Shown one piece after another: positions 1 to 64,000 of a DNA stretch of 64,000 nucleotides. Position numbers and translations under genes: made by a program. The notes beneath the pieces were generated by a model. That model searched no databases. It was given only the letters and a program-made list of their open reading frames with translations, and had not been told where the DNA came from. Position 1 is the stretch's first letter; every line of letters starts with the position of its first letter. The DNA is from Deltaproteobacteria bacterium (GTDB lineage Bacteria > Desulfobacterota > Desulfobulbia > Desulfobulbales > Desulfurivibrionaceae). The stretch is from the NCBI GenBank assembly GCA_021802645.1, contig JAJZRO010000001.1, positions 1 to 64,000 of the forward strand, given 5' to 3'.

Positions 1-658
1 TGTGCCAAGTGATGTAGCCGCGGTAGAGCAGGTAGAGGCCGCCGAGCACGATCAACAGACCAGAGGTCTCGCCGATGGAGCCGGGGCGCCAGCCCAGGAA
101 GAAGTTGGTATAGACGTTGGGCAGGGTTCCGAACTGCTGGGTAAAGGCGGCCATGCCCTGGGTCTTCAGCACCGCCAGCGGGGTGGCGGTGGAGACCGCA
201 TCGACCGTGGTGCCGAGATAGGAAAAGATGGCCAGGTGATCAAGGGGGGGCAACCAGGCCGAGGTCATGGCCACCGGGAAGGTGGCGACCAGGAAGGCCC
301 GGGCCAAGAGGGCCGGATTGAAGATGTTGTAGCCAATGCCGCCCAGGAGGTGCTTGCCGACGTAGATGGCCATCACCGCTCCGAGTACCGGCAGCAGATA
401 ATGGACCCCGGGCGGGATGACAAAGGCGAGCAATATGCCGGTGATGGCGGCGCTGCCGTCGCTGATCGTGACCTTGCGGCCCAATGCCTTCTGGCTGATG
501 GCCTCGACGGCCATACAGCTGGCCACGCTGACGGCGGTGATGATAAGGGTCCGGAGGCCGAAGAGGAAGACCGAAAAGATGAGCGATGGCACCAGACAGG
601 CTACCACGGTCCACATGATTTTCGGCACCGACTCGCTGCTCCGCACATGCGGCGACAC
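1..658 (-). CDS. rnfD: Rnf electron transport complex subunit D, 3' end outside window
   Basis: Membrane subunit of the Rnf complex, which couples ferredoxin:NAD+ oxidoreduction to ion translocation. The visible part begins with the family-typical stretch SPHVRSSESVPKIMW and then has several hydrophobic segments. A DAVSTATPLAV motif matches the S/T-x-A-T site where RnfD binds FMN covalently. The gene lies downstream of rnfC on the same strand and continues past base 1. Start choice is difficult: no ATG or TTG lies between the in-frame stop at 755-757 and the conserved region. I chose GTG at 658 because GGAAGG sits 5 nt upstream. However, the upstream frame (…GLWKVSV) looks protein-like, so a rare ATC start at 721 or 727 behind AGGGAG is possible. 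Confidence 0.85.
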   Translation of the reverse strand, partial: MSPHVRSSESVPKIMWTVVACLVPSLIFSVFLFGLRTLIITAVSVASCMAVEAISQKALGRKVTISDGSAAITGILLAFVIPPGVHYLLPVLGAVMAIYVGKHLLGGIGYNIFNPALLARAFLVATFPVAMTSAWLPPLDHLAIFSYLGTTVDAVSTATPLAVLKTQGMAAFTQQFGTLPNVYTNFFLGWRPGSIGETSGLLIVLGGLYLLYRGYITWH

Positions 659-780
659 CGAGACCTTCCACAGGCCGCTGCGGGCAACACTGGTCTGGGT
701 TTCTGACTCTGGCGGTTTGATGGCGATTCTCCCTACATTAAATAAACTTGGCGGTTATTCCTGGGCGGCGGGCACGAGGC

Positions 781-2100
781 TCAGCGTTTGGCCTTCATCT
801 TGGCCAGTCGGATGAACTGGACCAGCGGCCGCTTGGCCGGGCAGACAAAGGCGCAGCAGCCGCACTCGAAACATTCGAACACCCCGAAGCGCCCGGTTTC
901 CTCGGCGCGACCCGCCTCGACGTGGATGGCGATCTCCTTGGGCTCGAGCCCCATGGGGCAGGCCTTGAGGCACCAGCCACAACGGATGCACTGGGAATGC
1001 GGGCTGGCATCGATCTCGTCCTCGGCCAGAAAGAGCACCGACGAGGTGGTCTTGGTCACCGGAATGTCGAGGGTGGAGATGGCAAACCCCATCATCGGCC
1101 CGCCCATAACCACCTTGGCGAGCTGGGGGGTGACGCCGCCCAGATAGGCAACGATGTCGCTCACCCTGGTGCCGACCTTGACCAGCAGGTTGGCCGGCCG
1201 CCTGATCCCCTTGCCGGAGATGGTCATCACCTTCTCGTAGAGGGGCTTGCCAAGCGCCACCGCATCGCGGATCGCCCGGGCGGTGCTCACATTGTGCACC
1301 ACCACCCCCACGGCGCTGGGCAGGGCAAAGCCCGGCACCTTGCGACCGGTGATCGACTGGATGAGCTGCTTTTCCGAACCCTGCGGGTACTTGACCTGGA
1401 GCGGCCGGACCGTGATCTGCGCGGAGGGGGTCGAGGCCGCCGCCGCGGCCTTGCTCATGGCGGCAATGGCATCCGGCTTGTTGTTCTCGATGCCGATGTG
1501 GCAGGCAGAGATACCGAGAATCTTCAGGATGATCTTGGCGCCCTCGACGATCTCGGCGCTTTTTTCCAGCATCTGCCGGTGATCGGCGGTAATGTACGGC
1601 TCGCATTCGGCGCCGTTTAAGATCAGGGTATCGATGGGGTTGTTGGGCGGCGGGCTCAACTTCACGTGGCTCGGAAAACCGGCGCCGCCGATGCCGATGA
1701 TGCCGGCGTCCTGTACCTTCTTGAGCAGGTCCTCGCGGGAGAGCTGCTGCCAGTCGGTGGCCGCATATTGCAACGGCTCGGCCTCGCGGTTGGTCTTGAT
1801 GGTGATGGAGGGCGCGCTTACCCGCATGGGATGGGCAGACATGCCGATGGCGGTCACCGTGCCGGCAACCGGCGCATGGAGCGGGACGCCGAGCCCCTTG
1901 GTCACCGTGCCGATCACCTGCCCCTCCTGCACCGTCTCCTTCACCGCCACCGTGGGTGTGCAGGGGGCGCCAATGTGCTGGCCGAGGATCAGCTCCAGTT
2001 CATCCGGCACGGGCATCGTTTCGATGGCAAGCGCTGCGGTCAGATCCTTGGCTTCGGGGGGGTGGACACCACCCTTGGGGAATGTCAGTAAAGGTGCCAT
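781..2100 (-). CDS. rnfC: Rnf electron transport complex subunit C
   Basis: Peripheral iron-sulfur/flavin subunit that accepts electrons in the Rnf complex (439 aa). The N-terminus has the family motif FPKGGVHPPEAK. A central NADH-binding/SLBB-type region follows (VKLSPPPNNPIDTLILNGAE, GGPMMGFAI). Two 4Fe-4S motifs lie near the C-terminus: CIRCGWCLKACP and CFECGCCAFVCPAK. It is the first visible gene of a leftward rnf operon and is followed by rnfD. No convincing Shine-Dalgarno sequence precedes the ATG. The cytochrome gene often found upstream of rnfC in related sulfate reducers is absent here, because the next gene is divergent. Confidence 0.95.
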   Translation of the reverse strand: MAPLLTFPKGGVHPPEAKDLTAALAIETMPVPDELELILGQHIGAPCTPTVAVKETVQEGQVIGTVTKGLGVPLHAPVAGTVTAIGMSAHPMRVSAPSITIKTNREAEPLQYAATDWQQLSREDLLKKVQDAGIIGIGGAGFPSHVKLSPPPNNPIDTLILNGAECEPYITADHRQMLEKSAEIVEGAKIILKILGISACHIGIENNKPDAIAAMSKAAAAASTPSAQITVRPLQVKYPQGSEKQLIQSITGRKVPGFALPSAVGVVVHNVSTARAIRDAVALGKPLYEKVMTISGKGIRRPANLLVKVGTRVSDIVAYLGGVTPQLAKVVMGGPMMGFAISTLDIPVTKTTSSVLFLAEDEIDASPHSQCIRCGWCLKACPMGLEPKEIAIHVEAGRAEETGRFGVFECFECGCCAFVCPAKRPLVQFIRLAKMKAKR

Positions 2101-2523
2101 ATGATTTGATGCGTGCGGGTTGACCTGGCGGGTTCCCGTATCCGAAACCCCCAGGCGTCGCCTATCTTAAATCGAGATCGACTCGCACCGACGCCCTTCA
2201 GGCGCCAGCTTGAAAAGTTTTTCCACTACCCCGTTTACCCCCCTTTGTCAAGGGCAAAACATGGGCGGCTCCAGAGGGAGAAAAACCACCAACAAACGCC
2301 AGGCAACCAGCACGGTTTGCCCCTTGACAGCGGCTGGGGCCAGGTGTATTTTGCAGTGCTGCGGTTTCGTCCGGCAGGGCAAAACCCGGCGTTTTTCCGA
2401 GATGATTTACCGCTCCGGAAGTCACAGCGAGCACCGCCGCCCTTCGGCTTGGCCGGAGGGCGGCGCGTTGCCTTCCCTGCACATATTCCGAAGCCAACAT
2501 ACCTTATCTAGAAGGAGCAACAC
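2101..2523. other. Divergent intergenic region between rnfC and glutamate synthase genes
   Basis: 423 bases without a gene I believe in. It must hold the promoters of the leftward rnf operon and the rightward glutamate synthase operon. The rightward promoter is annotated separately. For rnf, the minus strand has TTGACA at 2246-2251 with a 17-bp spacer, but the matching -10 (TAGTGG, 2223-2228) is poor. Open frames here have arginine- and proline-rich, low-complexity translations typical of non-coding GC-rich DNA. Confidence 0.6.
2324..2352 (+). promoter_or_regulatory. Sigma-70-type promoter of glutamate synthase operon
   Basis: TTGACA at 2324-2329, a 17-bp spacer and TATTTT at 2347-2352. The predicted start near 2359 gives a leader of about 165 nt before the ATG at 2524, which has a good Shine-Dalgarno sequence (AAGGAG at 2512-2519). 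Confidence 0.5.
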
Positions 2524-3666
2524 ATGTGCCGGTTAGCGTTGAAGACCGCCAGCAAGCCTTTCTCCCCCTTCTCGGTGCTTACGGCCATGGAGGCCATGCA
2601 GGAGGGGTATGACGGCAGCGGCCTGGGCCTCCTGCTGCGGGGACTCCAGTTCGCGGACTACAAGTATGATGCCAAGGACCCGATCCTCTCGGGCATCGCC
2701 CACAGCGAGGCCGCGCTGGCCAGGCTGGACCAGATCATGGACAAGGCAGGGTTCACCCTCAAGTACGACCACGAGTTCGACGTCAAAAAGGAAATGATCG
2801 AGGCCAAGGACCGCTTCAAGTACGTCCTCCGCATCTACAAAATGCCGACCGCCTGGACGAAGCTCGCGGCGGCGGAGAAGGAGCATCGGCTCATGCTGAC
2901 CCGCTTGGCCCTGCGCCAGGACGGCGAGGCCCACGACGACGACCTCACCGCCTTCTCCCTATGGCCGGATGTCGCCATGATCAAGGAGGTGGGCTGGCCG
3001 CTGGGGGTAGGCGAGGCGCTGGGGCTCGACTCCGGCCGCATCAAGGCCCGGGTCTGCATGGCCCAAGGCCGGCAGAACACCAACTACGGCATCAACCTCT
3101 ACGCCTGCCATCCTTTCTTTATCCAGGGCATTGCCACCATGACCAACGGCGAGAATACCGCCTTTGTGCCGATCAAGGACTGGCTGACCGGCCGCGGCTT
3201 CCCCGGTTATATCGGCTACCAGTCCGACTCCGAGGTCTTCGCCCACATCCTGCACTATGTCACCAAGCAGCTCAAGCTGCCGCTTGAGACCTACAAGCAC
3301 GTCATTACCCCGCTCAAGAACGAGGAGCTGGCCAACCACCCGCAGGGCGATTTCCTCCGCGGGCTGCGCGACGCCTGCCGCCGCCTCATCATCGACGGCC
3401 CCAACGCGGTGATCGGCACCCTGCCCGACGAGACCTGCCTCCTGGTCATGGACGCCAAGAAAATGCGGCCCGCCACCGTAGGCGGCAAGCCGGGCGAGTG
3501 GGCGATCGCCTCGGAGATGTGCGGCGTCGATGCCATGATCCCGGATCGCGACCGCTCCCTCGATTTCCAGCCCATGCGTGAACACACGGTCATTATTCCG
3601 CCAGCCAGACAGGAGTTACAGATATGGTCTCAGTTCAATCGATTGCCAATACCCCAAGCAGCCTAA
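2524..3666 (+). CDS. Glutamate synthase, class II glutamine amidotransferase subunit
   Basis: Glutaminase part of a split, archaeal-type glutamate synthase; it would release ammonia from glutamine for transfer to 2-oxoglutarate (380 aa). The start Met-Cys exposes the Cys2 nucleophile typical of Ntn class II amidotransferases after Met removal. Internal motifs such as YDGSGLGLL and NTNYGINLYACHPFF fit the fold. It is preceded by AGAAGGAG. The next gene, the FMN subunit, starts inside its last 43 bases, so the two are translationally coupled. Canonical bacterial GltB carries this domain in one large chain with the FMN and GXGXG domains. Here the three parts are separate genes in order. Confidence 0.88.
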   Translation: MCRLALKTASKPFSPFSVLTAMEAMQEGYDGSGLGLLLRGLQFADYKYDAKDPILSGIAHSEAALARLDQIMDKAGFTLKYDHEFDVKKEMIEAKDRFKYVLRIYKMPTAWTKLAAAEKEHRLMLTRLALRQDGEAHDDDLTAFSLWPDVAMIKEVGWPLGVGEALGLDSGRIKARVCMAQGRQNTNYGINLYACHPFFIQGIATMTNGENTAFVPIKDWLTGRGFPGYIGYQSDSEVFAHILHYVTKQLKLPLETYKHVITPLKNEELANHPQGDFLRGLRDACRRLIIDGPNAVIGTLPDETCLLVMDAKKMRPATVGGKPGEWAIASEMCGVDAMIPDRDRSLDFQPMREHTVIIPPARQELQIWSQFNRLPIPQAA

Positions 3667-5264
3667 CCCCCAACGATCTGCCCTGGATCATCGACCACAA
3701 CGAGGAGCGCTGCACCCTGTGCGGCCGCTGCGCGGCGGTCTGTCCGGTGGGCACCCTGAAGCTCACCTACATGCGCAAGCGCATGCCCAAGCTGGTGCTT
3801 GCCTCCAGCGAGCGGGGCAGCTCGTACAAGACCTTTGTCGGCATCCGCCAGTCCACTGAGATCAGCAAACGCTGTATCGGTTGCGGCACCTGCTCCATGG
3901 TCTGTCCCAACGAGGCGATCCGCCCCCTGCCCAATCAGGCCCGCGACCGCTTCCGCTTCCTCAACACCCAGCAGGGCGAGCCGGTCAAGCGTGGCGGTCG
4001 CCGTAACGAGCCAGGGCCGAACCTCCTCGACCGCATCATCTTCGACCGCATCTCCATGCTCACCGACCCGGCGCTGGACGCCGGCCGGCACGAATTTTCC
4101 TGCAACACCCTGCTTGGCCGCGTCTTGCCGCCGGAAGAATATGTGCGGCGCAAGATGGCCGGCGAATGGATTCCGCCGGTGCGGGAGATCTTCCCCTTTG
4201 TCATCGGCTCCATGTCCTTTGGCGCCTTGTCCCCGAACATGTGGCTGGGCCTGCTGCAAGGCGTGGCGTATTGCAACGAGGTTTTGGGCATCCCGGTGGT
4301 GATGGCCACCGGCGAGGGCGGCTGCCCGCCCTGGGTGCTGCGGAGCCCCTTCCTCAAATACATCATCCTGCAGATCGCCTCCGGTTACTTCGGCTGGGAC
4401 GAGATCATCCGCGCCATCCCCGAGATGCAGTGCGACCCGGCCGCCATCGAGATCAAGTACGGCCAGGGCGCCAAGCCTGGCGACGGCGGCTTGCTCATGT
4501 GGTTCAAGGTTTCGAAGATCATCGCCCGCCTGCGCGGCGTGCCCGAGGGCGTTGACCTGCCCAGCCCGCCGGTGCATCAGACCCTCTATTCCATCGAGGA
4601 GTCGGTGATGAAGATGATCCAGACCATGTCCATGGCCTGGAACTTCCGGGTGCCGGTCTATCCGAAGATCTCCGGCTCCACCTCGGCCAAAGCGGTGTTG
4701 AACAACCTGGTGCGCAATCCCTATGCCGGCGCGCTCCTGATCGACGGCATCGACGGCGGCACCGGCGCGGCGTACCACATCAGCATGGATGCCACCGGCC
4801 ACCCCATCGCCAGCAACGTGCGCGAGTGCTACCTCGATCTCTGCGCCCAGGGCAAGCAGAACGAGATTCCGATCTTTGCCGCCGGCGGCGTGGGCAAAAA
4901 CGGCAACGTCACCCGCAACGGCATGGCCCTCATCATGCTGGGTGCCTCCGGCGTCCACATGGGCAAATACATGATGCAGGCCGCGGCCGGCTGCCTCGGC
5001 AGCGAGGCGGATCGTTGCAACGTCTGCAACATCGGCCTCTGCCCCAAGGGCATCACCAGCCAGAATCCCAAACTCTATCGTCGTCTCGACCCGGATTTGG
5101 TCGCCCAACGCGTGGTGGACACCTTCATGGCCATCCGCACCGAGGTCAAGAAGATCATGGCCCCGCTGGGCCGCTCCCAGAGCCTGCCCATCGGCATGTC
5201 CGACGCCCTGGGCATCGACGACAAGGCTGTGGCCGAACGCTTAAATATCAGATACGTCTGTTGA
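3624..5264 (+). CDS. Glutamate synthase FMN/iron-sulfur central subunit
   Basis: Synthase subunit (546 aa) that binds FMN and condenses ammonia with 2-oxoglutarate. An N-terminal two-cluster ferredoxin domain has cysteines at 30, 33, 36, 40 and at 84, 87, 90, 94. The FMN-barrel domain follows, with [21 protein letters not shown] and [16 protein letters not shown] cysteine triplet, C465/C468/C473 ([10 protein letters not shown]), matches the 3Fe-4S site of glutamate synthases. The start ATG has GGAG upstream and lies within the preceding gene. The ferredoxin module distinguishes this archaeal/anaerobe type from E. coli GltB and suggests electrons arrive through iron-sulfur clusters. Confidence 0.93.
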
Positions 5265-5277
5265 GAAGGAGCACGCC

Positions 5278-7611
5278 GTGAGCAAAGCAAACGTGGTCAA
5301 AGGGCTCGACAAAGAGGGCCAGCGCATCAGCTCCAAGAACTTCGAGGAGCTGGTCCAGAAGGCCTTTGCCAAGTCCCGCAAACTGAAACTGGAAACCTAC
5401 GGCCAGCACAACGTGGGCGGCCGTTTGAACGGTGCCGGCAAGCCGGTGGAGATCGAGATCGACGGCCCCTGCGGCCAGCGCCTGGGCTGCATGGGCCTGC
5501 CCGGCACCACCATCACCTGCAACGGCCCGGCCTCCGATGACGTGGGCTACCTCAACATCGGCGCCGAGATCACCGTCAAGGGCGACGCCACCAACGGCGT
5601 CTGCAACGCCACCGCCGAGGGCAAGGTCTACATCGGCGGCTCCATCGGCGCCCGCGGGCTCACCATGACCAAGTGGAACCCCGAACACAAGCGGCCGGAG
5701 CTGTGGGTCTTGGGCTCGGTGGGCGACACTTTTGCCGAATTCAACTGCGGCGGCATCGCCGTGGTCTGCGGCATCGAGCCGAAGAACCCGCAGAATGTCC
5801 TGGGCTATCGCCCCTGCGTCGGCATGGTTGGCGGCTGGGTTTACTACCGCGGCAAGACCGACGGCTCCTATGCCAAGAACTCGGTCAAGGCGGTGCTGCC
5901 CGACGACGAGCAGTGGGCCTGGCTCATGGAGCGGCTGCCCAACTTCCTCAGGAAGATCGGCCGTCCCCGGCTGCTCAAGAAGCTCTCCAAGCGCGACGAG
6001 TGGATGATGCTCATGGCGATTCCGCCGCAGGACCGGGCTTTGATGTTCTCCGGCCCCATGCCCATGGCGGAATTCAAGCAGAAGATCTGGAACCGCGGCT
6101 TCGGCGGCGGCGACCCGATCCGCGATCTGGCCCCGGGACTTGACCGCAGCCCGATCGGCATGATCGTTTCCGGCGATCTCCGCCGGCGCAAGCCTTTCTG
6201 GGCCAATCGCGACAAGGCCGCGCCCTGCGCCTTCTACTGCCCGGTGCACATCCCCACCATCGACCGGCTGAAACTCATGCGGGAGGGTAAGGAGCAAGAG
6301 GCCTACGCCATGCTCATGGAATATACGCCGCTGCCCGCCTCGATCTGCGGCCACATCTGCCCCAATCTCTGCATGCAGAACTGCTCCCGCCAGGTGGTGG
6401 ACGAGAAAATCGATGTGCAGATGCTGGGCCGCGCCGCCCGCGATGCCGCGGCACCCAAACCTGCCAAATCGCTGGGCAAGAAGGTCGCCATCATCGGCGG
6501 CGGCCCGGCCGGCATGAACGCCGCCTGGCAGCTTGCCAAGGCCGGCGTCGAGGCGCACATCTTCGAGCGCGACCAGCAGCTGGGCGGCAAGCTCGCCCAG
6601 GTTATCCCCTGGGAACGTCTGCCCAAGGCAATCTGGGACAAAGAGATCAGCCGCTTCCTCGCCATGCCCGGCATCAAGGTGAACCTTGGCGTCGCCATGA
6701 CCAAGGAGAAATTCGCCGAACTCAAGAAGGGATACGACCACGTGATCGTGGCGGTGGGCACCCACCAGCCGCGCACCATCCCCTTCCCCGGCCATGAGCG
6801 GGTCTTGCCGGCGCTGGACTTCCTCAAGGGGGCCAAGAGCAGCAAGCCGCCCAAGATCGGCAAGCAGGTGGTGATCATCGGCGCGGGCAACGTGGGCTGC
6901 GACGTGGCCTGCGAGGCATACCGCCTGGGTGCCGAGCAGGTGACCCTGGTCGACATCCAGAAGCCGCTCGCCTTCGGCAAGGAAAAGGCGGCGGCCGAGG
7001 CCTTGGGCGCCAAGTTCCAGTGGCCGGTGCAGACCAAGGAAGTCACCGCCGAGGGGCTCGTCGATGCGGCGGGCCAGCTCATCCCGGCCCAAACCGTGAT
7101 CATCTCCATCGGCGACGTGCCGGCGTTGAAGTTCCTGCCGGACACGGTGGAGGTGGTAACGGTCGGCGGCGCCGCCTGGGTCAAGTGCGATGCCACCGGC
7201 CGCACCAGCGACCCGAAGGTTTCGGCCATCGGCGACGTGGAGCGGCCGGGCCTGGCCACCAATGCCTTGGGCGCCGGCAAAAACGCGGCCGAGGCCCTGA
7301 TCGCCGCCTTCAAGGGCGAGGAGTACAAGCCCTTCAGCAAGACAGTGGTCGCCCAGTGCGACCTCACCCACGCCCACTACGAACCCCAGCGGCCTGGGGC
7401 CACCGCGGCCGAGGAGGCGGAACGCTGCATGAGCTGCGGCACCTGCCGCGACTGCCACCTCTGTGAGACCATCTGCCCCACCCAGGCGATCAGCCGCGAA
7501 ACCCTGCCCGACGGCACCTACCGCTACGTCTCCGACGACGACAAGTGCATCGCCTGCGGCTTCTGCGCCGATACCTGCCCCTGCGGCATCTGGATGATGC
7601 GGCCCTTCTGA
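5278..7611 (+). CDS. Glutamate synthase GXGXG domain fused to GltD-like NAD(P)H oxidoreductase
   Basis: A 777-residue fusion. The first ~260 residues form the GXGXG beta-helix domain (many G-x-x-G repeats, e.g. [30 protein letters not shown]), the third part of split glutamate synthase. The rest is a GltD-like oxidoreductase: Cys motifs CAFYCPVH and [14 protein letters not shown], an FAD site [14 protein letters not shown], and an NAD(P) site [14 protein letters not shown] terminal two-cluster ferredoxin follows ([33 protein letters not shown]). It starts with GTG behind AGAAGGAG, 13 bases after the FMN subunit, and a terminator follows. The three genes together supply a complete glutamate synthase. 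Confidence 0.93.
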
Positions 7612-7643
7612 GCGGGCTGTCGGCGTCTCTGAGACTAGACCAT

Positions 7644-7681
7644 AAAAAAAGGCAGGTTCGAAACCGAACCTGCCTTTTTTT
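7644..7681. terminator. Strong, likely bidirectional terminator
   Basis: Perfect 10-bp stem (GGCAGGTTCG at 7651-7660 with its complement at 7665-7674), AAAC loop, seven A on the left and seven T on the right. It closes the glutamate synthase operon and could also end leftward transcription of the small gene at 7702-7947. Confidence 0.93.
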
Positions 7682-7701
7682 ATTCCCTTGCCAACCGGCG
7701 T

Positions 7702-7947
7702 CTATTCGCTGTGAAAAAAGTCTGCATCTGGCGCAACGGCAGGACGTTCCCCCCCTTTTTCAAAGATTTCGAGCAGGGTCAGGCTGATGTCGTCGCGGGC
7801 GTGTTCACGGTAAAACTGCCGCACCGCCATGGGGATATTCTCCGCCGCTATCACCACCTGCTCCGCCGGTTCGGGACTCAGCCAGCGCAGATCCAAATTT
7901 TTGGCGTCATGCCGCTTGAACCGCACCACGAATTGTCGCTGCACCAT
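7702..7947 (-). CDS. Small conserved-looking hypothetical protein
   Basis: 81-residue protein beginning MVQRQFVVRFKRHDAKNLD and ending in acidic and aromatic residues. I recognise no domain. I chose the ATG at 7947 because GGGGAGGGAG lies just upstream; a longer frame starting at 8010 would add basic residues that look non-coding. No signal peptide or membrane segment is visible. It lies 119 bases downstream of the large regulator gene on the same strand and could be co-transcribed, ending at the shared terminator. Function unknown. Confidence 0.55.
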   Translation of the reverse strand: MVQRQFVVRFKRHDAKNLDLRWLSPEPAEQVVIAAENIPMAVRQFYREHARDDISLTLLEIFEKGGERPAVAPDADFFHSE

Positions 7948-8066
7948 CGCTCCCTCCCCCGACGAAAACGTCCAGAGGCGTTTGCTCTTTCTCCTCGCCT
8001 CCAACCCCATCCCGTGCTTCCATGATGCCCATTCTAGCGACCGCTTCTCACAAAAATCTCACACCG

Positions 8067-11000
8067 CTATCGTTTTGCTTTTGCCGCCGGGAAGCCCTTC
8101 CGGCCACCGACTGAACGCGCCTCGCTCTCGCGGATTGCCGCCAGGGACTCCGCGATCTCCGCTTCGGTATATTCCTCCTTACGCAGGCCCTCGGCAAAGT
8201 GCTGGAGCAGTTCCTGCGCCTGACGAGCCTCCTTGGCCCTGAGATAGGCGCGATAGAGGTGCTGCACCAGGGTCTCGTTGGTCGGATCATGCTGCAGGGC
8301 CTGACGGAGAACCGCAATTGCCTCCCCATTGCGGCCCATTTCGCCGAGTTTACCGCTCCACTGGGCGGCGGTTTCGACCGCGGTCTGAGCCAGGGTCGCG
8401 CAGTATTCCGCCACCTGATCATTCTCGGCAAAGGTCTCGACGTCGCACCGCTGCCACAGGGCCAAGGCTTTCTCAAAGGCCACGCCCGCCTGCCACCACT
8501 GGTGCGATCGCGCCCTCTCCCGCCCATCTTTGGCGGCCTGCAAAAACTCCTGGGCATCAACCCAGCATTCTTCCAGGCTCAGGATGCCTTTCTTGAGCAC
8601 CAGGGAGCGCCGCACCTCCTCCTCGCCCAGCATCTCGCCCATGCTTTTGCGCAGCCGTGAAAGGGCGGAGTCGAACTTGGAGCGCGCCTTTTCCGCCGTA
8701 CTCTCCGGCCACATCGCCACCTGCACCTGCTCCTGGCGGAGTTGATGATTCGGCGCGCAAACCAACATGGTGAGAAGCTGCCGCTGTCCGGGGGTGAAAT
8801 CCTGGGTCTGCATGACGCGGTCGCCGCAACTCAAGACAAAGCCGCCCAGGATACGGATGCGCAACAGGGAGAAGGCCTCCCCTTCGTCGGTAATCCCAAG
8901 CCCGAGCCGCTGCCGCGCCAGCAGCCGGGCGTAGTCCCGTTCCACCCCTTGGGCCACCGCCATCGCCAGCAGTTCCTGCATGTTTTCGGGGTACCAGCCA
9001 TGCACATGGACATAGCCATACTGCCGCATGATCGCCAGTCCTTCGGCCAACCCCTTCACCGCTTTTTTCGGCCGGTTGGCCCGCAGCTGGAGAAAGGCGC
9101 CAAAGAGCAAGGCGCAGGCCCGGAAATACTCGACCCCGATTGTTTCGACTCCCTGGATGGTCCGGACCAGATAGGTCTCCGCCTGCTCGGCCATGCCGAG
9201 ATGCGCATAGATAATGCCGCTCATCAAATCGTTGAGCACCAGATAATAGGGCCCGCCGACCTCGGCCCGCAACCGCCGCGACTCCTCCAAGGCATCGATG
9301 GCCTCGCCCTTGCGTTGCCGGATGGCATAAATACAGGCCAGGATGTGCAGAAACTGGCTGCGCAGGTGCGGCGTCTCCCCGTAAAAGCCCGAGCGCAGCC
9401 CCTGCTGGATGAATTTTTCCGCCTGGTCGAGATCGCCGCGGGCCATGGCCACCTCGGCGTTCCAGATCATGAGCAGGGGCTGGGTGATGGCCCCGGGAAT
9501 GAATCGTCCTTCCGGCGCTGCACAGGATTCCCGCTCCAGCCGGGCAAAGGCATCGAACTCGCCGGTCTTGACCAGGAGATCGAGGAGCAGGGTCCGCAAG
9601 CCCGCCCGACTCACCACATCGACCCGCGGGCTGTAAATCAGGCCGTAGGCCTGTTCCGCCACGGCCTGGGAGTCGGCGTAGTGGCCCTGGAGCAGGTACT
9701 CGAAACCCTGGATGATGCGGATGCGACCGACAAAGTTGTCGAGATCGTGCCGCTGGGCCAGTTCCAGGGCTTGGGCCGAATAATGGTTGGCCTTGGCCAT
9801 GTCCATCTCGAAGAAGCAGCACCCGGAGGCCAGATCGTGGGCAACGAGGATTTTGGTAAAGGTGTCGAGCTTCTCCGCATGGCGCTCGAACAACTCCTCG
9901 GCGCGCCGCAGGTGGACGATCCCTTTGTTGTAGGAACCGTCGTAGGCCATATGGAAATTGATGATCTCCGCGATGGCCAGCAACTCGCCGACCAGGTCCT
10001 CCTCCTTGATGAAGTTGATCCGGGCGGTTTCGAAATAGGGCAGCGAGGTCTGCGGCTCGGCCAGTTCGGTGACCACGCCGTAAAAATAGGAGAACCAACC
10101 GCTCTTTTTGATAACCTCCGCCGGAATTCCTTGCAGGACGCTGTAGAGCGTGGCCAGGCGATTCATGGCCATCAACGCCATACCTTCCTGCTCCAGAACC
10201 TGCTCGAGGCCGTCGTAATCCTTGGCCCGCAGATAATAGAGCACTGCCTTCTGCGGCCGTTTGTGTTCCATCCAGAAGGCGGCGGCCTGATGGAGAATGG
10301 CATCGATGATCGCGGGGTCCAGCTCGGCCTGCGCCCGCTCCTGGAGAAATTCCTGGAAGAGATGATGCAGGCTGAAGAGGGTGCTTTCCTCGTTCAGGCC
10401 GCGGACAAAGTAATTCTGCTCCATCAGCTTTTCGAGCTGCCCTCCGATGCCGGGCATGGCGGTAATCTCCTGGGCCAGGGCCACGGGAATCTCGTCGAGC
10501 AGCGAAAGCTTCAGGAGTGGCAGACGCAACGCCTCGGGCAGGTGGAGAAAGATCTCCTCCTTGAAATAGGCCGGAATCTCCCCCTGATGAATCGAGGGGC
10601 CGACATCGGTCAAACGGTCCATGCCGTTACCCCGCTCCAGCGCGTGGCTGGCCAGGATGATGCCCATGACCCAACCATCGGTGGCATGCTGCAACGCCCG
10701 CACCGTGCTGGCCGGCACCGGTTCTTCCACCGAACTGCGCAGGAAGAGAGCGACCTCATCCTCCGAGAGGGCGAGGTCGTGGTTGGTGAGCTGGAGGGCG
10801 TCCCGGTTGAACTTGACGATCCGGGTCTGGAGCGGCACGGTCCAGCGCGAAATCAGGATGAAGCGGAGATGGGGCGGCGAGGTTTCGATCACATAATCGA
10901 CCACCGCCAGGCTCTGGGCAAAGCCATCCAGCAGATGGAAGTCGTCGAAGACGATAAAAAAATCACCGACGAGAAAGCGATCCAGATCGGCCAGCAGGAG

Positions 11001-11381
11001 GTTGACCGCGCTGCGCAGCTCCAAGACGCTCACCTCGCCGTCGGCCAGCATTTTTTCGAGCTGCGGGGCGGAAAACTCCGGCAATGCCCGCTTCAGACTG
11101 GCCAGCAGGGCGGTGAGCAGCAGCACCGGATCGCGGTCCTCGATACCGACCTGATACCAGGCATAAGGGGCATTGGTATGCTGCAGATACTGGGCCGCCA
11201 GGGTTGTTTTACCCTGTCCGGCCTGGGCCTCGATAAGGAAGACCTTCTTGCTCTGCCCCCGGTTGGCCAGGCAGGACTCCACCAGCCGGGGCCGGAAAAT
11301 GGTCTGGCTCGCGGCGAAGCGCGGTGGATAAAATTTATTGGCCGGGATCCGTGCGCTGATCTCGGCAAAAAGCGCTACCAT
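8067..11381 (-). CDS. MalT-like STAND ATPase with C-terminal SARP-type (winged helix/BTAD) domain
   Basis: Large transcriptional regulator of 1104 aa. Walker A is at residues 52-60 (AQAGQGKTT) and Walker B at 141-150 (FFIVFDDFHL), as in MalT-type signal-transduction ATPases. A long alpha-helical, TPR-like middle follows (about 350-830). From about residue 840 a winged-helix DNA-binding domain (ILGGFVLSCGD…RSKFDSALSRLRKSMG) and a bacterial transcriptional activation domain (helical, to the end) replace the LuxR helix-turn-helix of true MalT. It starts with ATG directly behind GGGAGAGGGAGG. It is divergent from amtB-glnK, so nitrogen-linked control is possible, but ligand and targets are unknown. 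Confidence 0.88.
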   Translation of the reverse strand: MVALFAEISARIPANKFYPPRFAASQTIFRPRLVESCLANRGQSKKVFLIEAQAGQGKTTLAAQYLQHTNAPYAWYQVGIEDRDPVLLLTALLASLKRALPEFSAPQLEKMLADGEVSVLELRSAVNLLLADLDRFLVGDFFIVFDDFHLLDGFAQSLAVVDYVIETSPPHLRFILISRWTVPLQTRIVKFNRDALQLTNHDLALSEDEVALFLRSSVEEPVPASTVRALQHATDGWVMGIILASHALERGNGMDRLTDVGPSIHQGEIPAYFKEEIFLHLPEALRLPLLKLSLLDEIPVALAQEITAMPGIGGQLEKLMEQNYFVRGLNEESTLFSLHHLFQEFLQERAQAELDPAIIDAILHQAAAFWMEHKRPQKAVLYYLRAKDYDGLEQVLEQEGMALMAMNRLATLYSVLQGIPAEVIKKSGWFSYFYGVVTELAEPQTSLPYFETARINFIKEEDLVGELLAIAEIINFHMAYDGSYNKGIVHLRRAEELFERHAEKLDTFTKILVAHDLASGCCFFEMDMAKANHYSAQALELAQRHDLDNFVGRIRIIQGFEYLLQGHYADSQAVAEQAYGLIYSPRVDVVSRAGLRTLLLDLLVKTGEFDAFARLERESCAAPEGRFIPGAITQPLLMIWNAEVAMARGDLDQAEKFIQQGLRSGFYGETPHLRSQFLHILACIYAIRQRKGEAIDALEESRRLRAEVGGPYYLVLNDLMSGIIYAHLGMAEQAETYLVRTIQGVETIGVEYFRACALLFGAFLQLRANRPKKAVKGLAEGLAIMRQYGYVHVHGWYPENMQELLAMAVAQGVERDYARLLARQRLGLGITDEGEAFSLLRIRILGGFVLSCGDRVMQTQDFTPGQRQLLTMLVCAPNHQLRQEQVQVAMWPESTAEKARSKFDSALSRLRKSMGEMLGEEEVRRSLVLKKGILSLEECWVDAQEFLQAAKDGRERARSHQWWQAGVAFEKALALWQRCDVETFAENDQVAEYCATLAQTAVETAAQWSGKLGEMGRNGEAIAVLRQALQHDPTNETLVQHLYRAYLRAKEARQAQELLQHFAEGLRKEEYTEAEIAESLAAIRESEARSVGGRKGFPAAKAKR

Positions 11382-11728
11382 CCTCCCTCTCCCTTCCCCC
11401 TCGCTTCAGATCCGCCCCGGAACGGGACAGATCTGCTCCCTGTTTGACCATGCCATAGATCGGTCAACCTTTCAATAAGATAAACGAATTCTGGCCGGGG
11501 TGGATGGGCTTCGCGTGTCCTCGCCGCCTTGCGTATGCAATTTTGTAAAAAATGGCGTTCTTTTTCACGATTTCGTCAACAAAAACAGCCAAACACTCAG
11601 GGCCGCCGCGCGATATCAATAAAAAAATAAAACAAATACAAATAGTTATGATTTTATCGCCGAACGGTTTGGTTCTTGCAAAAAGGACCGGGTTGCATCC
11701 TGTAGCCACTGAAACGACGAGGAGAGAC
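11382..11728. other. Divergent intergenic region, regulator / amtB
   Basis: 347 bases without a gene. The part from about 11565 to 11660 is conspicuously A/T-rich for this genome (runs of A and AATA near 11620-11650), as expected for an enhancer/promoter region. It contains the candidate sigma-54 promoter of amtB. A frame open from 11552 into amtB has no ribosome site and a non-protein-like translation, so I do not count it as coding. Confidence 0.6.
11664..11680 (+). promoter_or_regulatory. Candidate sigma-54 (-24/-12) promoter of amtB-glnK
   Basis: GG at 11666-11667 and GC at 11678-11679 are separated by exactly 10 bases, and the -12 element TTGCA is a perfect match. The -24 element (CGGTTTG) is a partial match to TGGCACG. 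amtB-glnK operons are classically RpoN-dependent, which raises the prior. The predicted transcription start is about 40 nt upstream of the amtB ATG. Confidence 0.5.
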
Positions 11729-13057
11729 ATGAAGCAAAGACGCACTCTGATATCCCTGGGATTGGTTCTAGCCACCGCGTGGCCGAGCGTGGCTTTCGCG
11801 GCCGAAAATGCGGTCGATACCGGCACCACCGCCTGGATGCTCATTTCCACCGGCCTGGTGTTGCTGATGGTGCCGGGGCTCGCCATGTTCTACGGCGGCC
11901 TGGTACGGACCAAGAATGTGCTCGGCACCATGATGCACAGCTTTGTGGCCATGGCGTTGATCGGCGTGCTGTGGCCGGTCTGCGGCTATGCCCTCACCTT
12001 TGGTCATGGCATCCTCGGCGGTCTCGTCGGCTGGAACAACGATTACTTCCTGCTGCGCGGCATCGACAATACCATCACCAACGGGGTACCGGAGTACATC
12101 CTCGCCATGTTCCAAGGCAAATTCGCCATCATCACCCCGGCGCTGATCAGCGGGGCGCTGGCGGAACGGGTCTACTTCCGGGGCTACTGCCTTTTCATCG
12201 TCCTCTGGTTCTTTGCGGTCTATGTCCCGCTCTGCCACTGGGTCTGGGCGCCGGACGGCTGGCTCTACCATGCCGGCGCCAGCGGAGTGATCGATCTCGC
12301 CGGCGGCCTGGTCATCCATGTTTCCGCGGGCGTCAGCGCCCTGGTGGTCGCCCTTTTCCTCGGCCCCCGGCGCGGCTATCCGAAGATCGCCATGCACCCC
12401 AACAATCTGGTGATGACCATGATGGGCGCCGGCCTCCTCTGGGTAGGCTGGTTCGGTTTCAATGCCGGCTCCACCGCCCAAAGCGGGCTGGAGACCGCCC
12501 GGGCGCTCACCATGACCCAGGTTTCGGCCGCCAGCGGCGCGCTCACTTGGCTCATCATCGAGGCACTGATCTTCAAAAAGGCCACCTCGCTCGGTTTTGT
12601 CTCCGGCATTCTGGCCGGTCTGGTGGTCATCACTCCGGCCGCCGGCGTGGTGCAGCCAACCGGGGCCATTACCCTCGGCGCCATCTCGTCGCTCGTCTGC
12701 TACTACGCGCTGCAGATGAAGCTCAAACTGGGCTATGACGATTCCCTCGACTGCTTCGGTATCCACGGGGTTGGCAGCGGTCTCGGCGTACTGCTCCTCT
12801 CCTTCTTCATCCGCGATTCCTGGATGGCCAAGGCCTCGGCTGCCGTCGGTCGCACCTGGACCGCTCTTGACCAACTCCAGATTCAGCTCATGGGCATAGG
12901 CGTCACCATCGCGCTCGCCGCCACCGTCACCATCATCATCTGCCTCGTGGTGGAAAAGAGCGTCGGCTTCCGTATCGACGAGCAGGAAGAAATGGTTGGA
13001 CTCGACCAGTCATTGCACGGCGAATCCGGCTACGGCCTCGTCTCTTCCGACCGGTAA
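11729..13057 (+). CDS. amtB: Ammonium transporter AmtB
   Basis: Ammonium channel of 442 aa. A signal-peptide-like N-terminus (MKQRRTLISLGLVLATAWPSVAFA) precedes about eleven transmembrane helices. Family-typical stretches are present: GLAMFYGGLVR, the pore-lining region with VIHVSAGVSALV (first pore His), and FGIHGVGSGLG (second pore His). The start at 11729 has GGAGAG upstream. A PII gene follows after 12 bases, the usual pairing in which GlnK blocks AmtB under nitrogen sufficiency. Together with glutamate synthase nearby, it indicates a local nitrogen-assimilation region. Confidence 0.96.
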   Translation: MKQRRTLISLGLVLATAWPSVAFAAENAVDTGTTAWMLISTGLVLLMVPGLAMFYGGLVRTKNVLGTMMHSFVAMALIGVLWPVCGYALTFGHGILGGLVGWNNDYFLLRGIDNTITNGVPEYILAMFQGKFAIITPALISGALAERVYFRGYCLFIVLWFFAVYVPLCHWVWAPDGWLYHAGASGVIDLAGGLVIHVSAGVSALVVALFLGPRRGYPKIAMHPNNLVMTMMGAGLLWVGWFGFNAGSTAQSGLETARALTMTQVSAASGALTWLIIEALIFKKATSLGFVSGILAGLVVITPAAGVVQPTGAITLGAISSLVCYYALQMKLKLGYDDSLDCFGIHGVGSGLGVLLLSFFIRDSWMAKASAAVGRTWTALDQLQIQLMGIGVTIALAATVTIIICLVVEKSVGFRIDEQEEMVGLDQSLHGESGYGLVSSDR

Positions 13058-13408
<351 letters not shown>

Positions 13409-13428
13409 GCGCCACCCAACTTCCAAGC

Positions 13429-13457
13429 AAAAGGCCGGGCGTCCCCCGGCCTTTTTT
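13429..13457 (+). terminator. Terminator of amtB-glnK
   Basis: AAAAGGCCGGG (13429-13439) pairs with CCCGGCCTTTT across a short loop and runs into a T tract. Confidence 0.9.
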
Positions 13458-13547
13458 GTCTCCATTTTGGGCGACACAAAGCCTTGCCGACAACGCTATT
13501 CCTTGCGACAATGAAGGAAGAACCCAAAGCGTCCCCTTCACGGAGGC

Positions 13548-13994
13548 ATGACCATGAAACCTCGTTACGGGCTGTTCCTCCTATCCCTCCTCCTAACAGG
13601 TTGCGCCACGAGCCAACTCGCCCCCAACACCCCCTCCTTGATCCACTTCAGCGACGGCATCTGCCAGGAAAGCCAAAGTGGACGGATGTGGCAAGAGGAG
13701 GCTGGCCCTGCGGTCAGCAGCTGGAACGAGGCGGAATACCAAGCAACCAGGCTCAATCTCGGGGGCTATAGCGACTGGCGGCTGCCTACCAAGGACGAAC
13801 TCTACAGCCTACTCGTGCTCTGCGATTTGAACCGGCAAGAAAACTGCCCCAAGGGATTACTCACTGGACACTGGCTGGGCAGAAGCCCGGAAGAAGGCGA
13901 GGCGGGGTACTGGGAGAGCTATCCCTTGTGCGGCGGGGTGGATTACCGCTTTGTCCACAAACAGGAAGGGGTGGTTCGGGCGGTACGGCCGTAG
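13548..13994 (+). CDS. DUF1566-like lipoprotein
   Basis: 148-residue exported protein. The N-terminus has a lipoprotein signal with lipobox LLTGC. The body contains the WNEAEYQATRLNLGGYSDWRLPTKDEL pattern (shown here only in part), the hallmark of DUF1566/FGE-like sulfatase-modifying-fold fragments (SDWRLPT) often found in delta-proteobacterial lipoproteins. GGAGG lies 5 nt before the first ATG; a second ATG two codons later is equally possible. It converges with the next gene, leaving 7 bases between stops. Function unknown; likely outer-membrane or periplasm anchored. Confidence 0.8.
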   Translation: MTMKPRYGLFLLSLLLTGCATSQLAPNTPSLIHFSDGICQESQSGRMWQEEAGPAVSSWNEAEYQATRLNLGGYSDWRLPTKDELYSLLVLCDLNRQENCPKGLLTGHWLGRSPEEGEAGYWESYPLCGGVDYRFVHKQEGVVRAVRP

Positions 13995-14001
13995 GCGAGG
14001 C

Positions 14002-14700
14002 TTACTCGATCAACTGCCATTTCCCGCCCTGCCGCACCACATCGACGGTGCCGCAGGGAACATCATCCGCTGAGTCGTTTAAACAAACCTTCTCAATCCT
14101 GATCCTGTTTGCATCGAGCCATTGGGCGCCCTTCGGCCCCCACTCTTCCAACTCTCCCGACCACCATTCGCGAACCATCTTTCCCTTCTGAATGCGCCAG
14201 ATCTGAATATCGGTCGGATTGAAGTTGCTTGGCTGGCCCCATGAGGTTGCCACGAACCTCTGCCTATCAGGCGAGACCACCGGGAACCCTGAAGGATATG
14301 CCTTCTCGCCTGACTCGTGCTGAATAACAAGGGTGGCTGTCCCCTCATAGTATGCAATCTCGATTACGTGCAGGCCCACGCTGGGCAGGTAGTCGATATA
14401 GCTGTACAGGATGACATCATCTGCCGCGACATCGTCGGCATACTCCTTGTCTTGTAAGACTACCGTCTTGCTCTTGAGTTGGATCGTGAGAGACTTGCCT
14501 TTACGGGCTGCGTAGCGGCCGAGGCCGTGTTGGAGCTGATAGGCCTCCACCACCCGATCGCACTCAAAAACATTGTGCGTCGCGGTACACAGTTTCTGCC
14601 GCAACTGGGCATACAAAACCGCATCCCCCGCGACAGAGACCCCGGGCAGCACCACAATAACACCCAGCAGAACGACCGCAATATAGGCCTTGGTTTTCAT
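14002..14700 (-). CDS. Hypothetical secreted protein
   Basis: 232-residue protein with a clear Sec signal peptide (MKTKAYIAVVLLGVIVVLPGVSVAG). The mature part has alternating beta-type sequence (VGLHVIEIAYYEGTATLVIQH, FVATSWGQPSNFNPTDIQIW) and ends WQLIE. The start at 14700 is preceded by GGGAGGGG. I recognise no enzyme motif. Base composition is slightly more A/T-rich than its neighbours, which could mark recent acquisition, but I see no mobile element. Most likely a periplasmic protein of unknown role. Confidence 0.75.
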   Translation of the reverse strand: MKTKAYIAVVLLGVIVVLPGVSVAGDAVLYAQLRQKLCTATHNVFECDRVVEAYQLQHGLGRYAARKGKSLTIQLKSKTVVLQDKEYADDVAADDVILYSYIDYLPSVGLHVIEIAYYEGTATLVIQHESGEKAYPSGFPVVSPDRQRFVATSWGQPSNFNPTDIQIWRIQKGKMVREWWSGELEEWGPKGAQWLDANRIRIEKVCLNDSADDVPCGTVDVVRQGGKWQLIE

Positions 14701-14767
14701 CGATCCCCTCCCAAGCAAGAGTGCCGACGACAGCCTAACACAGAAAAGTCTATGGAGAAAAGAGCTT

Positions 14768-15925
14768 TCAGGAGAGGCGGTTGCGATAGTCTTCGTAGGT
14801 GAACTTGCGCACCACCTCGGTCTTGCCCGTGGCCGGGTCGTAAACCGCGATGGATGGCAACCGCACGCCGTTGAAGGTGGTGTTCTTCACCATGGTGTAG
14901 TGGGCCATGTCGCAGAAGATGAGGCGCTGGCCGATGGTAAGCGGTTGCGGGAAGGAGTAGTCGCCGATCACGTCGCCGGCCAGGCAGGTGGGGCCGCCCA
15001 GGCGATAGGTGTGGGGAAACTCGCCGGGCTGGCCGGCACCGATGAGCCTGGGGCGATAAGGCATCTCCAGCACGTCGGGCATGTGGGCCGAGGCCGAGGC
15101 ATCGAGGATGGCGATCTCCATCTCGTTGTGCACCAGGTCCACCACCTCGCAGACCAGCACCCCGATGTTCAAGGCAATCGCCTCGCCCGGTTCCAGATAG
15201 ACCGGCACGCCGTAGCGCTGCTGCACGCCGTCGATCAATCGGCAGAGCAGCTCCACATCGTAATCGGGCCGGGTGATGTGGTGGCCGCCGCCGAAGTTCA
15301 CCCAGCGCATCCCGCGGATGAACTCCCCGAATTTCTGCTCAAAGGCAGCCAGGGTATGCGCCAGGGCGTCGGCGTTCTGCTCGCAGAGGGCGTGGAAGTG
15401 GAGCCCCTCCAGGCCGTCGAGCAGCTCGGGCCGAAACTCGGCGCGGGTGACGCCCAAGCGGGAATAGCGGCCGCAGGGGTTGTAGATATCCACCCCCACC
15501 TCGGAGTACTCGGGATTCACCCGGATGCCGCAGGAGATCTTCTTGGGATGGGCCAGCACCTGAGCCCGGAAGCGGGTCCACTGGCTGAAGGAGTTGAAGA
15601 CCATGTGGTCCACGTAGCCAAGGAGTTCCGGCAGCTCCTTTTCGGTGTAGGCCGGGCAGAAGATGTGGGTCTCGCCGCCGAACTCCTCGCAGCCAAGGCG
15701 CGCCTCATCAAGGGAACTCGCGGTGGTGCCTTTCAGCACCTGACTGATCTGGCCGAAAAGGGACCACTGGGCAAAGCCCTTCAAAGCCAGCAGGATGGTG
15801 CAGCCGGTGCGCCGCTGCACCCGATCGAGCAGCGCGAGGTTTTGGGCGAGCTTGCCCCGGTCGCTCACATAGCACGGCGACGGCACCTCGTGCACAAAAG
15901 GAAACTCTCCGACTCCATTTATCAT
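14768..15925 (-). CDS. nspC: Carboxynorspermidine decarboxylase
   Basis: PLP-dependent decarboxylase of the alanine-racemase fold (385 aa) that converts carboxy(nor)spermidine to (nor)spermidine. The PLP lysine is K49 in LLALKGFAQW. HFHALCEQ, WVNFGGGHHITRPDYD and LEPGEAIAL are family motifs, and GGPTCLAGD carries the active-site Cys. I chose the ATG at 15925, next to GGAGTCAGAG; the upstream frame has no ribosome site. The preceding gene on the same strand is the matching carboxy(nor)spermidine dehydrogenase. The two are separated by a hairpin repeat element filling nearly the whole gap. Confidence 0.93.
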   Translation of the reverse strand: MINGVGEFPFVHEVPSPCYVSDRGKLAQNLALLDRVQRRTGCTILLALKGFAQWSLFGQISQVLKGTTASSLDEARLGCEEFGGETHIFCPAYTEKELPELLGYVDHMVFNSFSQWTRFRAQVLAHPKKISCGIRVNPEYSEVGVDIYNPCGRYSRLGVTRAEFRPELLDGLEGLHFHALCEQNADALAHTLAAFEQKFGEFIRGMRWVNFGGGHHITRPDYDVELLCRLIDGVQQRYGVPVYLEPGEAIALNIGVLVCEVVDLVHNEMEIAILDASASAHMPDVLEMPYRPRLIGAGQPGEFPHTYRLGGPTCLAGDVIGDYSFPQPLTIGQRLIFCDMAHYTMVKNTTFNGVRLPSIAVYDPATGKTEVVRKFTYEDYRNRLS

Positions 15926-15963
15926 CTCTGACTCCGCATCCGGCGATCCTTGCACAACAAAGG

Positions 15964-16090
15964 AAATTCCAAATCTCAATCAAGATGGGAACGCGAAGGC
16001 AAGCGAGCAGCGGCGAGACAGTACAGTCAGTACGGCGAGGAGCCGCGCAGCGCAGCCGACAAAGTTAACGCTTGATTGAGGTTGGAATTT
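15964..16090. repeat. Hairpin element copy A: GC-rich core with long terminal inverted repeats
   Basis: A 127-base intergenic element. Its left arm (15964-15984) and right arm (16071-16090) are complementary over about 20 bp with one small bulge; the inner 10 bp (CTCAATCAAG and complement) match perfectly. The core contains GCGAAGGCAAGCGAGCAGCG and GGCGAGGAGCCGCGCAGCGC, shared with elements at 32608-32734 and, in part, 60159-60375. The right arm reaches the stop codon of the dehydrogenase gene. Possible roles are a transposable MITE-like element, a structured RNA or an mRNA-stabilising hairpin. Confidence 0.85.
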
Positions 16091-17276
16091 AAAATTCCTT
16101 CACTTCCCACGGCAGGCCGTAGCGATTGAGCGCCTCCATGAAGGGGTCGGGGTCGAGCTGCTCCATGTTGAAGACGCCCTGGCCCCGCCAGGCGTTGGTC
16201 ACCATCATCATGGCGCCGATCATGGCCGGCACGCCGGTGGTGTAGGAGATGGCCTGGGAGCCCACCTCGCGGTAGCACTCCTCATGGTCGCAGACGTTGT
16301 AGATGTAGATCTTGCGCGGCTTGCCGTCCTTGATCCCCTCCATGACGTTGCCGATACAGGTCTTACCCTTGGTCCGCGGCCCCAGCGAGGCGGGGTCGGG
16401 CAGCAGGGCCTTCAAGAACTGGAGCGGAACGATCTCGCGGCCCTCGAACATCACCGGCGTAATGCTCGTCATACCCACGTTCTGCAGCACCTCCAGGTGC
16501 TTGAGGTAGTTGTCGGAAAAGGTCATCCAGAAGCGGATGCGCTTGAGCCCCTTGATGTTCTGCACCAACGACTCCAGCTCCTCGTGGTACATGAGGTAGG
16601 CGTTCCTGGGGCCGATCTGCGGGAAGTCGAAGGACTGCTTCACGCTCAAAGGGTCGGTCTCCAGCCACTGGCCGTTTTCCCAGTACTTGCCGCGGGCGGT
16701 CACCTCGCGGATGTTGATCTCCGGGTTGAAGTTGGTGGCAAAGGGGTGGCCGTGGTCGCCGGCATTGGCGTCGAGGATGTCGACGGAGTGGATCTCGTCG
16801 AAGTAGTGCTTCTGGGCGTAGGCGCAGTAGACGTTGGTGACGCCGGGGTCGAAGCCGCTGCCGAGCAAGGCCATCAGCCCCTTGGCTTTGAACTTGTCGT
16901 GGTAGGGCCACTGCCAGGTGTAGCTGAACTTGGCCTCGTCCGGCGGCTCATAGTTGGCGGTGTCGAGGTAATCCACCCCGGCGGCGAGGCAGGCGTCCAT
17001 GATGGCCAGGTCCTGGTACGGCAGGGCCACATTCACCACCAGGGCGGGCTGCACCCGGTTAATGAGGGCGCTCATCTCGGCGACGTTGTCGGCATCGACC
17101 TTCGCCACCCCGATGTCGCGACCGGTGCGCTGTTTAACGGAGTCACGGATCGCCTCGCATTTGGCCACTGTCCGGCTGGCCAGCACAATCTCGGAAAAGA
17201 CCTCCGGCACCTGGGCGCACTTGTGCACCACCACGCTGCCAACCCCGCCTGCCCCAACGATCAACACCTTGCTCAT
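16089..17276 (-). CDS. Carboxynorspermidine/carboxyspermidine dehydrogenase (saccharopine-dehydrogenase-like)
   Basis: NAD(P)H-dependent enzyme (395 aa) that condenses aspartate semialdehyde with diaminopropane or putrescine to carboxy(nor)spermidine. The N-terminus has a Rossmann nucleotide site (KVLIVGAGGVGSVVVHKC). LGSGFDPGVTNVYCAYAQ and INIREVTARGKYW are typical of the Lys9/CANSDH group. The start at 17276 follows GAGGGTGAG. It is the first gene of an operon with nspC and diverges from tRNA-Lys. Together the pair supplies the alternative spermidine route used where S-adenosylmethionine-dependent SpeE is absent. Which polyamine is made cannot be read from sequence. Confidence 0.92.
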   Translation of the reverse strand: MSKVLIVGAGGVGSVVVHKCAQVPEVFSEIVLASRTVAKCEAIRDSVKQRTGRDIGVAKVDADNVAEMSALINRVQPALVVNVALPYQDLAIMDACLAAGVDYLDTANYEPPDEAKFSYTWQWPYHDKFKAKGLMALLGSGFDPGVTNVYCAYAQKHYFDEIHSVDILDANAGDHGHPFATNFNPEINIREVTARGKYWENGQWLETDPLSVKQSFDFPQIGPRNAYLMYHEELESLVQNIKGLKRIRFWMTFSDNYLKHLEVLQNVGMTSITPVMFEGREIVPLQFLKALLPDPASLGPRTKGKTCIGNVMEGIKDGKPRKIYIYNVCDHEECYREVGSQAISYTTGVPAMIGAMMMVTNAWRGQGVFNMEQLDPDPFMEALNRYGLPWEVKEF

Positions 17277-17294
17277 TTTCTCACCCTCTTCTGC

Positions 17295-17323
17295 TTGACG
17301 CATACCGTCGCGTATGCTATAAC
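17295..17323 (+). promoter_or_regulatory. Promoter of tRNA-Lys
   Basis: TTGACG at 17295-17300, a 17-bp spacer and TATAAC at 17318-17323. The predicted start near 17330 lies about 18 bases before the mature tRNA. Confidence 0.7.
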
Positions 17324-17347
17324 GCGCTCGCTTGACCGGTTTCGACC

Positions 17348-17423
17348 GGGCCGTTAGCTCAACTGGTAGAGCAACTGACTCTTAATCAGTAGGTTTGGGG
17401 TTCGAGCCCCCGACGGCCCACCA
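17348..17423 (+). tRNA. tRNA-Lys (anticodon CTT)
   Basis: 76-base tRNA with encoded CCA. The acceptor stem GGGCCGT pairs with ACGGCCC; the D-loop has AGCTCAACTGGTAGAGC; the anticodon stem-loop reads CTGA-CTCTTAA-TCAG, giving CTT, which decodes AAG. The T-arm contains GGTTCGAGCCC. A terminator follows 8 bases downstream. No integrase or displaced 3' duplicate is visible, so there is no sign of use as an attachment site here. Confidence 0.97.
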
Positions 17424-17431
17424 GAATTATC

Positions 17432-17465
17432 AAGGGTTTGCAGACGATTCTGCAAACCCTTTTTT
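17432..17465 (+). terminator. Terminator of tRNA-Lys
   Basis: AAGGGTTTGCAG (17432-17443) pairs with its complement at 17450-17461 across ACGATT, followed by a T tract. Confidence 0.92.
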
Positions 17466-17615
17466 CGTGTCCAATCGGCTACCAATCACGACGCCGGCTC
17501 TCTCCACTGCCCCTCCCTCTTCCATACTCCACCAAGGCGCCTCTGTCAAAGGGCGGCAAGGCATTGCCTTATATATTTTCAGGGGAAAAAAGCAACAAAA
17601 AATCCCCGGCAAGGG

Positions 17616-17621
17616 TAGAAT
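17616..17621 (+). promoter_or_regulatory. Candidate -10 element of folA, leaderless type
   Basis: TAGAAT ends 6 bases before the folA ATG, so transcription would start at or next to the start codon. No good -35 hexamer and no Shine-Dalgarno sequence are present. Confidence 0.35.
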
Positions 17622-17627
17622 GGCGGC

Positions 17628-18137
17628 ATGGAAGACCATGCCCCGCCCGCCCGCAGACCGGAGATCATTCTCATCGCCGCCGTGGCCCGCAACCGGGTGA
17701 TCGGCAAGGAGAACGCCATCCCGTGGCACATTCCCGGCGAGCAGCTCCGCTTCAAACAGATCACCATGGGCCACACCCTGATCATGGGCCGCAAGACCCA
17801 CGAATCCATCGGCCGGGTGCTGCCGGGCCGCCGCACCATCATCATCACCCGCCAGCGGAACTACCAGGCGCCGGGCTGCCTGGTGGTGCATGATCTTCCG
17901 GCCGCGTTCGCCGCTGCGGCGGGTGACCGCCAGGTCTTCATCGCCGGCGGGGCCGAAATCTTCCGACAGGCTTTGCCCTACGCCGACGCCATCTACCTCT
18001 CCATCCTCCACCGGGAGGTGGCGGGCGACATCTTCTTTCCCCCCTTTGTCAGCGCTGATTTCCCGGTGTTTTTCCAGGAGGTCATCGACGAAGGCGAACC
18101 CTACACCTTCACGATCTATCGCCGGAAAAAGAATTAA
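17628..18137 (+). CDS. folA: Dihydrofolate reductase
   Basis: Reduces dihydrofolate to tetrahydrofolate with NADPH (169 aa). The N-terminal core IILIAAVARNRVIGKENAIPW has the conserved Trp of the active-site loop. MGRKTHESIGRVLPGR and FIAGGAEIFRQALP are the nucleotide-binding motifs. A ten-residue extension precedes the core. There is no ribosome site; a -10-like TAGAAT lies just upstream, suggesting a leaderless message. Its stop overlaps the stop of the convergent GDSL gene by 4 bases. Confidence 0.95.
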   Translation: MEDHAPPARRPEIILIAAVARNRVIGKENAIPWHIPGEQLRFKQITMGHTLIMGRKTHESIGRVLPGRRTIIITRQRNYQAPGCLVVHDLPAAFAAAAGDRQVFIAGGAEIFRQALPYADAIYLSILHREVAGDIFFPPFVSADFPVFFQEVIDEGEPYTFTIYRRKKN

Positions 18138-18751
18138 CGGACGCTGGCCTTGCGGATCACCTCGGCCACCGATTCGGCCATGCGGCGGTAGCCCGCGGCA
18201 TTGGGGTGGATCTGGTCGCTCTTGAGCGTCCGGTCGGTGAGAATGGCCCGGACAATCCCCTTGTCGTAGGGCACCTTGAATTCCTTGGCCAGCTCCTCAT
18301 AGATCGGCGAGGTGGCGACCAACAACCCCGGCGCCGGCACGCCGATGAGCACGATATCGATGCCGCGCCCTTTGATAAGTGCCATCATGCGGCGCAGGTT
18401 GGCCTCGGTCTCTTCCCGGCCCTGCTGACGGAGGAAATCGTTGCCGCCGTGGCAGAGGATGACCAAGGCCGGCCGGGTTTCGTCGAGGACCGCGGGCAAC
18501 CGCGCCAGCCCTCCGGCGGTCACCTCGCCAGGCACCCCGGCGTTGATCACGTTGCAGCCCAAAAGACCGGCGAGTACTGCCGGATATGACTCCTCCGGTC
18601 GGGCACCGGTGCCGTAGGTAAGGCTGTCGCCGAAGGCTACCACCGTCGATTCCGGTGTGAGTGGCCGGATGGCCGGCGACCTGCCGCATCCCACCAGGCT
18701 GAGCAGACAGAGGCATACCAACAGAAGCCATCTCTTCCATCCTGCAATCAC
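18134..18751 (-). CDS. GDSL-family esterase lipoprotein (TesA-like)
   Basis: SGNH/GDSL hydrolase of 205 aa, likely an arylesterase or lysophospholipase. The signal sequence ends in lipobox SLVGC, so it should be lipid-anchored. Block I is VVAFGDSLTYG (Ser nucleophile), block III GNDF, and block V SDQIHPNAAGY (Asp/His). The start is GTG at 18751, with a strong AAGGAGGT 5 nt upstream; a much longer upstream frame lacks any ribosome site and overlaps the diguanylate cyclase end. A 74-base gap separates it from the upstream cyclase on the same strand. Confidence 0.9.
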   Translation of the reverse strand: MIAGWKRWLLLVCLCLLSLVGCGRSPAIRPLTPESTVVAFGDSLTYGTGARPEESYPAVLAGLLGCNVINAGVPGEVTAGGLARLPAVLDETRPALVILCHGGNDFLRQQGREETEANLRRMMALIKGRGIDIVLIGVPAPGLLVATSPIYEELAKEFKVPYDKGIVRAILTDRTLKSDQIHPNAAGYRRMAESVAEVIRKASVR

Positions 18752-18825
18752 CGGACACCTCCTTATTGCAGCGGCGAGGCAGAAACTACGAGGACGGCGA
18801 GGGGCAACGCGAAGGTGCGGTGGAA

Positions 18826-20955
18826 TTACATGACCACCCGGTTCCGGCCTTCGTTCTTGGCTCGGTAGAGGGCGTGATCCGCCTGGCGCACCAAGGCCTC
18901 CCGGTCCATGCCGACCTCGCACATGGCGATGCCGATGGAAATGGTCACCCGCCCGATCCGTTGCCCCATCTTTTCGACGACCAGATGCTGCTCCACATTG
19001 GCCCGCAACTCCTCGGCCCGGCCGCGGGCGTCCGCCGCCGAAATGTTCGGGAAGATCACCACGAATTCCTCGCCGCCGTAACGGCAGGCGACATCCTCCT
19101 CGCGGATGTTGTGGCGAATGATCTCACCGAGCCTCCGGAGCACCCAGTCGCCGGTCACATGGCCATAGGTATCGTTGACTTCCTTGAAGTGGTCAAGGTC
19201 CAGCATGAAGAGGGCGAGGGTGGCGGCCTGCCGCTTGGCCTTGCTGATCTCGCGCTGGAGCGATTCCTCCATGTACCGCCGATTGAAGAGGCCGGTCAGC
19301 GGATCGCGGATCGACTGGGTCCGCAACGCCTCCTGCATCTCCCGCAGCTCTTCGATGATCTGGCGCTGATCCTCCTCGGCCTGCTTCCGGCGGGTGATGT
19401 CATCCGCCACCCAGAGCATGCCCGCGCCCAAATCCGGCAGCGAAATGGCCTTGCCGGAGAGCTGCGCCCACAGCGGGGTCCCGTCCTTGCACCGCAGTTG
19501 GTACTCCATCTGGATCATCCCGCCGCTCCTCGCCTGGGCCAAGACCTCTTCGCCGAAGCGGGCAAAATGGGCCGGCGAAAGATGAAGGAGTGCCAGGCTC
19601 TCCCCGATCAGTTCCTCGCGGGTGTAGCCCAGCAGCGTGGCCGCCCGGTCGTTCAGGTCGGCAATGATCCGATCGGCGGTGGAAAAGAGGATGCCCACCA
19701 GGGTATTGTCGAAGATCGTCCGGAATCGTTCGGCGCTGTTCCGCAGCTCTTCCTCGGTGCGCCGCCGCTCGGAGATATCGCGGCAGTGCTCCATGATGCC
19801 GAGCAGTTCGCCGCCAGGGCCGCGGAAAGGAATGGCGATGAGCTGTACCGGGATCACCATGCCGTCGGCACAGCGCTTTTCCTCCTCGCACTCCACCCGC
19901 ATCTCCCCCTGTCGGATGCGATGGAGTGAGCACTGGTCCGTATGGCAGCGCGGCCCGGCAAAGACATCGTAGCATTTCTGCAACCGCTGGCTTTCGGCAA
20001 CGCCAAAGAGGGCGGAGAAGGGGGTATTCATCCGCAGGATGTTGTAATCCATGTCGATGACCAGCATGCCCTCAGCCGCGTTGTGGAAGATCTGGTGCAG
20101 TTCGTTGGTGGACATCTGCAGGGCGTATTCCTCCACGGTCTTCTCGGTGACGTCCTGGAGGATGGCGAGGCGGTAACCGTGCTCGCTGCCGTCGATGCCA
20201 TGGAGGAGGTTGAGGGAGATGAGCCGACTCCTGACCGACACCAGCCGACTGCCGCTGACCATCAGGCCGCCCTTCTTGTCGATCTTGGCCAGCATCTGGC
20301 GCACCTCGGCGGTGCAACGCTGGGGAAAGAGGCCGAGAAAGTCGGCCCCCAGGATGCGTTCCTCGGCAAGGCCGAAAAGTTCCACCGCCGCCCGGTTGAC
20401 GTAGGTAACCTGCCCCATGGGCATGGCAATCTCCAGCACCCCCTCGGTCAGGTTGCCGAGGATCATCTCATAATGGTGCTTGAAAAGCAGCAGTTCCTCG
20501 GTGATCTGGCGTTTGACCACGTTCTCGAGGCCGATGATCCCCTCCTGCACCCGCTCCTCGGCTGCCAGCAGATCGAGCACCGCGAGGATGTGCTCCTTCA
20601 TGTGTTGCATCGGTCCCTTGGCGATGCAGGCATCGGCGCCCAGCGCCCGGAAATCCGGACTCTCCTCCGGGGCGATGGCGGAGAGGATGATGAGATGGAT
20701 CTCCTTGCCGTCCGGCCGGCTGCGGATGATCTGGCAGAGCTTGTCGCCGCTGATGTTGGGCATGACGAGGTCGATGAAGACCGCGACGAAGCGGTGGGCG
20801 TCGAGGAACGCGAGGGCCTCGAGGCCGCTGGTCGCCGAAAACACGGCAAACCCCTCCGCGCTCAGGGTGTCGCTGAGAAACTTGAGGAAGAAGGGGTTAT
20901 TGTCCACCACCAGGATCTTGGCGCCGGGTTGGCGAAGTGGTTTCATGGCTTCCAT
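18826..20955 (-). CDS. Response regulator-PAS-PAS-PAS-GGDEF diguanylate cyclase
   Basis: 709-residue cyclic-di-GMP synthase. Order: receiver domain (about 10-130; phospho-acceptor Asp in FIDLVMPNISG), PAS (around 180-280; EGVLEIAMPMGQVTYVNRAA), a second PAS with a cysteine cluster (CYDVFAGPRCHTDQCSLH), a third PAS (FDNTLVGILFSTAD), and a C-terminal GGDEF domain. The catalytic motif is GGEEF, and REED five residues earlier is a complete inhibitory I-site, so the enzyme should be active and product-inhibited. The start at 20955 follows GAGGAGAAG. It is probably downstream of ettA, with a 53-base gap. No partner histidine kinase is adjacent. Confidence 0.93.
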   Translation of the reverse strand: MEAMKPLRQPGAKILVVDNNPFFLKFLSDTLSAEGFAVFSATSGLEALAFLDAHRFVAVFIDLVMPNISGDKLCQIIRSRPDGKEIHLIILSAIAPEESPDFRALGADACIAKGPMQHMKEHILAVLDLLAAEERVQEGIIGLENVVKRQITEELLLFKHHYEMILGNLTEGVLEIAMPMGQVTYVNRAAVELFGLAEERILGADFLGLFPQRCTAEVRQMLAKIDKKGGLMVSGSRLVSVRSRLISLNLLHGIDGSEHGYRLAILQDVTEKTVEEYALQMSTNELHQIFHNAAEGMLVIDMDYNILRMNTPFSALFGVAESQRLQKCYDVFAGPRCHTDQCSLHRIRQGEMRVECEEEKRCADGMVIPVQLIAIPFRGPGGELLGIMEHCRDISERRRTEEELRNSAERFRTIFDNTLVGILFSTADRIIADLNDRAATLLGYTREELIGESLALLHLSPAHFARFGEEVLAQARSGGMIQMEYQLRCKDGTPLWAQLSGKAISLPDLGAGMLWVADDITRRKQAEEDQRQIIEELREMQEALRTQSIRDPLTGLFNRRYMEESLQREISKAKRQAATLALFMLDLDHFKEVNDTYGHVTGDWVLRRLGEIIRHNIREEDVACRYGGEEFVVIFPNISAADARGRAEELRANVEQHLVVEKMGQRIGRVTISIGIAMCEVGMDREALVRQADHALYRAKNEGRNRVVM

Positions 20956-21008
20956 AGGTTCTTCTCCTCGGGCGCCCCCACGCGGCCCCTCGGTAATGTC
21001 CGGCCGGA

Positions 21009-22697
<1,689 letters not shown>

Positions 22698-22755
22698 GGT
22701 GATCGTCCTGTCGCGTGAATGAAAAACTGCTCCTTCCGCCTAAAACGGAGGACGG

Positions 22756-22784
22756 AATGTACCCGGTTTGGGGTAAAAAGGCAA
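22756..22784 (-). promoter_or_regulatory. Promoter of ettA
   Basis: On the minus strand: TTGCCT (22779-22784), a 17-bp spacer and TACATT (22756-22761). The predicted start near 22749 gives a leader of about 50 nt. Confidence 0.5.
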
Positions 22785-22902
22785 TTTTCTTGGCACGCGG
22801 GGTCGGGCAAAACGCCATGAAGACGGCCAGATGCGAGGAAACCGGCCCGGGCTGGTGAAGAAAACGGGGCCCGCGGCACCATCGCCTGCCGCGGCCAGGT
22901 GG

Positions 22903-24105
22903 CTACGTGGCAACCCGGTTGCGTCCCCCTTCCTTGGCCAGATAGAGGGCCTTGTCGGCGGCCTGTACCGTGCGCTCGGCGTGCTCCTTGCCCGACTGGC
23001 GCTCCGCCACCCCGATACTCACGGTCACCGCCACGCTCTTGCCGGTTCTTTTCGACTTACCCCGGGAAGCCTTGGATTGGCGGCTGGATCGCTTAGCGTT
23101 CCGCAGCCGGAAACGCGCGCTGGCCACCGCCTCGCGCACCGCTTCAAGACACGGCAACACCTCTTGCCGCCCCTTGCCGGGGAAAAGGATGGTGAATTCC
23201 TCGCCGCCATAACGAAAGGCGCGACCGCCGCCCTGCACCTGACGGAGCCGGCCGGCCACCATCCGCAGCACCTGGTCGCCAACGTCGTGGCCGTACTGGT
23301 CGTTGAACTTCTTGAAATGGTCCACATCCACCATGGCCACGCTATACGGGCCGCGCAGCCGCAGCATTGCCTCATTCAATGCCCGGCGGCCGGGCAACCC
23401 GGTCAGCTCGTCGCGGAAGGCCATGCCGTGCGCCGATTCCAAGGCGGCGATCAGGAGAATCAGGCATGCCGTCGCAAAGAAATAGGACGACAACGCCACC
23501 GGGCCCTGGAACCCCAAAGCGGCCATCGCCGAGGCCAGAGCCCAGAAAAGACCCTGATCCAGGGGGTCGCGGCGGCGACCGAAACGCCAGAGGATGACCC
23601 CGGCAGCCGCGCCAGAGGCCAGGACCACGGGCAGGGAGAGGAAGAAGCCCTTGGGCAGAGCCAAATCCGCCTTGGCCAGCCATCTCAGAACCGTGAGGGG
23701 GGCCTCAAACGCCAGATGTGCCACGATGCCGGCCTGCACCGCAATGGCAAGCAGCCGGCAGCCGCCGATGGGAGTGAAGAGCCCCCGCTCGCGGAGACAG
23801 GACAGCAGGAGAAAATTGAGGGGCAGCACCAGGGCGACAAGCCACGACGCGGCCTGCGAGGCCAGGCCGCCGGTCGTGTTCCCGGCCAGCAACAGACGGT
23901 CGGCCAGGAAGAGCAGCAACGCCCCGTAAACCAGGCGGCTGCGATTGAAGCGCCACCCCAGAAGAAAGGCAAGCGCCAGCAGTACCAACGGCCCATGGGT
24001 GCCAAGAAGGGTGAGCCACGGCCGCCACGGCTCGATCAAGGTAACGATGGCTGCCGCCGCCAGAATCAGGCCGCCGGGGATGAGCAAGGCAACGAAAAAA
24101 TGCAC
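22903..24105 (-). CDS. Membrane-anchored GGDEF diguanylate cyclase
   Basis: 400-residue protein. The first ~220 residues form six to eight hydrophobic helices, a sensor region I cannot assign. A GGDEF domain follows, with RDELTGLPGRRAL, DVDHFKKFND and the catalytic motif GGEEF. The I-site RxxD is absent at the expected position (QGGG instead), so product inhibition is probably lost. A basic insertion of about 20 residues rich in Arg, Lys and Ser (NAKRSSRQSKASRGKSKR) lies between GGEEF and the final beta-strand. It diverges from the nitroreductase gene. Confidence 0.9.
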   Translation of the reverse strand: MHFFVALLIPGGLILAAAAIVTLIEPWRPWLTLLGTHGPLVLLALAFLLGWRFNRSRLVYGALLLFLADRLLLAGNTTGGLASQAASWLVALVLPLNFLLLSCLRERGLFTPIGGCRLLAIAVQAGIVAHLAFEAPLTVLRWLAKADLALPKGFFLSLPVVLASGAAAGVILWRFGRRRDPLDQGLFWALASAMAALGFQGPVALSSYFFATACLILLIAALESAHGMAFRDELTGLPGRRALNEAMLRLRGPYSVAMVDVDHFKKFNDQYGHDVGDQVLRMVAGRLRQVQGGGRAFRYGGEEFTILFPGKGRQEVLPCLEAVREAVASARFRLRNAKRSSRQSKASRGKSKRTGKSVAVTVSIGVAERQSGKEHAERTVQAADKALYLAKEGGRNRVAT

Positions 24106-24217
24106 CGGATCGCGTCCTCAGAAAGACTGCAGGGCGGATGACCTGCCCCTTTCCCCGCAGCCTAGTGGGGTTTCAACCGGCGGTCAAGGCGAAACCGGCG
24201 GCGGTGCAATAAAATCG

Positions 24218-24246
24218 TTGCGCCTTTGCGCGCAGCCGTTCACAAT
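24218..24246 (+). promoter_or_regulatory. Candidate leaderless promoter of ferredoxin-nitroreductase gene
   Basis: TTGCGC (24218-24223), 17-bp spacer, CACAAT (24241-24246). The -10 ends 7 bases before the ATG at 24254, so the mRNA would begin at the start codon. No Shine-Dalgarno sequence is present. Confidence 0.4.
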
Positions 24247-24253
24247 CCTTCCC

Positions 24254-25183
24254 ATGCACCCCGATCTTTCGGTTCATATCGATCCTGACTGCTGCACCGG
24301 TTGCGCCCTCTGCGTCGCCAACTGCCCGAGCGATGCCTTGGTGCTCCAGGAGGGTCGGGCGGTCGCCGTCGCTTCCTGCATGGCCTGCGGCCACTGCGCC
24401 GCCCTCTGCCCGACAGGCGCCGTCACAGTAACCGCCGCCCACAACACCCCTCTGACCTTTGCCACCTTTGCCTCTCCTGCGGAATGGCTGCCTTACGGCC
24501 AGAGCGATCTCGGTAGCCTGGTCCAGCTCATGCGTTCGCGCCGTTCCTGCCGCAGCTACACAGAAAAACCCATCGACCGCGCCCTGCTCGCTGACCTGGT
24601 CAAAATCGGCACCACCGCGCCCTCCGGCACCAACAGCCAGAGGTGGACCTTCACCATCCTGCCGGACCGCGCCAGCGTGGTGGTGCTGGGCAAGGGGGTG
24701 GCCGACTTCTTTCGCCGCCTGAACCGCCTGGCCAACACGCCGCTGCTGCGCCCCCTTCTCCGCCTCTGCGGCAAGCCGGCACTCGATCGCTACTACCGTC
24801 GCCATTACCGTACCACAGCCAAGGCCCTGCGGGAATGGGACGAAGCGGGGCGCGACCGCCTCTTCCACGGGGCTACTGCCGCCATCTGCATCGGCAGCCG
24901 GCCGGGGGCGAGCTGCCCGACCGAAGACGCCCTGCTCGCTACCCAAAACATTTTGCTCGCCACCCATGCCATGGGACTCGGCAGCTGCCTCATCGGCTTT
25001 GCCGTGGAGGCGATGCGCCGAGATGCGCGCATCGCCGCCCGCCTCGGCATCCCGAAGGAAGAAACCATCCACAGCGTCATCGCCCTCGGCTGGCCGGCCG
25101 TGCGTTACCAACGACTCACCGGCCGGCAGCCTATTGAACCGCGCTGGATCACGGCGGTTGGCAAAACCGACCAGATGCCCTAA
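24254..25183 (+). CDS. Ferredoxin-nitroreductase fusion flavoprotein
   Basis: 309 aa. Residues 1-65 are a two-cluster ferredoxin (CCTGCALCVANCPSDAL and CMACGHCAALCPTGAV). The rest is a nitroreductase-family FMN domain (RRSCRSYTEKPIDRALL, TTAPSGTNSQRW, ATQNILLATHAMGLGSCLIG). Such fusions in anaerobes use reduced ferredoxin rather than NAD(P)H, but the substrate is unknown. I placed the start at 24254; a longer frame upstream overlaps the divergent diguanylate cyclase and is not protein-like. The promoter of the following slyX gene lies in its last codons. Confidence 0.9.
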   Translation: MHPDLSVHIDPDCCTGCALCVANCPSDALVLQEGRAVAVASCMACGHCAALCPTGAVTVTAAHNTPLTFATFASPAEWLPYGQSDLGSLVQLMRSRRSCRSYTEKPIDRALLADLVKIGTTAPSGTNSQRWTFTILPDRASVVVLGKGVADFFRRLNRLANTPLLRPLLRLCGKPALDRYYRRHYRTTAKALREWDEAGRDRLFHGATAAICIGSRPGASCPTEDALLATQNILLATHAMGLGSCLIGFAVEAMRRDARIAARLGIPKEETIHSVIALGWPAVRYQRLTGRQPIEPRWITAVGKTDQMP

Positions 25184-25186
25184 GAT
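25158..25186 (+). promoter_or_regulatory. Promoter of slyX-helicase genes
   Basis: TTGGCA (25158-25163), 17-bp spacer, TAAGAT (25181-25186), overlapping the end of the nitroreductase gene. The predicted start is near 25193, 26 bases before slyX. Confidence 0.5.
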
Positions 25187-25218
25187 AGGCCAACTGCACG
25201 CACCATCCAGGAGGACCC

Positions 25219-25401
25219 ATGGAAGACCGGCTCATCGAAGTGGAAACTCGCCTCGCCTTCCAGGAAAAGGCCGTGGAGGAACTGAACGAGGTGATCATCC
25301 GCCAGCAGGCGGAAATCGACCGGCTGGAGGAAGAGCTTGCCCTGCTGACCACCCGGCTCCGCGCCCTGCTCGCGGGACCGGATGCGCTGCCTAAGGGATA
25401 A
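25219..25401 (+). CDS. slyX: SlyX family protein
   Basis: 60-residue coiled-coil protein of the SlyX family. The heptad-like sequence LIEVETRLAFQEKAVEELNE is followed by VIIRQQAEIDRLEEELALL and ends with a Pro-containing tail. Its length is close to that of E. coli SlyX (72 aa). AGGAGG lies 6 bases before the ATG. It sits 9 bases before the helicase gene, so the two are likely co-transcribed. The function of SlyX proteins is unknown. Confidence 0.85.
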   Translation: MEDRLIEVETRLAFQEKAVEELNEVIIRQQAEIDRLEEELALLTTRLRALLAGPDALPKG

Positions 25402-25410
25402 GCAGGCCCC

Positions 25411-26763
25411 ATGCATTCCCACCCCCTGACCCTGACCGTCGGCAGCGAGGCGCAACTGACCGGCGCCTCGGCCGCGCTCCTCGCCGCCCTCAAGGAGCAG
25501 CTCACCCTCGACAACCCCGAATACCGTGACGCCCAGAAATACGGCCGCTGGATCGGCAAGCGCCTGAAGCCCCAGCTTCATTTCTACTGGCTGGACGGCG
25601 ACGCCATCCGCTTCCCCCGCGGCTTTGCCCGCCAGGCGATCACCCTTTGCCGTCGCTTCATGCACCAGAGTCCGGCCATTGTCGACCAGCGCCACGAGTT
25701 GCCGCCCCTTGCCCTTTCCTTTGCCAAAGAGCTGCGGCCCTACCAGCAGGCGGCTCTTACCGACATCCTCGCCCACGAATTCGGGGTACTGGAGGCGGGC
25801 ACCGGCTCCGGCAAGACGGTGGTGGCCCTCGCGGCCATCGCCGCCCGCCGCCAGCCGGCCCTGGTCCTGGTCCACACCAAGGAGCTGCTGCACCAGTGGG
25901 CGGAACGGGTGCAGAGCTTCCTCGGCGTCGAGCCCGGCCTCATCGGCGACGGCCACTACGAAATCCGACCCATCACCATCGCCATCGTCAATTCGGCCCG
26001 CAACCACCTTACCGAACTGCCCGCCCACTTCGGCCACCTCTGCGTGGACGAATGCCACCGGGTGCCGGCCTCGCTCTTCACCGAGGTGGTCACCGCCTTT
26101 AGCTGCCGCTACATGCTGGGCCTCTCTGCCACCGCCTTCCGCCGCGACGGGCTCACCAAGCTCATCTACATCTACCTCGGCGACCGGGTCCACCAGGTGG
26201 ACACCCAGCAACTTCATGCCACCGGCGCGGTCCTGAAACCCGAGTTTATCCAGCGGTCCACCGAATTCCGTTACGTCTACCGCGGCAACTACCAGGCCCT
26301 GATGAAGGCGCTCACCAAGAATCCGGCCCGCAACGAGCTGATCGTAGGCGACATCGCCAAGGAGGCGGCCCGTGGCGAAGGCACCATCCTCATCGTGAGC
26401 GACCGGGTGCAGCATTGCGAGGAACTGGCCCGGCTCCTCGAAAAGCAGGGGCTCGCCGCCCCAATCCTCACCGGCCAGACCAAGCCCGACGAACGCGCCG
26501 CGCTGGTGGAGGCGATCCAGCAGGGCCGGATCAAACTCCTCATCTCCACGGTGCAGCTCATTGGCGAAGGGTTCGATTGCCCCAACCTCACCACCCTCTT
26601 CCTCACCACGCCCATCAAGTTCACCGGTCGCCTGCTCCAGGTGGTGGGCCGTATCCTCCGGCCGGCCGCGGGCAAAACCCCGCGGGTCTACGACTACGTC
26701 GATCCGGTCAAGGTCCTCGCCTCCTCGGCCCAGTCCCGCTGGCTCACCTTCCAATTCGACTAG
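25411..26763 (+). CDS. XPB/Rad25-like superfamily 2 DNA/RNA helicase
   Basis: 450-residue SF2 helicase. Residues 1-110 are an N-terminal region resembling the XPB-type damage-recognition part. Motif Q/I follows (LRPYQQAAL, LEAGTGSGKTVVAL), then motif II as DECH (LCVDECHRVPA), motif III LSATAFRRD, and C-terminal motifs IV-VI (ILTGQTKPDERA, TVQLIGEGFDCPNL, QVVGRILRP). Together these indicate a complete, probably active ATPase with a role in DNA repair or RNA remodelling that cannot be specified. It is 9 bases downstream of slyX. Confidence 0.9.
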   Translation: MHSHPLTLTVGSEAQLTGASAALLAALKEQLTLDNPEYRDAQKYGRWIGKRLKPQLHFYWLDGDAIRFPRGFARQAITLCRRFMHQSPAIVDQRHELPPLALSFAKELRPYQQAALTDILAHEFGVLEAGTGSGKTVVALAAIAARRQPALVLVHTKELLHQWAERVQSFLGVEPGLIGDGHYEIRPITIAIVNSARNHLTELPAHFGHLCVDECHRVPASLFTEVVTAFSCRYMLGLSATAFRRDGLTKLIYIYLGDRVHQVDTQQLHATGAVLKPEFIQRSTEFRYVYRGNYQALMKALTKNPARNELIVGDIAKEAARGEGTILIVSDRVQHCEELARLLEKQGLAAPILTGQTKPDERAALVEAIQQGRIKLLISTVQLIGEGFDCPNLTTLFLTTPIKFTGRLLQVVGRILRPAAGKTPRVYDYVDPVKVLASSAQSRWLTFQFD

Positions 26764-26829
26764 ACCAGCTCGCCGCCAAAGGCCGCCCGTGGCCGCGTCC
26801 CGCCATTTCAGGGCGCGACGATTTCATCT

Positions 26830-26857
26830 TTGCATTTTTTTCTTTTCATGGTATGAG
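26830..26857 (+). promoter_or_regulatory. Weak candidate promoter of the porin gene
   Basis: TTGCAT (26830-26835), 16-bp spacer, TATGAG (26852-26857) inside an unusually T-rich stretch; the leader would be about 95 nt. Confidence 0.35.
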
Positions 26858-26957
26858 AAACCGTTTTGCAAAAAGTGAACGGCGATTCATTTACGATAAT
26901 TGGGCGTTTTTTCGTATCCAAACCAGGAAGGGAAAGAAGAGAAAAGGAGAAAGGATC

Positions 26958-28529
26958 ATGATCAAGAAATTTTCCACCATCGCCCTGGCCGGCGTGCTCT
27001 GCCTGCCGGGCCTTGCCGCGGCCGGCGCCGGCGGCGACCGCATCGGCGATCTCGAAAAGCAGATGACCGAAATGACCAAGGCCTTCAATGCCCAGATGGA
27101 GGCGATGAAGGCGGAGATCAACACCCTCAAGAACCAGAACCAGACACTCAGCAAGGAAGTGGCCGCCAATGCCGAGACCGCGAAACAGGCCGCGACCACC
27201 GCGGAGAAGGAAGCCGCGGCAGCCGAGTGGACCAAGAAGCTCTCCCTGGGCGGTCAGGTAACCTTCCGCGGCTACCACCTCCAGAACGTTTGGGACTTCG
27301 ACGGCAACAACAATCTCGACAACCGCGACCTCTTCCGCACCAAAGGCAGCATCTGGGCGGATTTCAAGGCCACGGACAACGTCACCGCCCGGGTGCAGCT
27401 CACCGACCAGACCTGGGGTGAAGGCGTGACCTACGATCAGTCCAGCCTGGCCGCCAGCGACACAGCCATGGACAACAACAGCAACAAGGTCTTTCTGGAT
27501 AACGCCTACATCAACGTGAAGAGCCTGCTGGGCCTCCCGGTGGAGGGCACCTTCGGCCGCCAGAACCTGATCTATGGTTCCGGCTTCGTCGTTTTGGACG
27601 GTCAGTCCCAGTTCGCCTCCACCTCCATCTACTTCGACGGCGTCAAGCTCCGCTGGCATATCACCGACAACGTGATGCTGGACGGCCTCTACATGAAGGA
27701 CCAGGAGAACAGCACCGGCAACAACTACAACCATGTAGGGGCGGGTTCCTATAACGGCGGACACGGCGACGACATCACCCTCTCCGGCTTCTACCTCACC
27801 ACCAAGAAGTTCCCCGTCCTTGGCATGCAGCAGGAACTCTACGCCCTGAACCGCAAGGACGAGTGGATCGGCAAGGACATCTGGATGTACGGCCTCCGCC
27901 TTTCGGACACGCTGGCCAACGGCATCGACTACTCCCTGGAAGGGGCGATCCAGCGCGGCGACGCCTCCTATACCCAGGATCAGGAGGCCTGGGGGTGCAA
28001 GCTCAACGCCGGCTACACCTTCAAGAACCTCGGCTGGCAGCCGCGGCCCTACCTCGGCTATGCCTTCATGAGCGGCGACAAATCCGGCACCAGCAGAAGC
28101 GAGCAGTGGGACGTCTTCTACGGCGGCTGGCCGCAGTGGGGCGACCTGCTGGCCTGGAAGTATCTGAATCTTAATGGTGCCAACAACCTGAGCAAGGTTT
28201 ACAATTACAACGCCAACAGCAGGGTAATCGGCGAGGCAGACTACTCCAACCTGCAGATCGCCACCATCGGCTTTGGCGTCAAGCCCCTGGACAAGCTCTC
28301 GGTCGATCTCTCTTACTCCAAGCTGACCTTTGACCAGACCTATGCCGGGGTGGACGATGACTTCGGCGATTACTACCAGGCCAACCTCAAGTACCAGTAC
28401 ACCAAGCAGATGAGCTTCTCGCTCTATGCCGCCCAGCTCGATCCGGGCAAGGCCTTTACCAAGAACCCCAGCGGCGCCATGAACGACAACGCCACCGAAG
28501 TATACTGGGAAGCGGAGTACAAGTTCTAA
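26958..28529 (+). CDS. Outer-membrane beta-barrel porin with N-terminal coiled coil
   Basis: 523 aa. A signal peptide (cleavage near LAAAGA) is followed by a predicted coiled coil (about 30-90; IGDLEKQMTEMTKAFNAQME), then repeated amphipathic beta-strands with aromatic girdles (LSLGGQVTFRGYHLQNV, VDLSYSKLTF, YQANLKYQYTKQMSFSLYAA). The C-terminus ends with a Phe after alternating residues (VYWEAEYKF), the usual outer-membrane-insertion signal. It resembles alginate-export/porin-type barrels of delta-proteobacteria. GGAGAAAGGA lies upstream of the ATG. It appears monocistronic, with a hairpin after the stop. Confidence 0.88.
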   Translation: MIKKFSTIALAGVLCLPGLAAAGAGGDRIGDLEKQMTEMTKAFNAQMEAMKAEINTLKNQNQTLSKEVAANAETAKQAATTAEKEAAAAEWTKKLSLGGQVTFRGYHLQNVWDFDGNNNLDNRDLFRTKGSIWADFKATDNVTARVQLTDQTWGEGVTYDQSSLAASDTAMDNNSNKVFLDNAYINVKSLLGLPVEGTFGRQNLIYGSGFVVLDGQSQFASTSIYFDGVKLRWHITDNVMLDGLYMKDQENSTGNNYNHVGAGSYNGGHGDDITLSGFYLTTKKFPVLGMQQELYALNRKDEWIGKDIWMYGLRLSDTLANGIDYSLEGAIQRGDASYTQDQEAWGCKLNAGYTFKNLGWQPRPYLGYAFMSGDKSGTSRSEQWDVFYGGWPQWGDLLAWKYLNLNGANNLSKVYNYNANSRVIGEADYSNLQIATIGFGVKPLDKLSVDLSYSKLTFDQTYAGVDDDFGDYYQANLKYQYTKQMSFSLYAAQLDPGKAFTKNPSGAMNDNATEVYWEAEYKF

Positions 28530-28557
28530 CCGTTTTGGCTTTGATCGAAAAACCGGA

Positions 28558-28588
28558 GGGGGCAGCGCACCACGCTGCCCCCTTGCTT
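28558..28588 (+). terminator. Hairpin after porin gene, weak terminator
   Basis: GGGGGCAGCG (28558-28567) pairs with CGCTGCCCCC (28573-28582) around CACCA. Only an interrupted T stretch (TTGCTTT) follows, so termination may be partial. Confidence 0.6.
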
Positions 28589-28703
28589 TGTGGCCTGTCG
28601 ATCGGCAGGCCGTGCTCTTGAAGTTGTCGCCGGGACGTGGTAAGTAGTCCTTCTTGCTTCGTCTTGGCTAAACGATTACCTGAAATATCAAACTGTTATA
28701 ACC

Positions 28704-30533
28704 ATGGTGAATCGCGTGGCGCAGAACACATCCACCGCCGAAACGTTATGGATGTCCGGCAACGAGGCCCTGGCGCTCGGCGCCGTTGAGGCCGGCGTCC
28801 AGGTGGCTTCCGGCTACCCCGGCACCCCCTCCACCGAGATCCTGGAGAACCTCTCGGACTATAAGTCCGTGTATTGCGAGTGGGCGCCCAATGAAAAGGT
28901 GGCGCTCGAGGTGGCCATTGGCGCCTCCTTCGCCGGGGTGCGGGCCTTGTCCACCATGAAGCACGTGGGGCTCAACGTGGCTGCCGACCCGCTCTTCACT
29001 GCCTCCTACACCGGGGTGCGCGGCGGGCTGGTGGTCATCGTGGCCGACGACCCCTCCATGTACAGCTCGCAGAACGAGCAGGACAGCCGCAACTACGCCT
29101 ATGCCGCCAAGCTGCCCATGCTCGAACCGGCCGACCCGGCCGAGGCCAAGGAGTTTTTGAAGCTCGCCTACCGGCTGAGCGAACAGTTCGATACCCCGGT
29201 GCTGCTCCGCAGCTGCACCCGGGTGGCCCACGTCAAGGGCGTGGTGGCCAAGGGAGCCGCCGAAACCTCCGGCGTCACGCCCGGCCTGGAGAAAAACCCG
29301 GCCAAGCTGGTGATGCTGCCGGCCCATGCCCGTGGCCGCCGGGTCGCGGTGGGCGAGCGGCAGCAGAAGATCGCCGAGTTCGCCGAGACCTTTGCCGAAA
29401 ACCGCGTCGAGATGGGCGACCGCGCCATGGGTTTTATCGCGGCCGGCACCAGCTATCTCTACGCCAAGGAGGCCTTTCCCCATGCCTCCTTCCTCAAGCT
29501 CGGCATGGTCAACCCGTTGCCGGAGAAACTGATCCGCGACTTTGCCAGCCAGGTCGACACCCTCTACATCGTCGAAGACCTCGACCCCTTCATCGAGCTG
29601 CGGGTCAAGGCCATGGGCATTGCCTGCACCGGCAAGGAAAAGGTGCCGGCCATCGGCGAACTCTCGCCCGCGGTGGTCAGGAAGGCCATCACCGGCGAGG
29701 CGGGCGCCGCGGTCTTCGGCCCGGTGGAGCTGCCGCCGCGGCCGCCCAACATGTGCCCCGGCTGTCCGCACCGCGGTCTCTTCTACAACCTGAACCGCCT
29801 CAAGGTCTTTGTCTCCGGCGACATCGGCTGCTACACCCTCGGCGCCCTGCCGCCGCTCACCGCCATGGATACCTGCGTCTGCATGGGCGCCAGCGTCGGC
29901 ATGGCCCACGGCATGGCCAAGGCCCTGGGCGCAGAGGGCCTCGGCAAGGCGGTGGCGGTAATCGGCGATTCCACCTTCATCCACTCGGGGCTCACCAGCC
30001 TCATTAACACGGTCTACAACCAGAGCTACTCGACGGTGATCATTCTCGACAACCGCATCACCGCCATGACCGGCCAACAGCCCAACCCGGCCTCCGGTTC
30101 CACCATCATGGGCGAGCCGGCCAATGCCATCGATTTTCCCGAGCTGTGCCGGGCCATCGGCGTCAAACACGTGCGCACCGTCAACCCGCACGACATCGAG
30201 GCCACCTACGCGGTACTCAAGGAAGAAATCGAGCGGCCCGAACCCTCGGTGGTCATCACCCGCTTCCCCTGCGTGCTGACCCCGGCGGAAAAGAAGCGGC
30301 CCAAGAAGCCGTTTCACAGCAACACCGCCAACTGCACCGGCTGCGGGATGTGCCTCAAGCTCGGCTGCCCGGCCATCAGTTGGGTAGCGCTCACCCCGGC
30401 TGAGGCCACGGCCATGGGCAAGAAGGAAAAGCAGAAGGGCTACACCATCATCAACGAAACCATGTGCATCGGTTGCGGCCAGTGCCTGACGCTGTGCAAG
30501 TTCGAGGCCATCGTCGCCGGGGAGGGCAAGTGA
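28704..30533 (+). CDS. iorA: Indolepyruvate ferredoxin oxidoreductase, alpha subunit
   Basis: TPP-dependent 2-oxoacid oxidoreductase subunit (609 aa). It oxidatively decarboxylates arylpyruvates to aryl-acyl-CoA, reducing ferredoxin. The N-terminal pyrimidine-binding domain has SGYPGTPSTEIL; the central domain has CPGCPHRGLFYNL and GDIGCYTLGALPP; the TPP/Mg site follows (GDSTFIHSG…NRITAMTGQQPNP). The C-terminus carries two 4Fe-4S motifs (CTGCGMCLKLGCP, CIGCGQCLTLCKF). No strong ribosome site precedes the ATG at 28704. iorB starts on the last base of its stop codon. The CoA ligase, aminotransferase and transporter downstream support amino-acid catabolism. Confidence 0.95.
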   Translation: MVNRVAQNTSTAETLWMSGNEALALGAVEAGVQVASGYPGTPSTEILENLSDYKSVYCEWAPNEKVALEVAIGASFAGVRALSTMKHVGLNVAADPLFTASYTGVRGGLVVIVADDPSMYSSQNEQDSRNYAYAAKLPMLEPADPAEAKEFLKLAYRLSEQFDTPVLLRSCTRVAHVKGVVAKGAAETSGVTPGLEKNPAKLVMLPAHARGRRVAVGERQQKIAEFAETFAENRVEMGDRAMGFIAAGTSYLYAKEAFPHASFLKLGMVNPLPEKLIRDFASQVDTLYIVEDLDPFIELRVKAMGIACTGKEKVPAIGELSPAVVRKAITGEAGAAVFGPVELPPRPPNMCPGCPHRGLFYNLNRLKVFVSGDIGCYTLGALPPLTAMDTCVCMGASVGMAHGMAKALGAEGLGKAVAVIGDSTFIHSGLTSLINTVYNQSYSTVIILDNRITAMTGQQPNPASGSTIMGEPANAIDFPELCRAIGVKHVRTVNPHDIEATYAVLKEEIERPEPSVVITRFPCVLTPAEKKRPKKPFHSNTANCTGCGMCLKLGCPAISWVALTPAEATAMGKKEKQKGYTIINETMCIGCGQCLTLCKFEAIVAGEGK

Positions 30534-31117
30534 TGCAGGAGCAAGGCAACATCCATTTCTGCGGGGTGGGCGGCCAGGGCATCCTGCTGGCCAGCGAACT
30601 CACCGCCTACGCGCTGCTCGCCGCCGGCTTCGACGCCAAGAAGAGCGAGGTGCACGGCATGGCCCAGCGTGGCGGCTCGGTGGAGGCGCATCTGCGGTTC
30701 GGGCGGACCAAGGTCTATTCGCCGCTCATCGAGCCGGGCACGGTGGACATCATGCTGGCCTTCGAAACCATGGAGGCGGTACGCTATCTGCCCCTGCTCA
30801 AGAAGGAGAGCACGGTGATCGTCAACACCCAGCAGATTCCGCCGCCGGCGGTGGCCACCGGCAAGATGACCTACCCGGACCGCTGCCTCGATGAACTGAC
30901 CAGCCGCGGCATCAGCGTGATCCCGGTGGATGCCTTTGCCATCGCCAAACAGGCCGGCAACCTCAAGGCGGTGAACGTGGCCCTGGTGGGCGTGCTCTCC
31001 CGTCTGCTGCCGGTAGAGGAGGCGACCTGGATCGAGGTGATCAAGGAGCGGCTGCCGGCCAAAATCGTCGAGGTGAATCTCGCCGCCTTTGCCGCAGGCC
31101 GCAAGGCGGGAGAGTAG
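30533..31117 (+). CDS. iorB: Indolepyruvate ferredoxin oxidoreductase, beta subunit
   Basis: 194-residue gamma-domain subunit of the indolepyruvate:ferredoxin oxidoreductase. It opens with NIHFCGVGGQGILLASEL, the family motif, followed by EVHGMAQRGGSVEAHLRFG. The ATG at 30533 uses the last base of the iorA stop (TGATG), with GGAGGG upstream, so the subunits are translationally coupled. It ends just before an inverted-repeat element that separates it from the CoA ligase. Confidence 0.95.
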   Translation: MQEQGNIHFCGVGGQGILLASELTAYALLAAGFDAKKSEVHGMAQRGGSVEAHLRFGRTKVYSPLIEPGTVDIMLAFETMEAVRYLPLLKKESTVIVNTQQIPPPAVATGKMTYPDRCLDELTSRGISVIPVDAFAIAKQAGNLKAVNVALVGVLSRLLPVEEATWIEVIKERLPAKIVEVNLAAFAAGRKAGE

Positions 31118-31126
31118 GACCATTGA

Positions 31127-31247
31127 GCCACGAAAACCGCCAAAGGACACGAAAAGAAAAACTCGGCGGCCCCCGTCCGAGCCGGCCGCCGACCAAAACC
31201 AGCACCTCGGGCTCATAAGTTTTCCTGTTTTTCGTGGATTTCGTGGC
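31127..31247. repeat. CCACGAAA-type inverted-repeat element, copy 1
   Basis: Left arm from 31127 (GCCACGAAAACCGCCAAAGG, then ACACGAAAAG) and right arm ending 31247 (TTTTTCGTGGATTTCGTGGC) are inverted relative to each other. Inside lies a perfect 9-bp hairpin (TCGGCGGCC with GGCCGCCGA). It fills the gap between iorB and the CoA ligase. A second copy precedes the other PaaK gene at 37912-38038. Confidence 0.85.
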
Positions 31248-31270
31248 AAAAAGGAATGAGGATTATCCCT

Positions 31271-32572
31271 ATGATCTGGAACGAGGAATACGAAACCCTG
31301 CCGCGCGAGGCGCTGGAGGCGTTGCAACTCAAGAGGCTCAAGGCGCAGGTGGCGCGGGTCCATGCCACCGTGCCTTACTACCGCAAGAAGATGGAAGACG
31401 CCGGAGTGGCGCCGGGCGACATCAAGACCCTGGCCGACATCCGCCTGCTGCCCTTCACCACCAAGGAGGACCTGCGCAAAAACTACCCCTTCGGCCTCTT
31501 CACCGTGCCGCTCGAGCGGGTGGTCCGCATCCACGCCTCTTCCGGCACCACCGGCAAGCCGACGGTGGTGGGCTACACCAAACGCGACATCCAGCTCTGG
31601 GCCGAACTGATGACCAGGACGCTTTCCGCCGCCGGCGTCCACAGCGGCGACATCGTGCATAACGCCTACGGCTACGGCCTTTTCACCGGCGGCTTGGGCG
31701 CCCATTACGGCGCCGAGAACCTCGGTGCTGCGGTCATCCCGATCTCCGGCGGCAACACCAAGCGCCAGATCCAGATCATGCAGGACTTCGGCTCCACCGT
31801 CCTTCTCTCCACCCCGTCCTATGCGCTCAACATCGCCGATGCCATGGCCGACCAGGGCATCGACCCGGCCACCCTCAAACTGCGGGTCGGGGTCTTCGGT
31901 GCCGAGCCATGGAGCGAGGCGATGCGCGAGGAGATCGAGTCTCGCCTCAAGATCAAGGCCATCGACATCTACGGCCTCTCCGAGGTCATCGGCCCCGGCG
32001 TCGCCGCCGAATGTCTGGAGGAGCAGAAGGGGCTCCACATCATGGAGGACCACTTCCTGCCCGAGATCGTCGATCCCGACACCTTCGAACCGGTAGCTTT
32101 GGGCGAGAAGGGCGAGCTGGTCTTCACCACCCTCACCAAGGAGGCCTTCCCGGTCATCCGCTACCGCACCAAGGACATCTCGCGCCTCATCCCCGATGTC
32201 TGCACCTGCGGCCGCACCTTCTACCGGATGCCCAAGGTCACCGGGCGCACCGACGACATGCTCATCATCCGCGGGGTCAACGTCTTCCCCTCCCAGATCG
32301 AAGAGGTCATCATGGGGGTCGAGGGCGTGGAGCCCCACTACCAGATCGTGGTCACCCGCGAAGGATCGCTGGACAACATCGAGGTGCAGGTGGAGGTGAG
32401 CGAAAAAATCTTCTCGGACGAGGTAAAGTCCCTGGAAACCTTGAGCAAAAAACTCCAGCATGAGATCAAGGACCTGCTCGGCATCTCCTGCAAGATCAAG
32501 CTGGTGGAACCGAAGACCATCCAGCGCAGCGAGGGCAAGGCCAAACGGGTGATCGACAACCGCAAGCTTTGA
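31271..32572 (+). CDS. Phenylacetate-CoA ligase family protein (PaaK-like), paralogue 1
   Basis: 433-residue AMP-forming aryl-CoA ligase. The phosphate-binding motif is [15 protein letters not shown]; other motifs are [40 protein letters not shown] and the C-terminal [21 protein letters not shown] chose the ATG at 31271 because it aligns with the start of the second paralogue; ATG at 31256 directly behind AAGG is the alternative. Next to iorAB, it may interconvert aryl acetates and aryl-acetyl-CoA. Which acid it uses is unknown. Confidence 0.9.
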
Positions 32573-32607
32573 TTCGGAAGCGTGGCTCAATAACCACAAC
32601 CACAAAA

Positions 32608-32734
32608 TGTTCCGGCAGGCATTCGGCCTGAGACCGCGAAGGCAAGCGAGCAGCGACGAGGCAGTACCCGGTAGTACGGCGAGGAGCCGCGCAGCGCGGC
32701 CGACAAAGGTATCGGGGCGAAGGCGAACCGGACA
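32608..32734. repeat. Hairpin element copy B
   Basis: Shares the core of the element at 15964-16090: GCGAAGGCAAGCGAGCAGCG near 32637 and GGCGAGGAGCCGCGCAGCGC from about 32678. Its arms (32608-32634 and 32709-32734) have a different sequence, beginning with TTCCGG and ending with CCGGA, but are partly complementary to each other. It lies between the CoA ligase and the ACT-domain gene. Confidence 0.75.
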
Positions 32735-32748
32735 CCAGGAGGCGCACC

Positions 32749-33180
32749 ATGCATGTACGACAAATCGCCATCTTTCTGGAGAACAATCCCGGCCGGCTGG
32801 CCGACATCAGCCATACCCTGGCCGTGAGCAACATCAACATCCGGGCGCTGTCGCTGGCCGACACCGCCGACTTCGGCATCCTGCGGCTGGTGGTGAACGA
32901 CACCGACAAGGCCCAGAAGGTCCTGAAGGAACAGGGCTTCACCGTGGGCACCACCGACGTGCTGGCGGTCGAGGTGCCCGACAAGCCGGGCGGCCTCGAT
33001 TCCATCCTTCAGGTGGTGCGCACCGCGGCGTTGAACGTGGAGTATATGTATGCCTTTACCAAGAAGAGCGGGGAGACCGGCATCCTGCTCTTCCGCTTCG
33101 ACGATCTCGCCGGCGCGGAACAGATCTTCCGCGCGGCGAAGCTCAAGGTGCTGGATGGCGAGGAAGTGCACAACCTCTAA
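32749..33180 (+). CDS. Tandem ACT-domain protein
   Basis: 143 residues made of two ACT domains: residues 1-68 (IAIFLENNPGRLADISHTLA) and 69-143 (VLAVEVPDKPGGLDSILQVV). ACT domains usually bind amino acids as allosteric ligands. This stand-alone type is commonly encoded next to PaaK-like CoA ligases, as here, and may regulate ligase or import according to aromatic or branched amino-acid levels. The start has CAGGAGG upstream. It is followed after 42 bases by livK. Confidence 0.88.
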   Translation: MHVRQIAIFLENNPGRLADISHTLAVSNINIRALSLADTADFGILRLVVNDTDKAQKVLKEQGFTVGTTDVLAVEVPDKPGGLDSILQVVRTAALNVEYMYAFTKKSGETGILLFRFDDLAGAEQIFRAAKLKVLDGEEVHNL

Positions 33181-33222
33181 GCGGGTGGTGCGGGAGATAA
33201 CAGAGGAGCAAAGGAGGAGAGC

Positions 33223-34416
33223 GTGAAAAAACTATTGGGAAAGGGTTTGTGGAAAATCACGGCTGCGGCGGTCTGTGCCGCGAGCCTCATCGCCCCGGCC
33301 GTAAGCCGCGCGGAGACCATCAAGGTGGGCGCCATCCTGGCGGTGACCGGCCCGGCCGCCTTCCTGGGCGGCCCCGAGGCGCGGACCCTCGAGATGCTGA
33401 CCGACGAGATCAACGCCAAGGGCGGCATCAAGGGCAACAAGATCCAGCTCATCGTCAAGGATTCCGGCGGCAGCCCGGAAAAAGCCATTTCGTTTGCCAA
33501 GCAGCTCATCGAGGAAGAGAAGGTCTTTGCCATCATTGGTCCCTCCACCAGCGGCGAGACCATGAAGATCAAGAACATCGCCGAGGAGGGCAAGACCATC
33601 CTGCTCTCCTGCGCCGCCGCCGAAGTCATCGTCAATCCGGTGGCCAAGTACGTCTTCAAGACCCCGCAGAAAGACGACTACGCCGCCCAGAAAATCTTTG
33701 AGACCATGAAGGCCATGGGCATCAGCAAGATCGCGGCGGTAAGCGACAATACCGGCTTCGGCCAGGCCGGCAAGGCCCAGCTCGCCGAGGCGGCGCCGAA
33801 GTTCGGCATCCAGATCCTCGAAAACGAGGTGTATGACAGCAAGGCCACCGACCTCTCCGCCCTGGTGGCCAAACTCAAGGCCAACCCGAACGTGCAGGCC
33901 GTGGTCAACTGGTCCATCGTGCCGGCCCAGTCGATCATCGCCAAGAACATGCGGCAGGCGGGCTGGACCGTGCCGCTCTTCCAGAGCCATGGCTTTGGCA
34001 ACATCAAGTACGTCGAGGCCGCCGGCGCGGCGGCTGAAGGCATCATCTTCCCGGCCGGCCGCCTGCTCATCGCCGATCAGCTGCCGAAGAACAATCCGCA
34101 GAAGGCGGTGCTGCTCAAGTACAAGAAGGACTACGAAGGCCGCTTCAAGGAGGATGTCAGCACCTTCGGCGGCCACGCCTATGACGCCTTCGAGATCCTC
34201 TCTCGCGCCATCGAGCAGGCCGGCACCGACCGCGAGAAGGTGCGGACCGCCATCGAGAACATGAAGGGCTTTGTCGGCACCGGCGGCGTCTTCAACTTTT
34301 CGCCCCAGGACCACAACGGCCTGAACATCGATTCCTTTGCCATGCTCACGGTGAAAAACGGCAAGTTCGTCCCCTATACCGTTGCCGCCGCGGGCCAGCC
34401 CAAGAAGAAAAAGTAA
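33223..34416 (+). CDS. livK: Branched-chain/aromatic amino-acid ABC transporter, substrate-binding protein
   Basis: Periplasmic binding protein (397 aa) with a signal peptide ending near AVSRAE. The mature part is a type I binding fold: TIKVGAILAVTGPAAFLGG, IGPSTSGETMKIKNIAEE, TDLSALVAKLKANPNVQAVV. The start is GTG at 33223, behind a strong AAAGGAGGAG. Specificity between branched-chain and aromatic amino acids cannot be read from sequence; the neighbouring iorAB/PaaK genes make an aromatic substrate plausible. A stable hairpin separates it from livH, which may keep its mRNA more abundant than that of the membrane parts. Confidence 0.93.
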   Translation: MKKLLGKGLWKITAAAVCAASLIAPAVSRAETIKVGAILAVTGPAAFLGGPEARTLEMLTDEINAKGGIKGNKIQLIVKDSGGSPEKAISFAKQLIEEEKVFAIIGPSTSGETMKIKNIAEEGKTILLSCAAAEVIVNPVAKYVFKTPQKDDYAAQKIFETMKAMGISKIAAVSDNTGFGQAGKAQLAEAAPKFGIQILENEVYDSKATDLSALVAKLKANPNVQAVVNWSIVPAQSIIAKNMRQAGWTVPLFQSHGFGNIKYVEAAGAAAEGIIFPAGRLLIADQLPKNNPQKAVLLKYKKDYEGRFKEDVSTFGGHAYDAFEILSRAIEQAGTDREKVRTAIENMKGFVGTGGVFNFSPQDHNGLNIDSFAMLTVKNGKFVPYTVAAAGQPKKKK

Positions 34417-34442
34417 GCGTAGACCACGCGTAAGGAAACCGG

Positions 34443-34474
34443 ACGCCGCCGGGCCATCAAGCCCGGCGGCGTTT
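34443..34474 (+). terminator. Hairpin between livK and livH, partial terminator or mRNA stabiliser
   Basis: 12-bp GC stem (ACGCCGCCGGGC at 34443-34454 with its complement at 34461-34472), loop CATCAA, then only TT-CGTT. Readthrough into livH is expected. Such hairpins often protect the upstream binding-protein mRNA. Confidence 0.6.
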
Positions 34475-34487
34475 CGTTGTCGCTTCC

Positions 34488-35378
34488 ATGGCCCCTGAAC
34501 TCTTTGTCCAATACCTGATGGCCGGCGTCACCTATGGCTTTATCTACGCCATCGTCGCCATCGGCTTCAACATCATCTACAACACCACCGGCATCATCAA
34601 CTTCGCCCAAGGCGAGTTCGTGATGCTGGGCGGCATGCTGGCCATCTCCCTGAACGGCCTCGTGCCGCTGCCGGTGGCCATTGCCCTGGCGGTGGCCATC
34701 ACCATGCTGATCGGCGCGCTCCTCGAAATCACCTTCATCCGCTGGCTCGACCGCCCGTCGGTGCTGCGGATGATCATCATCACCATCGGGCTCTCCATCC
34801 TCATCCGCGAGGTGGCATTGCACGTCTGGGGCGAATCGGTACGGGCGCTGCCCTACTTCTCCGGCAATGAAATCACCACCATCGCGGTGCTGGGCGCCCG
34901 GGTCTCGCCGCAAATACTCTGGGTCATCGGCGCCTGTTCCCTGATGGTCGGGACCTTGAGCCTCTTTTTCCGCTACACCCTGCTGGGCCAGGAGATGCGG
35001 GCCTGCGCCGCCAACCGCATGGCCGCCACCCTCTGCGGCATCAACCCGCGAAACATGGTGACCTTCTCCTTCATGCTCTCGGCCGGCATCGGTGCCCTGG
35101 CCGGCTGCGTCATGAGTCCGATCACCTCGACGGAATACTCCATCGGCACCGGACTGGCGATCAAGGGCTTTACCGTGGCCATCCTCGGGGGCCTGGGCAA
35201 CAGCATGGCCGCCGTGGCCGCCGGCTTGCTGCTCGGCATCATCGAGGCCTTCAGCGTGAGCGTCCTGCCCTTGGCCTTCCAGGACGCCATCGCCATCACC
35301 ATCCTGCTCATCATCCTGTTCGTCCGCCCCCATGGCCTCTTCGGCAGGAAGGATGCGGCCGGGCTCAAAGAGTTCTAG
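34488..35378 (+). CDS. livH: Branched-chain amino-acid ABC transporter permease LivH
   Basis: 296-residue inner-membrane permease with about eight helices. Family motifs include YGFIYAIVAIGFNIIYNTTGI, NFAQGEFVMLGGM and the cytoplasmic coupling stretch MRACAANRMAATLCGINPRN. GAPGALAG-like packing motifs are replaced by GIGALAGCVMSP. It starts 15 bases after the livK-livH hairpin and is separated from livM by 2 bases. Confidence 0.94.
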   Translation: MAPELFVQYLMAGVTYGFIYAIVAIGFNIIYNTTGIINFAQGEFVMLGGMLAISLNGLVPLPVAIALAVAITMLIGALLEITFIRWLDRPSVLRMIIITIGLSILIREVALHVWGESVRALPYFSGNEITTIAVLGARVSPQILWVIGACSLMVGTLSLFFRYTLLGQEMRACAANRMAATLCGINPRNMVTFSFMLSAGIGALAGCVMSPITSTEYSIGTGLAIKGFTVAILGGLGNSMAAVAAGLLLGIIEAFSVSVLPLAFQDAIAITILLIILFVRPHGLFGRKDAAGLKEF

Positions 35379-35380
35379 CC

Positions 35381-36448
35381 ATGGCCCGCTATCTGCCGCT
35401 CGCACTCCTGGCCATTGTGGTGATCGTGGTTCAGCAGATCGCCCAGTGGAGCGATGCCACCTACTATCTCACCCAGCTCACCATGACCGCCTACTACTCG
35501 CTGGTCATCGTCGGTCTCTGCCTGCTCATGGGCTACGCCGGCCAGATCTCGCTAGGGCATGCCGGTTTTTTCGCCATCGGCGGCTATCTCTCCGCCATGC
35601 TCACCACCCACGACCTGATGCCCTACCAGGGGAACGCCCTGTTCAAGGCGCTCGGCAGCCTTGGCCTGCTGGTTCACCAGCAGGACCTCTTCGGCGCCTC
35701 GGTGCTCCACGTGACACCTTGGGCCGCCTGCATTGCCGCGGTGCTCACCGCGGCCCTCATCGCCTTCTGCCTCGGCATCCCGGTCCTGAAGCTCAAGGGC
35801 CACTACCTGGCCATGGCGACCCTGGGCTTCGGCATCATCATCTTCCGGGTGGCCCTGGCCACGCCGCTCTTCGGCGAGGCGGACGGCATCTCCGAGGTGC
35901 CGGGCTTCACCCTGCTGCCGGGACTCACGGTGAGCGGCGATTTTGCCGCCCGCACCAGCAACTACTACATTGCCTGGGGTATGGTGCTCCTGACCATGCT
36001 GCTGCTTTCCCAACTGATCCACTCCCGGATCGGCCGGGCTCTGCGCGCCATCCACGGTTCCGAGGAGGCGGCCCGCGCCATGGGGGTGGACACCGCCCGC
36101 TACAAGCTGCAGACCTTCGTGCTGAGCGCGGTGCTGGCCGCGGTGGCCGGCGTCTTTCTCACCCACTTCAACGGCGGCCTCGGCCCCTCCGAGGCGGGCA
36201 TCATGAAGTCGGTGCGCTATGTGGCCATCGTCGCCATCGGCGGCATGGCCAACCTCTGGGGCGCGCTCATCATGGGGGTGGTGCTCAACTTCCTCTCCCT
36301 GCGCGGCTTCTTTGGCACCTACGACGACGCGGTCTTTGGCGCCATTCTCATCGTCATCATGCTCTTTGCCCCGCACGGCCTGCTGCATCGCGGCATCCTG
36401 CGCGAGCTCAAAAATCTCTTCCGGAAGAATGGCCATGGCCCTGCTTGA
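35381..36448 (+). CDS. livM: Branched-chain amino-acid ABC transporter permease LivM
   Basis: 355-residue inner-membrane permease, partner of LivH. Characteristic stretches are LLMGYAGQISLGHAGFFAIG, LKGHYLAMATLGFGIIIFRV, and the coupling helix IGRALRAIHGSEEAARAMGV. About nine transmembrane segments are visible. It begins 2 bases after livH and its last codons overlap the start of livG, so translation is coupled. Confidence 0.94.
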   Translation: MARYLPLALLAIVVIVVQQIAQWSDATYYLTQLTMTAYYSLVIVGLCLLMGYAGQISLGHAGFFAIGGYLSAMLTTHDLMPYQGNALFKALGSLGLLVHQQDLFGASVLHVTPWAACIAAVLTAALIAFCLGIPVLKLKGHYLAMATLGFGIIIFRVALATPLFGEADGISEVPGFTLLPGLTVSGDFAARTSNYYIAWGMVLLTMLLLSQLIHSRIGRALRAIHGSEEAARAMGVDTARYKLQTFVLSAVLAAVAGVFLTHFNGGLGPSEAGIMKSVRYVAIVAIGGMANLWGALIMGVVLNFLSLRGFFGTYDDAVFGAILIVIMLFAPHGLLHRGILRELKNLFRKNGHGPA

Positions 36449-37205
36449 ACTCACCCATGTCCATAAGCGCTTCGGCGGCCTGCACGCGGTGAACGACGTG
36501 AGCTTCGCCGTGCAGCCGGGCCAGATCAAGGCGGTGATCGGCCCCAACGGCGCCGGCAAGACCACCCTCTTCAACTGCATCGCCGGCACCTTCCCGCCCA
36601 GCGAGGGCAGCGTCCATTTCAACGGCCAGCCGATAGAGGGGCTGGAGCCGCATCGCATCGCCAGCCGGGGCCTGTCGCGCACCTTCCAGAACATCAAGCT
36701 CTATCCCGGCCTGACCGCCCTGGAAAACGTGATGATCGGCCGCCACTGCCGCAGCCGCGCCGGCTTCTGGGCCGGGATGCTGCGGCTGCCCAGCACCTTC
36801 CGCGAGGAGCGGGAGATCCGCGAGCGCTCCCTGGAATACCTCGAATTGCTCGGCATCGCCGACCTGGCCGACAGCGAGGCCACCAGCCTAGCCTTTGGCC
36901 AGCAGCGGGCTGTGGAGTTCGCCCGGGCGCTCGCGGCCGAACCCACCCTGCTCCTGCTCGACGAGCCCGCCGCCGGCCTCAATATCTACGAAACTGCCGA
37001 GGTCGCCCGGCTGATCACCACCATCCGCGACCGCGGCATCACCGTGCTGCTGGTCGAACATGACATGTCGCTGGTCATGGACATCTCCGACGAGATCGTG
37101 GTGCTCTCCTTCGGCCAGAAAATCGCCGAGGACACCCCGCACAACATCCAGCAGAACACGGAAGTGATCCGCATCTACCTGGGGGAAGACGATGCTGCGG
37201 ATTAA
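36435..37205 (+). CDS. livG: Branched-chain amino-acid ABC transporter ATPase LivG
   Basis: ATP-binding subunit of 256 aa. Walker A is GPNGAGKTTLFN, the signature is the LivG-typical degenerate LAFGQQRAVEFARAL, and Walker B is LLLLDEPAAGLN. I chose the ATG at 36435, 6 bases after GGAAGA; ATG at 36429 is possible. It overlaps livM by 14 bases and livF by 14 bases. Confidence 0.94.
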   Translation: MALLELTHVHKRFGGLHAVNDVSFAVQPGQIKAVIGPNGAGKTTLFNCIAGTFPPSEGSVHFNGQPIEGLEPHRIASRGLSRTFQNIKLYPGLTALENVMIGRHCRSRAGFWAGMLRLPSTFREEREIRERSLEYLELLGIADLADSEATSLAFGQQRAVEFARALAAEPTLLLLDEPAAGLNIYETAEVARLITTIRDRGITVLLVEHDMSLVMDISDEIVVLSFGQKIAEDTPHNIQQNTEVIRIYLGEDDAAD

Positions 37206-37911
37206 GAACCTGGAGGCCGGCTACGGCAAGCTGCGGGTCTTGAAGCGCATCTCGCTCCACGTCAACCCCGGCGAGATCGTGACCCTGATCGGCGCCAACG
37301 GGGCGGGCAAAACCACCCTGCTTGCCACCATCACCGGCCTCATTCGCGCCATTGCCGGCGAGATCCAGCTCAAGGGCGAGAACATCGAGCGGCTGGCGGC
37401 GGAAAAGATCGTGGCCCGCGGCTGTTCCTTGGTACCGGAAGGCCGCCAGGTCTTTGCCACCATGAGCGTGCGCGAGAATCTGGTGCTGGGCGGCTATGTG
37501 CAGTACCGCAGCAAGGGCTACGATCTGACGGCGGAACTCGACAAGATCTATGCCCTTTTCCCGGTGCTGGCCGAACGCCAAGAGCAGCTGGCCGGGACCC
37601 TTTCCGGCGGCGAGCAGCAGATGCTCGCCATGGGCCGGGCCCTCATGGCCAAGCCCTCGCTCATCATGCTCGACGAGCCCTCCACCGGGCTGGCCCCGCT
37701 CATCGTCAAAAACATCTTCCAGATCATCACCCGGCTGCGGGACGAGGGCAACACGGTGCTGCTCATCGAACAGAACGCCAAGGCAGCGCTCCAGATCGCC
37801 GACCGCGGCTACGTGATGGAGACCGGCAAGATCATCGTGGAAGGCGCGGCGGACGAGCTCCTGGCCAACAAGGACGTCCAGCGCGCCTATCTCGGCCGCG
37901 ACGTGGAATAA
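37192..37911 (+). CDS. livF: Branched-chain amino-acid ABC transporter ATPase LivF
   Basis: ATP-binding subunit of 239 aa, the usual LivF length. Walker A is GANGAGKTTLLAT, the signature LSGGEQQMLAMGRAL, and Walker B IMLDEPSTGLAP. It starts inside livG (14-base overlap; GGGGGAAG upstream) and ends one base before the second CCACGAAA-type repeat. It completes the livKHMGF importer. Confidence 0.95.
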   Translation: MLRIKNLEAGYGKLRVLKRISLHVNPGEIVTLIGANGAGKTTLLATITGLIRAIAGEIQLKGENIERLAAEKIVARGCSLVPEGRQVFATMSVRENLVLGGYVQYRSKGYDLTAELDKIYALFPVLAERQEQLAGTLSGGEQQMLAMGRALMAKPSLIMLDEPSTGLAPLIVKNIFQIITRLRDEGNTVLLIEQNAKAALQIADRGYVMETGKIIVEGAADELLANKDVQRAYLGRDVE

Positions 37912-38038
37912 ATGGCCACGAAATCCACCAAAGACACGAAAAGTTGGTACAAGAAAAAATAACGGCCCGAAAAACAATCCACCGCCGCCCGTTGTTTCGC
38001 TTTTCTCCTTTCGTGGGTTTCGTGGGTTTCGTGGCCAT
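37912..38038. repeat. CCACGAAA-type inverted-repeat element, copy 2
   Basis: Left end ATGGCCACGAAATCCACCAA (37912 on) and right end GTTTCGTGGGTTTCGTGGCC (to 38036) are inverted repeats. The right arm contains the GTGGGTTTC unit twice. It occupies almost the whole gap between livF and the second PaaK gene, as copy 1 does before the first PaaK gene. The interiors of the two copies are unrelated. Confidence 0.85.
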
Positions 38039-38067
38039 GCTGCATGGCGATAAACAGGGAGGAGGCT

Positions 38068-39366
38068 ATGTACTGGGAACAGGAATACGAATGCATGACC
38101 CGCGACGACCTGCAGCAGCTGCAGCTGGAGCGCCTCCAGTCCACGCTCTTCCGGGTCGCCACCCATGTGCCTTTCTACCGCCAGAAATTCAAGGAACTGG
38201 GCATCGACCCCGACGGCTTCCGCTCGCTTGACGAGTTGCGGACCCTGCCCTTCACCACCAAGCAGGACCTGCGCGACAACTACCCCTATGGCCTCTTTGC
38301 CGTGCCGCTGCGCGACATCGTCCGCGTCCACGCCTCCTCCGGCACCACCGGCCAGGCCACGGTGGTGGGCTACACCGCCAACGACATCAAGCGCTGGTCC
38401 AACATGGTGGCGCGGGTGCTTACCGCCGCGGGGGTCACCAAGGACGATGTGGTGCAGATCGCCTTCGGCTACGGCATGTTCACCGGCGGCTTTGGCCTGC
38501 ACTACGGGGCGGAACGGGTCGGCGCCTCGGTCATCCCGATCTCGAGCGGCAACACCAAGCGCCAGATCCAGATCATGCAGGACTTCCGCACCACCGCCCT
38601 GGTCTGCACCCCGAGCTACGCCCTGCTGCTGGCCGACGCCATGGAGGAGATGCACATCAACCTGAGTGCCCTCTGCCTCAAATTCGGCCTCTTCGGCGGC
38701 GAGCCGTGGTCCGAGGCGATGCGGGCCGAGATCCAGAACCGACTCAACATCATCGCCACCGACAACTATGGCCTCTCCGAGGTGATGGGCCCCGGCGTGG
38801 CCGGCGAATGCCGGGAGCGCCACGGCCTGCACATAAACGAGGACCACTTCCTCATCGAGGTGATCAACCCCGAAACCCTGGAACCGGTGGCCCCTGGCGA
38901 GATCGGCGAACTGGTGATCACCACGCTGACCAAGGAGGCCTTCCCGGTGATCCGCTACCGGACCCGCGACCTCACCCGGCTCATCCCGGAGCCCTGCCCC
39001 TGCGGCCGGACCCTGACCCGCATGGAACGGGTCTTGGGCCGCAGCGACGACATGCTCATCATCAAGGGCGTCAATGTCTACCCGTCGCAGATCGAGGCGG
39101 TGCTCTTCGAGATCGAGGGCACCAAACCCCACTACCAGATCGTGGTGGAGCGCGACGGCCGCCTAGACAAGATCACCGTGCTGGTCGAGGTGATCGAATC
39201 GATCTTCTTCGACGAGATGAAGAAGCAGCGCCAGCTCATCGACGAGATCAAGCGGCGGCTCGCCTCGGAACTGGGCATCGGCGTCGAGGTGAAGCTCGTC
39301 GAAGAAAAGAGCCTGGAACGCAGCGAGGGCAAGGCGAAACGGGTGATCGACAAACGCAAACTGTGA
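38068..39366 (+). CDS. Phenylacetate-CoA ligase family protein (PaaK-like), paralogue 2
   Basis: 432-residue paralogue of the ligase at 31271-32572, alignable over its whole length: [67 protein letters not shown], ending [13 protein letters not shown]. The ATG at 38068 has a strong AGGGAGGAGG. Differences in the acid-binding region suggest a different aryl or acyl substrate from paralogue 1, but this is inference. It lies between livF and the aminotransferase, probably in the same transcript. Confidence 0.9.
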
Positions 39367-39438
39367 TGGCGCAGCGCCTTTAAGGCTTCTTTGCGTTGGC
39401 CTGGCGGCAGCAACAACATAAAACGAAAAGGTACACCC

Positions 39439-40611
39439 ATGGCTATTTCCCAGAAAATGATTGCCTTTGCCGAACGCGCCTCCTGGATCCGCAAGATGTT
39501 CGAGGAGGGCGCCAAACTCAAGGCCCAGTACGGCGCCGATCAGGTCTGCGACTTCAGCCTCGGCAACCCGGACCTGCCGCCGCCGGCCCAGTATCAGCAG
39601 GCCGTGGCCAAGGTCATCGGCGCCGAGGGCCCAGGCACTCACGGCTACATGGCCAACAGCGGCTATCCCTTTGTCCGCGAGGCAGTGGCCAAACAGATCG
39701 GCAGCGAGCAGGGCCTCACTGTCGGCGCCGACGATCTGCTGATGACGGTGGGCGCCGCCGGCGCCATCAACGTCACCATGAAGGCGCTGCTCGATCCCGG
39801 CGACGAGGTCATCATCCTCGCCCCCTTCTTTGTCGAGTACAACTTCTACGTGGACAACCACGGCGGGGTGACCAAGATCGTAAACACCGCGCCGGACTTC
39901 AGCCTCGATCTCGATGCCATCGCGGCGGCCATCACGGGAAAGACCAAGGCGATCATCATCAACAGCCCCAACAACCCCACCGGCCAGATCTACTCGGCCG
40001 CCGAGCTGGCTGGTCTCGCCACCGTGCTCGCCAAGGCGCCGCAGACCGTCTATCTGGTGGCCGACGAGCCCTACCGCAAGATCGTCTACGATGGCCACAT
40101 CGTGCCCAGCGTCTTTGCCGCCTATCCGAACAGCATCATCGTCTCCTCCTACTCCAAGGACCTCTCCCTGCCCGGCGAGCGCATCGGCTACATTGCCGTG
40201 CATCCGGCCATCGAGGGCAAGGCGCAGCTGCTGGGCGCCATGACGCTGGCCAACCGCATCCTCGGTTTTGTCAACGCGCCGGCCTTCATGCAACGGGTGG
40301 TAGCGGAACTGCAGGGGGTGACGGTGGACTGCTCGATCTACACCCGGCGGCGCGAACTCTTCTGCCAGGTGCTCCAGGAGGCGGGCTACGAATTCGTGCC
40401 GCCCAAGGGCGCCTTCTACCTCTTCCCCAAATCGCCCATCGCCGACGACGCCGCCTTTGTGGCGCTCTTGGCCGAACAGAAGATCCTCGGAGTGCCGGGC
40501 CGCGGCTTCGGCCTGCCCGGTTACTTCCGCCTTGCCTTCTGCGTGGAGGATCACGTGATCGCGCGTTCCGCCGCCGGCTTCAAGGCCGCCTTGGCGGCGG
40601 CCCGCCGTTAA
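39439..40611 (+). CDS. Class I/II pyridoxal-phosphate aminotransferase
   Basis: 390-residue fold-type I aminotransferase. Motifs: FSLGNPDLPPP, TVGAAGAINVTMKALL, NSPNNPTGQ, VADEPYRKIVYDG, and the PLP lysine in SSYSKDLSLPGERIGY. The terminal Arg region (GYFRLAFCVED) binds the substrate carboxylate. In this block it would convert an imported amino acid to the 2-oxoacid used by the indolepyruvate oxidoreductase; an aromatic or branched substrate is plausible but not proven. The start at 39439 follows AAAAGG. Confidence 0.92.
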   Translation: MAISQKMIAFAERASWIRKMFEEGAKLKAQYGADQVCDFSLGNPDLPPPAQYQQAVAKVIGAEGPGTHGYMANSGYPFVREAVAKQIGSEQGLTVGADDLLMTVGAAGAINVTMKALLDPGDEVIILAPFFVEYNFYVDNHGGVTKIVNTAPDFSLDLDAIAAAITGKTKAIIINSPNNPTGQIYSAAELAGLATVLAKAPQTVYLVADEPYRKIVYDGHIVPSVFAAYPNSIIVSSYSKDLSLPGERIGYIAVHPAIEGKAQLLGAMTLANRILGFVNAPAFMQRVVAELQGVTVDCSIYTRRRELFCQVLQEAGYEFVPPKGAFYLFPKSPIADDAAFVALLAEQKILGVPGRGFGLPGYFRLAFCVEDHVIARSAAGFKAALAAARR

Positions 40612-40617
40612 GCGACG

Positions 40618-41847
40618 ATGACGACGCAGCCCGCCCGGCTCCATTACGGCTGGCATATCGTCTGGAGCGGCACCCTCTGCGTCTTTGCCGCCTTGGGGCT
40701 CGGCCGCTTCGCGCTCGGCATGCTGTTGCCGGCCATGGGCAAGAGTCTGGCGCTCTCCTATGCCCAAATGGGCCTGATCGGCACCTGCAATTTCGCCGGC
40801 TACCTGGTGGCGGTGCTGCTTTGCGGGGTGCTCGCCGAGCGGTTCGGCCAACGCCGGGTCATCACCAGCGCCCTGCTGCTGATCGGCACTTCCATGCTGC
40901 TGATCAGTCGAACCACCTCCTATCCGCTGGTGCTGCTGCTCTACACCTTCACCGGCATGGGCAGCGGCGCTGCCAACGTGCCGATGATGACCCTGGTCGC
41001 CTGCTGGTTCCGGCGCTCGGCCCGTGGCAAGGCCACGGGCTATGTGGTGATCGGCAGCGGCTTTGCCATCCTGCTGGCGGGCAAGCTGGTGCCGTACCTC
41101 AACCAGAGTGCCCCCGACGGCTGGCGCTTAAGCTGGCAGGTGCTGGGGGGGTTGGTCCTGGCCGTGGCCGGCGTCTGCGCCGTGATGCTGCGCAATTCGC
41201 CGGCGAGCATGGGCCTTACCCCATACGGCAGCGGCAAAGGAGAACCCACCGCCCCGACGCTGCCCGGTCGCGAACTGTCAAAGCGCACCATCCTGCATCT
41301 CGGCGCCATCTATTTTCTCTTCGGCTTCACCTACGTAATCTTCGCCACCTTCATCGTCACCGCCCTCATGCAGGACCACGGTGCCAGCGAAACCGCCGCC
41401 GGCACCTTCTGGGCCTGGGTGGGGGGCCTGAGCCTCCTCTCCGGCCCGGTCTTCGGCGGCCTTTCCGACCGCATCGGCCGCAAGACCGCGTTGATGATGG
41501 TCTTTGCCATGCAGACCGTTGCCTATCTCCTGGCGGCCTTCAAGCTGCCGCTCCCCTTCCTCTGGCTCTCCATCGGCTGCTATGGCCTGGTGGCCTGGAG
41601 CATCCCTTCGATCATGGCTGCCTTGGTCGGCGACTATGCCGGTGACCGCGCCGGCCGGGTCTTTGGCGTCATCACCTTCATCTTCGCCTGGGGGCAGATC
41701 AGCGGCCCGGCCCTGGCCGGCTGGCTCGCCGAGGCGAGCGGCAGCTTCGGCAGCAGCTTCCTGATGGCCGCCGCCGGCACTACTACCGCCATCCTGCTTG
41801 CCGCCCTCTTGCCGCAACAGATGCGCAATGCCACCCCTCCGCGTTAG
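40618..41847 (+). CDS. Major facilitator superfamily transporter
   Basis: 409-residue carrier with about twelve transmembrane helices in two halves. The MFS loop 2-3 motif appears as GVLAERFGQRRV and again in the second half as GGLSDRIGRKTA. It begins 6 bases after the aminotransferase stop, so it is the last gene of the amino-acid block; it could export a product such as an aryl acid or import a related substrate. The substrate cannot be assigned from sequence. Confidence 0.88.
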   Translation: MTTQPARLHYGWHIVWSGTLCVFAALGLGRFALGMLLPAMGKSLALSYAQMGLIGTCNFAGYLVAVLLCGVLAERFGQRRVITSALLLIGTSMLLISRTTSYPLVLLLYTFTGMGSGAANVPMMTLVACWFRRSARGKATGYVVIGSGFAILLAGKLVPYLNQSAPDGWRLSWQVLGGLVLAVAGVCAVMLRNSPASMGLTPYGSGKGEPTAPTLPGRELSKRTILHLGAIYFLFGFTYVIFATFIVTALMQDHGASETAAGTFWAWVGGLSLLSGPVFGGLSDRIGRKTALMMVFAMQTVAYLLAAFKLPLPFLWLSIGCYGLVAWSIPSIMAALVGDYAGDRAGRVFGVITFIFAWGQISGPALAGWLAEASGSFGSSFLMAAAGTTTAILLAALLPQQMRNATPPR

Positions 41848-41989
41848 CCTCTCGCCTCCCAGGCAATGGCGGCTTCCCAACGGCATATGCCACCAGCGCC
41901 GCTCATTTTTCCCTTGGCGCGGAACCAAAACCCTGCGACAATAAAAATACTCCCCTTACTCTCGGCTCGCAGGTGCAGGTGGCGCTGGT

Positions 41990-42367
41990 ATGGCTCCAAT
42001 CCGGAAACAACTCGAAGAAAATGGGGACACCACCATTCTGGTCCTGACCGGGACGGTTGTGGTCAAGGAACTCATTGCGGCATTCAGGGAGTTTTACGAC
42101 CAGGGCTGCACCGCCAACCTGCTCTGGGATGCCTCCCACGCCAATCTGACGCAACTCTCAACCGACCAGATGCGGCAGGTATTCGCCATTGCGAAAGAAC
42201 ACAGCCATCTACGCCCGCAGGGGAAAACCGCCATCGTGGTGGCCGATAACCTTGGTTTTGGCCTGGGCCGCATGTATGAAATCCTCTGCGATCTCGACGC
42301 GCATCCCATCCCCCTTCGGGTCTTCAAGGCCATGGAGGAGGCACGGGCGTGGCTAGCCACGCCATAA
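41990..42367 (+). CDS. Hypothetical protein with possible STAS-like fold
   Basis: 125 residues, soluble, alternating beta/alpha (TTILVLTGTVVVKELIAAFR, GKTAIVVADNLGFGLGRMY). The pattern is reminiscent of small STAS/SpoIIAA-like proteins, but I see no diagnostic motif. GCAGGTGG is a weak ribosome site. The 142-base gap before it holds no other gene, and it converges with the rhodanese gene. Function unknown. Confidence 0.7.
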   Translation: MAPIRKQLEENGDTTILVLTGTVVVKELIAAFREFYDQGCTANLLWDASHANLTQLSTDQMRQVFAIAKEHSHLRPQGKTAIVVADNLGFGLGRMYEILCDLDAHPIPLRVFKAMEEARAWLATP

Positions 42368-42395
42368 AAACCGGATCCGCCGCCAGCCGCCCCGC

Positions 42396-43523
42396 TTATC
42401 CCTTTTTCCCGGCCATCCCGCAGAGATTCTTGCCGATCTCCAGCTCCTGCTGTCGCTTCTCGTCCGGGGTCAGAAGGCCCAGATTGACCTTCCGGATCTC
42501 CTGATAGCGTTCCGGATTCTCCAGCAGCGAGGCCGCGATACGGGCGGCAAAGGCGGCTTCGTCCCCCTCCTGATAGAGGTCATGATGCCTGGCCTCGGCC
42601 ATGGTAAGCGAGACTGCGCCGCGCGAATCCATCTCGCGCACCGAGGTGGCGTGGGTGGGCAACACGGTCACCGAATCCGGCAGCACCGCATAGCGGGTGA
42701 AGAGGGTCTGGTACAAGAGGTGCGACCACTCGGTCGCCATGCCGCCGAGGTCGGGCCGGCCCATGCCCGTTTTCATGATGGTGTCGCCCGAAAAGAGCAG
42801 GCGGCGGTCAAGGAGGAGGGAGGTGCTGCCCGGCGTGTGACCCGGCGAATGGACCGCGATCAGTTCCAGGCCGCCCACGGTGAAGACGGCATGGTCGGTG
42901 AGTTCGTTGGAACGATACGCGGCACCGACGGCATCCAGGGGGTGCAGCCAATACCCAGCGCCATGCCTCGCAGCCAGCTCCCGGCCGCCGGAGATATGAT
43001 CCGCCTGGAGGTGGGTATCGAAGACCGCCACCAGCCTGGCGCCGGTCGCGGTCAGGATTTTTTCGATGTGCTCCAGATGGCGCACCGCGTCGATCACCAC
43101 TGCCTCGTCGCCCGCCACCACCACATGGGTGATGCACCCCTTGGCGATGCGGTAGACCTGATAGATGTCCGGCCCGGCCTGTATCTGGTGGGTCTCGTAG
43201 AAGATGCTCCACGCGTCCATGCCGCCGGCCAGGCTCAAGGCCCGGAAGCCCTCGCGCTGCAACAGTTCGGCCGAATACTTCGAGGCGTCGCCGTGGGCGC
43301 ACACGGTGATGATCTCCCGGTCCCGCGGCAATTGACCGAAAAACTTCTCCTCCTCGCCGACAAAATCGAGCTGCGGGATGTTGACGGTGGTCACCGGCAT
43401 CCGGCCCTCGATGCGCCAAGCCGCGAACTCGTCGGGACTGCGGAGATCGAAGAGAAATTCAATGGTGCCCTTCTCGAGCCGTTTCTTGAACTCCGCCACC
43501 GAGATCACTGTCTGCGTTGTCAT
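42396..43523 (-). CDS. Rhodanese-metallo-beta-lactamase fusion protein
   Basis: 375 residues. Residues 1-115 are a rhodanese domain with active-site Cys in TVCAHGDASKYSAELL. Residues 120-340 are a metallo-beta-lactamase-fold domain of the persulfide-dioxygenase/glyoxalase II type: FDTHLQADHISGG, HSPGHTPGSTSLLL, FSGDTIM, and THATSV. The second metal-ligand position of HxHxDH is Gln (HLQADH). The rhodanese domain is N-terminal, the reverse of common MBL-rhodanese fusions. Likely roles are in sulfide/persulfide metabolism. Its ATG overlaps the stop of the upstream amidohydrolase (ATGA). Confidence 0.88.
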   Translation of the reverse strand: MTTQTVISVAEFKKRLEKGTIEFLFDLRSPDEFAAWRIEGRMPVTTVNIPQLDFVGEEEKFFGQLPRDREIITVCAHGDASKYSAELLQREGFRALSLAGGMDAWSIFYETHQIQAGPDIYQVYRIAKGCITHVVVAGDEAVVIDAVRHLEHIEKILTATGARLVAVFDTHLQADHISGGRELAARHGAGYWLHPLDAVGAAYRSNELTDHAVFTVGGLELIAVHSPGHTPGSTSLLLDRRLLFSGDTIMKTGMGRPDLGGMATEWSHLLYQTLFTRYAVLPDSVTVLPTHATSVREMDSRGAVSLTMAEARHHDLYQEGDEAAFAARIAASLLENPERYQEIRKVNLGLLTPDEKRQQELEIGKNLCGMAGKKG

Positions 43524-44347
43524 GCCGTTTGCTCCTTGCGATCACCACCGGCCAGCAGCCGGGCGGCGTTGGTGCCGAGAATCGCCGCTTCTTCATCCGC
43601 GTCCAAGGCCAGGGCCTTGAGCAGCCCCACCACCTCTCCCTGATCGGCCCACGGCGAATCGGAGCCAAAGAGGACATACCCGGCCGGGTGGCTGCGGACC
43701 ATCCGCCGAGCCCGCGCCGGGTCGAGAAATTGGAGGCTGTAGGAGATGTCCATATAGAGGGGCCGGCCGATGAGCAGTTCCTCCACCGCGTCCCAGTCAT
43801 CCCAGGCGCCAAGGTGGGTGGCCACCAGCGTAAGCTGCGGCACCCCCTCGATCACCCGCACGATCTTGGCCGGGTCGCAGAGGCGGTCCCGCGGAAAACC
43901 GATGTCAAAGCCGGTGTGCATGACCAGGATCAGGCCGGCGGCGGCCATGGCCTCGTAGAGCGGCCACATCCGCTCCTCGTCCAGCACGAACTCCTGATAG
44001 TAGGGGTGCATCTTGATGCCCAAGAAGCCGGCCGCCCGGATCGCGGCAATCTGGGCCACCGCCTCGGAAGCGGCGGGATGGACGGAGGGAAAGGGGATGA
44101 TGCGGTCGGAACGGATAGCCGCCGACCAGGAAAGAATCGAGGCGAACTGCTCGGGCCGGGTGGCGATGGAGCAGAGCACGCTTTGGGCGATCCCTGCCCG
44201 GTCCATGCTGGCCAGCAGCGAATCGAGCCGGCCGTCGAGCAGGGCCGTAACCTGCCCGGCGTGCTCCAACGCGGGAATGGCGCGGGCCGCCACCTGGTCG
44301 GGGAAGGCATGGGCGTGAAAGTCGATGATAGGGGGCAAGGCAACCAT
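43520..44347 (-). CDS. Amidohydrolase 2 family protein (ACMSD-like metal hydrolase/decarboxylase)
   Basis: 275-residue TIM-barrel amidohydrolase. The metal ligands are visible as IDFHAHAF near the N-terminus, MHTGFD, TLVATHLGAW and the terminal Asp in LFGSDSPW. The family includes hydrolases and non-oxidative decarboxylases; the substrate is unknown. The ATG at 44347 has GAAGGAGAG upstream, and a promoter lies about 30 bases further. It is translationally coupled (ATGA) to the rhodanese-MBL gene, suggesting a shared pathway. Confidence 0.87.
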   Translation of the reverse strand: MVALPPIIDFHAHAFPDQVAARAIPALEHAGQVTALLDGRLDSLLASMDRAGIAQSVLCSIATRPEQFASILSWSAAIRSDRIIPFPSVHPAASEAVAQIAAIRAAGFLGIKMHPYYQEFVLDEERMWPLYEAMAAAGLILVMHTGFDIGFPRDRLCDPAKIVRVIEGVPQLTLVATHLGAWDDWDAVEELLIGRPLYMDISYSLQFLDPARARRMVRSHPAGYVLFGSDSPWADQGEVVGLLKALALDADEEAAILGTNAARLLAGGDRKEQTA

Positions 44348-44377
44348 CCGTACTCTCCTTCGAGACAAATACGATCT

Positions 44378-44405
44378 ACTCTACCAACTTCTTTCTCCAT
44401 TGCAA
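44378..44405 (-). promoter_or_regulatory. Promoter of amidohydrolase/rhodanese-MBL operon
   Basis: Minus strand: TTGCAA (44400-44405), 16-bp spacer, TAGAGT (44378-44383). The predicted leader is about 25 nt. Confidence 0.5.
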
Positions 44406-44469
44406 CCCTTGGCGCGGTTGCTTGGAAACTTTGCCGCACAAAGGCGGGGCTCTTTGGTACACTGGGAAG

Positions 44470-45243
44470 ATGACGGAACCATCCACGCCGGAGGCCATCA
44501 TTACCTTTTGCGGCTGGCTCAGGGAACTGGTCGGCAGACGCCGGGAAAACACCGCCATCGTCCACTACCCGGTGGCCCGCCGCGCCTCGGTGAAGGACGT
44601 GATCGAGGCCCTGGGCGTGCCCCACACCGAGGTGGGACGCCTCATCGCCAACAACGAAGAGATCGATTTTGGCTACCTGCTGGCGCCAGGCGACAGCCTC
44701 ACGGTGGCACCGCTCACCCCGCCGGTGGACGTCACCATCCCTACCTTGCTGCGGCCACAGCCGCTGCCAGCGGCGCGCTTCCTCATCGATCACAATGTGG
44801 CCAAGCTCGCCGCCCGCCTCCGCATGGCCGGCTTCGACACCCTCTTCAACCCGGAGTGGCACGATGAAGAACTGGCCGGGGAATGCGGCCGCCAGCAGCG
44901 CATCCTCCTCACCCGTGACCTCCAGTTGCTGAAGCGCAAGGCCGTGGAACACGGCCACCTGGTCCGAGAAGAACAGCCGACCCGGCAGTTGGCCGAGATT
45001 CTCCACTTCTACGGCATCGCGGCGCAGGTGCGCCCCTTTGGCCGCTGCCTGCGCTGCAACACCGTCTTGCATGAGGTGGCCAAGGCGGATATCCTCCACC
45101 ACCTTGAGCCGCTCACCAAAAAGTATTACCATAGCTTCCGCCGCTGTCCCGGCTGCGGCCGCATTTACTGGGCCGGCTCGCACCACGCGAAGATGGCCCA
45201 ACTGCTGGCCGAGCTGGCCCGCTACCAACCCCTGCCGTACTGA
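44470..45243 (+). CDS. ThiS-like (ubiquitin-fold) domain fused to Mut7-C PIN-like RNase domain
   Basis: 257 residues. Residues 5-95 form a beta-grasp, ThiS/MoaD-like domain (CGWLRELVGRRRENT, LAPGDSLTVAPL) without a C-terminal Gly-Gly. Residues 100-250 are a Mut7-C domain: a PIN-like nuclease core (FLIDHNVAKLAARLRMAGFD, ILLTRDLQLLK) plus a zinc ribbon (CLRCNTVL … CPGCGRIYWAGSH). Such proteins are predicted RNases. No ribosome site precedes the ATG at 44470; TACACT 6 bases upstream could be a leaderless-type -10. hrpB follows after 6 bases. Confidence 0.87.
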   Translation: MTEPSTPEAIITFCGWLRELVGRRRENTAIVHYPVARRASVKDVIEALGVPHTEVGRLIANNEEIDFGYLLAPGDSLTVAPLTPPVDVTIPTLLRPQPLPAARFLIDHNVAKLAARLRMAGFDTLFNPEWHDEELAGECGRQQRILLTRDLQLLKRKAVEHGHLVREEQPTRQLAEILHFYGIAAQVRPFGRCLRCNTVLHEVAKADILHHLEPLTKKYYHSFRRCPGCGRIYWAGSHHAKMAQLLAELARYQPLPY

Positions 45244-45249
45244 GACCCT

Positions 45250-47781
45250 GTGACTCTTCTCCCGATCCACCACATCCTGCCGGAGCTGCAAAGCGCGCTG
45301 GCCCACCATCCGGCCGTGGTGCTCGCCGCGCCGCCCGGTTCCGGCAAGACCACGGTGGTGCCGCCGGCGCTCCTCGACGCCCCGTGGCTCGCTGGCCGAA
45401 AGATCGTCATGCTCGAACCGCGCCGCCTCGCCGCCCGCCTTACCGCCTCCTTCATGGCAAGCCAGCGGGGCGAAGCCGTGGGCCAGACCATCGGCTACCG
45501 GGTGCGCTTCGAGCAGCAGGTCTCGGCGGCTACGCGCCTCGAGGTGGTCACCGCCGGCCTCTTCATCCGCCGTCTCCAGGAGGAGCCGGACCTCGCCGGC
45601 GTGGGATTGGTGATTTTCGACGAGTTCCACGAACGCAGCCTCGATGGTGACCTGGCGCTGGCTCTCTGCCTCGATGCCGCGCAGTTGCGCGACGACCTCA
45701 AATTGCTGGTCATGTCCGCCACCCTGGACACCGCGGCAGTGAGCCACTTGCTGGGCGAGGCCCCGGTGATCGAGGCCCATGGCCGCAGCTACCCGGTGGA
45801 CGTGTTCTCTCTGCCGCCGCCTGCCAGCTTCCCGCCGGAGCCCACTCCCCGGAACATTGCCGAGCAGATGGCAACCGCGGTCAGGAAGGCGCTGCGCGAA
45901 CAGTCCGGCGACCTCCTCGCCTTTTTGCCCGGCACCGGGGAAATCATCCGCACCACGGAGTTGCTGGCCAGCGCTCCCGAGGCCGCCGGGGTCGCCATCC
46001 TGCCCCTGCACGGCGACCTGCCGCTCAGTGCCCAGAGCCAGGCGGTGGCACCCGAGTCGGCTGGCCGGCGCCGGGTAATCCTCGCCACTCCCATCGCTGA
46101 AACGAGCCTCACCATCGAGGGAATTTCCACGGTGCTCGATGCGGGCTGGCGCCGCGCCCCGCGCTTTCAGGCGGAAAGCGGCCTTACCCGCCTGACCCTA
46201 CAGCGCATCTCTAAGGCGAGCGCTGCCCAGCGGGCCGGCCGCGCCGGCCGTCTCGGCCCCGGCCACTGTTATCGGCTCTGGAGCGAGGCCGTGGACCATG
46301 GTCTGCGGGAGTTCGACCCGCCGGAGATCCTCGACGCCGACCTGGCGCCGCTGGCGCTCGAACTGGCGCGCTGGGGGGTGAGCGACCCCGCCACCCTGCG
46401 TTGGCTCGAGCCGCCGCCAGCCGGCCACCTGGCCCAAGCCCGCGAACTGCTGCAGAGCCTGGACGCCGTGGACGCCCATGGCCGCATCACCGATCTCGGT
46501 CGCCGGATGGCCATGCTCCCCGTCCACCCCCGCCTGGCCCATCTGTTGCTCACCGGCGCGGCGAGTGGCAGTGCCGCCTTGGCCTGCGATCTCGCCGCTC
46601 TGCTCTCCGAACGCGACATCCTCAAGGAACGCGACCGTTCCGCCGATCTCGACGACCGCCTCCACGCCCTGACCGCCTTCCGCGAACAGGGCGCTGGGGC
46701 GCTGCGGGCCCTGGGCGGCGATCCTAGTGCGTGCCGCCGGGTGGAGCAGGTGAGTCGTCAACTCCGCCAGTTGCTGGCCAAAACCTCCGCCAAAGTCACT
46801 TCCCCCATGGCGCCCGGCCTCCTGGTGGCCGCCGCCTACCCGGACCGCATCGCCCAGCGCCGGCCAGGCCAGCCCCACCACTACAAACTCGCCTCCGGCC
46901 GCGCGGCCCGACTCACCGACCACGACCGCCTCGGCAACCACGAGTATCTTGCGGTGGCCAGCCTGGATGCCGGCCGCATCGAGGGTCGCATCTTCCTCGC
47001 CGCGCCCCTCGATCTGGCCGGAGTGGAAGAGGCGGTGGGCGATCAGATCGAGGAGCGCACCGAGGTGGAGTGGGACGACACCACCCAGGCGGTCACTGCC
47101 CTGCGCCAGCGGCGGCTGGGCGCCCTGGTGCTCGAGAGCAGGCCGCTCCCCAACCCGCCGGCCGCGGCGATCCAGGCGGCCATGGTGGCAGGCATCGCCC
47201 GCCTCGGCCTTGAGGCCTTGCCGTGGAGCGAGGCAGCCCGCGAGCTCCAGGCCCGGGTCGAATCCCTACGCCATTGGCAGCCGGAGGCTGGCTGGCCCGA
47301 CCTCTCGGCCCCCCATCTTGCCGCCACCCTGAACGACTGGCTTGGCCCCGCGCTCACGCATATCCGCAGCCGCGAGCAGCTCGGCCGCCTCGACCTGCAC
47401 GCCATCCTCCTCGGCCTGCTCCCCTGGGAGCAACAGCGCGCCCTCGAGCGCTTGGCCCCTACCCATCTCACCGTGCCCAGCGGTTCGCGCATCCGCCTCC
47501 AGTACCACGCCGACGGCTCTGCGCCGGTGCTGGCGGTGCGGCTCCAGGAGCTCTTCGGGCTCGCCGAGACCCCCACCGTGGCGGGCGGCCGCGTAGCGGT
47601 GGTGCTTCATCTGCTCTCGCCGGCCCGACGCCCGATCCAGATCACCCAGGACCTCAAGGGGTTCTGGAACACCTCCTACCATGCGGTGAAAAAGGAGCTG
47701 AAGGGCCGCTACCCCAAACACCACTGGCCCGACGACCCGTGGGCCGCCCAGCCCACCAGCCGGGCCAAACCCCGCAAATGA
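45250..47781 (+). CDS. hrpB: ATP-dependent helicase HrpB
   Basis: 843-residue DEAH/RHA-type RNA helicase. Motif I is AAPPGSGKTTVVP, Ia EPRRLAAR, II as DEFH (IFDEFHERSLDGD), III MSATLDT, V AETSLTIEGI and VI QRAGRAGRLGPG. The HrpB C-terminal domain is complete (PNPPAAAIQAAMVAG…VPSGSRIRLQY…RRPIQITQDLKGFW). It starts with GTG, 6 bases after the Mut7-C RNase gene, suggesting a small RNA-processing operon. HrpB function is poorly defined in bacteria generally. Confidence 0.95.
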   Translation: MTLLPIHHILPELQSALAHHPAVVLAAPPGSGKTTVVPPALLDAPWLAGRKIVMLEPRRLAARLTASFMASQRGEAVGQTIGYRVRFEQQVSAATRLEVVTAGLFIRRLQEEPDLAGVGLVIFDEFHERSLDGDLALALCLDAAQLRDDLKLLVMSATLDTAAVSHLLGEAPVIEAHGRSYPVDVFSLPPPASFPPEPTPRNIAEQMATAVRKALREQSGDLLAFLPGTGEIIRTTELLASAPEAAGVAILPLHGDLPLSAQSQAVAPESAGRRRVILATPIAETSLTIEGISTVLDAGWRRAPRFQAESGLTRLTLQRISKASAAQRAGRAGRLGPGHCYRLWSEAVDHGLREFDPPEILDADLAPLALELARWGVSDPATLRWLEPPPAGHLAQARELLQSLDAVDAHGRITDLGRRMAMLPVHPRLAHLLLTGAASGSAALACDLAALLSERDILKERDRSADLDDRLHALTAFREQGAGALRALGGDPSACRRVEQVSRQLRQLLAKTSAKVTSPMAPGLLVAAAYPDRIAQRRPGQPHHYKLASGRAARLTDHDRLGNHEYLAVASLDAGRIEGRIFLAAPLDLAGVEEAVGDQIEERTEVEWDDTTQAVTALRQRRLGALVLESRPLPNPPAAAIQAAMVAGIARLGLEALPWSEAARELQARVESLRHWQPEAGWPDLSAPHLAATLNDWLGPALTHIRSREQLGRLDLHAILLGLLPWEQQRALERLAPTHLTVPSGSRIRLQYHADGSAPVLAVRLQELFGLAETPTVAGGRVAVVLHLLSPARRPIQITQDLKGFWNTSYHAVKKELKGRYPKHHWPDDPWAAQPTSRAKPRK

Positions 47782-47835
47782 GTGGACTTTCGTTGGCCGA
47801 AGCGGCTAGATAGAAAAAACGAGGGAGGGCACACC

Positions 47836-48465
47836 ATGAAGTTCGACCCATCGGTCATCGGCATCCTGCGCGGGGTGGAGCACGAGTTCTTCGGCGAACT
47901 CATGCAACTCTCCTTTGTCGCCGGGCTTCCCGCCATCGAGGTGACCATGAACACCCCGGGCGCCACGACAATGGTCCGCGAATTCCGCGCCGCGGTGCCG
48001 CCCGGCCGCTGGCTCGGCATGGGCACCATCCGCAATCTGGAGGAGGCGCGCCAGGCGGTGGAGGCCGGGGCCATGTTCCTGGTCACCCCCAACTGCGACC
48101 CGGCGGTGATCGCCTTGGCCAACAGCGAGCAGCTACCCATCGTGGCTGGCGCGCTGACCCCCACCGAGGTCTATACCGCCTGGGCGGCCGGGGCCGACAT
48201 GGTCAAGGTCTTCCCCTGCGGCGCCTTGGGCGGCCCCCAATATATCCGCGACCTGCGCGGCCCCTTCGACCAGATCCCGCTCGCCGCGGTGGGCGGGGTG
48301 ACCCTCCACAACCTGCCGGAGTATTTCAGCGCCGGCGCCACCGCGGTGGGCGTGGCCACCAGCCTCTTCGGCACCAAGGCGTTGCGGGAGAAAAACCTCC
48401 CCGAACTGGGGCAAAACGTCAAAAACTTCATGGACCATTGCCGGAAGACGCCGGATGGAGTATGA
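47836..48465 (+). CDS. KDPG/KHG aldolase family protein (Eda-like)
   Basis: 209-residue class I aldolase resembling 2-dehydro-3-deoxy-6-phosphogluconate aldolase. The N-terminal GILRGVEHEFFGELMQ holds the family Arg; AIEVTMNTPGA carries the general-base Glu; the Schiff-base Lys is in MVKVFPCGALGG. It is preceded by GAGGGAGG. A second aldolase-like gene begins 49 bases after it, with a terminator after both. No Entner-Doudoroff dehydratase gene lies nearby, so the natural 2-oxoacid substrate is uncertain. Confidence 0.88.
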   Translation: MKFDPSVIGILRGVEHEFFGELMQLSFVAGLPAIEVTMNTPGATTMVREFRAAVPPGRWLGMGTIRNLEEARQAVEAGAMFLVTPNCDPAVIALANSEQLPIVAGALTPTEVYTAWAAGADMVKVFPCGALGGPQYIRDLRGPFDQIPLAAVGGVTLHNLPEYFSAGATAVGVATSLFGTKALREKNLPELGQNVKNFMDHCRKTPDGV

Positions 48466-48514
48466 TCCGCAGCCTAGCTCGTTCAGCCAACGTCTTTTTT
48501 TTGCGAGGTACGCT

Positions 48515-49459
48515 ATGTTCAGACCGGAGATCAAGGTGATTGACTGCACCGTCCGCGACGGTGGCCTGATGAACAAATGGCAGTTCGACGACAAGTTCGT
48601 CCGCGCGGTCTATCACGCCCTCACCGAGGCCGGCGTCGATTACATGGAAATCGGCTATCTGAGCTCCGAATCCGCCTTCTCCCGCGATGAGGTCGGCCCC
48701 TGGAAGTTCTGCGCCGAGGCGGACCTCTTGCGGATCATCGGCGACTCCGAGAAGAAGATCAAATTCTCCGCCATGGCGGACATCGGCCGCATCGAGTACG
48801 ACGACATCCGGCCCAAATCGGAGAGCGTGCTCGACATGGTGCGGGTGGCCTGCTACGTGCATCAGGTGGACAAGGCCATCGCCCTGGCCCACCACTGCCA
48901 GGACAAGGGCTACGAAACCACCATCAACCTGATGGCCGTCTCCACCGTGGGGCCGCGCGACCTGGATGAGGCCCTCGACGACCTGGCCAAGAGCCGGGTG
49001 CCGGTCATCTATCTGGTGGACAGCTACGGCGCCTTCTACTCCGAGGACATCGACGTGCTGGCCAAGAAGTACATGGCGCAGCTGCCGGGCAAGACCATCG
49101 GCATCCACGCCCACAACAACCAGCAGCTCGCCTTTGCCAACACCATCGCCTCCATCATCTGCGGCATCAACTACCTGGACGCCACCCTCTACGGCATGGG
49201 CCGGGGGGCCGGCAACTGCCCCACCGAGCTCCTCATCTCCTTCCTCAAGAACCCCAAGTTCAACGTGCGACCGCTCATCAAGGCCATCGAGGAGGAGATC
49301 CTGCCCTGGCGGGAAAAGATCGACTGGGGCTATTTCATCCCCTACATGGTGGGCGGGGTCATGAACCAGCACCCCCGCGCCGCCATGGCCCACATGGAAT
49401 CCGCCAACAAAGACAAGGTGCTTGACTTCTACGACCAGTGCACCAGCGTTACCGGCTGA
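48515..49459 (+). CDS. DRE-TIM metallolyase (HMGL/4-hydroxy-2-oxovalerate-aldolase-like)
   Basis: 314-residue TIM-barrel lyase. The metal-binding hallmarks are present: DCTVRDGG at the N-terminus, IYLVDSYGAFYSEDI, and the two-His site IHAHNNQQLAFANT, then GMGRGAGNCPTE. It resembles the aldolase catalytic family that includes 4-hydroxy-2-oxovalerate aldolase, but no acylating aldehyde dehydrogenase partner is adjacent. Its specificity is unknown. GCGAGG precedes the ATG. It pairs with the Eda-like aldolase upstream. Confidence 0.85.
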   Translation: MFRPEIKVIDCTVRDGGLMNKWQFDDKFVRAVYHALTEAGVDYMEIGYLSSESAFSRDEVGPWKFCAEADLLRIIGDSEKKIKFSAMADIGRIEYDDIRPKSESVLDMVRVACYVHQVDKAIALAHHCQDKGYETTINLMAVSTVGPRDLDEALDDLAKSRVPVIYLVDSYGAFYSEDIDVLAKKYMAQLPGKTIGIHAHNNQQLAFANTIASIICGINYLDATLYGMGRGAGNCPTELLISFLKNPKFNVRPLIKAIEEEILPWREKIDWGYFIPYMVGGVMNQHPRAAMAHMESANKDKVLDFYDQCTSVTG

Positions 49460-49483
49460 TCCGGCCGCCAGCAGATCGTTGTC

Positions 49484-49514
49484 AGACGGGCCTTCCACGG
49501 CCCGTCTTTTTTTT
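49484..49514 (+). terminator. Terminator of the aldolase operon
   Basis: AGACGGGCC (49484-49492) pairs with GGCCCGTCT (49499-49507); a run of T follows to 49514. Confidence 0.9.
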
Positions 49515-49529
49515 GCCCGGCGTCAGGCG

Positions 49530-49535
49530 TATAAT
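49530..49535 (+). promoter_or_regulatory. -10 element upstream of the 49567 gene
   Basis: A perfect TATAAT 31 bases before the ATG; no good -35 is at the right distance because the spacer region coincides with the preceding terminator T tract. Confidence 0.4.
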
Positions 49536-49566
49536 GAGGTCACGTCCATCTCCAGTGAGGCCGACC

Positions 49567-50058
49567 ATGGCGCGACAACGTGTACCAAGAAGGCAGCCGG
49601 CCACCTTGGCCGTCTTGCTGCTGGGGGCCATTTTCTTCTCGTCCTGCGCCCTGCCGCAGGTCACCTTCCGGCGCGACGCCACGGTAAACGCCGCCTTTGA
49701 AAAGGGCCGCGTCCTGCCGGGCTACGACTACTACTATTCCGGCCCCGAGGCGCAACCGCTGGCCATTATCGGCATCCGGCACGGACTGGCTTTCGAACCG
49801 GGGTTCTGGCAACCGATCACCCTCACCGAAAAGGAACTGCGCGATTGGCTCTGGGTCCTCCGGAACGACACCAGATCACCCCGCAACCGCTACCACGGCG
49901 CCAGAATCTTCGCGCCGGACGGGACTGAGATCGGGGTCTGGTTCTCCTTCCTCGACTGGGTGGTGGCGGAGGTCACCCCGGAAGGCCAGGTGATCGTCCA
50001 CACGCCGGACCAGAATGACGCCAATCTCCGGCGGCTGTTCAACGGCGACCGGTTTTGA
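49567..50058 (+). CDS. Hypothetical lipoprotein
   Basis: 163 residues. A basic N-terminus and hydrophobic stretch end in the lipobox-like FFSSC, giving a likely lipoprotein. The mature part has tyrosine-rich [19 protein letters not shown] and WYWV-type beta segments ([25 protein letters not shown]), matching the general pattern of small proteobacterial envelope lipoproteins. GTGAGG lies upstream. The following macrodomain gene lies 23 bases downstream and is probably co-transcribed. Function unknown. Confidence 0.78.
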
Positions 50059-50081
50059 CTGAAATAGTTCAGGAGCAGACG

Positions 50082-50594
50082 ATGGACGAAAAAATCGTTT
50101 TGGTCGATACCGATATCACGACGCTCGCGGTGGATGCCATTGTCAATGCGGCCAACAACTCGCTCCTGGGCGGCGGCGGGGTGGACGGCGCCATCCACCG
50201 GGTGGCCGGGCCACAATTGCTGGCGGAATGCCAAACCCTGGGCGGCTGCCCCACCGGCGCGGCCCGGATCACCAAGGGCTATAACCTGCCGGCCCGTCAC
50301 GTCATCCATACCGTGGGCCCGGTCTGGCAGGGCGGCAACCACGGCGAGCCGCAACTGCTCGCCGGCTGCTACCGGAGTTGCTTTGCCCTGGCCCGGAAAT
50401 ACCGACTCCGTACCCTTGCCTTTCCGGCCATCAGCACCGGAGTCTACGGCTATCCCAAGGAGGAAGCCGCCCGCATCGCGGTGCACGAAATCCGCCAGGC
50501 CCTCGCCGCCAACCCCGAACTGGCCGAGGTGCTGCTGGTCTGCTTCAATCCGGCCACCAGAGCCGCCTATGAACAGGCCCTACGCCAGAGCTAG
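50082..50594 (+). CDS. Macrodomain protein (O-acetyl-ADP-ribose deacetylase-like)
   Basis: 170 residues, one complete macrodomain of the YmdB/MacroD class. Visible are the ligand-binding Asn motif [19 protein letters not shown], the ADP-ribose loop [12 protein letters not shown] and [10 protein letters not shown]. Likely activity is removal of ADP-ribose or acetyl from modified substrates. I chose the ATG at 50082, behind CAGGAG; an earlier in-frame ATG at 50055 overlaps the upstream stop. No ADP-ribosyltransferase gene is adjacent. Confidence 0.93.
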
Positions 50595-50905
50595 CCGCTC
50601 CCGGCCCCCGTGCGCGCACGGGTTGCCCAAGCCAGCGAATTGGTGCACAATCTTTCCTCATTCTTCTTCTTGACAGCCATTGGGCCGAAAGGTTAATGGT
50701 TTTCTTAAATACCGGTGTGGTTACCAGTTCGCAGCACCTTTCCTTTATGTGCACCCTTTCCCACACTGCCCATGCGCCAAGGTCGCATCCACGTATCCCC
50801 ATCACTTCCCATAGCCAGGAGCAGACCGCCGACGCACCCCCAGGTGTCCCGATCCTGTTTCGGGGGCAGGTTGCTGGCCCTCTCCCATAGCCCATGAGGT
50901 GAACC
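50595..50905. other. Intergenic region before the Trp/His-rich secreted protein
   Basis: 311 bases without a supported gene. It contains a perfect 16-bp palindrome at 50607-50622 (CCCGTGCGCGCACGGG) just after the macrodomain stop, without a T tract, and the promoter at 50670-50698. The following ~200-base leader is C-rich and has TCCCATAGCC-like repeats near 50810 and 50883. I see no known riboswitch. Confidence 0.55.
50670..50698 (+). promoter_or_regulatory. Promoter of the 50906 gene
   Basis: TTGACA (50670-50675), 17-bp spacer, TTAATG (50693-50698). The leader would be about 200 nt. Confidence 0.45.
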
Positions 50906-51367
50906 ATGAAGAGACAAGGTATTGCTGGTTGTGGTATCGCAGCCCTGATGCTGGCCCTGTCGTGCCACCCTGCCCAGGCCGAACATTATGGACGTTGGCG
51001 TGGCTGGCATGGTGACATCCGGTACTTCGGAGACCATGACCTGCACCGCTGGCGGCACGGCCACTGGTGGCACGGCCGGCATGAGGGGCAGTGGGGCTGG
51101 TGGTGGATTATCGGCGGGATCTGGTATTTCTATCCGGCGCCGATTTATCCGTATCCCGACCCCTACGTCCCGCCGGTGATCGTCGAGGAAGCCCCGCCGG
51201 CAACCGTGGTGGTGCAGCCGCCACCGCCAGCGCCGCAGGCCAGCGAGCCGGCCACCGGCCAGACCTGGTACTACTGCGAGAAGAGCAAAAAATATTATCC
51301 CTACATCTCGACCTGCCCCGGCGGCTGGAAGACGGTACCGGCCACCCCGCCGGACCTCTCCCGCTAA
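50906..51367 (+). CDS. Secreted Trp/His/Tyr/Pro-rich envelope protein
   Basis: 153 residues. A signal peptide (cleavage near PAQAE) is followed by a Trp/His/Arg-rich segment (HYGRWRGWHGDIRYFGDHD, WRHGHWWHGRHEGQWGWWW), a proline-rich linker (PYPDPYVPP, VVVQPPPPAPQ), and a terminal module WYYCEKSKKYYPYISTCP. That last module recurs at the end of many small proteobacterial envelope proteins. TGAGGTGAA is a weak ribosome site. A glycine-zipper lipoprotein follows after 36 bases, an often-seen neighbour. Function unknown; possibly outer-membrane stress or metal related. Confidence 0.8.
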   Translation: MKRQGIAGCGIAALMLALSCHPAQAEHYGRWRGWHGDIRYFGDHDLHRWRHGHWWHGRHEGQWGWWWIIGGIWYFYPAPIYPYPDPYVPPVIVEEAPPATVVVQPPPPAPQASEPATGQTWYYCEKSKKYYPYISTCPGGWKTVPATPPDLSR

Positions 51368-51403
51368 TTCCGAATGATTCGGAATCGGAATAAGGAGGTC
51401 GCC

Positions 51404-51922
51404 ATGAAACGATTACTGGTGGGAGCGGTGCTCCTGATGCCGGCGCTGGCGGGCTGTGCTACCGCGACCATGCCCATGGGGCCACGGGTGGCGGTGATGC
51501 CGGCGCCGGGAAAACCCTTTGAGCAATTCGCCGCCGAAGAACGGGGGTGCCGGGCGTACGCCGAACAATCCGTCGGCATCTCGCCGGCCGAAGCCACCTC
51601 GCAAGACGTCGCCACCGGAGCGGTGGCCGGAACGGCGCTCGGCACGGCGGTGGGGGCGGCCCTGGGTGGCAGACGCGGCGCCTTGGCCGGGGCCGGGGTC
51701 GGCCTTGCCACCGGTACCGCGGTAGGGGCGGGACAGGCGAACGAAAGCGCGCATGATCTGCAATGGCGCTATGATCTGGCCTACCAGCAGTGCATGTACG
51801 CCAAGGGCAATCAATTACCCGGCAGCTACGTCCAGCAGCCGCCGGTCACCGTCATTCAGGTGCCCCCCGATGCGCCGGTGCAGGTGGTTCCTGCCCCATA
51901 TCCCCCGCCCCCGCCGCGCTGA
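51404..51922 (+). CDS. Glycine-zipper lipoprotein (YMGG-like)
   Basis: 172 residues. Lipobox ALAGC gives a lipoprotein. A glycine-zipper membrane segment lies around 80-120 (AVAGTALGTAVGAALGG, AGAGVGLATGTAVGAG). Before and after it come the RGCRAYAEQSVG and RYDLAYQQCMYAKGNQLPG motifs typical of this family, then a Pro-rich tail. GGAGG lies 6 bases upstream. It ends at a shared hairpin terminator facing the bactofilin operon. The glycine zipper suggests oligomeric membrane association. Confidence 0.85.
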   Translation: MKRLLVGAVLLMPALAGCATATMPMGPRVAVMPAPGKPFEQFAAEERGCRAYAEQSVGISPAEATSQDVATGAVAGTALGTAVGAALGGRRGALAGAGVGLATGTAVGAGQANESAHDLQWRYDLAYQQCMYAKGNQLPGSYVQQPPVTVIQVPPDAPVQVVPAPYPPPPPR

Positions 51923-51995
51923 CCAGGCCAAGGGAAACCCGTCCCTCGGTTCTGGGCGCCGCCTCTGGGCGGGATCATGCGGCTTAAGAAACAGG

Positions 51996-52034
51996 AAAGC
52001 CCCCACGGCAGCGAGGTGCATCGTGGGGGCTTCT
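51996..52034. terminator. Hairpin terminator between convergent operons
   Basis: AGCCCCCACG (51998-52007) pairs with CGTGGGGGCT (52022-52031) around a 14-base loop. A-rich on the left and T/C-rich on the right, so it may work in both directions. Confidence 0.75.
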
Positions 52035-52076
52035 CTCCTGCCGAGGCAGGAAGACAACAAACGAGCCGGGACAGAC

Positions 52077-52547
52077 TTATTGCTGTGTCACCGATTTCAT
52101 GCTGCTGCCGGCGGCAGCGGCCGCTTCCTGGACGCGGGCGTTCCATTCCTCTTGTGGGGTGGCGGTGCCGGGCATCAGCCGCAGCTCCTTGGCCCGCGAC
52201 TTGATTTCGCCGTTCAAGGCCGCGCCGGATTCCACCGCCAGGTCGGTGGTCTCCACCTTGCCGCTGATGGTGCCGCTCTTGATGACCTGGAGGGTCTTCA
52301 CGTTGACGTTCCCCTGCACCCGGCCGGCACAGACAAAGGTGTTGACCACGATGTCGCCGATAATGATGCCGCTGTCGCCCAGGATGAGATAGTCGCCCTG
52401 GATGTTGCCTTCGGCATTGCCATCGAGCCGCAGCTTGCCCTTGAAGCAGATGTCGCCCACCATCTGCATCTCCTTGCCGATAATGCTGCCCACCACATCC
52501 TTGCTGAGGTCGTCGAGCACGGCGTTCTCATTTTTTTTGAAAAACAT
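52077..52547 (-). CDS. Bactofilin
   Basis: 156-residue bactofilin (DUF583) cytoskeletal protein. The core is a right-handed beta-helix of short Gly-punctuated repeats (GDICFKGKLRLDGNAEGNIQ, GDSGIIIGDIVVNTF, GTISGKVETTDLAVESGA), with short disordered ends and a GTATPQEEW tail. Bactofilins polymerise without nucleotide at the membrane and often direct peptidoglycan enzymes; the upstream co-directional M23 peptidase 41 bases away is the classic partner. Confidence 0.95.
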   Translation of the reverse strand: MFFKKNENAVLDDLSKDVVGSIIGKEMQMVGDICFKGKLRLDGNAEGNIQGDYLILGDSGIIIGDIVVNTFVCAGRVQGNVNVKTLQVIKSGTISGKVETTDLAVESGAALNGEIKSRAKELRLMPGTATPQEEWNARVQEAAAAAGSSMKSVTQQ

Positions 52548-52588
52548 GGCGTCCCCTCTGCATACGATAGGTTTTGGGCCAAAGCCCC

Positions 52589-53479
52589 TTAGCGGACGGA
52601 ATTGCCCAGGCGGCGGTCGCGTTCCTTCAGATAGGAGGCGATCCGCATGAACTTGAGCGGGTCAAGGAGATGATCCCGGTAGGAGACCTCGTAGTGAAGA
52701 TGCGGCCCGGTGCTGCGGCCGGTGTTGCCGACCAGCCCGATCACCTCTCCGCGCTTGACGGTCTCGCCTGGCCGCACCAGACTTTTCTGCAGATGCAGAT
52801 AGCGGGTCCGGAAGTGGTTGCCGTGGTCGAGGAGGATGAAATTCCCGTGGCCGCCGTCGAAGGAGTTCTGGACCACCACGCCGTCCGCCGGCGCCCGCAC
52901 CTTGGTGCCGAGGGCCTCACGGATATCAACCCCTTCGTGGAAGGCGGCCAGGCCGTTCATCGGGTCGATCCGCCGGCCGAAGAGAGAGGAAACGGTGCCA
53001 CCCATTACCGGTGAACCGAGCGGCAGCGACTGGACGGTCTTGAGGTAGTGATCCACCTTGAAGGTCAGGTTTTCGATGGAATCGTTAGGGAGGCGGCGGT
53101 AAGGACCACCGGCATTGGCGCGGCTTTCCTTGATCTCGACCCCCACGCCGACCGTCGAAAGGATCGATTCGATGGCCTGGGTGCGTTGCCGGAGTTCGCC
53201 GAGAGCCGTGTCGAGCAGCGCCTTCTGCTCGCGCTCCTGCTGGGCCGCCTTGGCCAGGATGGCCTGATTCTGCTGTTGTAACGCGGTCACCTCGCTCTGG
53301 GCGGTCGCGGAGCGGGTCCGCAGGGTCAGGTTTTCCGCCGACAAGCCCCAGCCAATGACGCTCCCGATCACCGCAACGACGACACCGACGAGAACCTGCT
53401 TGATGGTGCGACGGGTGAGAGTAAAGGTACGGGTCTCACCCCGTTCACTGGTGACAATGAAATGCAACTTCTCGGCCAT
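52589..53479 (-). CDS. M23 family (LytM) metallopeptidase, membrane anchored
   Basis: 296 residues. A single transmembrane helix (QVLVGVVVAVIGSVIGWGL, about 30-50) is followed by a coiled coil (AQSEVTALQQQNQAILAKAA) and a C-terminal LytM domain. The zinc/catalytic residues are intact: FHEGVDIREALG (His, Asp) and GPHLHYEV (HxH). It should cleave peptidoglycan cross-links in the periplasm. The start at 53479 has GGGAGAG upstream. It is the first gene of an operon with bactofilin, which may localise it. Confidence 0.94.
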   Translation of the reverse strand: MAEKLHFIVTSERGETRTFTLTRRTIKQVLVGVVVAVIGSVIGWGLSAENLTLRTRSATAQSEVTALQQQNQAILAKAAQQEREQKALLDTALGELRQRTQAIESILSTVGVGVEIKESRANAGGPYRRLPNDSIENLTFKVDHYLKTVQSLPLGSPVMGGTVSSLFGRRIDPMNGLAAFHEGVDIREALGTKVRAPADGVVVQNSFDGGHGNFILLDHGNHFRTRYLHLQKSLVRPGETVKRGEVIGLVGNTGRSTGPHLHYEVSYRDHLLDPLKFMRIASYLKERDRRLGNSVR

Positions 53480-53580
53480 GCACTCTCCCAACCTTCCGGG
53501 GCCGCCCCAGCCGAGGCCCCCCCTCTTGCCGTAGCGCCAGTTCCGCGGTTCCGAACAGCTGCCGCGGACAGTTGGGAGCC

Positions 53581-53589
53581 ATTGTAGCA
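53581..53589 (-). promoter_or_regulatory. Extended -10 promoter of the M23/bactofilin operon
   Basis: Minus strand reads TGC-TACAAT, an extended -10 element. No strong -35 is needed for this type. The leader would be about 95 nt. Confidence 0.45.
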
Positions 53590-53706
53590 GCCCCTCCTTG
53601 GGCAAACCAGCAAAAAAAATGCCCCAATCCATAAGGAAAAACTTAAATTCCCATCCACCGGGCAACCCCGTCGGGATAGCCCATTCATTTTTTTTACCGG
53701 CCAAGG

Positions 53707-53712
53707 TATAAT
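53707..53712 (+). promoter_or_regulatory. -10 element of Smr gene, near-leaderless
   Basis: A perfect TATAAT ends 8 bases before the ATG at 53721. The predicted transcription start is within about 2 bases of the start codon, and no Shine-Dalgarno sequence exists. Confidence 0.5.
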
Positions 53713-53720
53713 GGGAAATT

Positions 53721-54218
53721 ATGGCCGATCGCCCCCACAAACCCAGCAGCCACAAGCAACGGCACGCCATCCCCCGGCTGGACGAGCAGGCCGATGCCGC
53801 CACCTTTTTCCAACAAGACGGCACGACCGTGAGCGGCTTTGCCGAGGCCCTGGCCTCCGGACTGGGCGCCGAGACTCCGGAGACCAGCCCAGCCGACACC
53901 GTACCTCATGACACGGCCGCTCCCTTAGGCGAACGCCTCAAAGGCTATCCGCCGCCGCAGGCGGAATACGACTGCCATGGCCTGACCGCCGTTGCGGCGG
54001 AAAAGGCCTTGCGCCATTTCCTCGCCCAGGCGGACCGCAGCAGGCTGCGCACGGTCCGCATCGTCACCGGCAAGGGGCTCCATTCCCCAAATGGTCCGGT
54101 ACTGCGGGACCTGGTGGAAGGCGAGCTGCGGCTACTCAAGAAACAAGGCGCCATCCTCGCCTTCCGGTGGGAAAAAAAGGAAAAAGAACGGAGCGGTTCG
54201 GTGATCGTCTATCTGTAA
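53721..54218 (+). CDS. Smr domain protein
   Basis: 165 residues. The N-terminal 80 residues are polar and probably disordered. The C-terminal Smr domain (about 82-165) has YDCHGLTAVAAEKALRHFL, VRIVTGKGLHS and a terminal FRWEKKEKERSGSVIVYL. Smr domains of this small type are endonucleases or RNA/DNA-binding modules, some acting on collided ribosomes. Catalytic His in DCHG and the GKG loop are intact. The gene appears leaderless, with its own TATAAT. Confidence 0.9.
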   Translation: MADRPHKPSSHKQRHAIPRLDEQADAATFFQQDGTTVSGFAEALASGLGAETPETSPADTVPHDTAAPLGERLKGYPPPQAEYDCHGLTAVAAEKALRHFLAQADRSRLRTVRIVTGKGLHSPNGPVLRDLVEGELRLLKKQGAILAFRWEKKEKERSGSVIVYL

Positions 54219-54300
54219 TCCTGCCGGTGCCAACGTCCGGAAGCTGTGCTTTTCGTCTCCCTGCCGCCGGGTATTGCTCCGCTGGCACGTTGATCTCTCC

Positions 54301-54330
54301 TTGGCCATCATTTGCGGTCTATGGTATAGT
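54301..54330 (+). promoter_or_regulatory. Leaderless promoter of the 54337 gene
   Basis: TTGGCC (54301-54306), 18-bp spacer, TATAGT (54325-54330), ending 6 bases before the ATG at 54337. Confidence 0.45.
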
Positions 54331-54336
54331 CGAACC

Positions 54337-54558
54337 ATGATCGTCGACAATGTCCTTCTTTTCGAACCCTACCCCTTTGCCATCGGCCAGAAAATCCGCA
54401 TCGTAAGTGGCCATCGCCGCGGCGACTGGGAGGTGATCGGCCTTACCGACCGCAAGGTCACCCTCCGCTGCCCGGTTTCCGGCCGCGAGTTCGAATGGGA
54501 CCGCTTCTGCTACCTCGCGGGCAGCAAGTCCAACGAGGAATGGCCCCGCCGCGACTGA
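54337..54558 (+). CDS. Small hypothetical protein
   Basis: 73 residues, mostly beta (IGQKIRIVSGHRRGDWEVIG, DRKVTLRCPVSGREFEWDRF), consistent with a small SH3-like barrel, though this is a guess from the strand pattern. There is no signal peptide. The start at 54337 directly follows a -10 element with no ribosome site. A frame starting upstream at 54274 would include hydrophobic residues but crosses the promoter. Function unknown. Confidence 0.68.
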   Translation: MIVDNVLLFEPYPFAIGQKIRIVSGHRRGDWEVIGLTDRKVTLRCPVSGREFEWDRFCYLAGSKSNEEWPRRD

Positions 54559-54565
54559 CCGCTCC

Positions 54566-54593
54566 TTGACTCCGACGCCACCGCCCTTATAGT
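54566..54593 (+). promoter_or_regulatory. Promoter of htpX
   Basis: TTGACT (54566-54571), 16-bp spacer, TATAGT (54588-54593). The leader is about 45 nt and contains CGGAGGA before the ATG. Confidence 0.55.
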
Positions 54594-54646
54594 AGTCCCG
54601 GAACCTTTTCAGGCACCGGATGTCTTTGATTCTCGGAGGAACCGTC

Positions 54647-55501
54647 ATGAATGCGATGCTGAAAACCTTTGTTCTGATGGCAGTGCTCACTGCCCTCTTC
54701 ATGGCCGCCGGCCAGGCCCTGGGCGGCTCGCAGGGCATGACCATGGCCCTGGTCATGGCCGTCGCCATGAACTTCTTTGCCTACTGGTTCAGCGACAAGA
54801 TGGCACTGGCCATGAGCGGCGCCCGCGAGGTCTCGCAGGAGGAGGCACCGGAGCTGCATGCGTTGGTGGCGTCTTTGGCCAGCCGCGCCGGGCTGCCCAA
54901 GCCGCGGGTCTACATGATCCCGCAGGACACCCCCAACGCCTTTGCTACCGGCCGCAATCCCGAGCATGCCGCGGTGGCGGTCACCGAGGGGTTGTGGCGC
55001 CTGCTGACCCGCGAGGAACTGGAAGGGGTGCTGGCCCACGAGCTTTCCCACGTCAAGAACCGCGACATCCTCATCAGCTCCATCGCCGCGGTGATGGCCG
55101 GCGCCATCAGCTATCTCGCCACCATGGCCCAGTGGGCGATGCTCTTCGGCGGCGGCCGCCGCGATGACGAAGGAGAGGGCGGCGGTCTCCTCGGTGGTCT
55201 GCTGATGATGATCGTGGCCCCCATTGCCGCCATGCTCATCCAGATGGCGATCTCCCGCAGTCGGGAATACCTGGCCGACGCCACCGGCGCCAAGCTTTGC
55301 GGTCATCCGGCCTCGCTGGCCAGCGCCCTCAAACGGCTGGAGGAGTACAACCACCGGCTGCCCATGGACGTCAACCCGGCCACCGCCCAGATGTACATCG
55401 TCAATCCCCTCACGGCGGGAAACCTCGCCGGCCTGTTCAGCACCCACCCGCCGACGGCGGAACGCATCAAACGCCTGCTGGCCATGGGGCGCGGCGCGTG
55501 A
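54647..55501 (+). CDS. htpX: Protease HtpX homologue
   Basis: 284-residue M48 membrane metalloprotease involved in quality control of inner-membrane proteins. N-terminal membrane helices (about 5-45) are followed by the catalytic HELSH in [15 protein letters not shown], two further hydrophobic segments ([20 protein letters not shown]) and the third zinc ligand in [11 protein letters not shown]. The C-terminus has the family [11 protein letters not shown]. The start at 54647 has GGAGGA upstream. The HAD-hydrolase gene overlaps its stop (GTGA). Confidence 0.95.
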
Positions 55502-56112
55502 GCGCCTCGCCGCCGCAGGCCGCCTTTTTCGATTACGGCGGCGTGCTGGCCGAAGAGGGGTATCATGAGGGGCTGCTGGCCATTGCCGCCCGCCATGGCC
55601 TCGACGGCGCCTCCTTTTTCGAAACCGCCACCGAGATCATCTACGATTGCGGCTTTGTCACCGGCCAGAGCGATGAACACCGCTTCTGGCAGCTGGTGCG
55701 GGAGCGAACCGGCATCGCCGGAAGCGACGCGGCCCTGACCAACGAGATCCTCAGCCGGTTCGTGCTGCGGCCGCAGATGGTCGCGGCGGTGCGCCGCCTG
55801 CGCCAGCAAGGGCTCCGGGTCTATATCCTCAGCGACCAGACCGACTGGCTGGAGCGGCTCGACCGGCGCGACCACTTCTTCGGCGAGTTCGACCAGGTCT
55901 TCAACAGCTTCCGCCTTGGCAAGACCAAACGGGAAAGCTCCCTTTTCAGCGACATGACCAGCCAACTCGGCCTGATGCCACCAACCGCCTATTTTATCGA
56001 CGACAACCCCGGCCACATCGACCGCGCCCGCGCCCAAGGCTGGCAGGCCCATCGCTTCGTGGATACCGAAACCTTCCTGGCCGACCTGCAACAGCGCCGC
56101 CTCTGGCCCTGA
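55498..56112 (+). CDS. HAD superfamily hydrolase (subfamily IA, YihX-like)
   Basis: 204 residues, starting with GTG that overlaps the htpX stop codon (GTGA). Motif I is [13 protein letters not shown], where the nucleophile Asp is followed two residues later by Gly instead of the usual Asp, as in YihX/epoxide-hydrolase-type HADs. Motif II is ILSDQTDW, motif III the Lys in RLGKTKRE, motif [15 protein letters not shown] phosphatase acting on a small phosphate ester is likely; the substrate is unknown. Coupling to htpX is by overlap only. Confidence 0.85.
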
Positions 56113-56169
56113 GCCGGACGGCCATCGTTTCCATGCAGACAAGGCTGGCCAAAGAGGGTGGTTTGCCGG

Positions 56170-56175
56170 TATAAT
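56170..56175 (+). promoter_or_regulatory. -10 element of ABC exporter operon, near-leaderless
   Basis: A perfect TATAAT ends 9 bases before the ATG at 56185. There is no Shine-Dalgarno sequence and no clear -35. Confidence 0.45.
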
Positions 56176-56184
56176 GACCAAACT

Positions 56185-57137
<953 letters not shown>

Positions 57138-57141
<4 letters not shown>

Positions 57142-57896
57142 AACCCTTTGCCTTCCTCAAAATCTGGCGCCGCAACGCCCTGGTCTGGCGCACCCACATC
57201 GTCTCCACCCTGATCGGCAACTTAGGCCAGCCGCTGCTTTTTCTGCTCGCCATGGGCTACGGCCTCGGCCACACCGTCCCGACCATCGACGGCCTCACCT
57301 ATCTCCAGTTCCTCGCTCCCGGCCTGGTCGCCTCGTCGGTGATGTACAGCGCCGCCTTCGAGAACACCTACGGCTCCTACACCCGCCTGACCCTGCAGAA
57401 GACCTACGAGGCGATCCTCATCACCCCCATGACCGTGCGCGACCTGGCGCTGGGCGAGATCAGCTGGGGCGCCACCAAAGGGCTCATCGCCGCCCTCATC
57501 ATGCTGGCCGCCCTGCCCCTCTTCGGCCTCTGGCCAAGCCCCTGGGCCGTCGCCCTGCTGCCGATCCTCTTTCTGACCGGCATCTTTTTCGCCGCCCTGG
57601 GGCTGATCATGACTGCCCTGGCCGGCGGCTACGAGTTCTTCAACTACTTCATCTCCCTCGTCATCACCCCGCTCTTTCTCTTTTCCGGCATCTTCTTCCC
57701 GCTGGCAAGCCTCGCTCCCACCGCCCGCCTGGTCTGCCAGCACCTGCCGCTCACCCCCATCGTCACCCTGTCGCGCATGTTCTGCTACGGCCGCTTCGAC
57801 GAACCGTGGTTCCTGAAAATCCTCGGCGCCCTCCTGTTGGCCATCGGCGCCACCTGGCTGGCCATCATCCTGCTGCGGCGCCGCCTCATCCGCTAG
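57138..57896 (+). CDS. ABC-2 type permease (NodJ-like)
   Basis: 252-residue membrane protein with about six helices (LGQPLLFLLAMGYGLGHTV, LITPMTVRDLALGEISW, FFAALGLIMTALAGGYEFFN, ITPLFLFSGIFFPLASL). The FSGIFFP stretch is the ABC-2 signature. The ATG overlaps the stop of the ATPase gene by 4 bases. Together they form a minimal two-component exporter. The substrate is not deducible from these genes. Confidence 0.92.
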
Positions 57897-57920
57897 AGTC
57901 GCCGCCCGACGGAGACACCG

Positions 57921-58301
57921 ATGCTCGACCACAAGAAGCTGGCGGTCATCCACATCGTCAAAAAGGAACTGGGGCTGACCGACCAGGAATACCGCGACGC
58001 GCTGGAAAAGATCACCGGCGTGCGCTCGGCCAGGGAACTGGACGAGAGGGGCTTCCGCACCCTCATGCGCCATTTCGCCAAGAGCCGCCACTACCGGGTG
58101 AACGCCCGAGGGCTCACCTTCCGCCAGCAGCTCTTCATCAAGCATCTGGTGGACGATCTCGGTTGGGAAGAAACGCACTTCCGCAACTTCCTGCGCAAGT
58201 ACTACAAGCAGGAGGCCGTGGCCGCCCTCAGCCGGCGCGAGGCGAGCAAGGTGATCGAATCATTGAAGCAGATCCTGGCCCACCGCCCGCCGCCAGCCTG
58301 A
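57921..58301 (+). CDS. GemA/Mu Gp16-like protein (DUF1018), orphan
   Basis: 126 residues resembling the phage Mu gp16/GemA family: KLAVIHIVKKELGLTDQEYR near the N-terminus, ITGVRSARELDERGFRTLM and a helical C-terminus (FRNFLRKYYKQE, SKVIESLKQIL). In Mu-like phages such proteins are early regulators that modulate host gene expression and DNA supercoiling. No other phage gene lies within this window, so this is either a domesticated relic or a chromosomal relative. It starts 24 bases after the exporter operon. A weak GACGGAGA precedes the ATG. Confidence 0.82.
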   Translation: MLDHKKLAVIHIVKKELGLTDQEYRDALEKITGVRSARELDERGFRTLMRHFAKSRHYRVNARGLTFRQQLFIKHLVDDLGWEETHFRNFLRKYYKQEAVAALSRREASKVIESLKQILAHRPPPA

Positions 58302-58317
58302 GCATCAGGCTGTTTTC

Positions 58318-58346
58318 TTGACGAAAACGGAAGGGGCGTGTAGAGT
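58318..58346 (+). promoter_or_regulatory. Promoter upstream of prfC leader frame
   Basis: TTGACG (58318-58323), exactly 17-bp spacer, TAGAGT (58341-58346). The predicted start is near 58353, at the leader ATG 58355. Confidence 0.55.
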
Positions 58347-58354
58347 GGCCCGCC

Positions 58355-58420
58355 ATGAAACACCGTACTTTCCCAGCCTTGGACGGCAACCGCGCCCCGC
58401 GTTTCCTGACCCCGCCCTGA
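58355..58420 (+). CDS. Putative 21-residue leader peptide of prfC, ending Pro-Pro-UGA
   Basis: A 22-codon frame that begins 8 bases after the -10 element and ends TGA. Its encoded C-terminus is Leu-Thr-Pro-Pro before UGA. Pro at the last position slows RF-mediated termination, and TnaC, which ends in Pro before UGA, is a known precedent for regulation by stalled termination. Since RF3 acts on termination, this frame upstream of prfC could be an autoregulatory leader. No terminator-like T tract follows; stems at 58439-58472 are possible. Coding status is unproven. Confidence 0.35.
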
Positions 58421-58538
58421 GCAGCCGCTGACCAAGCGGGCCGGACCGCCGCCTTTCCCAGCCACGCCGGCCTGCGCCGCTGTTGCCCAACTGCCTGGCA
58501 GTACCACCCACCATCTGGAATTGACGAGACCACGAATT

Positions 58539-60128
58539 ATGAGCCACCCACCCCGCCACCGGGAAATCGCGCGCCGCCGCACCTTCGGCATCATCAGCCA
58601 CCCCGACGCCGGCAAGACGACGCTCACCGAAAAACTGCTGCTCTTCGGCGGCGCCATCCAGATGGCCGGCTCGGTCAAGGCGCGCAAGGCCAGACGCCAC
58701 GCCACCAGCGACTGGATGGCCATCGAACAGGAGCGCGGCATCTCGGTCACCAGCTCGGTGATGCAGTTCGACTACCGCGACTACGCCATCAACCTGCTGG
58801 ACACCCCCGGCCACCAGGACTTCTCCGAGGACACCTACCGGGTGCTCACCGCGGTGGACAGCGCGGTCATGGTCATCGACAGCGTCAAGGGCGTCGAAAC
58901 CCAGACCCGCAAGCTCATGGAGGTCTGCCGGCTGCGCAACACCCCGATCCTCACCTTCATCAACAAGCTCGACCGCGAGGGCATGACGCCGCTCGCCCTC
59001 CTCTCCGACATCGAAGAGACGTTGCAGATCGAATGCGCGCCGCTCACCTGGCCCATCGGCATGGGCAAGCGCTTCAAGGGCACCTACAACCTCTACCGCA
59101 AGGAGCTCACCCTCTTCACCCCCGGCCAGGAGCGGCTCTCCGACGATACCCTCACCATCCACGACCTCAGCGACCCGCTGCTCGATCAGACCCTGGGCAG
59201 CCAGGCCGACGAGCTGCGCGAGGACATCGCCCTGCTGGAGGGCGCGGCCAACCCCTTCGACCTCCAGGACTTCCTCAAGGGCAGCCAGACCCCGGTCTTC
59301 TTCGGCAGCGCCATCAACAACTTCGGGGTGCGCGAGCTGCTCGACACCTTTGTCGAGATCGCGCCGGCCCCAATGCCGCGCGCCACCACCACCCGCATCG
59401 TATCTCCCGACGAAGAGCCCTTCTCCGGCTTCGTGTTCAAAATCCAGGCCAACATGGACCCGGCCCACCGCGACCGCATCGCCTTCCTGCGCATCTGCTC
59501 GGGCCGCTTTGAGCGGGGCATGCGGGTGCGCCACCACCGGCTGGACAAGGAGATCCTCATCGCCAACCCCATCATCTTCATGGCCCAGGATCGGGCCTTT
59601 GTCGAGGAGGCGTGGCCCGGCGACATCATCGGCATCCACAACCACGGCACCCTGCGCATCGGCGACACCCTGTCGGAAAAGGAGCCGCTCACCTTCACCG
59701 GCATCCCCAACTTCGCGCCCGAGCACTTCCGCCGGGTGCGGCTCAAATCGCCGCTCAAGGCGAAGCAGCTCCAGAAGGGGCTCACTCAGCTGGTGGAGGA
59801 AGGGGCGGTGCAGCTCTTCCGGCCGCTCATCGGCAGCGACAACATCCTGGGCGCAGTGGGGGTCTTGCAGTTCGAGGTGACCATGGCCCGGCTCAAGACC
59901 GAGTATGGCGTCGATGCCACCTATGAGCCGATCAACTACGCCACGGCCCGCTGGGTGCGCTGCGAGGACAAGAAGCGGCTGGAGGCCTTCGAGAAGAGCA
60001 ACCGGGGCGAGCTGGCCCTGGACGCGGAGGGGAACCTGACCTATCTGGCGGAAAGCGAATGGCGGCTCAAGTTCGTGGCCGAGCAGTGGAAGGACATCAC
60101 CTTCTGCAACACCCGCGAGTATCAATAA
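58539..60128 (+). CDS. prfC: Peptide chain release factor 3
   Basis: 529 residues, the same length as E. coli RF3. GTPase motifs: G1 [14 protein letters not shown]2 region [13 protein letters not shown]3 [13 protein letters not shown]4 FINKLDREG. The C-terminal RF3 domain 3 is complete ([30 protein letters not shown]). It recycles RF1/RF2 after peptide release. The ATG at 58539 has no Shine-Dalgarno sequence; a TTG at 58521 is an alternative. A leader frame and possible hairpins lie in the 237-base upstream region. Confidence 0.96.
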
Positions 60129-60158
60129 CCGCTGGCCTGACGGCAAAACAGGCCTCCC

Positions 60159-60375
60159 GCCTTTTCTCAATCAGGATGGGAACGCGAAGGCAGCGGATGG
60201 GCAAAGCCCATTGGCGAACGAGCAGCGACGGCCAGGGAAGGCCTCATGTCGTGCGAGCCAGGGATGGCGAAAGCACGACGGACAAAACCATACAGTGCGA
60301 TACGGTGAGGAGCCGCGCAGCGCGTTAAGCCGGCAGCAGCGAAGCGGCCATGTTAACGCTTGATTGAGGAAAGGC
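60159..60375. repeat. Hairpin element copy C, expanded form
   Basis: Left arm 60159-60175 and right arm 60359-60375 are complementary over 17 bp with two mismatches; the inner CTCAATCA/TGATTGAG matches copy A at 15964-16090. The core keeps AACGCGAAGGCA, CGAGCAGCGACG and GAGGAGCCGCGCAGCGCG but contains extra stem-loops: ATGGGC-AAA-GCCCAT (60197-60211) and GTCGTGC…GCACGAC (60248-60279). It fills the gap between the convergent prfC and marC genes; its right arm reaches the marC stop. Confidence 0.85.
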
Positions 60376-61029
60376 TCAACTCCCCAGCACCGGCAGCAGC
60401 TGCTTGAGGCCGCTGACGATGAACTCCACCCCCACCGCCGCCATGATGAGGCCCATGATCCGGGTCACGACGTTGATGCCGGTCCGGCCGAGGTAGGCGG
60501 CCACCGGCGGGGCGGCGCGGAAGAGCAGCCAGGTGATGAGCGCGAGAACGCCGATGCCGGCGGCGATCAGCCCGTAATGGATGAGGCCGCTGCCGCGCTG
60601 GGCATAGAGGATCACCGTGCTGATGGCGCCGGGCCCGGCCAGCAGCGGGGTCCCGAGCGGCACCACCGCCATGGACTCCTTCGCCTCGACATCCTGCAAC
60701 TCCTCCTCGGTGTGCTGGATGGAACTCATCTTGGCATGGAGCATGGAGATGGCCATGAGCAGGATGAGGATGCCGCCGCCCACCCGGAAGGAACCGATGG
60801 AGATGCCGAAGAAGCGCAGCACCGCCTCGCCGGTCAAGAGCGCGACCCAGAGGATGACCCCGGTGGCGACGGCCGCCCACAGCGCCGTGTCTTTGCGGGC
60901 ATGGGCCGGCAGGTTGCCGGTGACGTTGATGAAGACCGGCACCGCGCCCAAGGGGTTGACGATGGCGAGCAGGGCGGCAAAGAACTTCGCGTATTCAGGC
61001 CAGGAAATCATCCCCATCCCCATCTCCAT
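60376..61029 (-). CDS. MarC family integral membrane protein
   Basis: 217-residue inner-membrane protein with six helices: FAALLAIVNPLGAVPVFINV, GVILWVALLTGEAVLRFFGI, GGGILILLMAISML, then STVILYAQ, LIAAGIGVLALITWLLF and GLIMAAVGVEFIVSGL. PLGTPLLAGPGAIST is the family signature. Function of MarC proteins is unknown (not multiple antibiotic resistance). The N-terminus encodes four Met codons in an ATGGRG repeat; I chose the first (61029), which has GGAGGAAGG upstream. Confidence 0.93.
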   Translation of the reverse strand: MEMGMGMISWPEYAKFFAALLAIVNPLGAVPVFINVTGNLPAHARKDTALWAAVATGVILWVALLTGEAVLRFFGISIGSFRVGGGILILLMAISMLHAKMSSIQHTEEELQDVEAKESMAVVPLGTPLLAGPGAISTVILYAQRGSGLIHYGLIAAGIGVLALITWLLFRAAPPVAAYLGRTGINVVTRIMGLIMAAVGVEFIVSGLKQLLPVLGS

Positions 61030-61208
61030 CCCCTTCCTCCAAGGTCCCTGCCGACCCGGATGGTCGGCCTATTTTCATTATAGCGGCCTTCGGCTACCAA
61101 CAGCAAGTCTTACCCTGGCGCAACCGCCGGGCAATCCCGTCTTTTTCTGTTTCCTTTCCCCGGCCCCTCTGCAATAATGGGGAAAACCAACCAGGGCCGA
61201 GATCTCCC

Positions 61209-61922
<714 letters not shown>

Positions 61923-61930
61923 CATTCCGG

Positions 61931-63403
61931 ATGCCCACCACCCTCATCGTTGTCGACAACCCCAAAAGCTGGCCCCTGGAACTCGAAGGGGTGGAGATCG
62001 TGCCGGCCCGGCAGTACCTCACCGACCCGGTCTACACCAATCTCAAACACACCAAGGTCTTCAACCTCTGCCGTTCGTACCGCTACCAAGCGGAGGGCTA
62101 CTACGTCTCGCTGCTGGCCGAGGCGCGCGGCCACAAGCCGATTCCGCGGCTCTCCACCATCCAGGACATGAAGCTACAGACCATCGTCCGCTTCGTCTCC
62201 GACGACCTCGACGAGCTGATCCAGAAGAGCCTCGGCACCATCCAGTCCGACCGCTTCACCCTGAGCATCTACTTCGGCCGCAACATGGCCAAGCGTTACG
62301 ACCGGCTCGCCTCCCAGCTCTTCCGCACCTTCCACGCGCCGCTCCTGCGCGCCCAGTTCGTCTTCCAGAAGAAATGGCATCTGCAATCGATCCAGCCCAT
62401 TGCCGGCAACGAGATTCCGGACCACCACCACCCCTTTGTCATCCAGGTGGCCAACGAGTTCTTCACCCGCCGCGAACCGCAGCCCAAGCGGATCAATGCC
62501 CGCTACGACATCGCCATCCTGGTGAACCCGGAGGAAAAGGCGCCGCCCTCCAACGAACGGGCCTTGAAAAAATTCGTCAAGGCCGCCAACCATCTGCAAT
62601 TGAGCGCCGAGCTCATCGCCAAGGACGACTTCTCCCGGCTCGCCGAGTTCGACGCCCTCTTCATCCGCGAGACCACCAGCGTCAACCACTACACCTACCG
62701 CTTCGCCCGCAAGGCGGCGGCCGAGGGCCTGGTGGTGATCGACGACCCGGAGTCGATTTTGAAATGCACCAACAAGGTCTTCCTGGCGGAGCTCTTGCAG
62801 CGCAACCACATCGCCTGCCCCAAGACCATGATCGCCCACAAGGAGAATCTGGAGGTCGTGCTCCACGAACTGGGGCTGCCTATCATCCTCAAGAAACCGG
62901 ACAGCTCCTTCTCCCAAGGGGTGCTCAAGGCGAGCACCCTGGAGGAACTCGTGGAGTATAGCCACCAACTGCTCGACGACTCGGAACTCATCATTGCCCA
63001 GCAGTTCCTGCCCACGGACTACGACTGGCGGGTGGGGATACTCGACAACGAGCCGCTCTTTGTCTGCAAGTACTTCATGGCCAAGAACCACTGGCAGATC
63101 ATCGAACACCATGCGGACGGCACCAAGGCGGAGGGCGACGCCATCACCCTGCCGGTCAGCGAGGCGCCGGAGCGGGTGGTGAAGACCGCCCTCAAGGCAG
63201 CCAACCTCATCGGCAACGGCCTCTACGGCGTGGACCTCAAGGAGGTAGACCGCCACATCTACGTGATCGAGGTCAACGACAACCCCAACATCGACGCCGG
63301 GGGCGAGGATGCGGTGCTCAAGGACGAACTCTACCGCCGGATCATGCAATCCTTCCTGAACCGCATCGAACAGCGCACCCACCCCACCCCATGCCGGAAA
63401 TGA
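61931..63403 (+). CDS. RimK-like ATP-grasp ligase with N-terminal RimK-associated domain
   Basis: 490 residues. Residues 1-190 are a predicted RimK-associated N-terminal domain (TLIVVDNPKSW, ARGHKPIPRLSTIQDMKLQT). An ATP-grasp ligase follows (about 290-480): KCTNKVFLAELLQRNHIACP, LPIILKKPDSSFSQGV, and the metal-binding terminus IEVNDNPNIDAGGED. Such enzymes form carboxylate-amine bonds, for example adding glutamate. It starts 8 bases after the C39-like gene and overlaps the next ligase gene by 13 bases, so the three are an operon. Substrate unknown. Confidence 0.92.
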   Translation: MPTTLIVVDNPKSWPLELEGVEIVPARQYLTDPVYTNLKHTKVFNLCRSYRYQAEGYYVSLLAEARGHKPIPRLSTIQDMKLQTIVRFVSDDLDELIQKSLGTIQSDRFTLSIYFGRNMAKRYDRLASQLFRTFHAPLLRAQFVFQKKWHLQSIQPIAGNEIPDHHHPFVIQVANEFFTRREPQPKRINARYDIAILVNPEEKAPPSNERALKKFVKAANHLQLSAELIAKDDFSRLAEFDALFIRETTSVNHYTYRFARKAAAEGLVVIDDPESILKCTNKVFLAELLQRNHIACPKTMIAHKENLEVVLHELGLPIILKKPDSSFSQGVLKASTLEELVEYSHQLLDDSELIIAQQFLPTDYDWRVGILDNEPLFVCKYFMAKNHWQIIEHHADGTKAEGDAITLPVSEAPERVVKTALKAANLIGNGLYGVDLKEVDRHIYVIEVNDNPNIDAGGEDAVLKDELYRRIMQSFLNRIEQRTHPTPCRK

Positions 63404-64000
63404 AACCGCTCCACCTCTTCGATGCCATTGGCGTCGAACTCGAATACATGATCGTCGATGGCACCAGCCTCGATGTCAAGCCGATCAGCGACCAGCTCCT
63501 GCAGGCCGCAGCCGGCGAACTCACCAGCCATTACGACAAGCCAGGGATTTCCTGGTCCAACGAGCTGGTGCTCCACGTGATCGAACTGAAAACCACCGAG
63601 CCGGCCACCGATCTCGCCGCCATGGTGGCGCCCTTCCACGCGGATGTACAGCGGATCAACACCCTGCTCGCTGCCCACGATGCCCGCCTGATGCCCGGCG
63701 GCGCCCACCCGTGGATGGACCCCTTTAAAGAAATGCACCTCTGGCCCCACGGCGACCGGGAGATCTACGCCGCCTTCAACCGCATCTTCGACTGCCGGGG
63801 CCACGGTTGGGCCAACCTCCAGAGCTGCCACCTCAATCTCCCCTTCCAGGGCGATGAGGAATTCGGCCGGCTGCACGCGGCGATCCGCCTCATCCTGCCG
63901 CTGCTGCCGGCCCTGGCGGCCAGCACCCCCATTGTCGATGGCCAGGTGCAATCGTCGCTTGATTTTCGCCTGGAGACCTACAAGACCAACTCCGCCAAGC
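63391..64000 (+). CDS. GCS2-type carboxylate-amine ligase (glutamate-cysteine-ligase-like), 3' end outside window
   Basis: First ~203 residues of a GCS2/YbdK-like ligase. It opens LFDAIGVELEYMIVDG, where Glu residues bind metal and ATP, then ISWSNELVLHVIELKTTEP and GGAHPWMDPFKE. GHGWANLQSCHLNLPF has the His typical of the fold. It starts within the last codons of the ATP-grasp gene. With C39-like and ATP-grasp partners it points to a peptide- or amide-forming pathway. A second ATG at 63400 is possible. Confidence 0.9.
   Translation, partial: MPEMKPLHLFDAIGVELEYMIVDGTSLDVKPISDQLLQAAAGELTSHYDKPGISWSNELVLHVIELKTTEPATDLAAMVAPFHADVQRINTLLAAHDARLMPGGAHPWMDPFKEMHLWPHGDREIYAAFNRIFDCRGHGWANLQSCHLNLPFQGDEEFGRLHAAIRLILPLLPALAASTPIVDGQVQSSLDFRLETYKTNSAK

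Follow-up and report, generated by a model that had tools for sequence, protein, structure and literature searches.

The gene for peptide chain release factor 3 (RF3), prfC, is preceded in the window analysed here, a stretch of 64,000 nucleotides from a deltaproteobacterial contig, by a very short frame ending in Thr-Pro-Pro-stop (TPP-stop). This arrangement raises the question of whether the frame encodes a cis-acting leader peptide through which RF3 regulates its own synthesis. The preliminary description had placed a promoter, a frame beginning 8 nt past its -10 element and closing on Pro-Pro-stop, and prfC 118 nt beyond the leader stop, and examination of the locus confirms each of these elements at its position (Table 1). 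Sites matching the sigma-70 consensus at the level of this promoter number 2 in a 5.5-kb scan against 0.6 expected. Given that the ATG lies so close to the -10 element, transcription would begin at or within about 2 bases of the start codon, and the leader is therefore probably leaderless. The PrfC protein scores well above the cut-offs of the RF3 equivalog models (NF001964, 865 bits against 473; TIGR00503, 793 against 467). The product of the upstream gene, which we take to be Mu gp16-like, returned no match in an NCBIfam search. The terminator-like hairpin at the end of that gene may insulate the leader-prfC unit; its T run merges with the -35 element of the leader promoter. Across both strands the window contains 873 mini-ORFs of 7-50 codons, 12 of which end in Pro-Pro-stop and only one, the frame ahead of prfC, in TPP-stop.

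Table 1. Features of the prfC leader locus (coordinates in the window)
Feature	Coordinates	Strand	Remarks
Leader ORF	58355-58420	+	ATG...CCG-CCC-TGA; 21 residues plus stop; C-terminal NRAPxFLTPP-stop
Promoter-like site	58318-58346	+	TTGACG-17-TAGAGT; 9/12 against sigma-70 consensus
Region between leader stop and prfC	58421-58538	+	Diverged from sister species; C exceeds G
prfC	58539-60128	+	Peptide chain release factor 3, 529 aa; RF3 equivalog models, PrfC tree
Upstream gene for 126-aa protein	57921-58301	+	Syntenic in sister species, 88% aa identity; outside the leader unit
Terminator-like hairpin, end of upstream gene	58294-58312	+	None seen by eye in sister species

Comparison within the genus pairs the window with its sole other genome (G001). 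This sister species has the same neighbor gene, the same promoter spacing (TTGACG-17-TATAGT), a 66-nt frame and prfC in the same order, and its leader, MKLCSLPAPARNRAPFFLTPP, retains the NRAPxFLTPP ending with UAA as the stop instead of UGA. The two peptides are 90% identical over their last 10 residues as against 36% over the N-terminal 11. At the nucleotide level the last ten codons are identical at 27 of 30 positions, and the region past the leader stop shows 53% identity with 14 gap columns. The binomial probability of 27/30 is 2e-5 at this 53% rate, and 0.06 if the rate is set at 77%, the identity of fourfold sites in the neighbor gene. The conservation between the two species thus shows constraint, which is insufficient by itself to separate a peptide from an RNA element.

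An APxFLTPP-stop ending occurs in 2 of 257 genomes of the order, and a search of our genome collection for RAPxFLTPP-stop gave, besides the sister contig, a single further place, which appears by eye to lie inside a gene on the opposite strand and was set aside as a chance match. The preliminary description had regarded relatives that keep the promoter and lack the frame as evidence against its proposal; the other family members examined do show this state (genera g3 and g4), but their PrfC proteins belong to another clade. In PrfC trees, which were built by a quick method, the window genus falls outside its own family and in a clade (support 97) with the families f61, f81, f118, f46, f74, f21 and f39. 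Sequence identity searches agree with this placement, PrfC of the window being up to 82% identical to proteins from other families of the phylum and at most 76% identical to those from other genera of its own family. We infer from this agreement that prfC of the window genus was probably acquired by horizontal transfer, along with its leader. Additional prfC copies, 85-86% identical to that of the window, occur in two genomes with two prfC matches each (L035 in G172:C17 and L036 in G121:C83). They may reflect transfer or contig contamination, and no leader was seen in their upstream regions.

Within the PrfC clade of the window, TPP-stop leaders precede prfC in 8 of 11 distinct members (L055, L056, L057, L058, L059, L064 and the window pair); the remaining three (L062, L067 and L145) show no leader within 450 nt ahead of the gene. 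Further TPP-stop leaders occur at L108, L114 and L135 (family f61, ending RLRQTPP), L144 (f39) and L213 (f101); the 13 TPP-stop regions of this phylum come from 8 families. Kindred endings include APP (L136), NPP (L100, L214 and L215), SPP (L146) and, weakly, RPP (L101), and some related leaders end in QP, QS, QL, PT or PL rather than PP. The majority of sampled prfC genes are without such a leader, and none ending in Pro-Pro-stop was seen by eye upstream of E. coli prfC. In the three f61 regions the leader is separated from prfC by some 160 nt containing common blocks, e.g. ACAAGG.CCGG, which perhaps constitute a larger RNA switch.

A second, Bacteroidota-type phylum, sampled starting from a genome labelled Balneolales, contains a PrfC clade with leaders of 12-15 residues. 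Just 5' of their ATG lies, by eye, a promoter resembling the Bacteroidota consensus. Such leaders are present in all 17 tree members of this clade, with stops that are mostly UAG (e.g. MIILLIHSKLTPP, MIIISSHNRLTPP, MNIRLIQIKLTPP, MMLFLSHITLTQS, MILHFIHITITQL and MTTSSLHRALTPT, each followed by its stop); the PP ending is not universal among them. In a sister group (L204-L207), prfC is preceded by different short ORFs that look leaderless (MQVQIHT, MLTQRHT and MILKKKYHIGIHL), and a similar GTAACnnCCTC stretch comes after them. At L203 and L226, leaders ending in TPL or TPP lie far 5' of prfC with a long interval between. Leaders fall in separate PrfC clades, and on the tree the TPP-stop label requires at least two changes across the marked branches. 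The preliminary description had looked to relatives for conservation of the frame and its ending, and this is borne out by retention in the sister species and by the presence of such leaders before prfC in two phyla.

To gauge this recurrence, we counted mini-ORFs of 7-50 codons whose stop lies no more than 400 nt from prfC, in 160 regions from the window's phylum and 92 from the other. Each region was entered once, without duplicates, and E. coli, the single representative of Pseudomonadota, was left out; L037, at a contig end, was unusable, and a TPP-ending frame at L125 was not counted as it has no ATG, GTG or TTG start. The window's phylum has 13/160 TPP-stop regions against a shuffle mean of 0.34, and the Bacteroidota type 10/92 against 0.11, with a shuffle maximum of 2; the reverse-strand control yields 2 and 0, respectively. 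TPP is the most frequent ending tripeptide of mini-ORFs 5' of prfC in both phyla. The ending terminates 22 of 729 mini-ORFs upstream of prfC as against 4 of 4,036 downstream (Fisher P 7e-15, uncorrected for relatedness; the rows are related and hence are not independent events). These measurements were made at prfC, the one termination gene covered.

The codons of the 23 TPP-stop leaders help distinguish a conserved peptide from a conserved DNA word. Threonine is encoded by ACG, ACA, ACC and ACT in 10, 7, 5 and 1 cases, respectively, and all four proline codons occur. In the window's phylum 12 of these leaders stop with UGA and 1 with UAA; in the other, 8 stop with UAG and 2 with UAA. Since all four codons of each amino acid and all three stops are in use, it is the peptide that is kept. 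Within the window's phylum alone the second proline codon is CCC or CCT in 13/13, and the ending is nearly a single DNA word. The corresponding word YTNACNCCNCCNTRR, encoding TPP-stop preceded by Leu or Phe, shows no genome-wide enrichment in the genome that contains the window (7 occurrences against 8 of a reversed control; 13 genomes were searched). The N-termini of the leaders have no common sequence across families. Together these observations show selection at the amino-acid level on TPP-stop, specific to the position ahead of prfC.

The RNA downstream of the leader presents a different picture in the two phyla. The preliminary description had pointed to potential stems between leader and prfC, and had suggested that their altered folding raises prfC translation. 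This finds no support in the genus, as the leader RNA of both species folds no more stably than shuffled sequence: the window's post-stop region is not more structured than 200 shuffles (z +0.62, 152/200 at least as stable), and the sister region has a z of +1.73. No common RNA fold or shared RNA switch was found between these two species. The post-stop leader is richer in C (0.41) than in G (0.25-0.26) in both, which allows Rho action without showing it. Behind the Bacteroidota-type leaders, by contrast with shifted registers (at most 50% standard pairs), an alignment supports a hairpin of 8 pairs, which are standard in 86% of cells and of which 5 have changes on both sides. This hairpin begins 16-19 nt past the leader stop in 12 of 16 regions; L203 and L226, with the leader far from prfC, and L204-L207, with other endings, were omitted from the alignment, and L197 was kept though it has no clear hairpin. 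In 7/16 the next 10 nt include at least 5 T, and the hairpin may accordingly act as a weak terminator or cause pausing. Its distance from the start of prfC is about 50 nt, which speaks against a switch acting on translation. Pyrimidines make up 78% of the 16 nt that follow the leader stop in the Bacteroidota type, where a ribosome paused on the stop codon would extend over part of this stretch, similarly to TnaC, and 55% in the window's phylum.

A distinct arrangement was also observed at prfC in 28 of the 160 regions of the window's phylum, namely a promoter-like -10 element and, within 26 nt, a GC hairpin with a T run and no ORF (e.g. CGGGCCGGAGTTCCGGCCCGTTTTTTT). It occurs in many families (L013, L018, L041, L043, L049, L060, L065, L068, L150-L152 and others) and looks like an alternative attenuator or promoter-proximal terminator. 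None of the 13 TPP-stop regions of the phylum is among these 28; the one listed overlap, L199, is from the second phylum and has its hairpin behind its leader.

In light of the above, we consider it rather probable that the frame at 58355-58420 is a cis-acting leader peptide that serves as an RF3-autoregulating gauge of termination at Thr-Pro-Pro-stop. Stalling, RF3 dependence, the direction of the response and control at the level of transcription are all features that we infer. RRF and RF3 are said, by the title of a 2007 paper, to relieve stalling at TnaC. In the proposed mechanism, Thr-Pro-Pro-stop would slow termination, and the dwell time of the terminating ribosome would report the supply of working RF3. 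When RF3 is ample the ribosome would leave the stop codon and prfC would be held down; when it is short the ribosome would remain, mask an early-termination signal in the leader and permit prfC to be made, constituting a negative feedback. Control would be exerted on transcription, through Rho or intrinsic termination in the manner of TnaC, rather than on prfC translation. TnaC-like attenuation is the likelier of these two, given that the stems of the window leader are no better than shuffles, even if the transcription route as a whole is held tentatively and at somewhat less than even confidence.

The link to RF3 fits both the fixed neighbor gene and published data on RF3 and C-terminal proline. 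According to one study (PMC7246954), RF1 and RF2 alike release peptides slowly when the last residue is proline, EF-P does not change this, and clades without RF3 show a stronger depletion of C-terminal proline. In E. coli, loss of RF3 raises stop-codon occupancy, changes leader-peptide attenuation and lowers expression of attenuated operons (PMC5373646). Because of this last effect, the sign of any response would hinge on the RNA design. RF3 and RRF are further reported to promote peptidyl-tRNA drop-off from short chains (PMC10192219). An RF3 gauge would be expected to terminate slowly, to precede prfC and to work with any stop codon, which agrees with the predicted properties of this leader. 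The broader proposition, that TPP-stop is a general termination-arrest signal in at least two phyla, with any stop and often leaderless, forming a homeostatic RF3 gauge that moves between lineages with prfC, appears to us evenly balanced. A search of open-licence PMC papers found no published account of a prfC leader peptide.

Several other explanations need to be weighed against an RF3 gauge. Pro-Pro endings are linked also to EF-P and the class-1 release factors. The peptide might therefore stall in response to an input other than RF3, such as EF-P, RF1 or RF2 supply, RRF or a termination-blocking compound, with RF3 being one output of a termination-stress response. Such a general sensor would give an identical sequence picture, and the joint action of RF3 and RRF in drop-off (PMC10192219) is compatible with it. 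Yet the spread of stops (UGA in 12/13 or UAG in 8/10, with UAA in both phyla) means that neither RF1 nor RF2 alone fits as the input, and the reported failure of EF-P to speed release after proline (PMC7246954) tells against that factor, leaving this explanation unlikely though still the strongest competitor. Alternatively, the RNA could be the sensor, as an attenuator or riboswitch-like element, with the ORF merely coupling a ribosome and the peptide sequence incidental. The covarying Bacteroidota-type hairpin and the 28 regions with a promoter and hairpin but no ORF favor this possibility; however, synonymous change at all TPP codons, varying stops, the lack of a stable fold in the window's leader and the presence of one tripeptide in clades where no common RNA element was seen render it improbable.

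A programmed +1 frameshift at CCC-UGA, as in prfB, could fuse the leader to PrfC under slow termination. In the window the +1 frame is indeed open from the leader stop into prfC, and RF3 loss is reported to raise prfB frameshifting (PMC5373646). But only 6 of 23 TPP-stop leaders are both in +1 register and open (L001, L056, L057, L173, L195 and L199); the sister species is not among them, and L135 and L144 could not be assigned a frame with certainty. Fusion is thus not a general mechanism, and we hold this explanation to be very improbable. We assign a similarly small likelihood to a free-standing microprotein: translated short ORFs can act in trans and the length is constant within the genus, but the N-terminal half diverges between the two species, no N-termini are shared across families, and every studied copy is in cis to prfC (sampling having been confined to such places). 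Least credible of all is a chance ORF, for even though short GC-rich frames are as common as the 873 mini-ORFs of the window imply, conservation in the sister species and enrichment ahead of prfC contradict it.

If the RF3 gauge holds true, RF3 would be the second bacterial release factor whose synthesis measures its own activity, by a route unlike the RF2 frameshift. The control of RF3 levels and the main cellular role of the factor are debated, one paper holding that it functions chiefly in quality control (PMC10192219). A prfC leader tuned to Pro-Pro-stop would imply that in these bacteria RF3 must keep pace with termination after proline, and may explain the stronger depletion of C-terminal proline in clades without RF3. 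It would also provide a short, transferable readout of termination capacity and allow the job of RF3 to be tested directly.

SecM, MifM and CliM are arrest peptides that control their own effectors and monitor protein export or insertion. As in these systems, a nascent chain would report on the activity of the downstream gene's product; unlike them, the prfC leader would monitor termination. The prfB frameshift is similar in that the 5' end of a release-factor gene may serve to measure termination, but the prfC sensor is a separate ORF with no conserved frameshift register. With the trp/ivb/his-type attenuators in RF3 mutants it shares a sensitivity whereby RF3 loss raises stop-codon occupancy and changes attenuation (PMC5373646), although there this is a side effect on biosynthetic operons, whereas in the proposed loop the control would act on prfC. 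Another parallel is TnaC, which stalls at Pro24-UGA, shields a rut site and has roles for Trp12, Asp16 and Ile19 (PMC8429421). Both are short cis-acting leaders ending in Pro-stop; TnaC stalls with proline in the P site and the stop in the A site and governs access to the RNA just downstream (PMC8429421), as is proposed here for the prfC leader. However, the window peptide has neither Trp nor Ile and carries Asn at position 12, and the sister peptide lacks Trp, Asp and Ile. prfC rather than tnaA/tnaB lies downstream, so that the controlled gene is the termination factor itself. Further, prfC leaders have two prolines, use any of three stops, are often leaderless and imply no ligand. In the absence of Trp sensor residues, and with other genes downstream, the prfC leader does not appear to be a member of the TnaC family, nor is it prfB-like. 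It does display the C-terminal conservation, free N-terminus and cis position of the broad class of ribosome-arrest leaders, and we accordingly regard it as a new variant inside that class, with predicted stalling.
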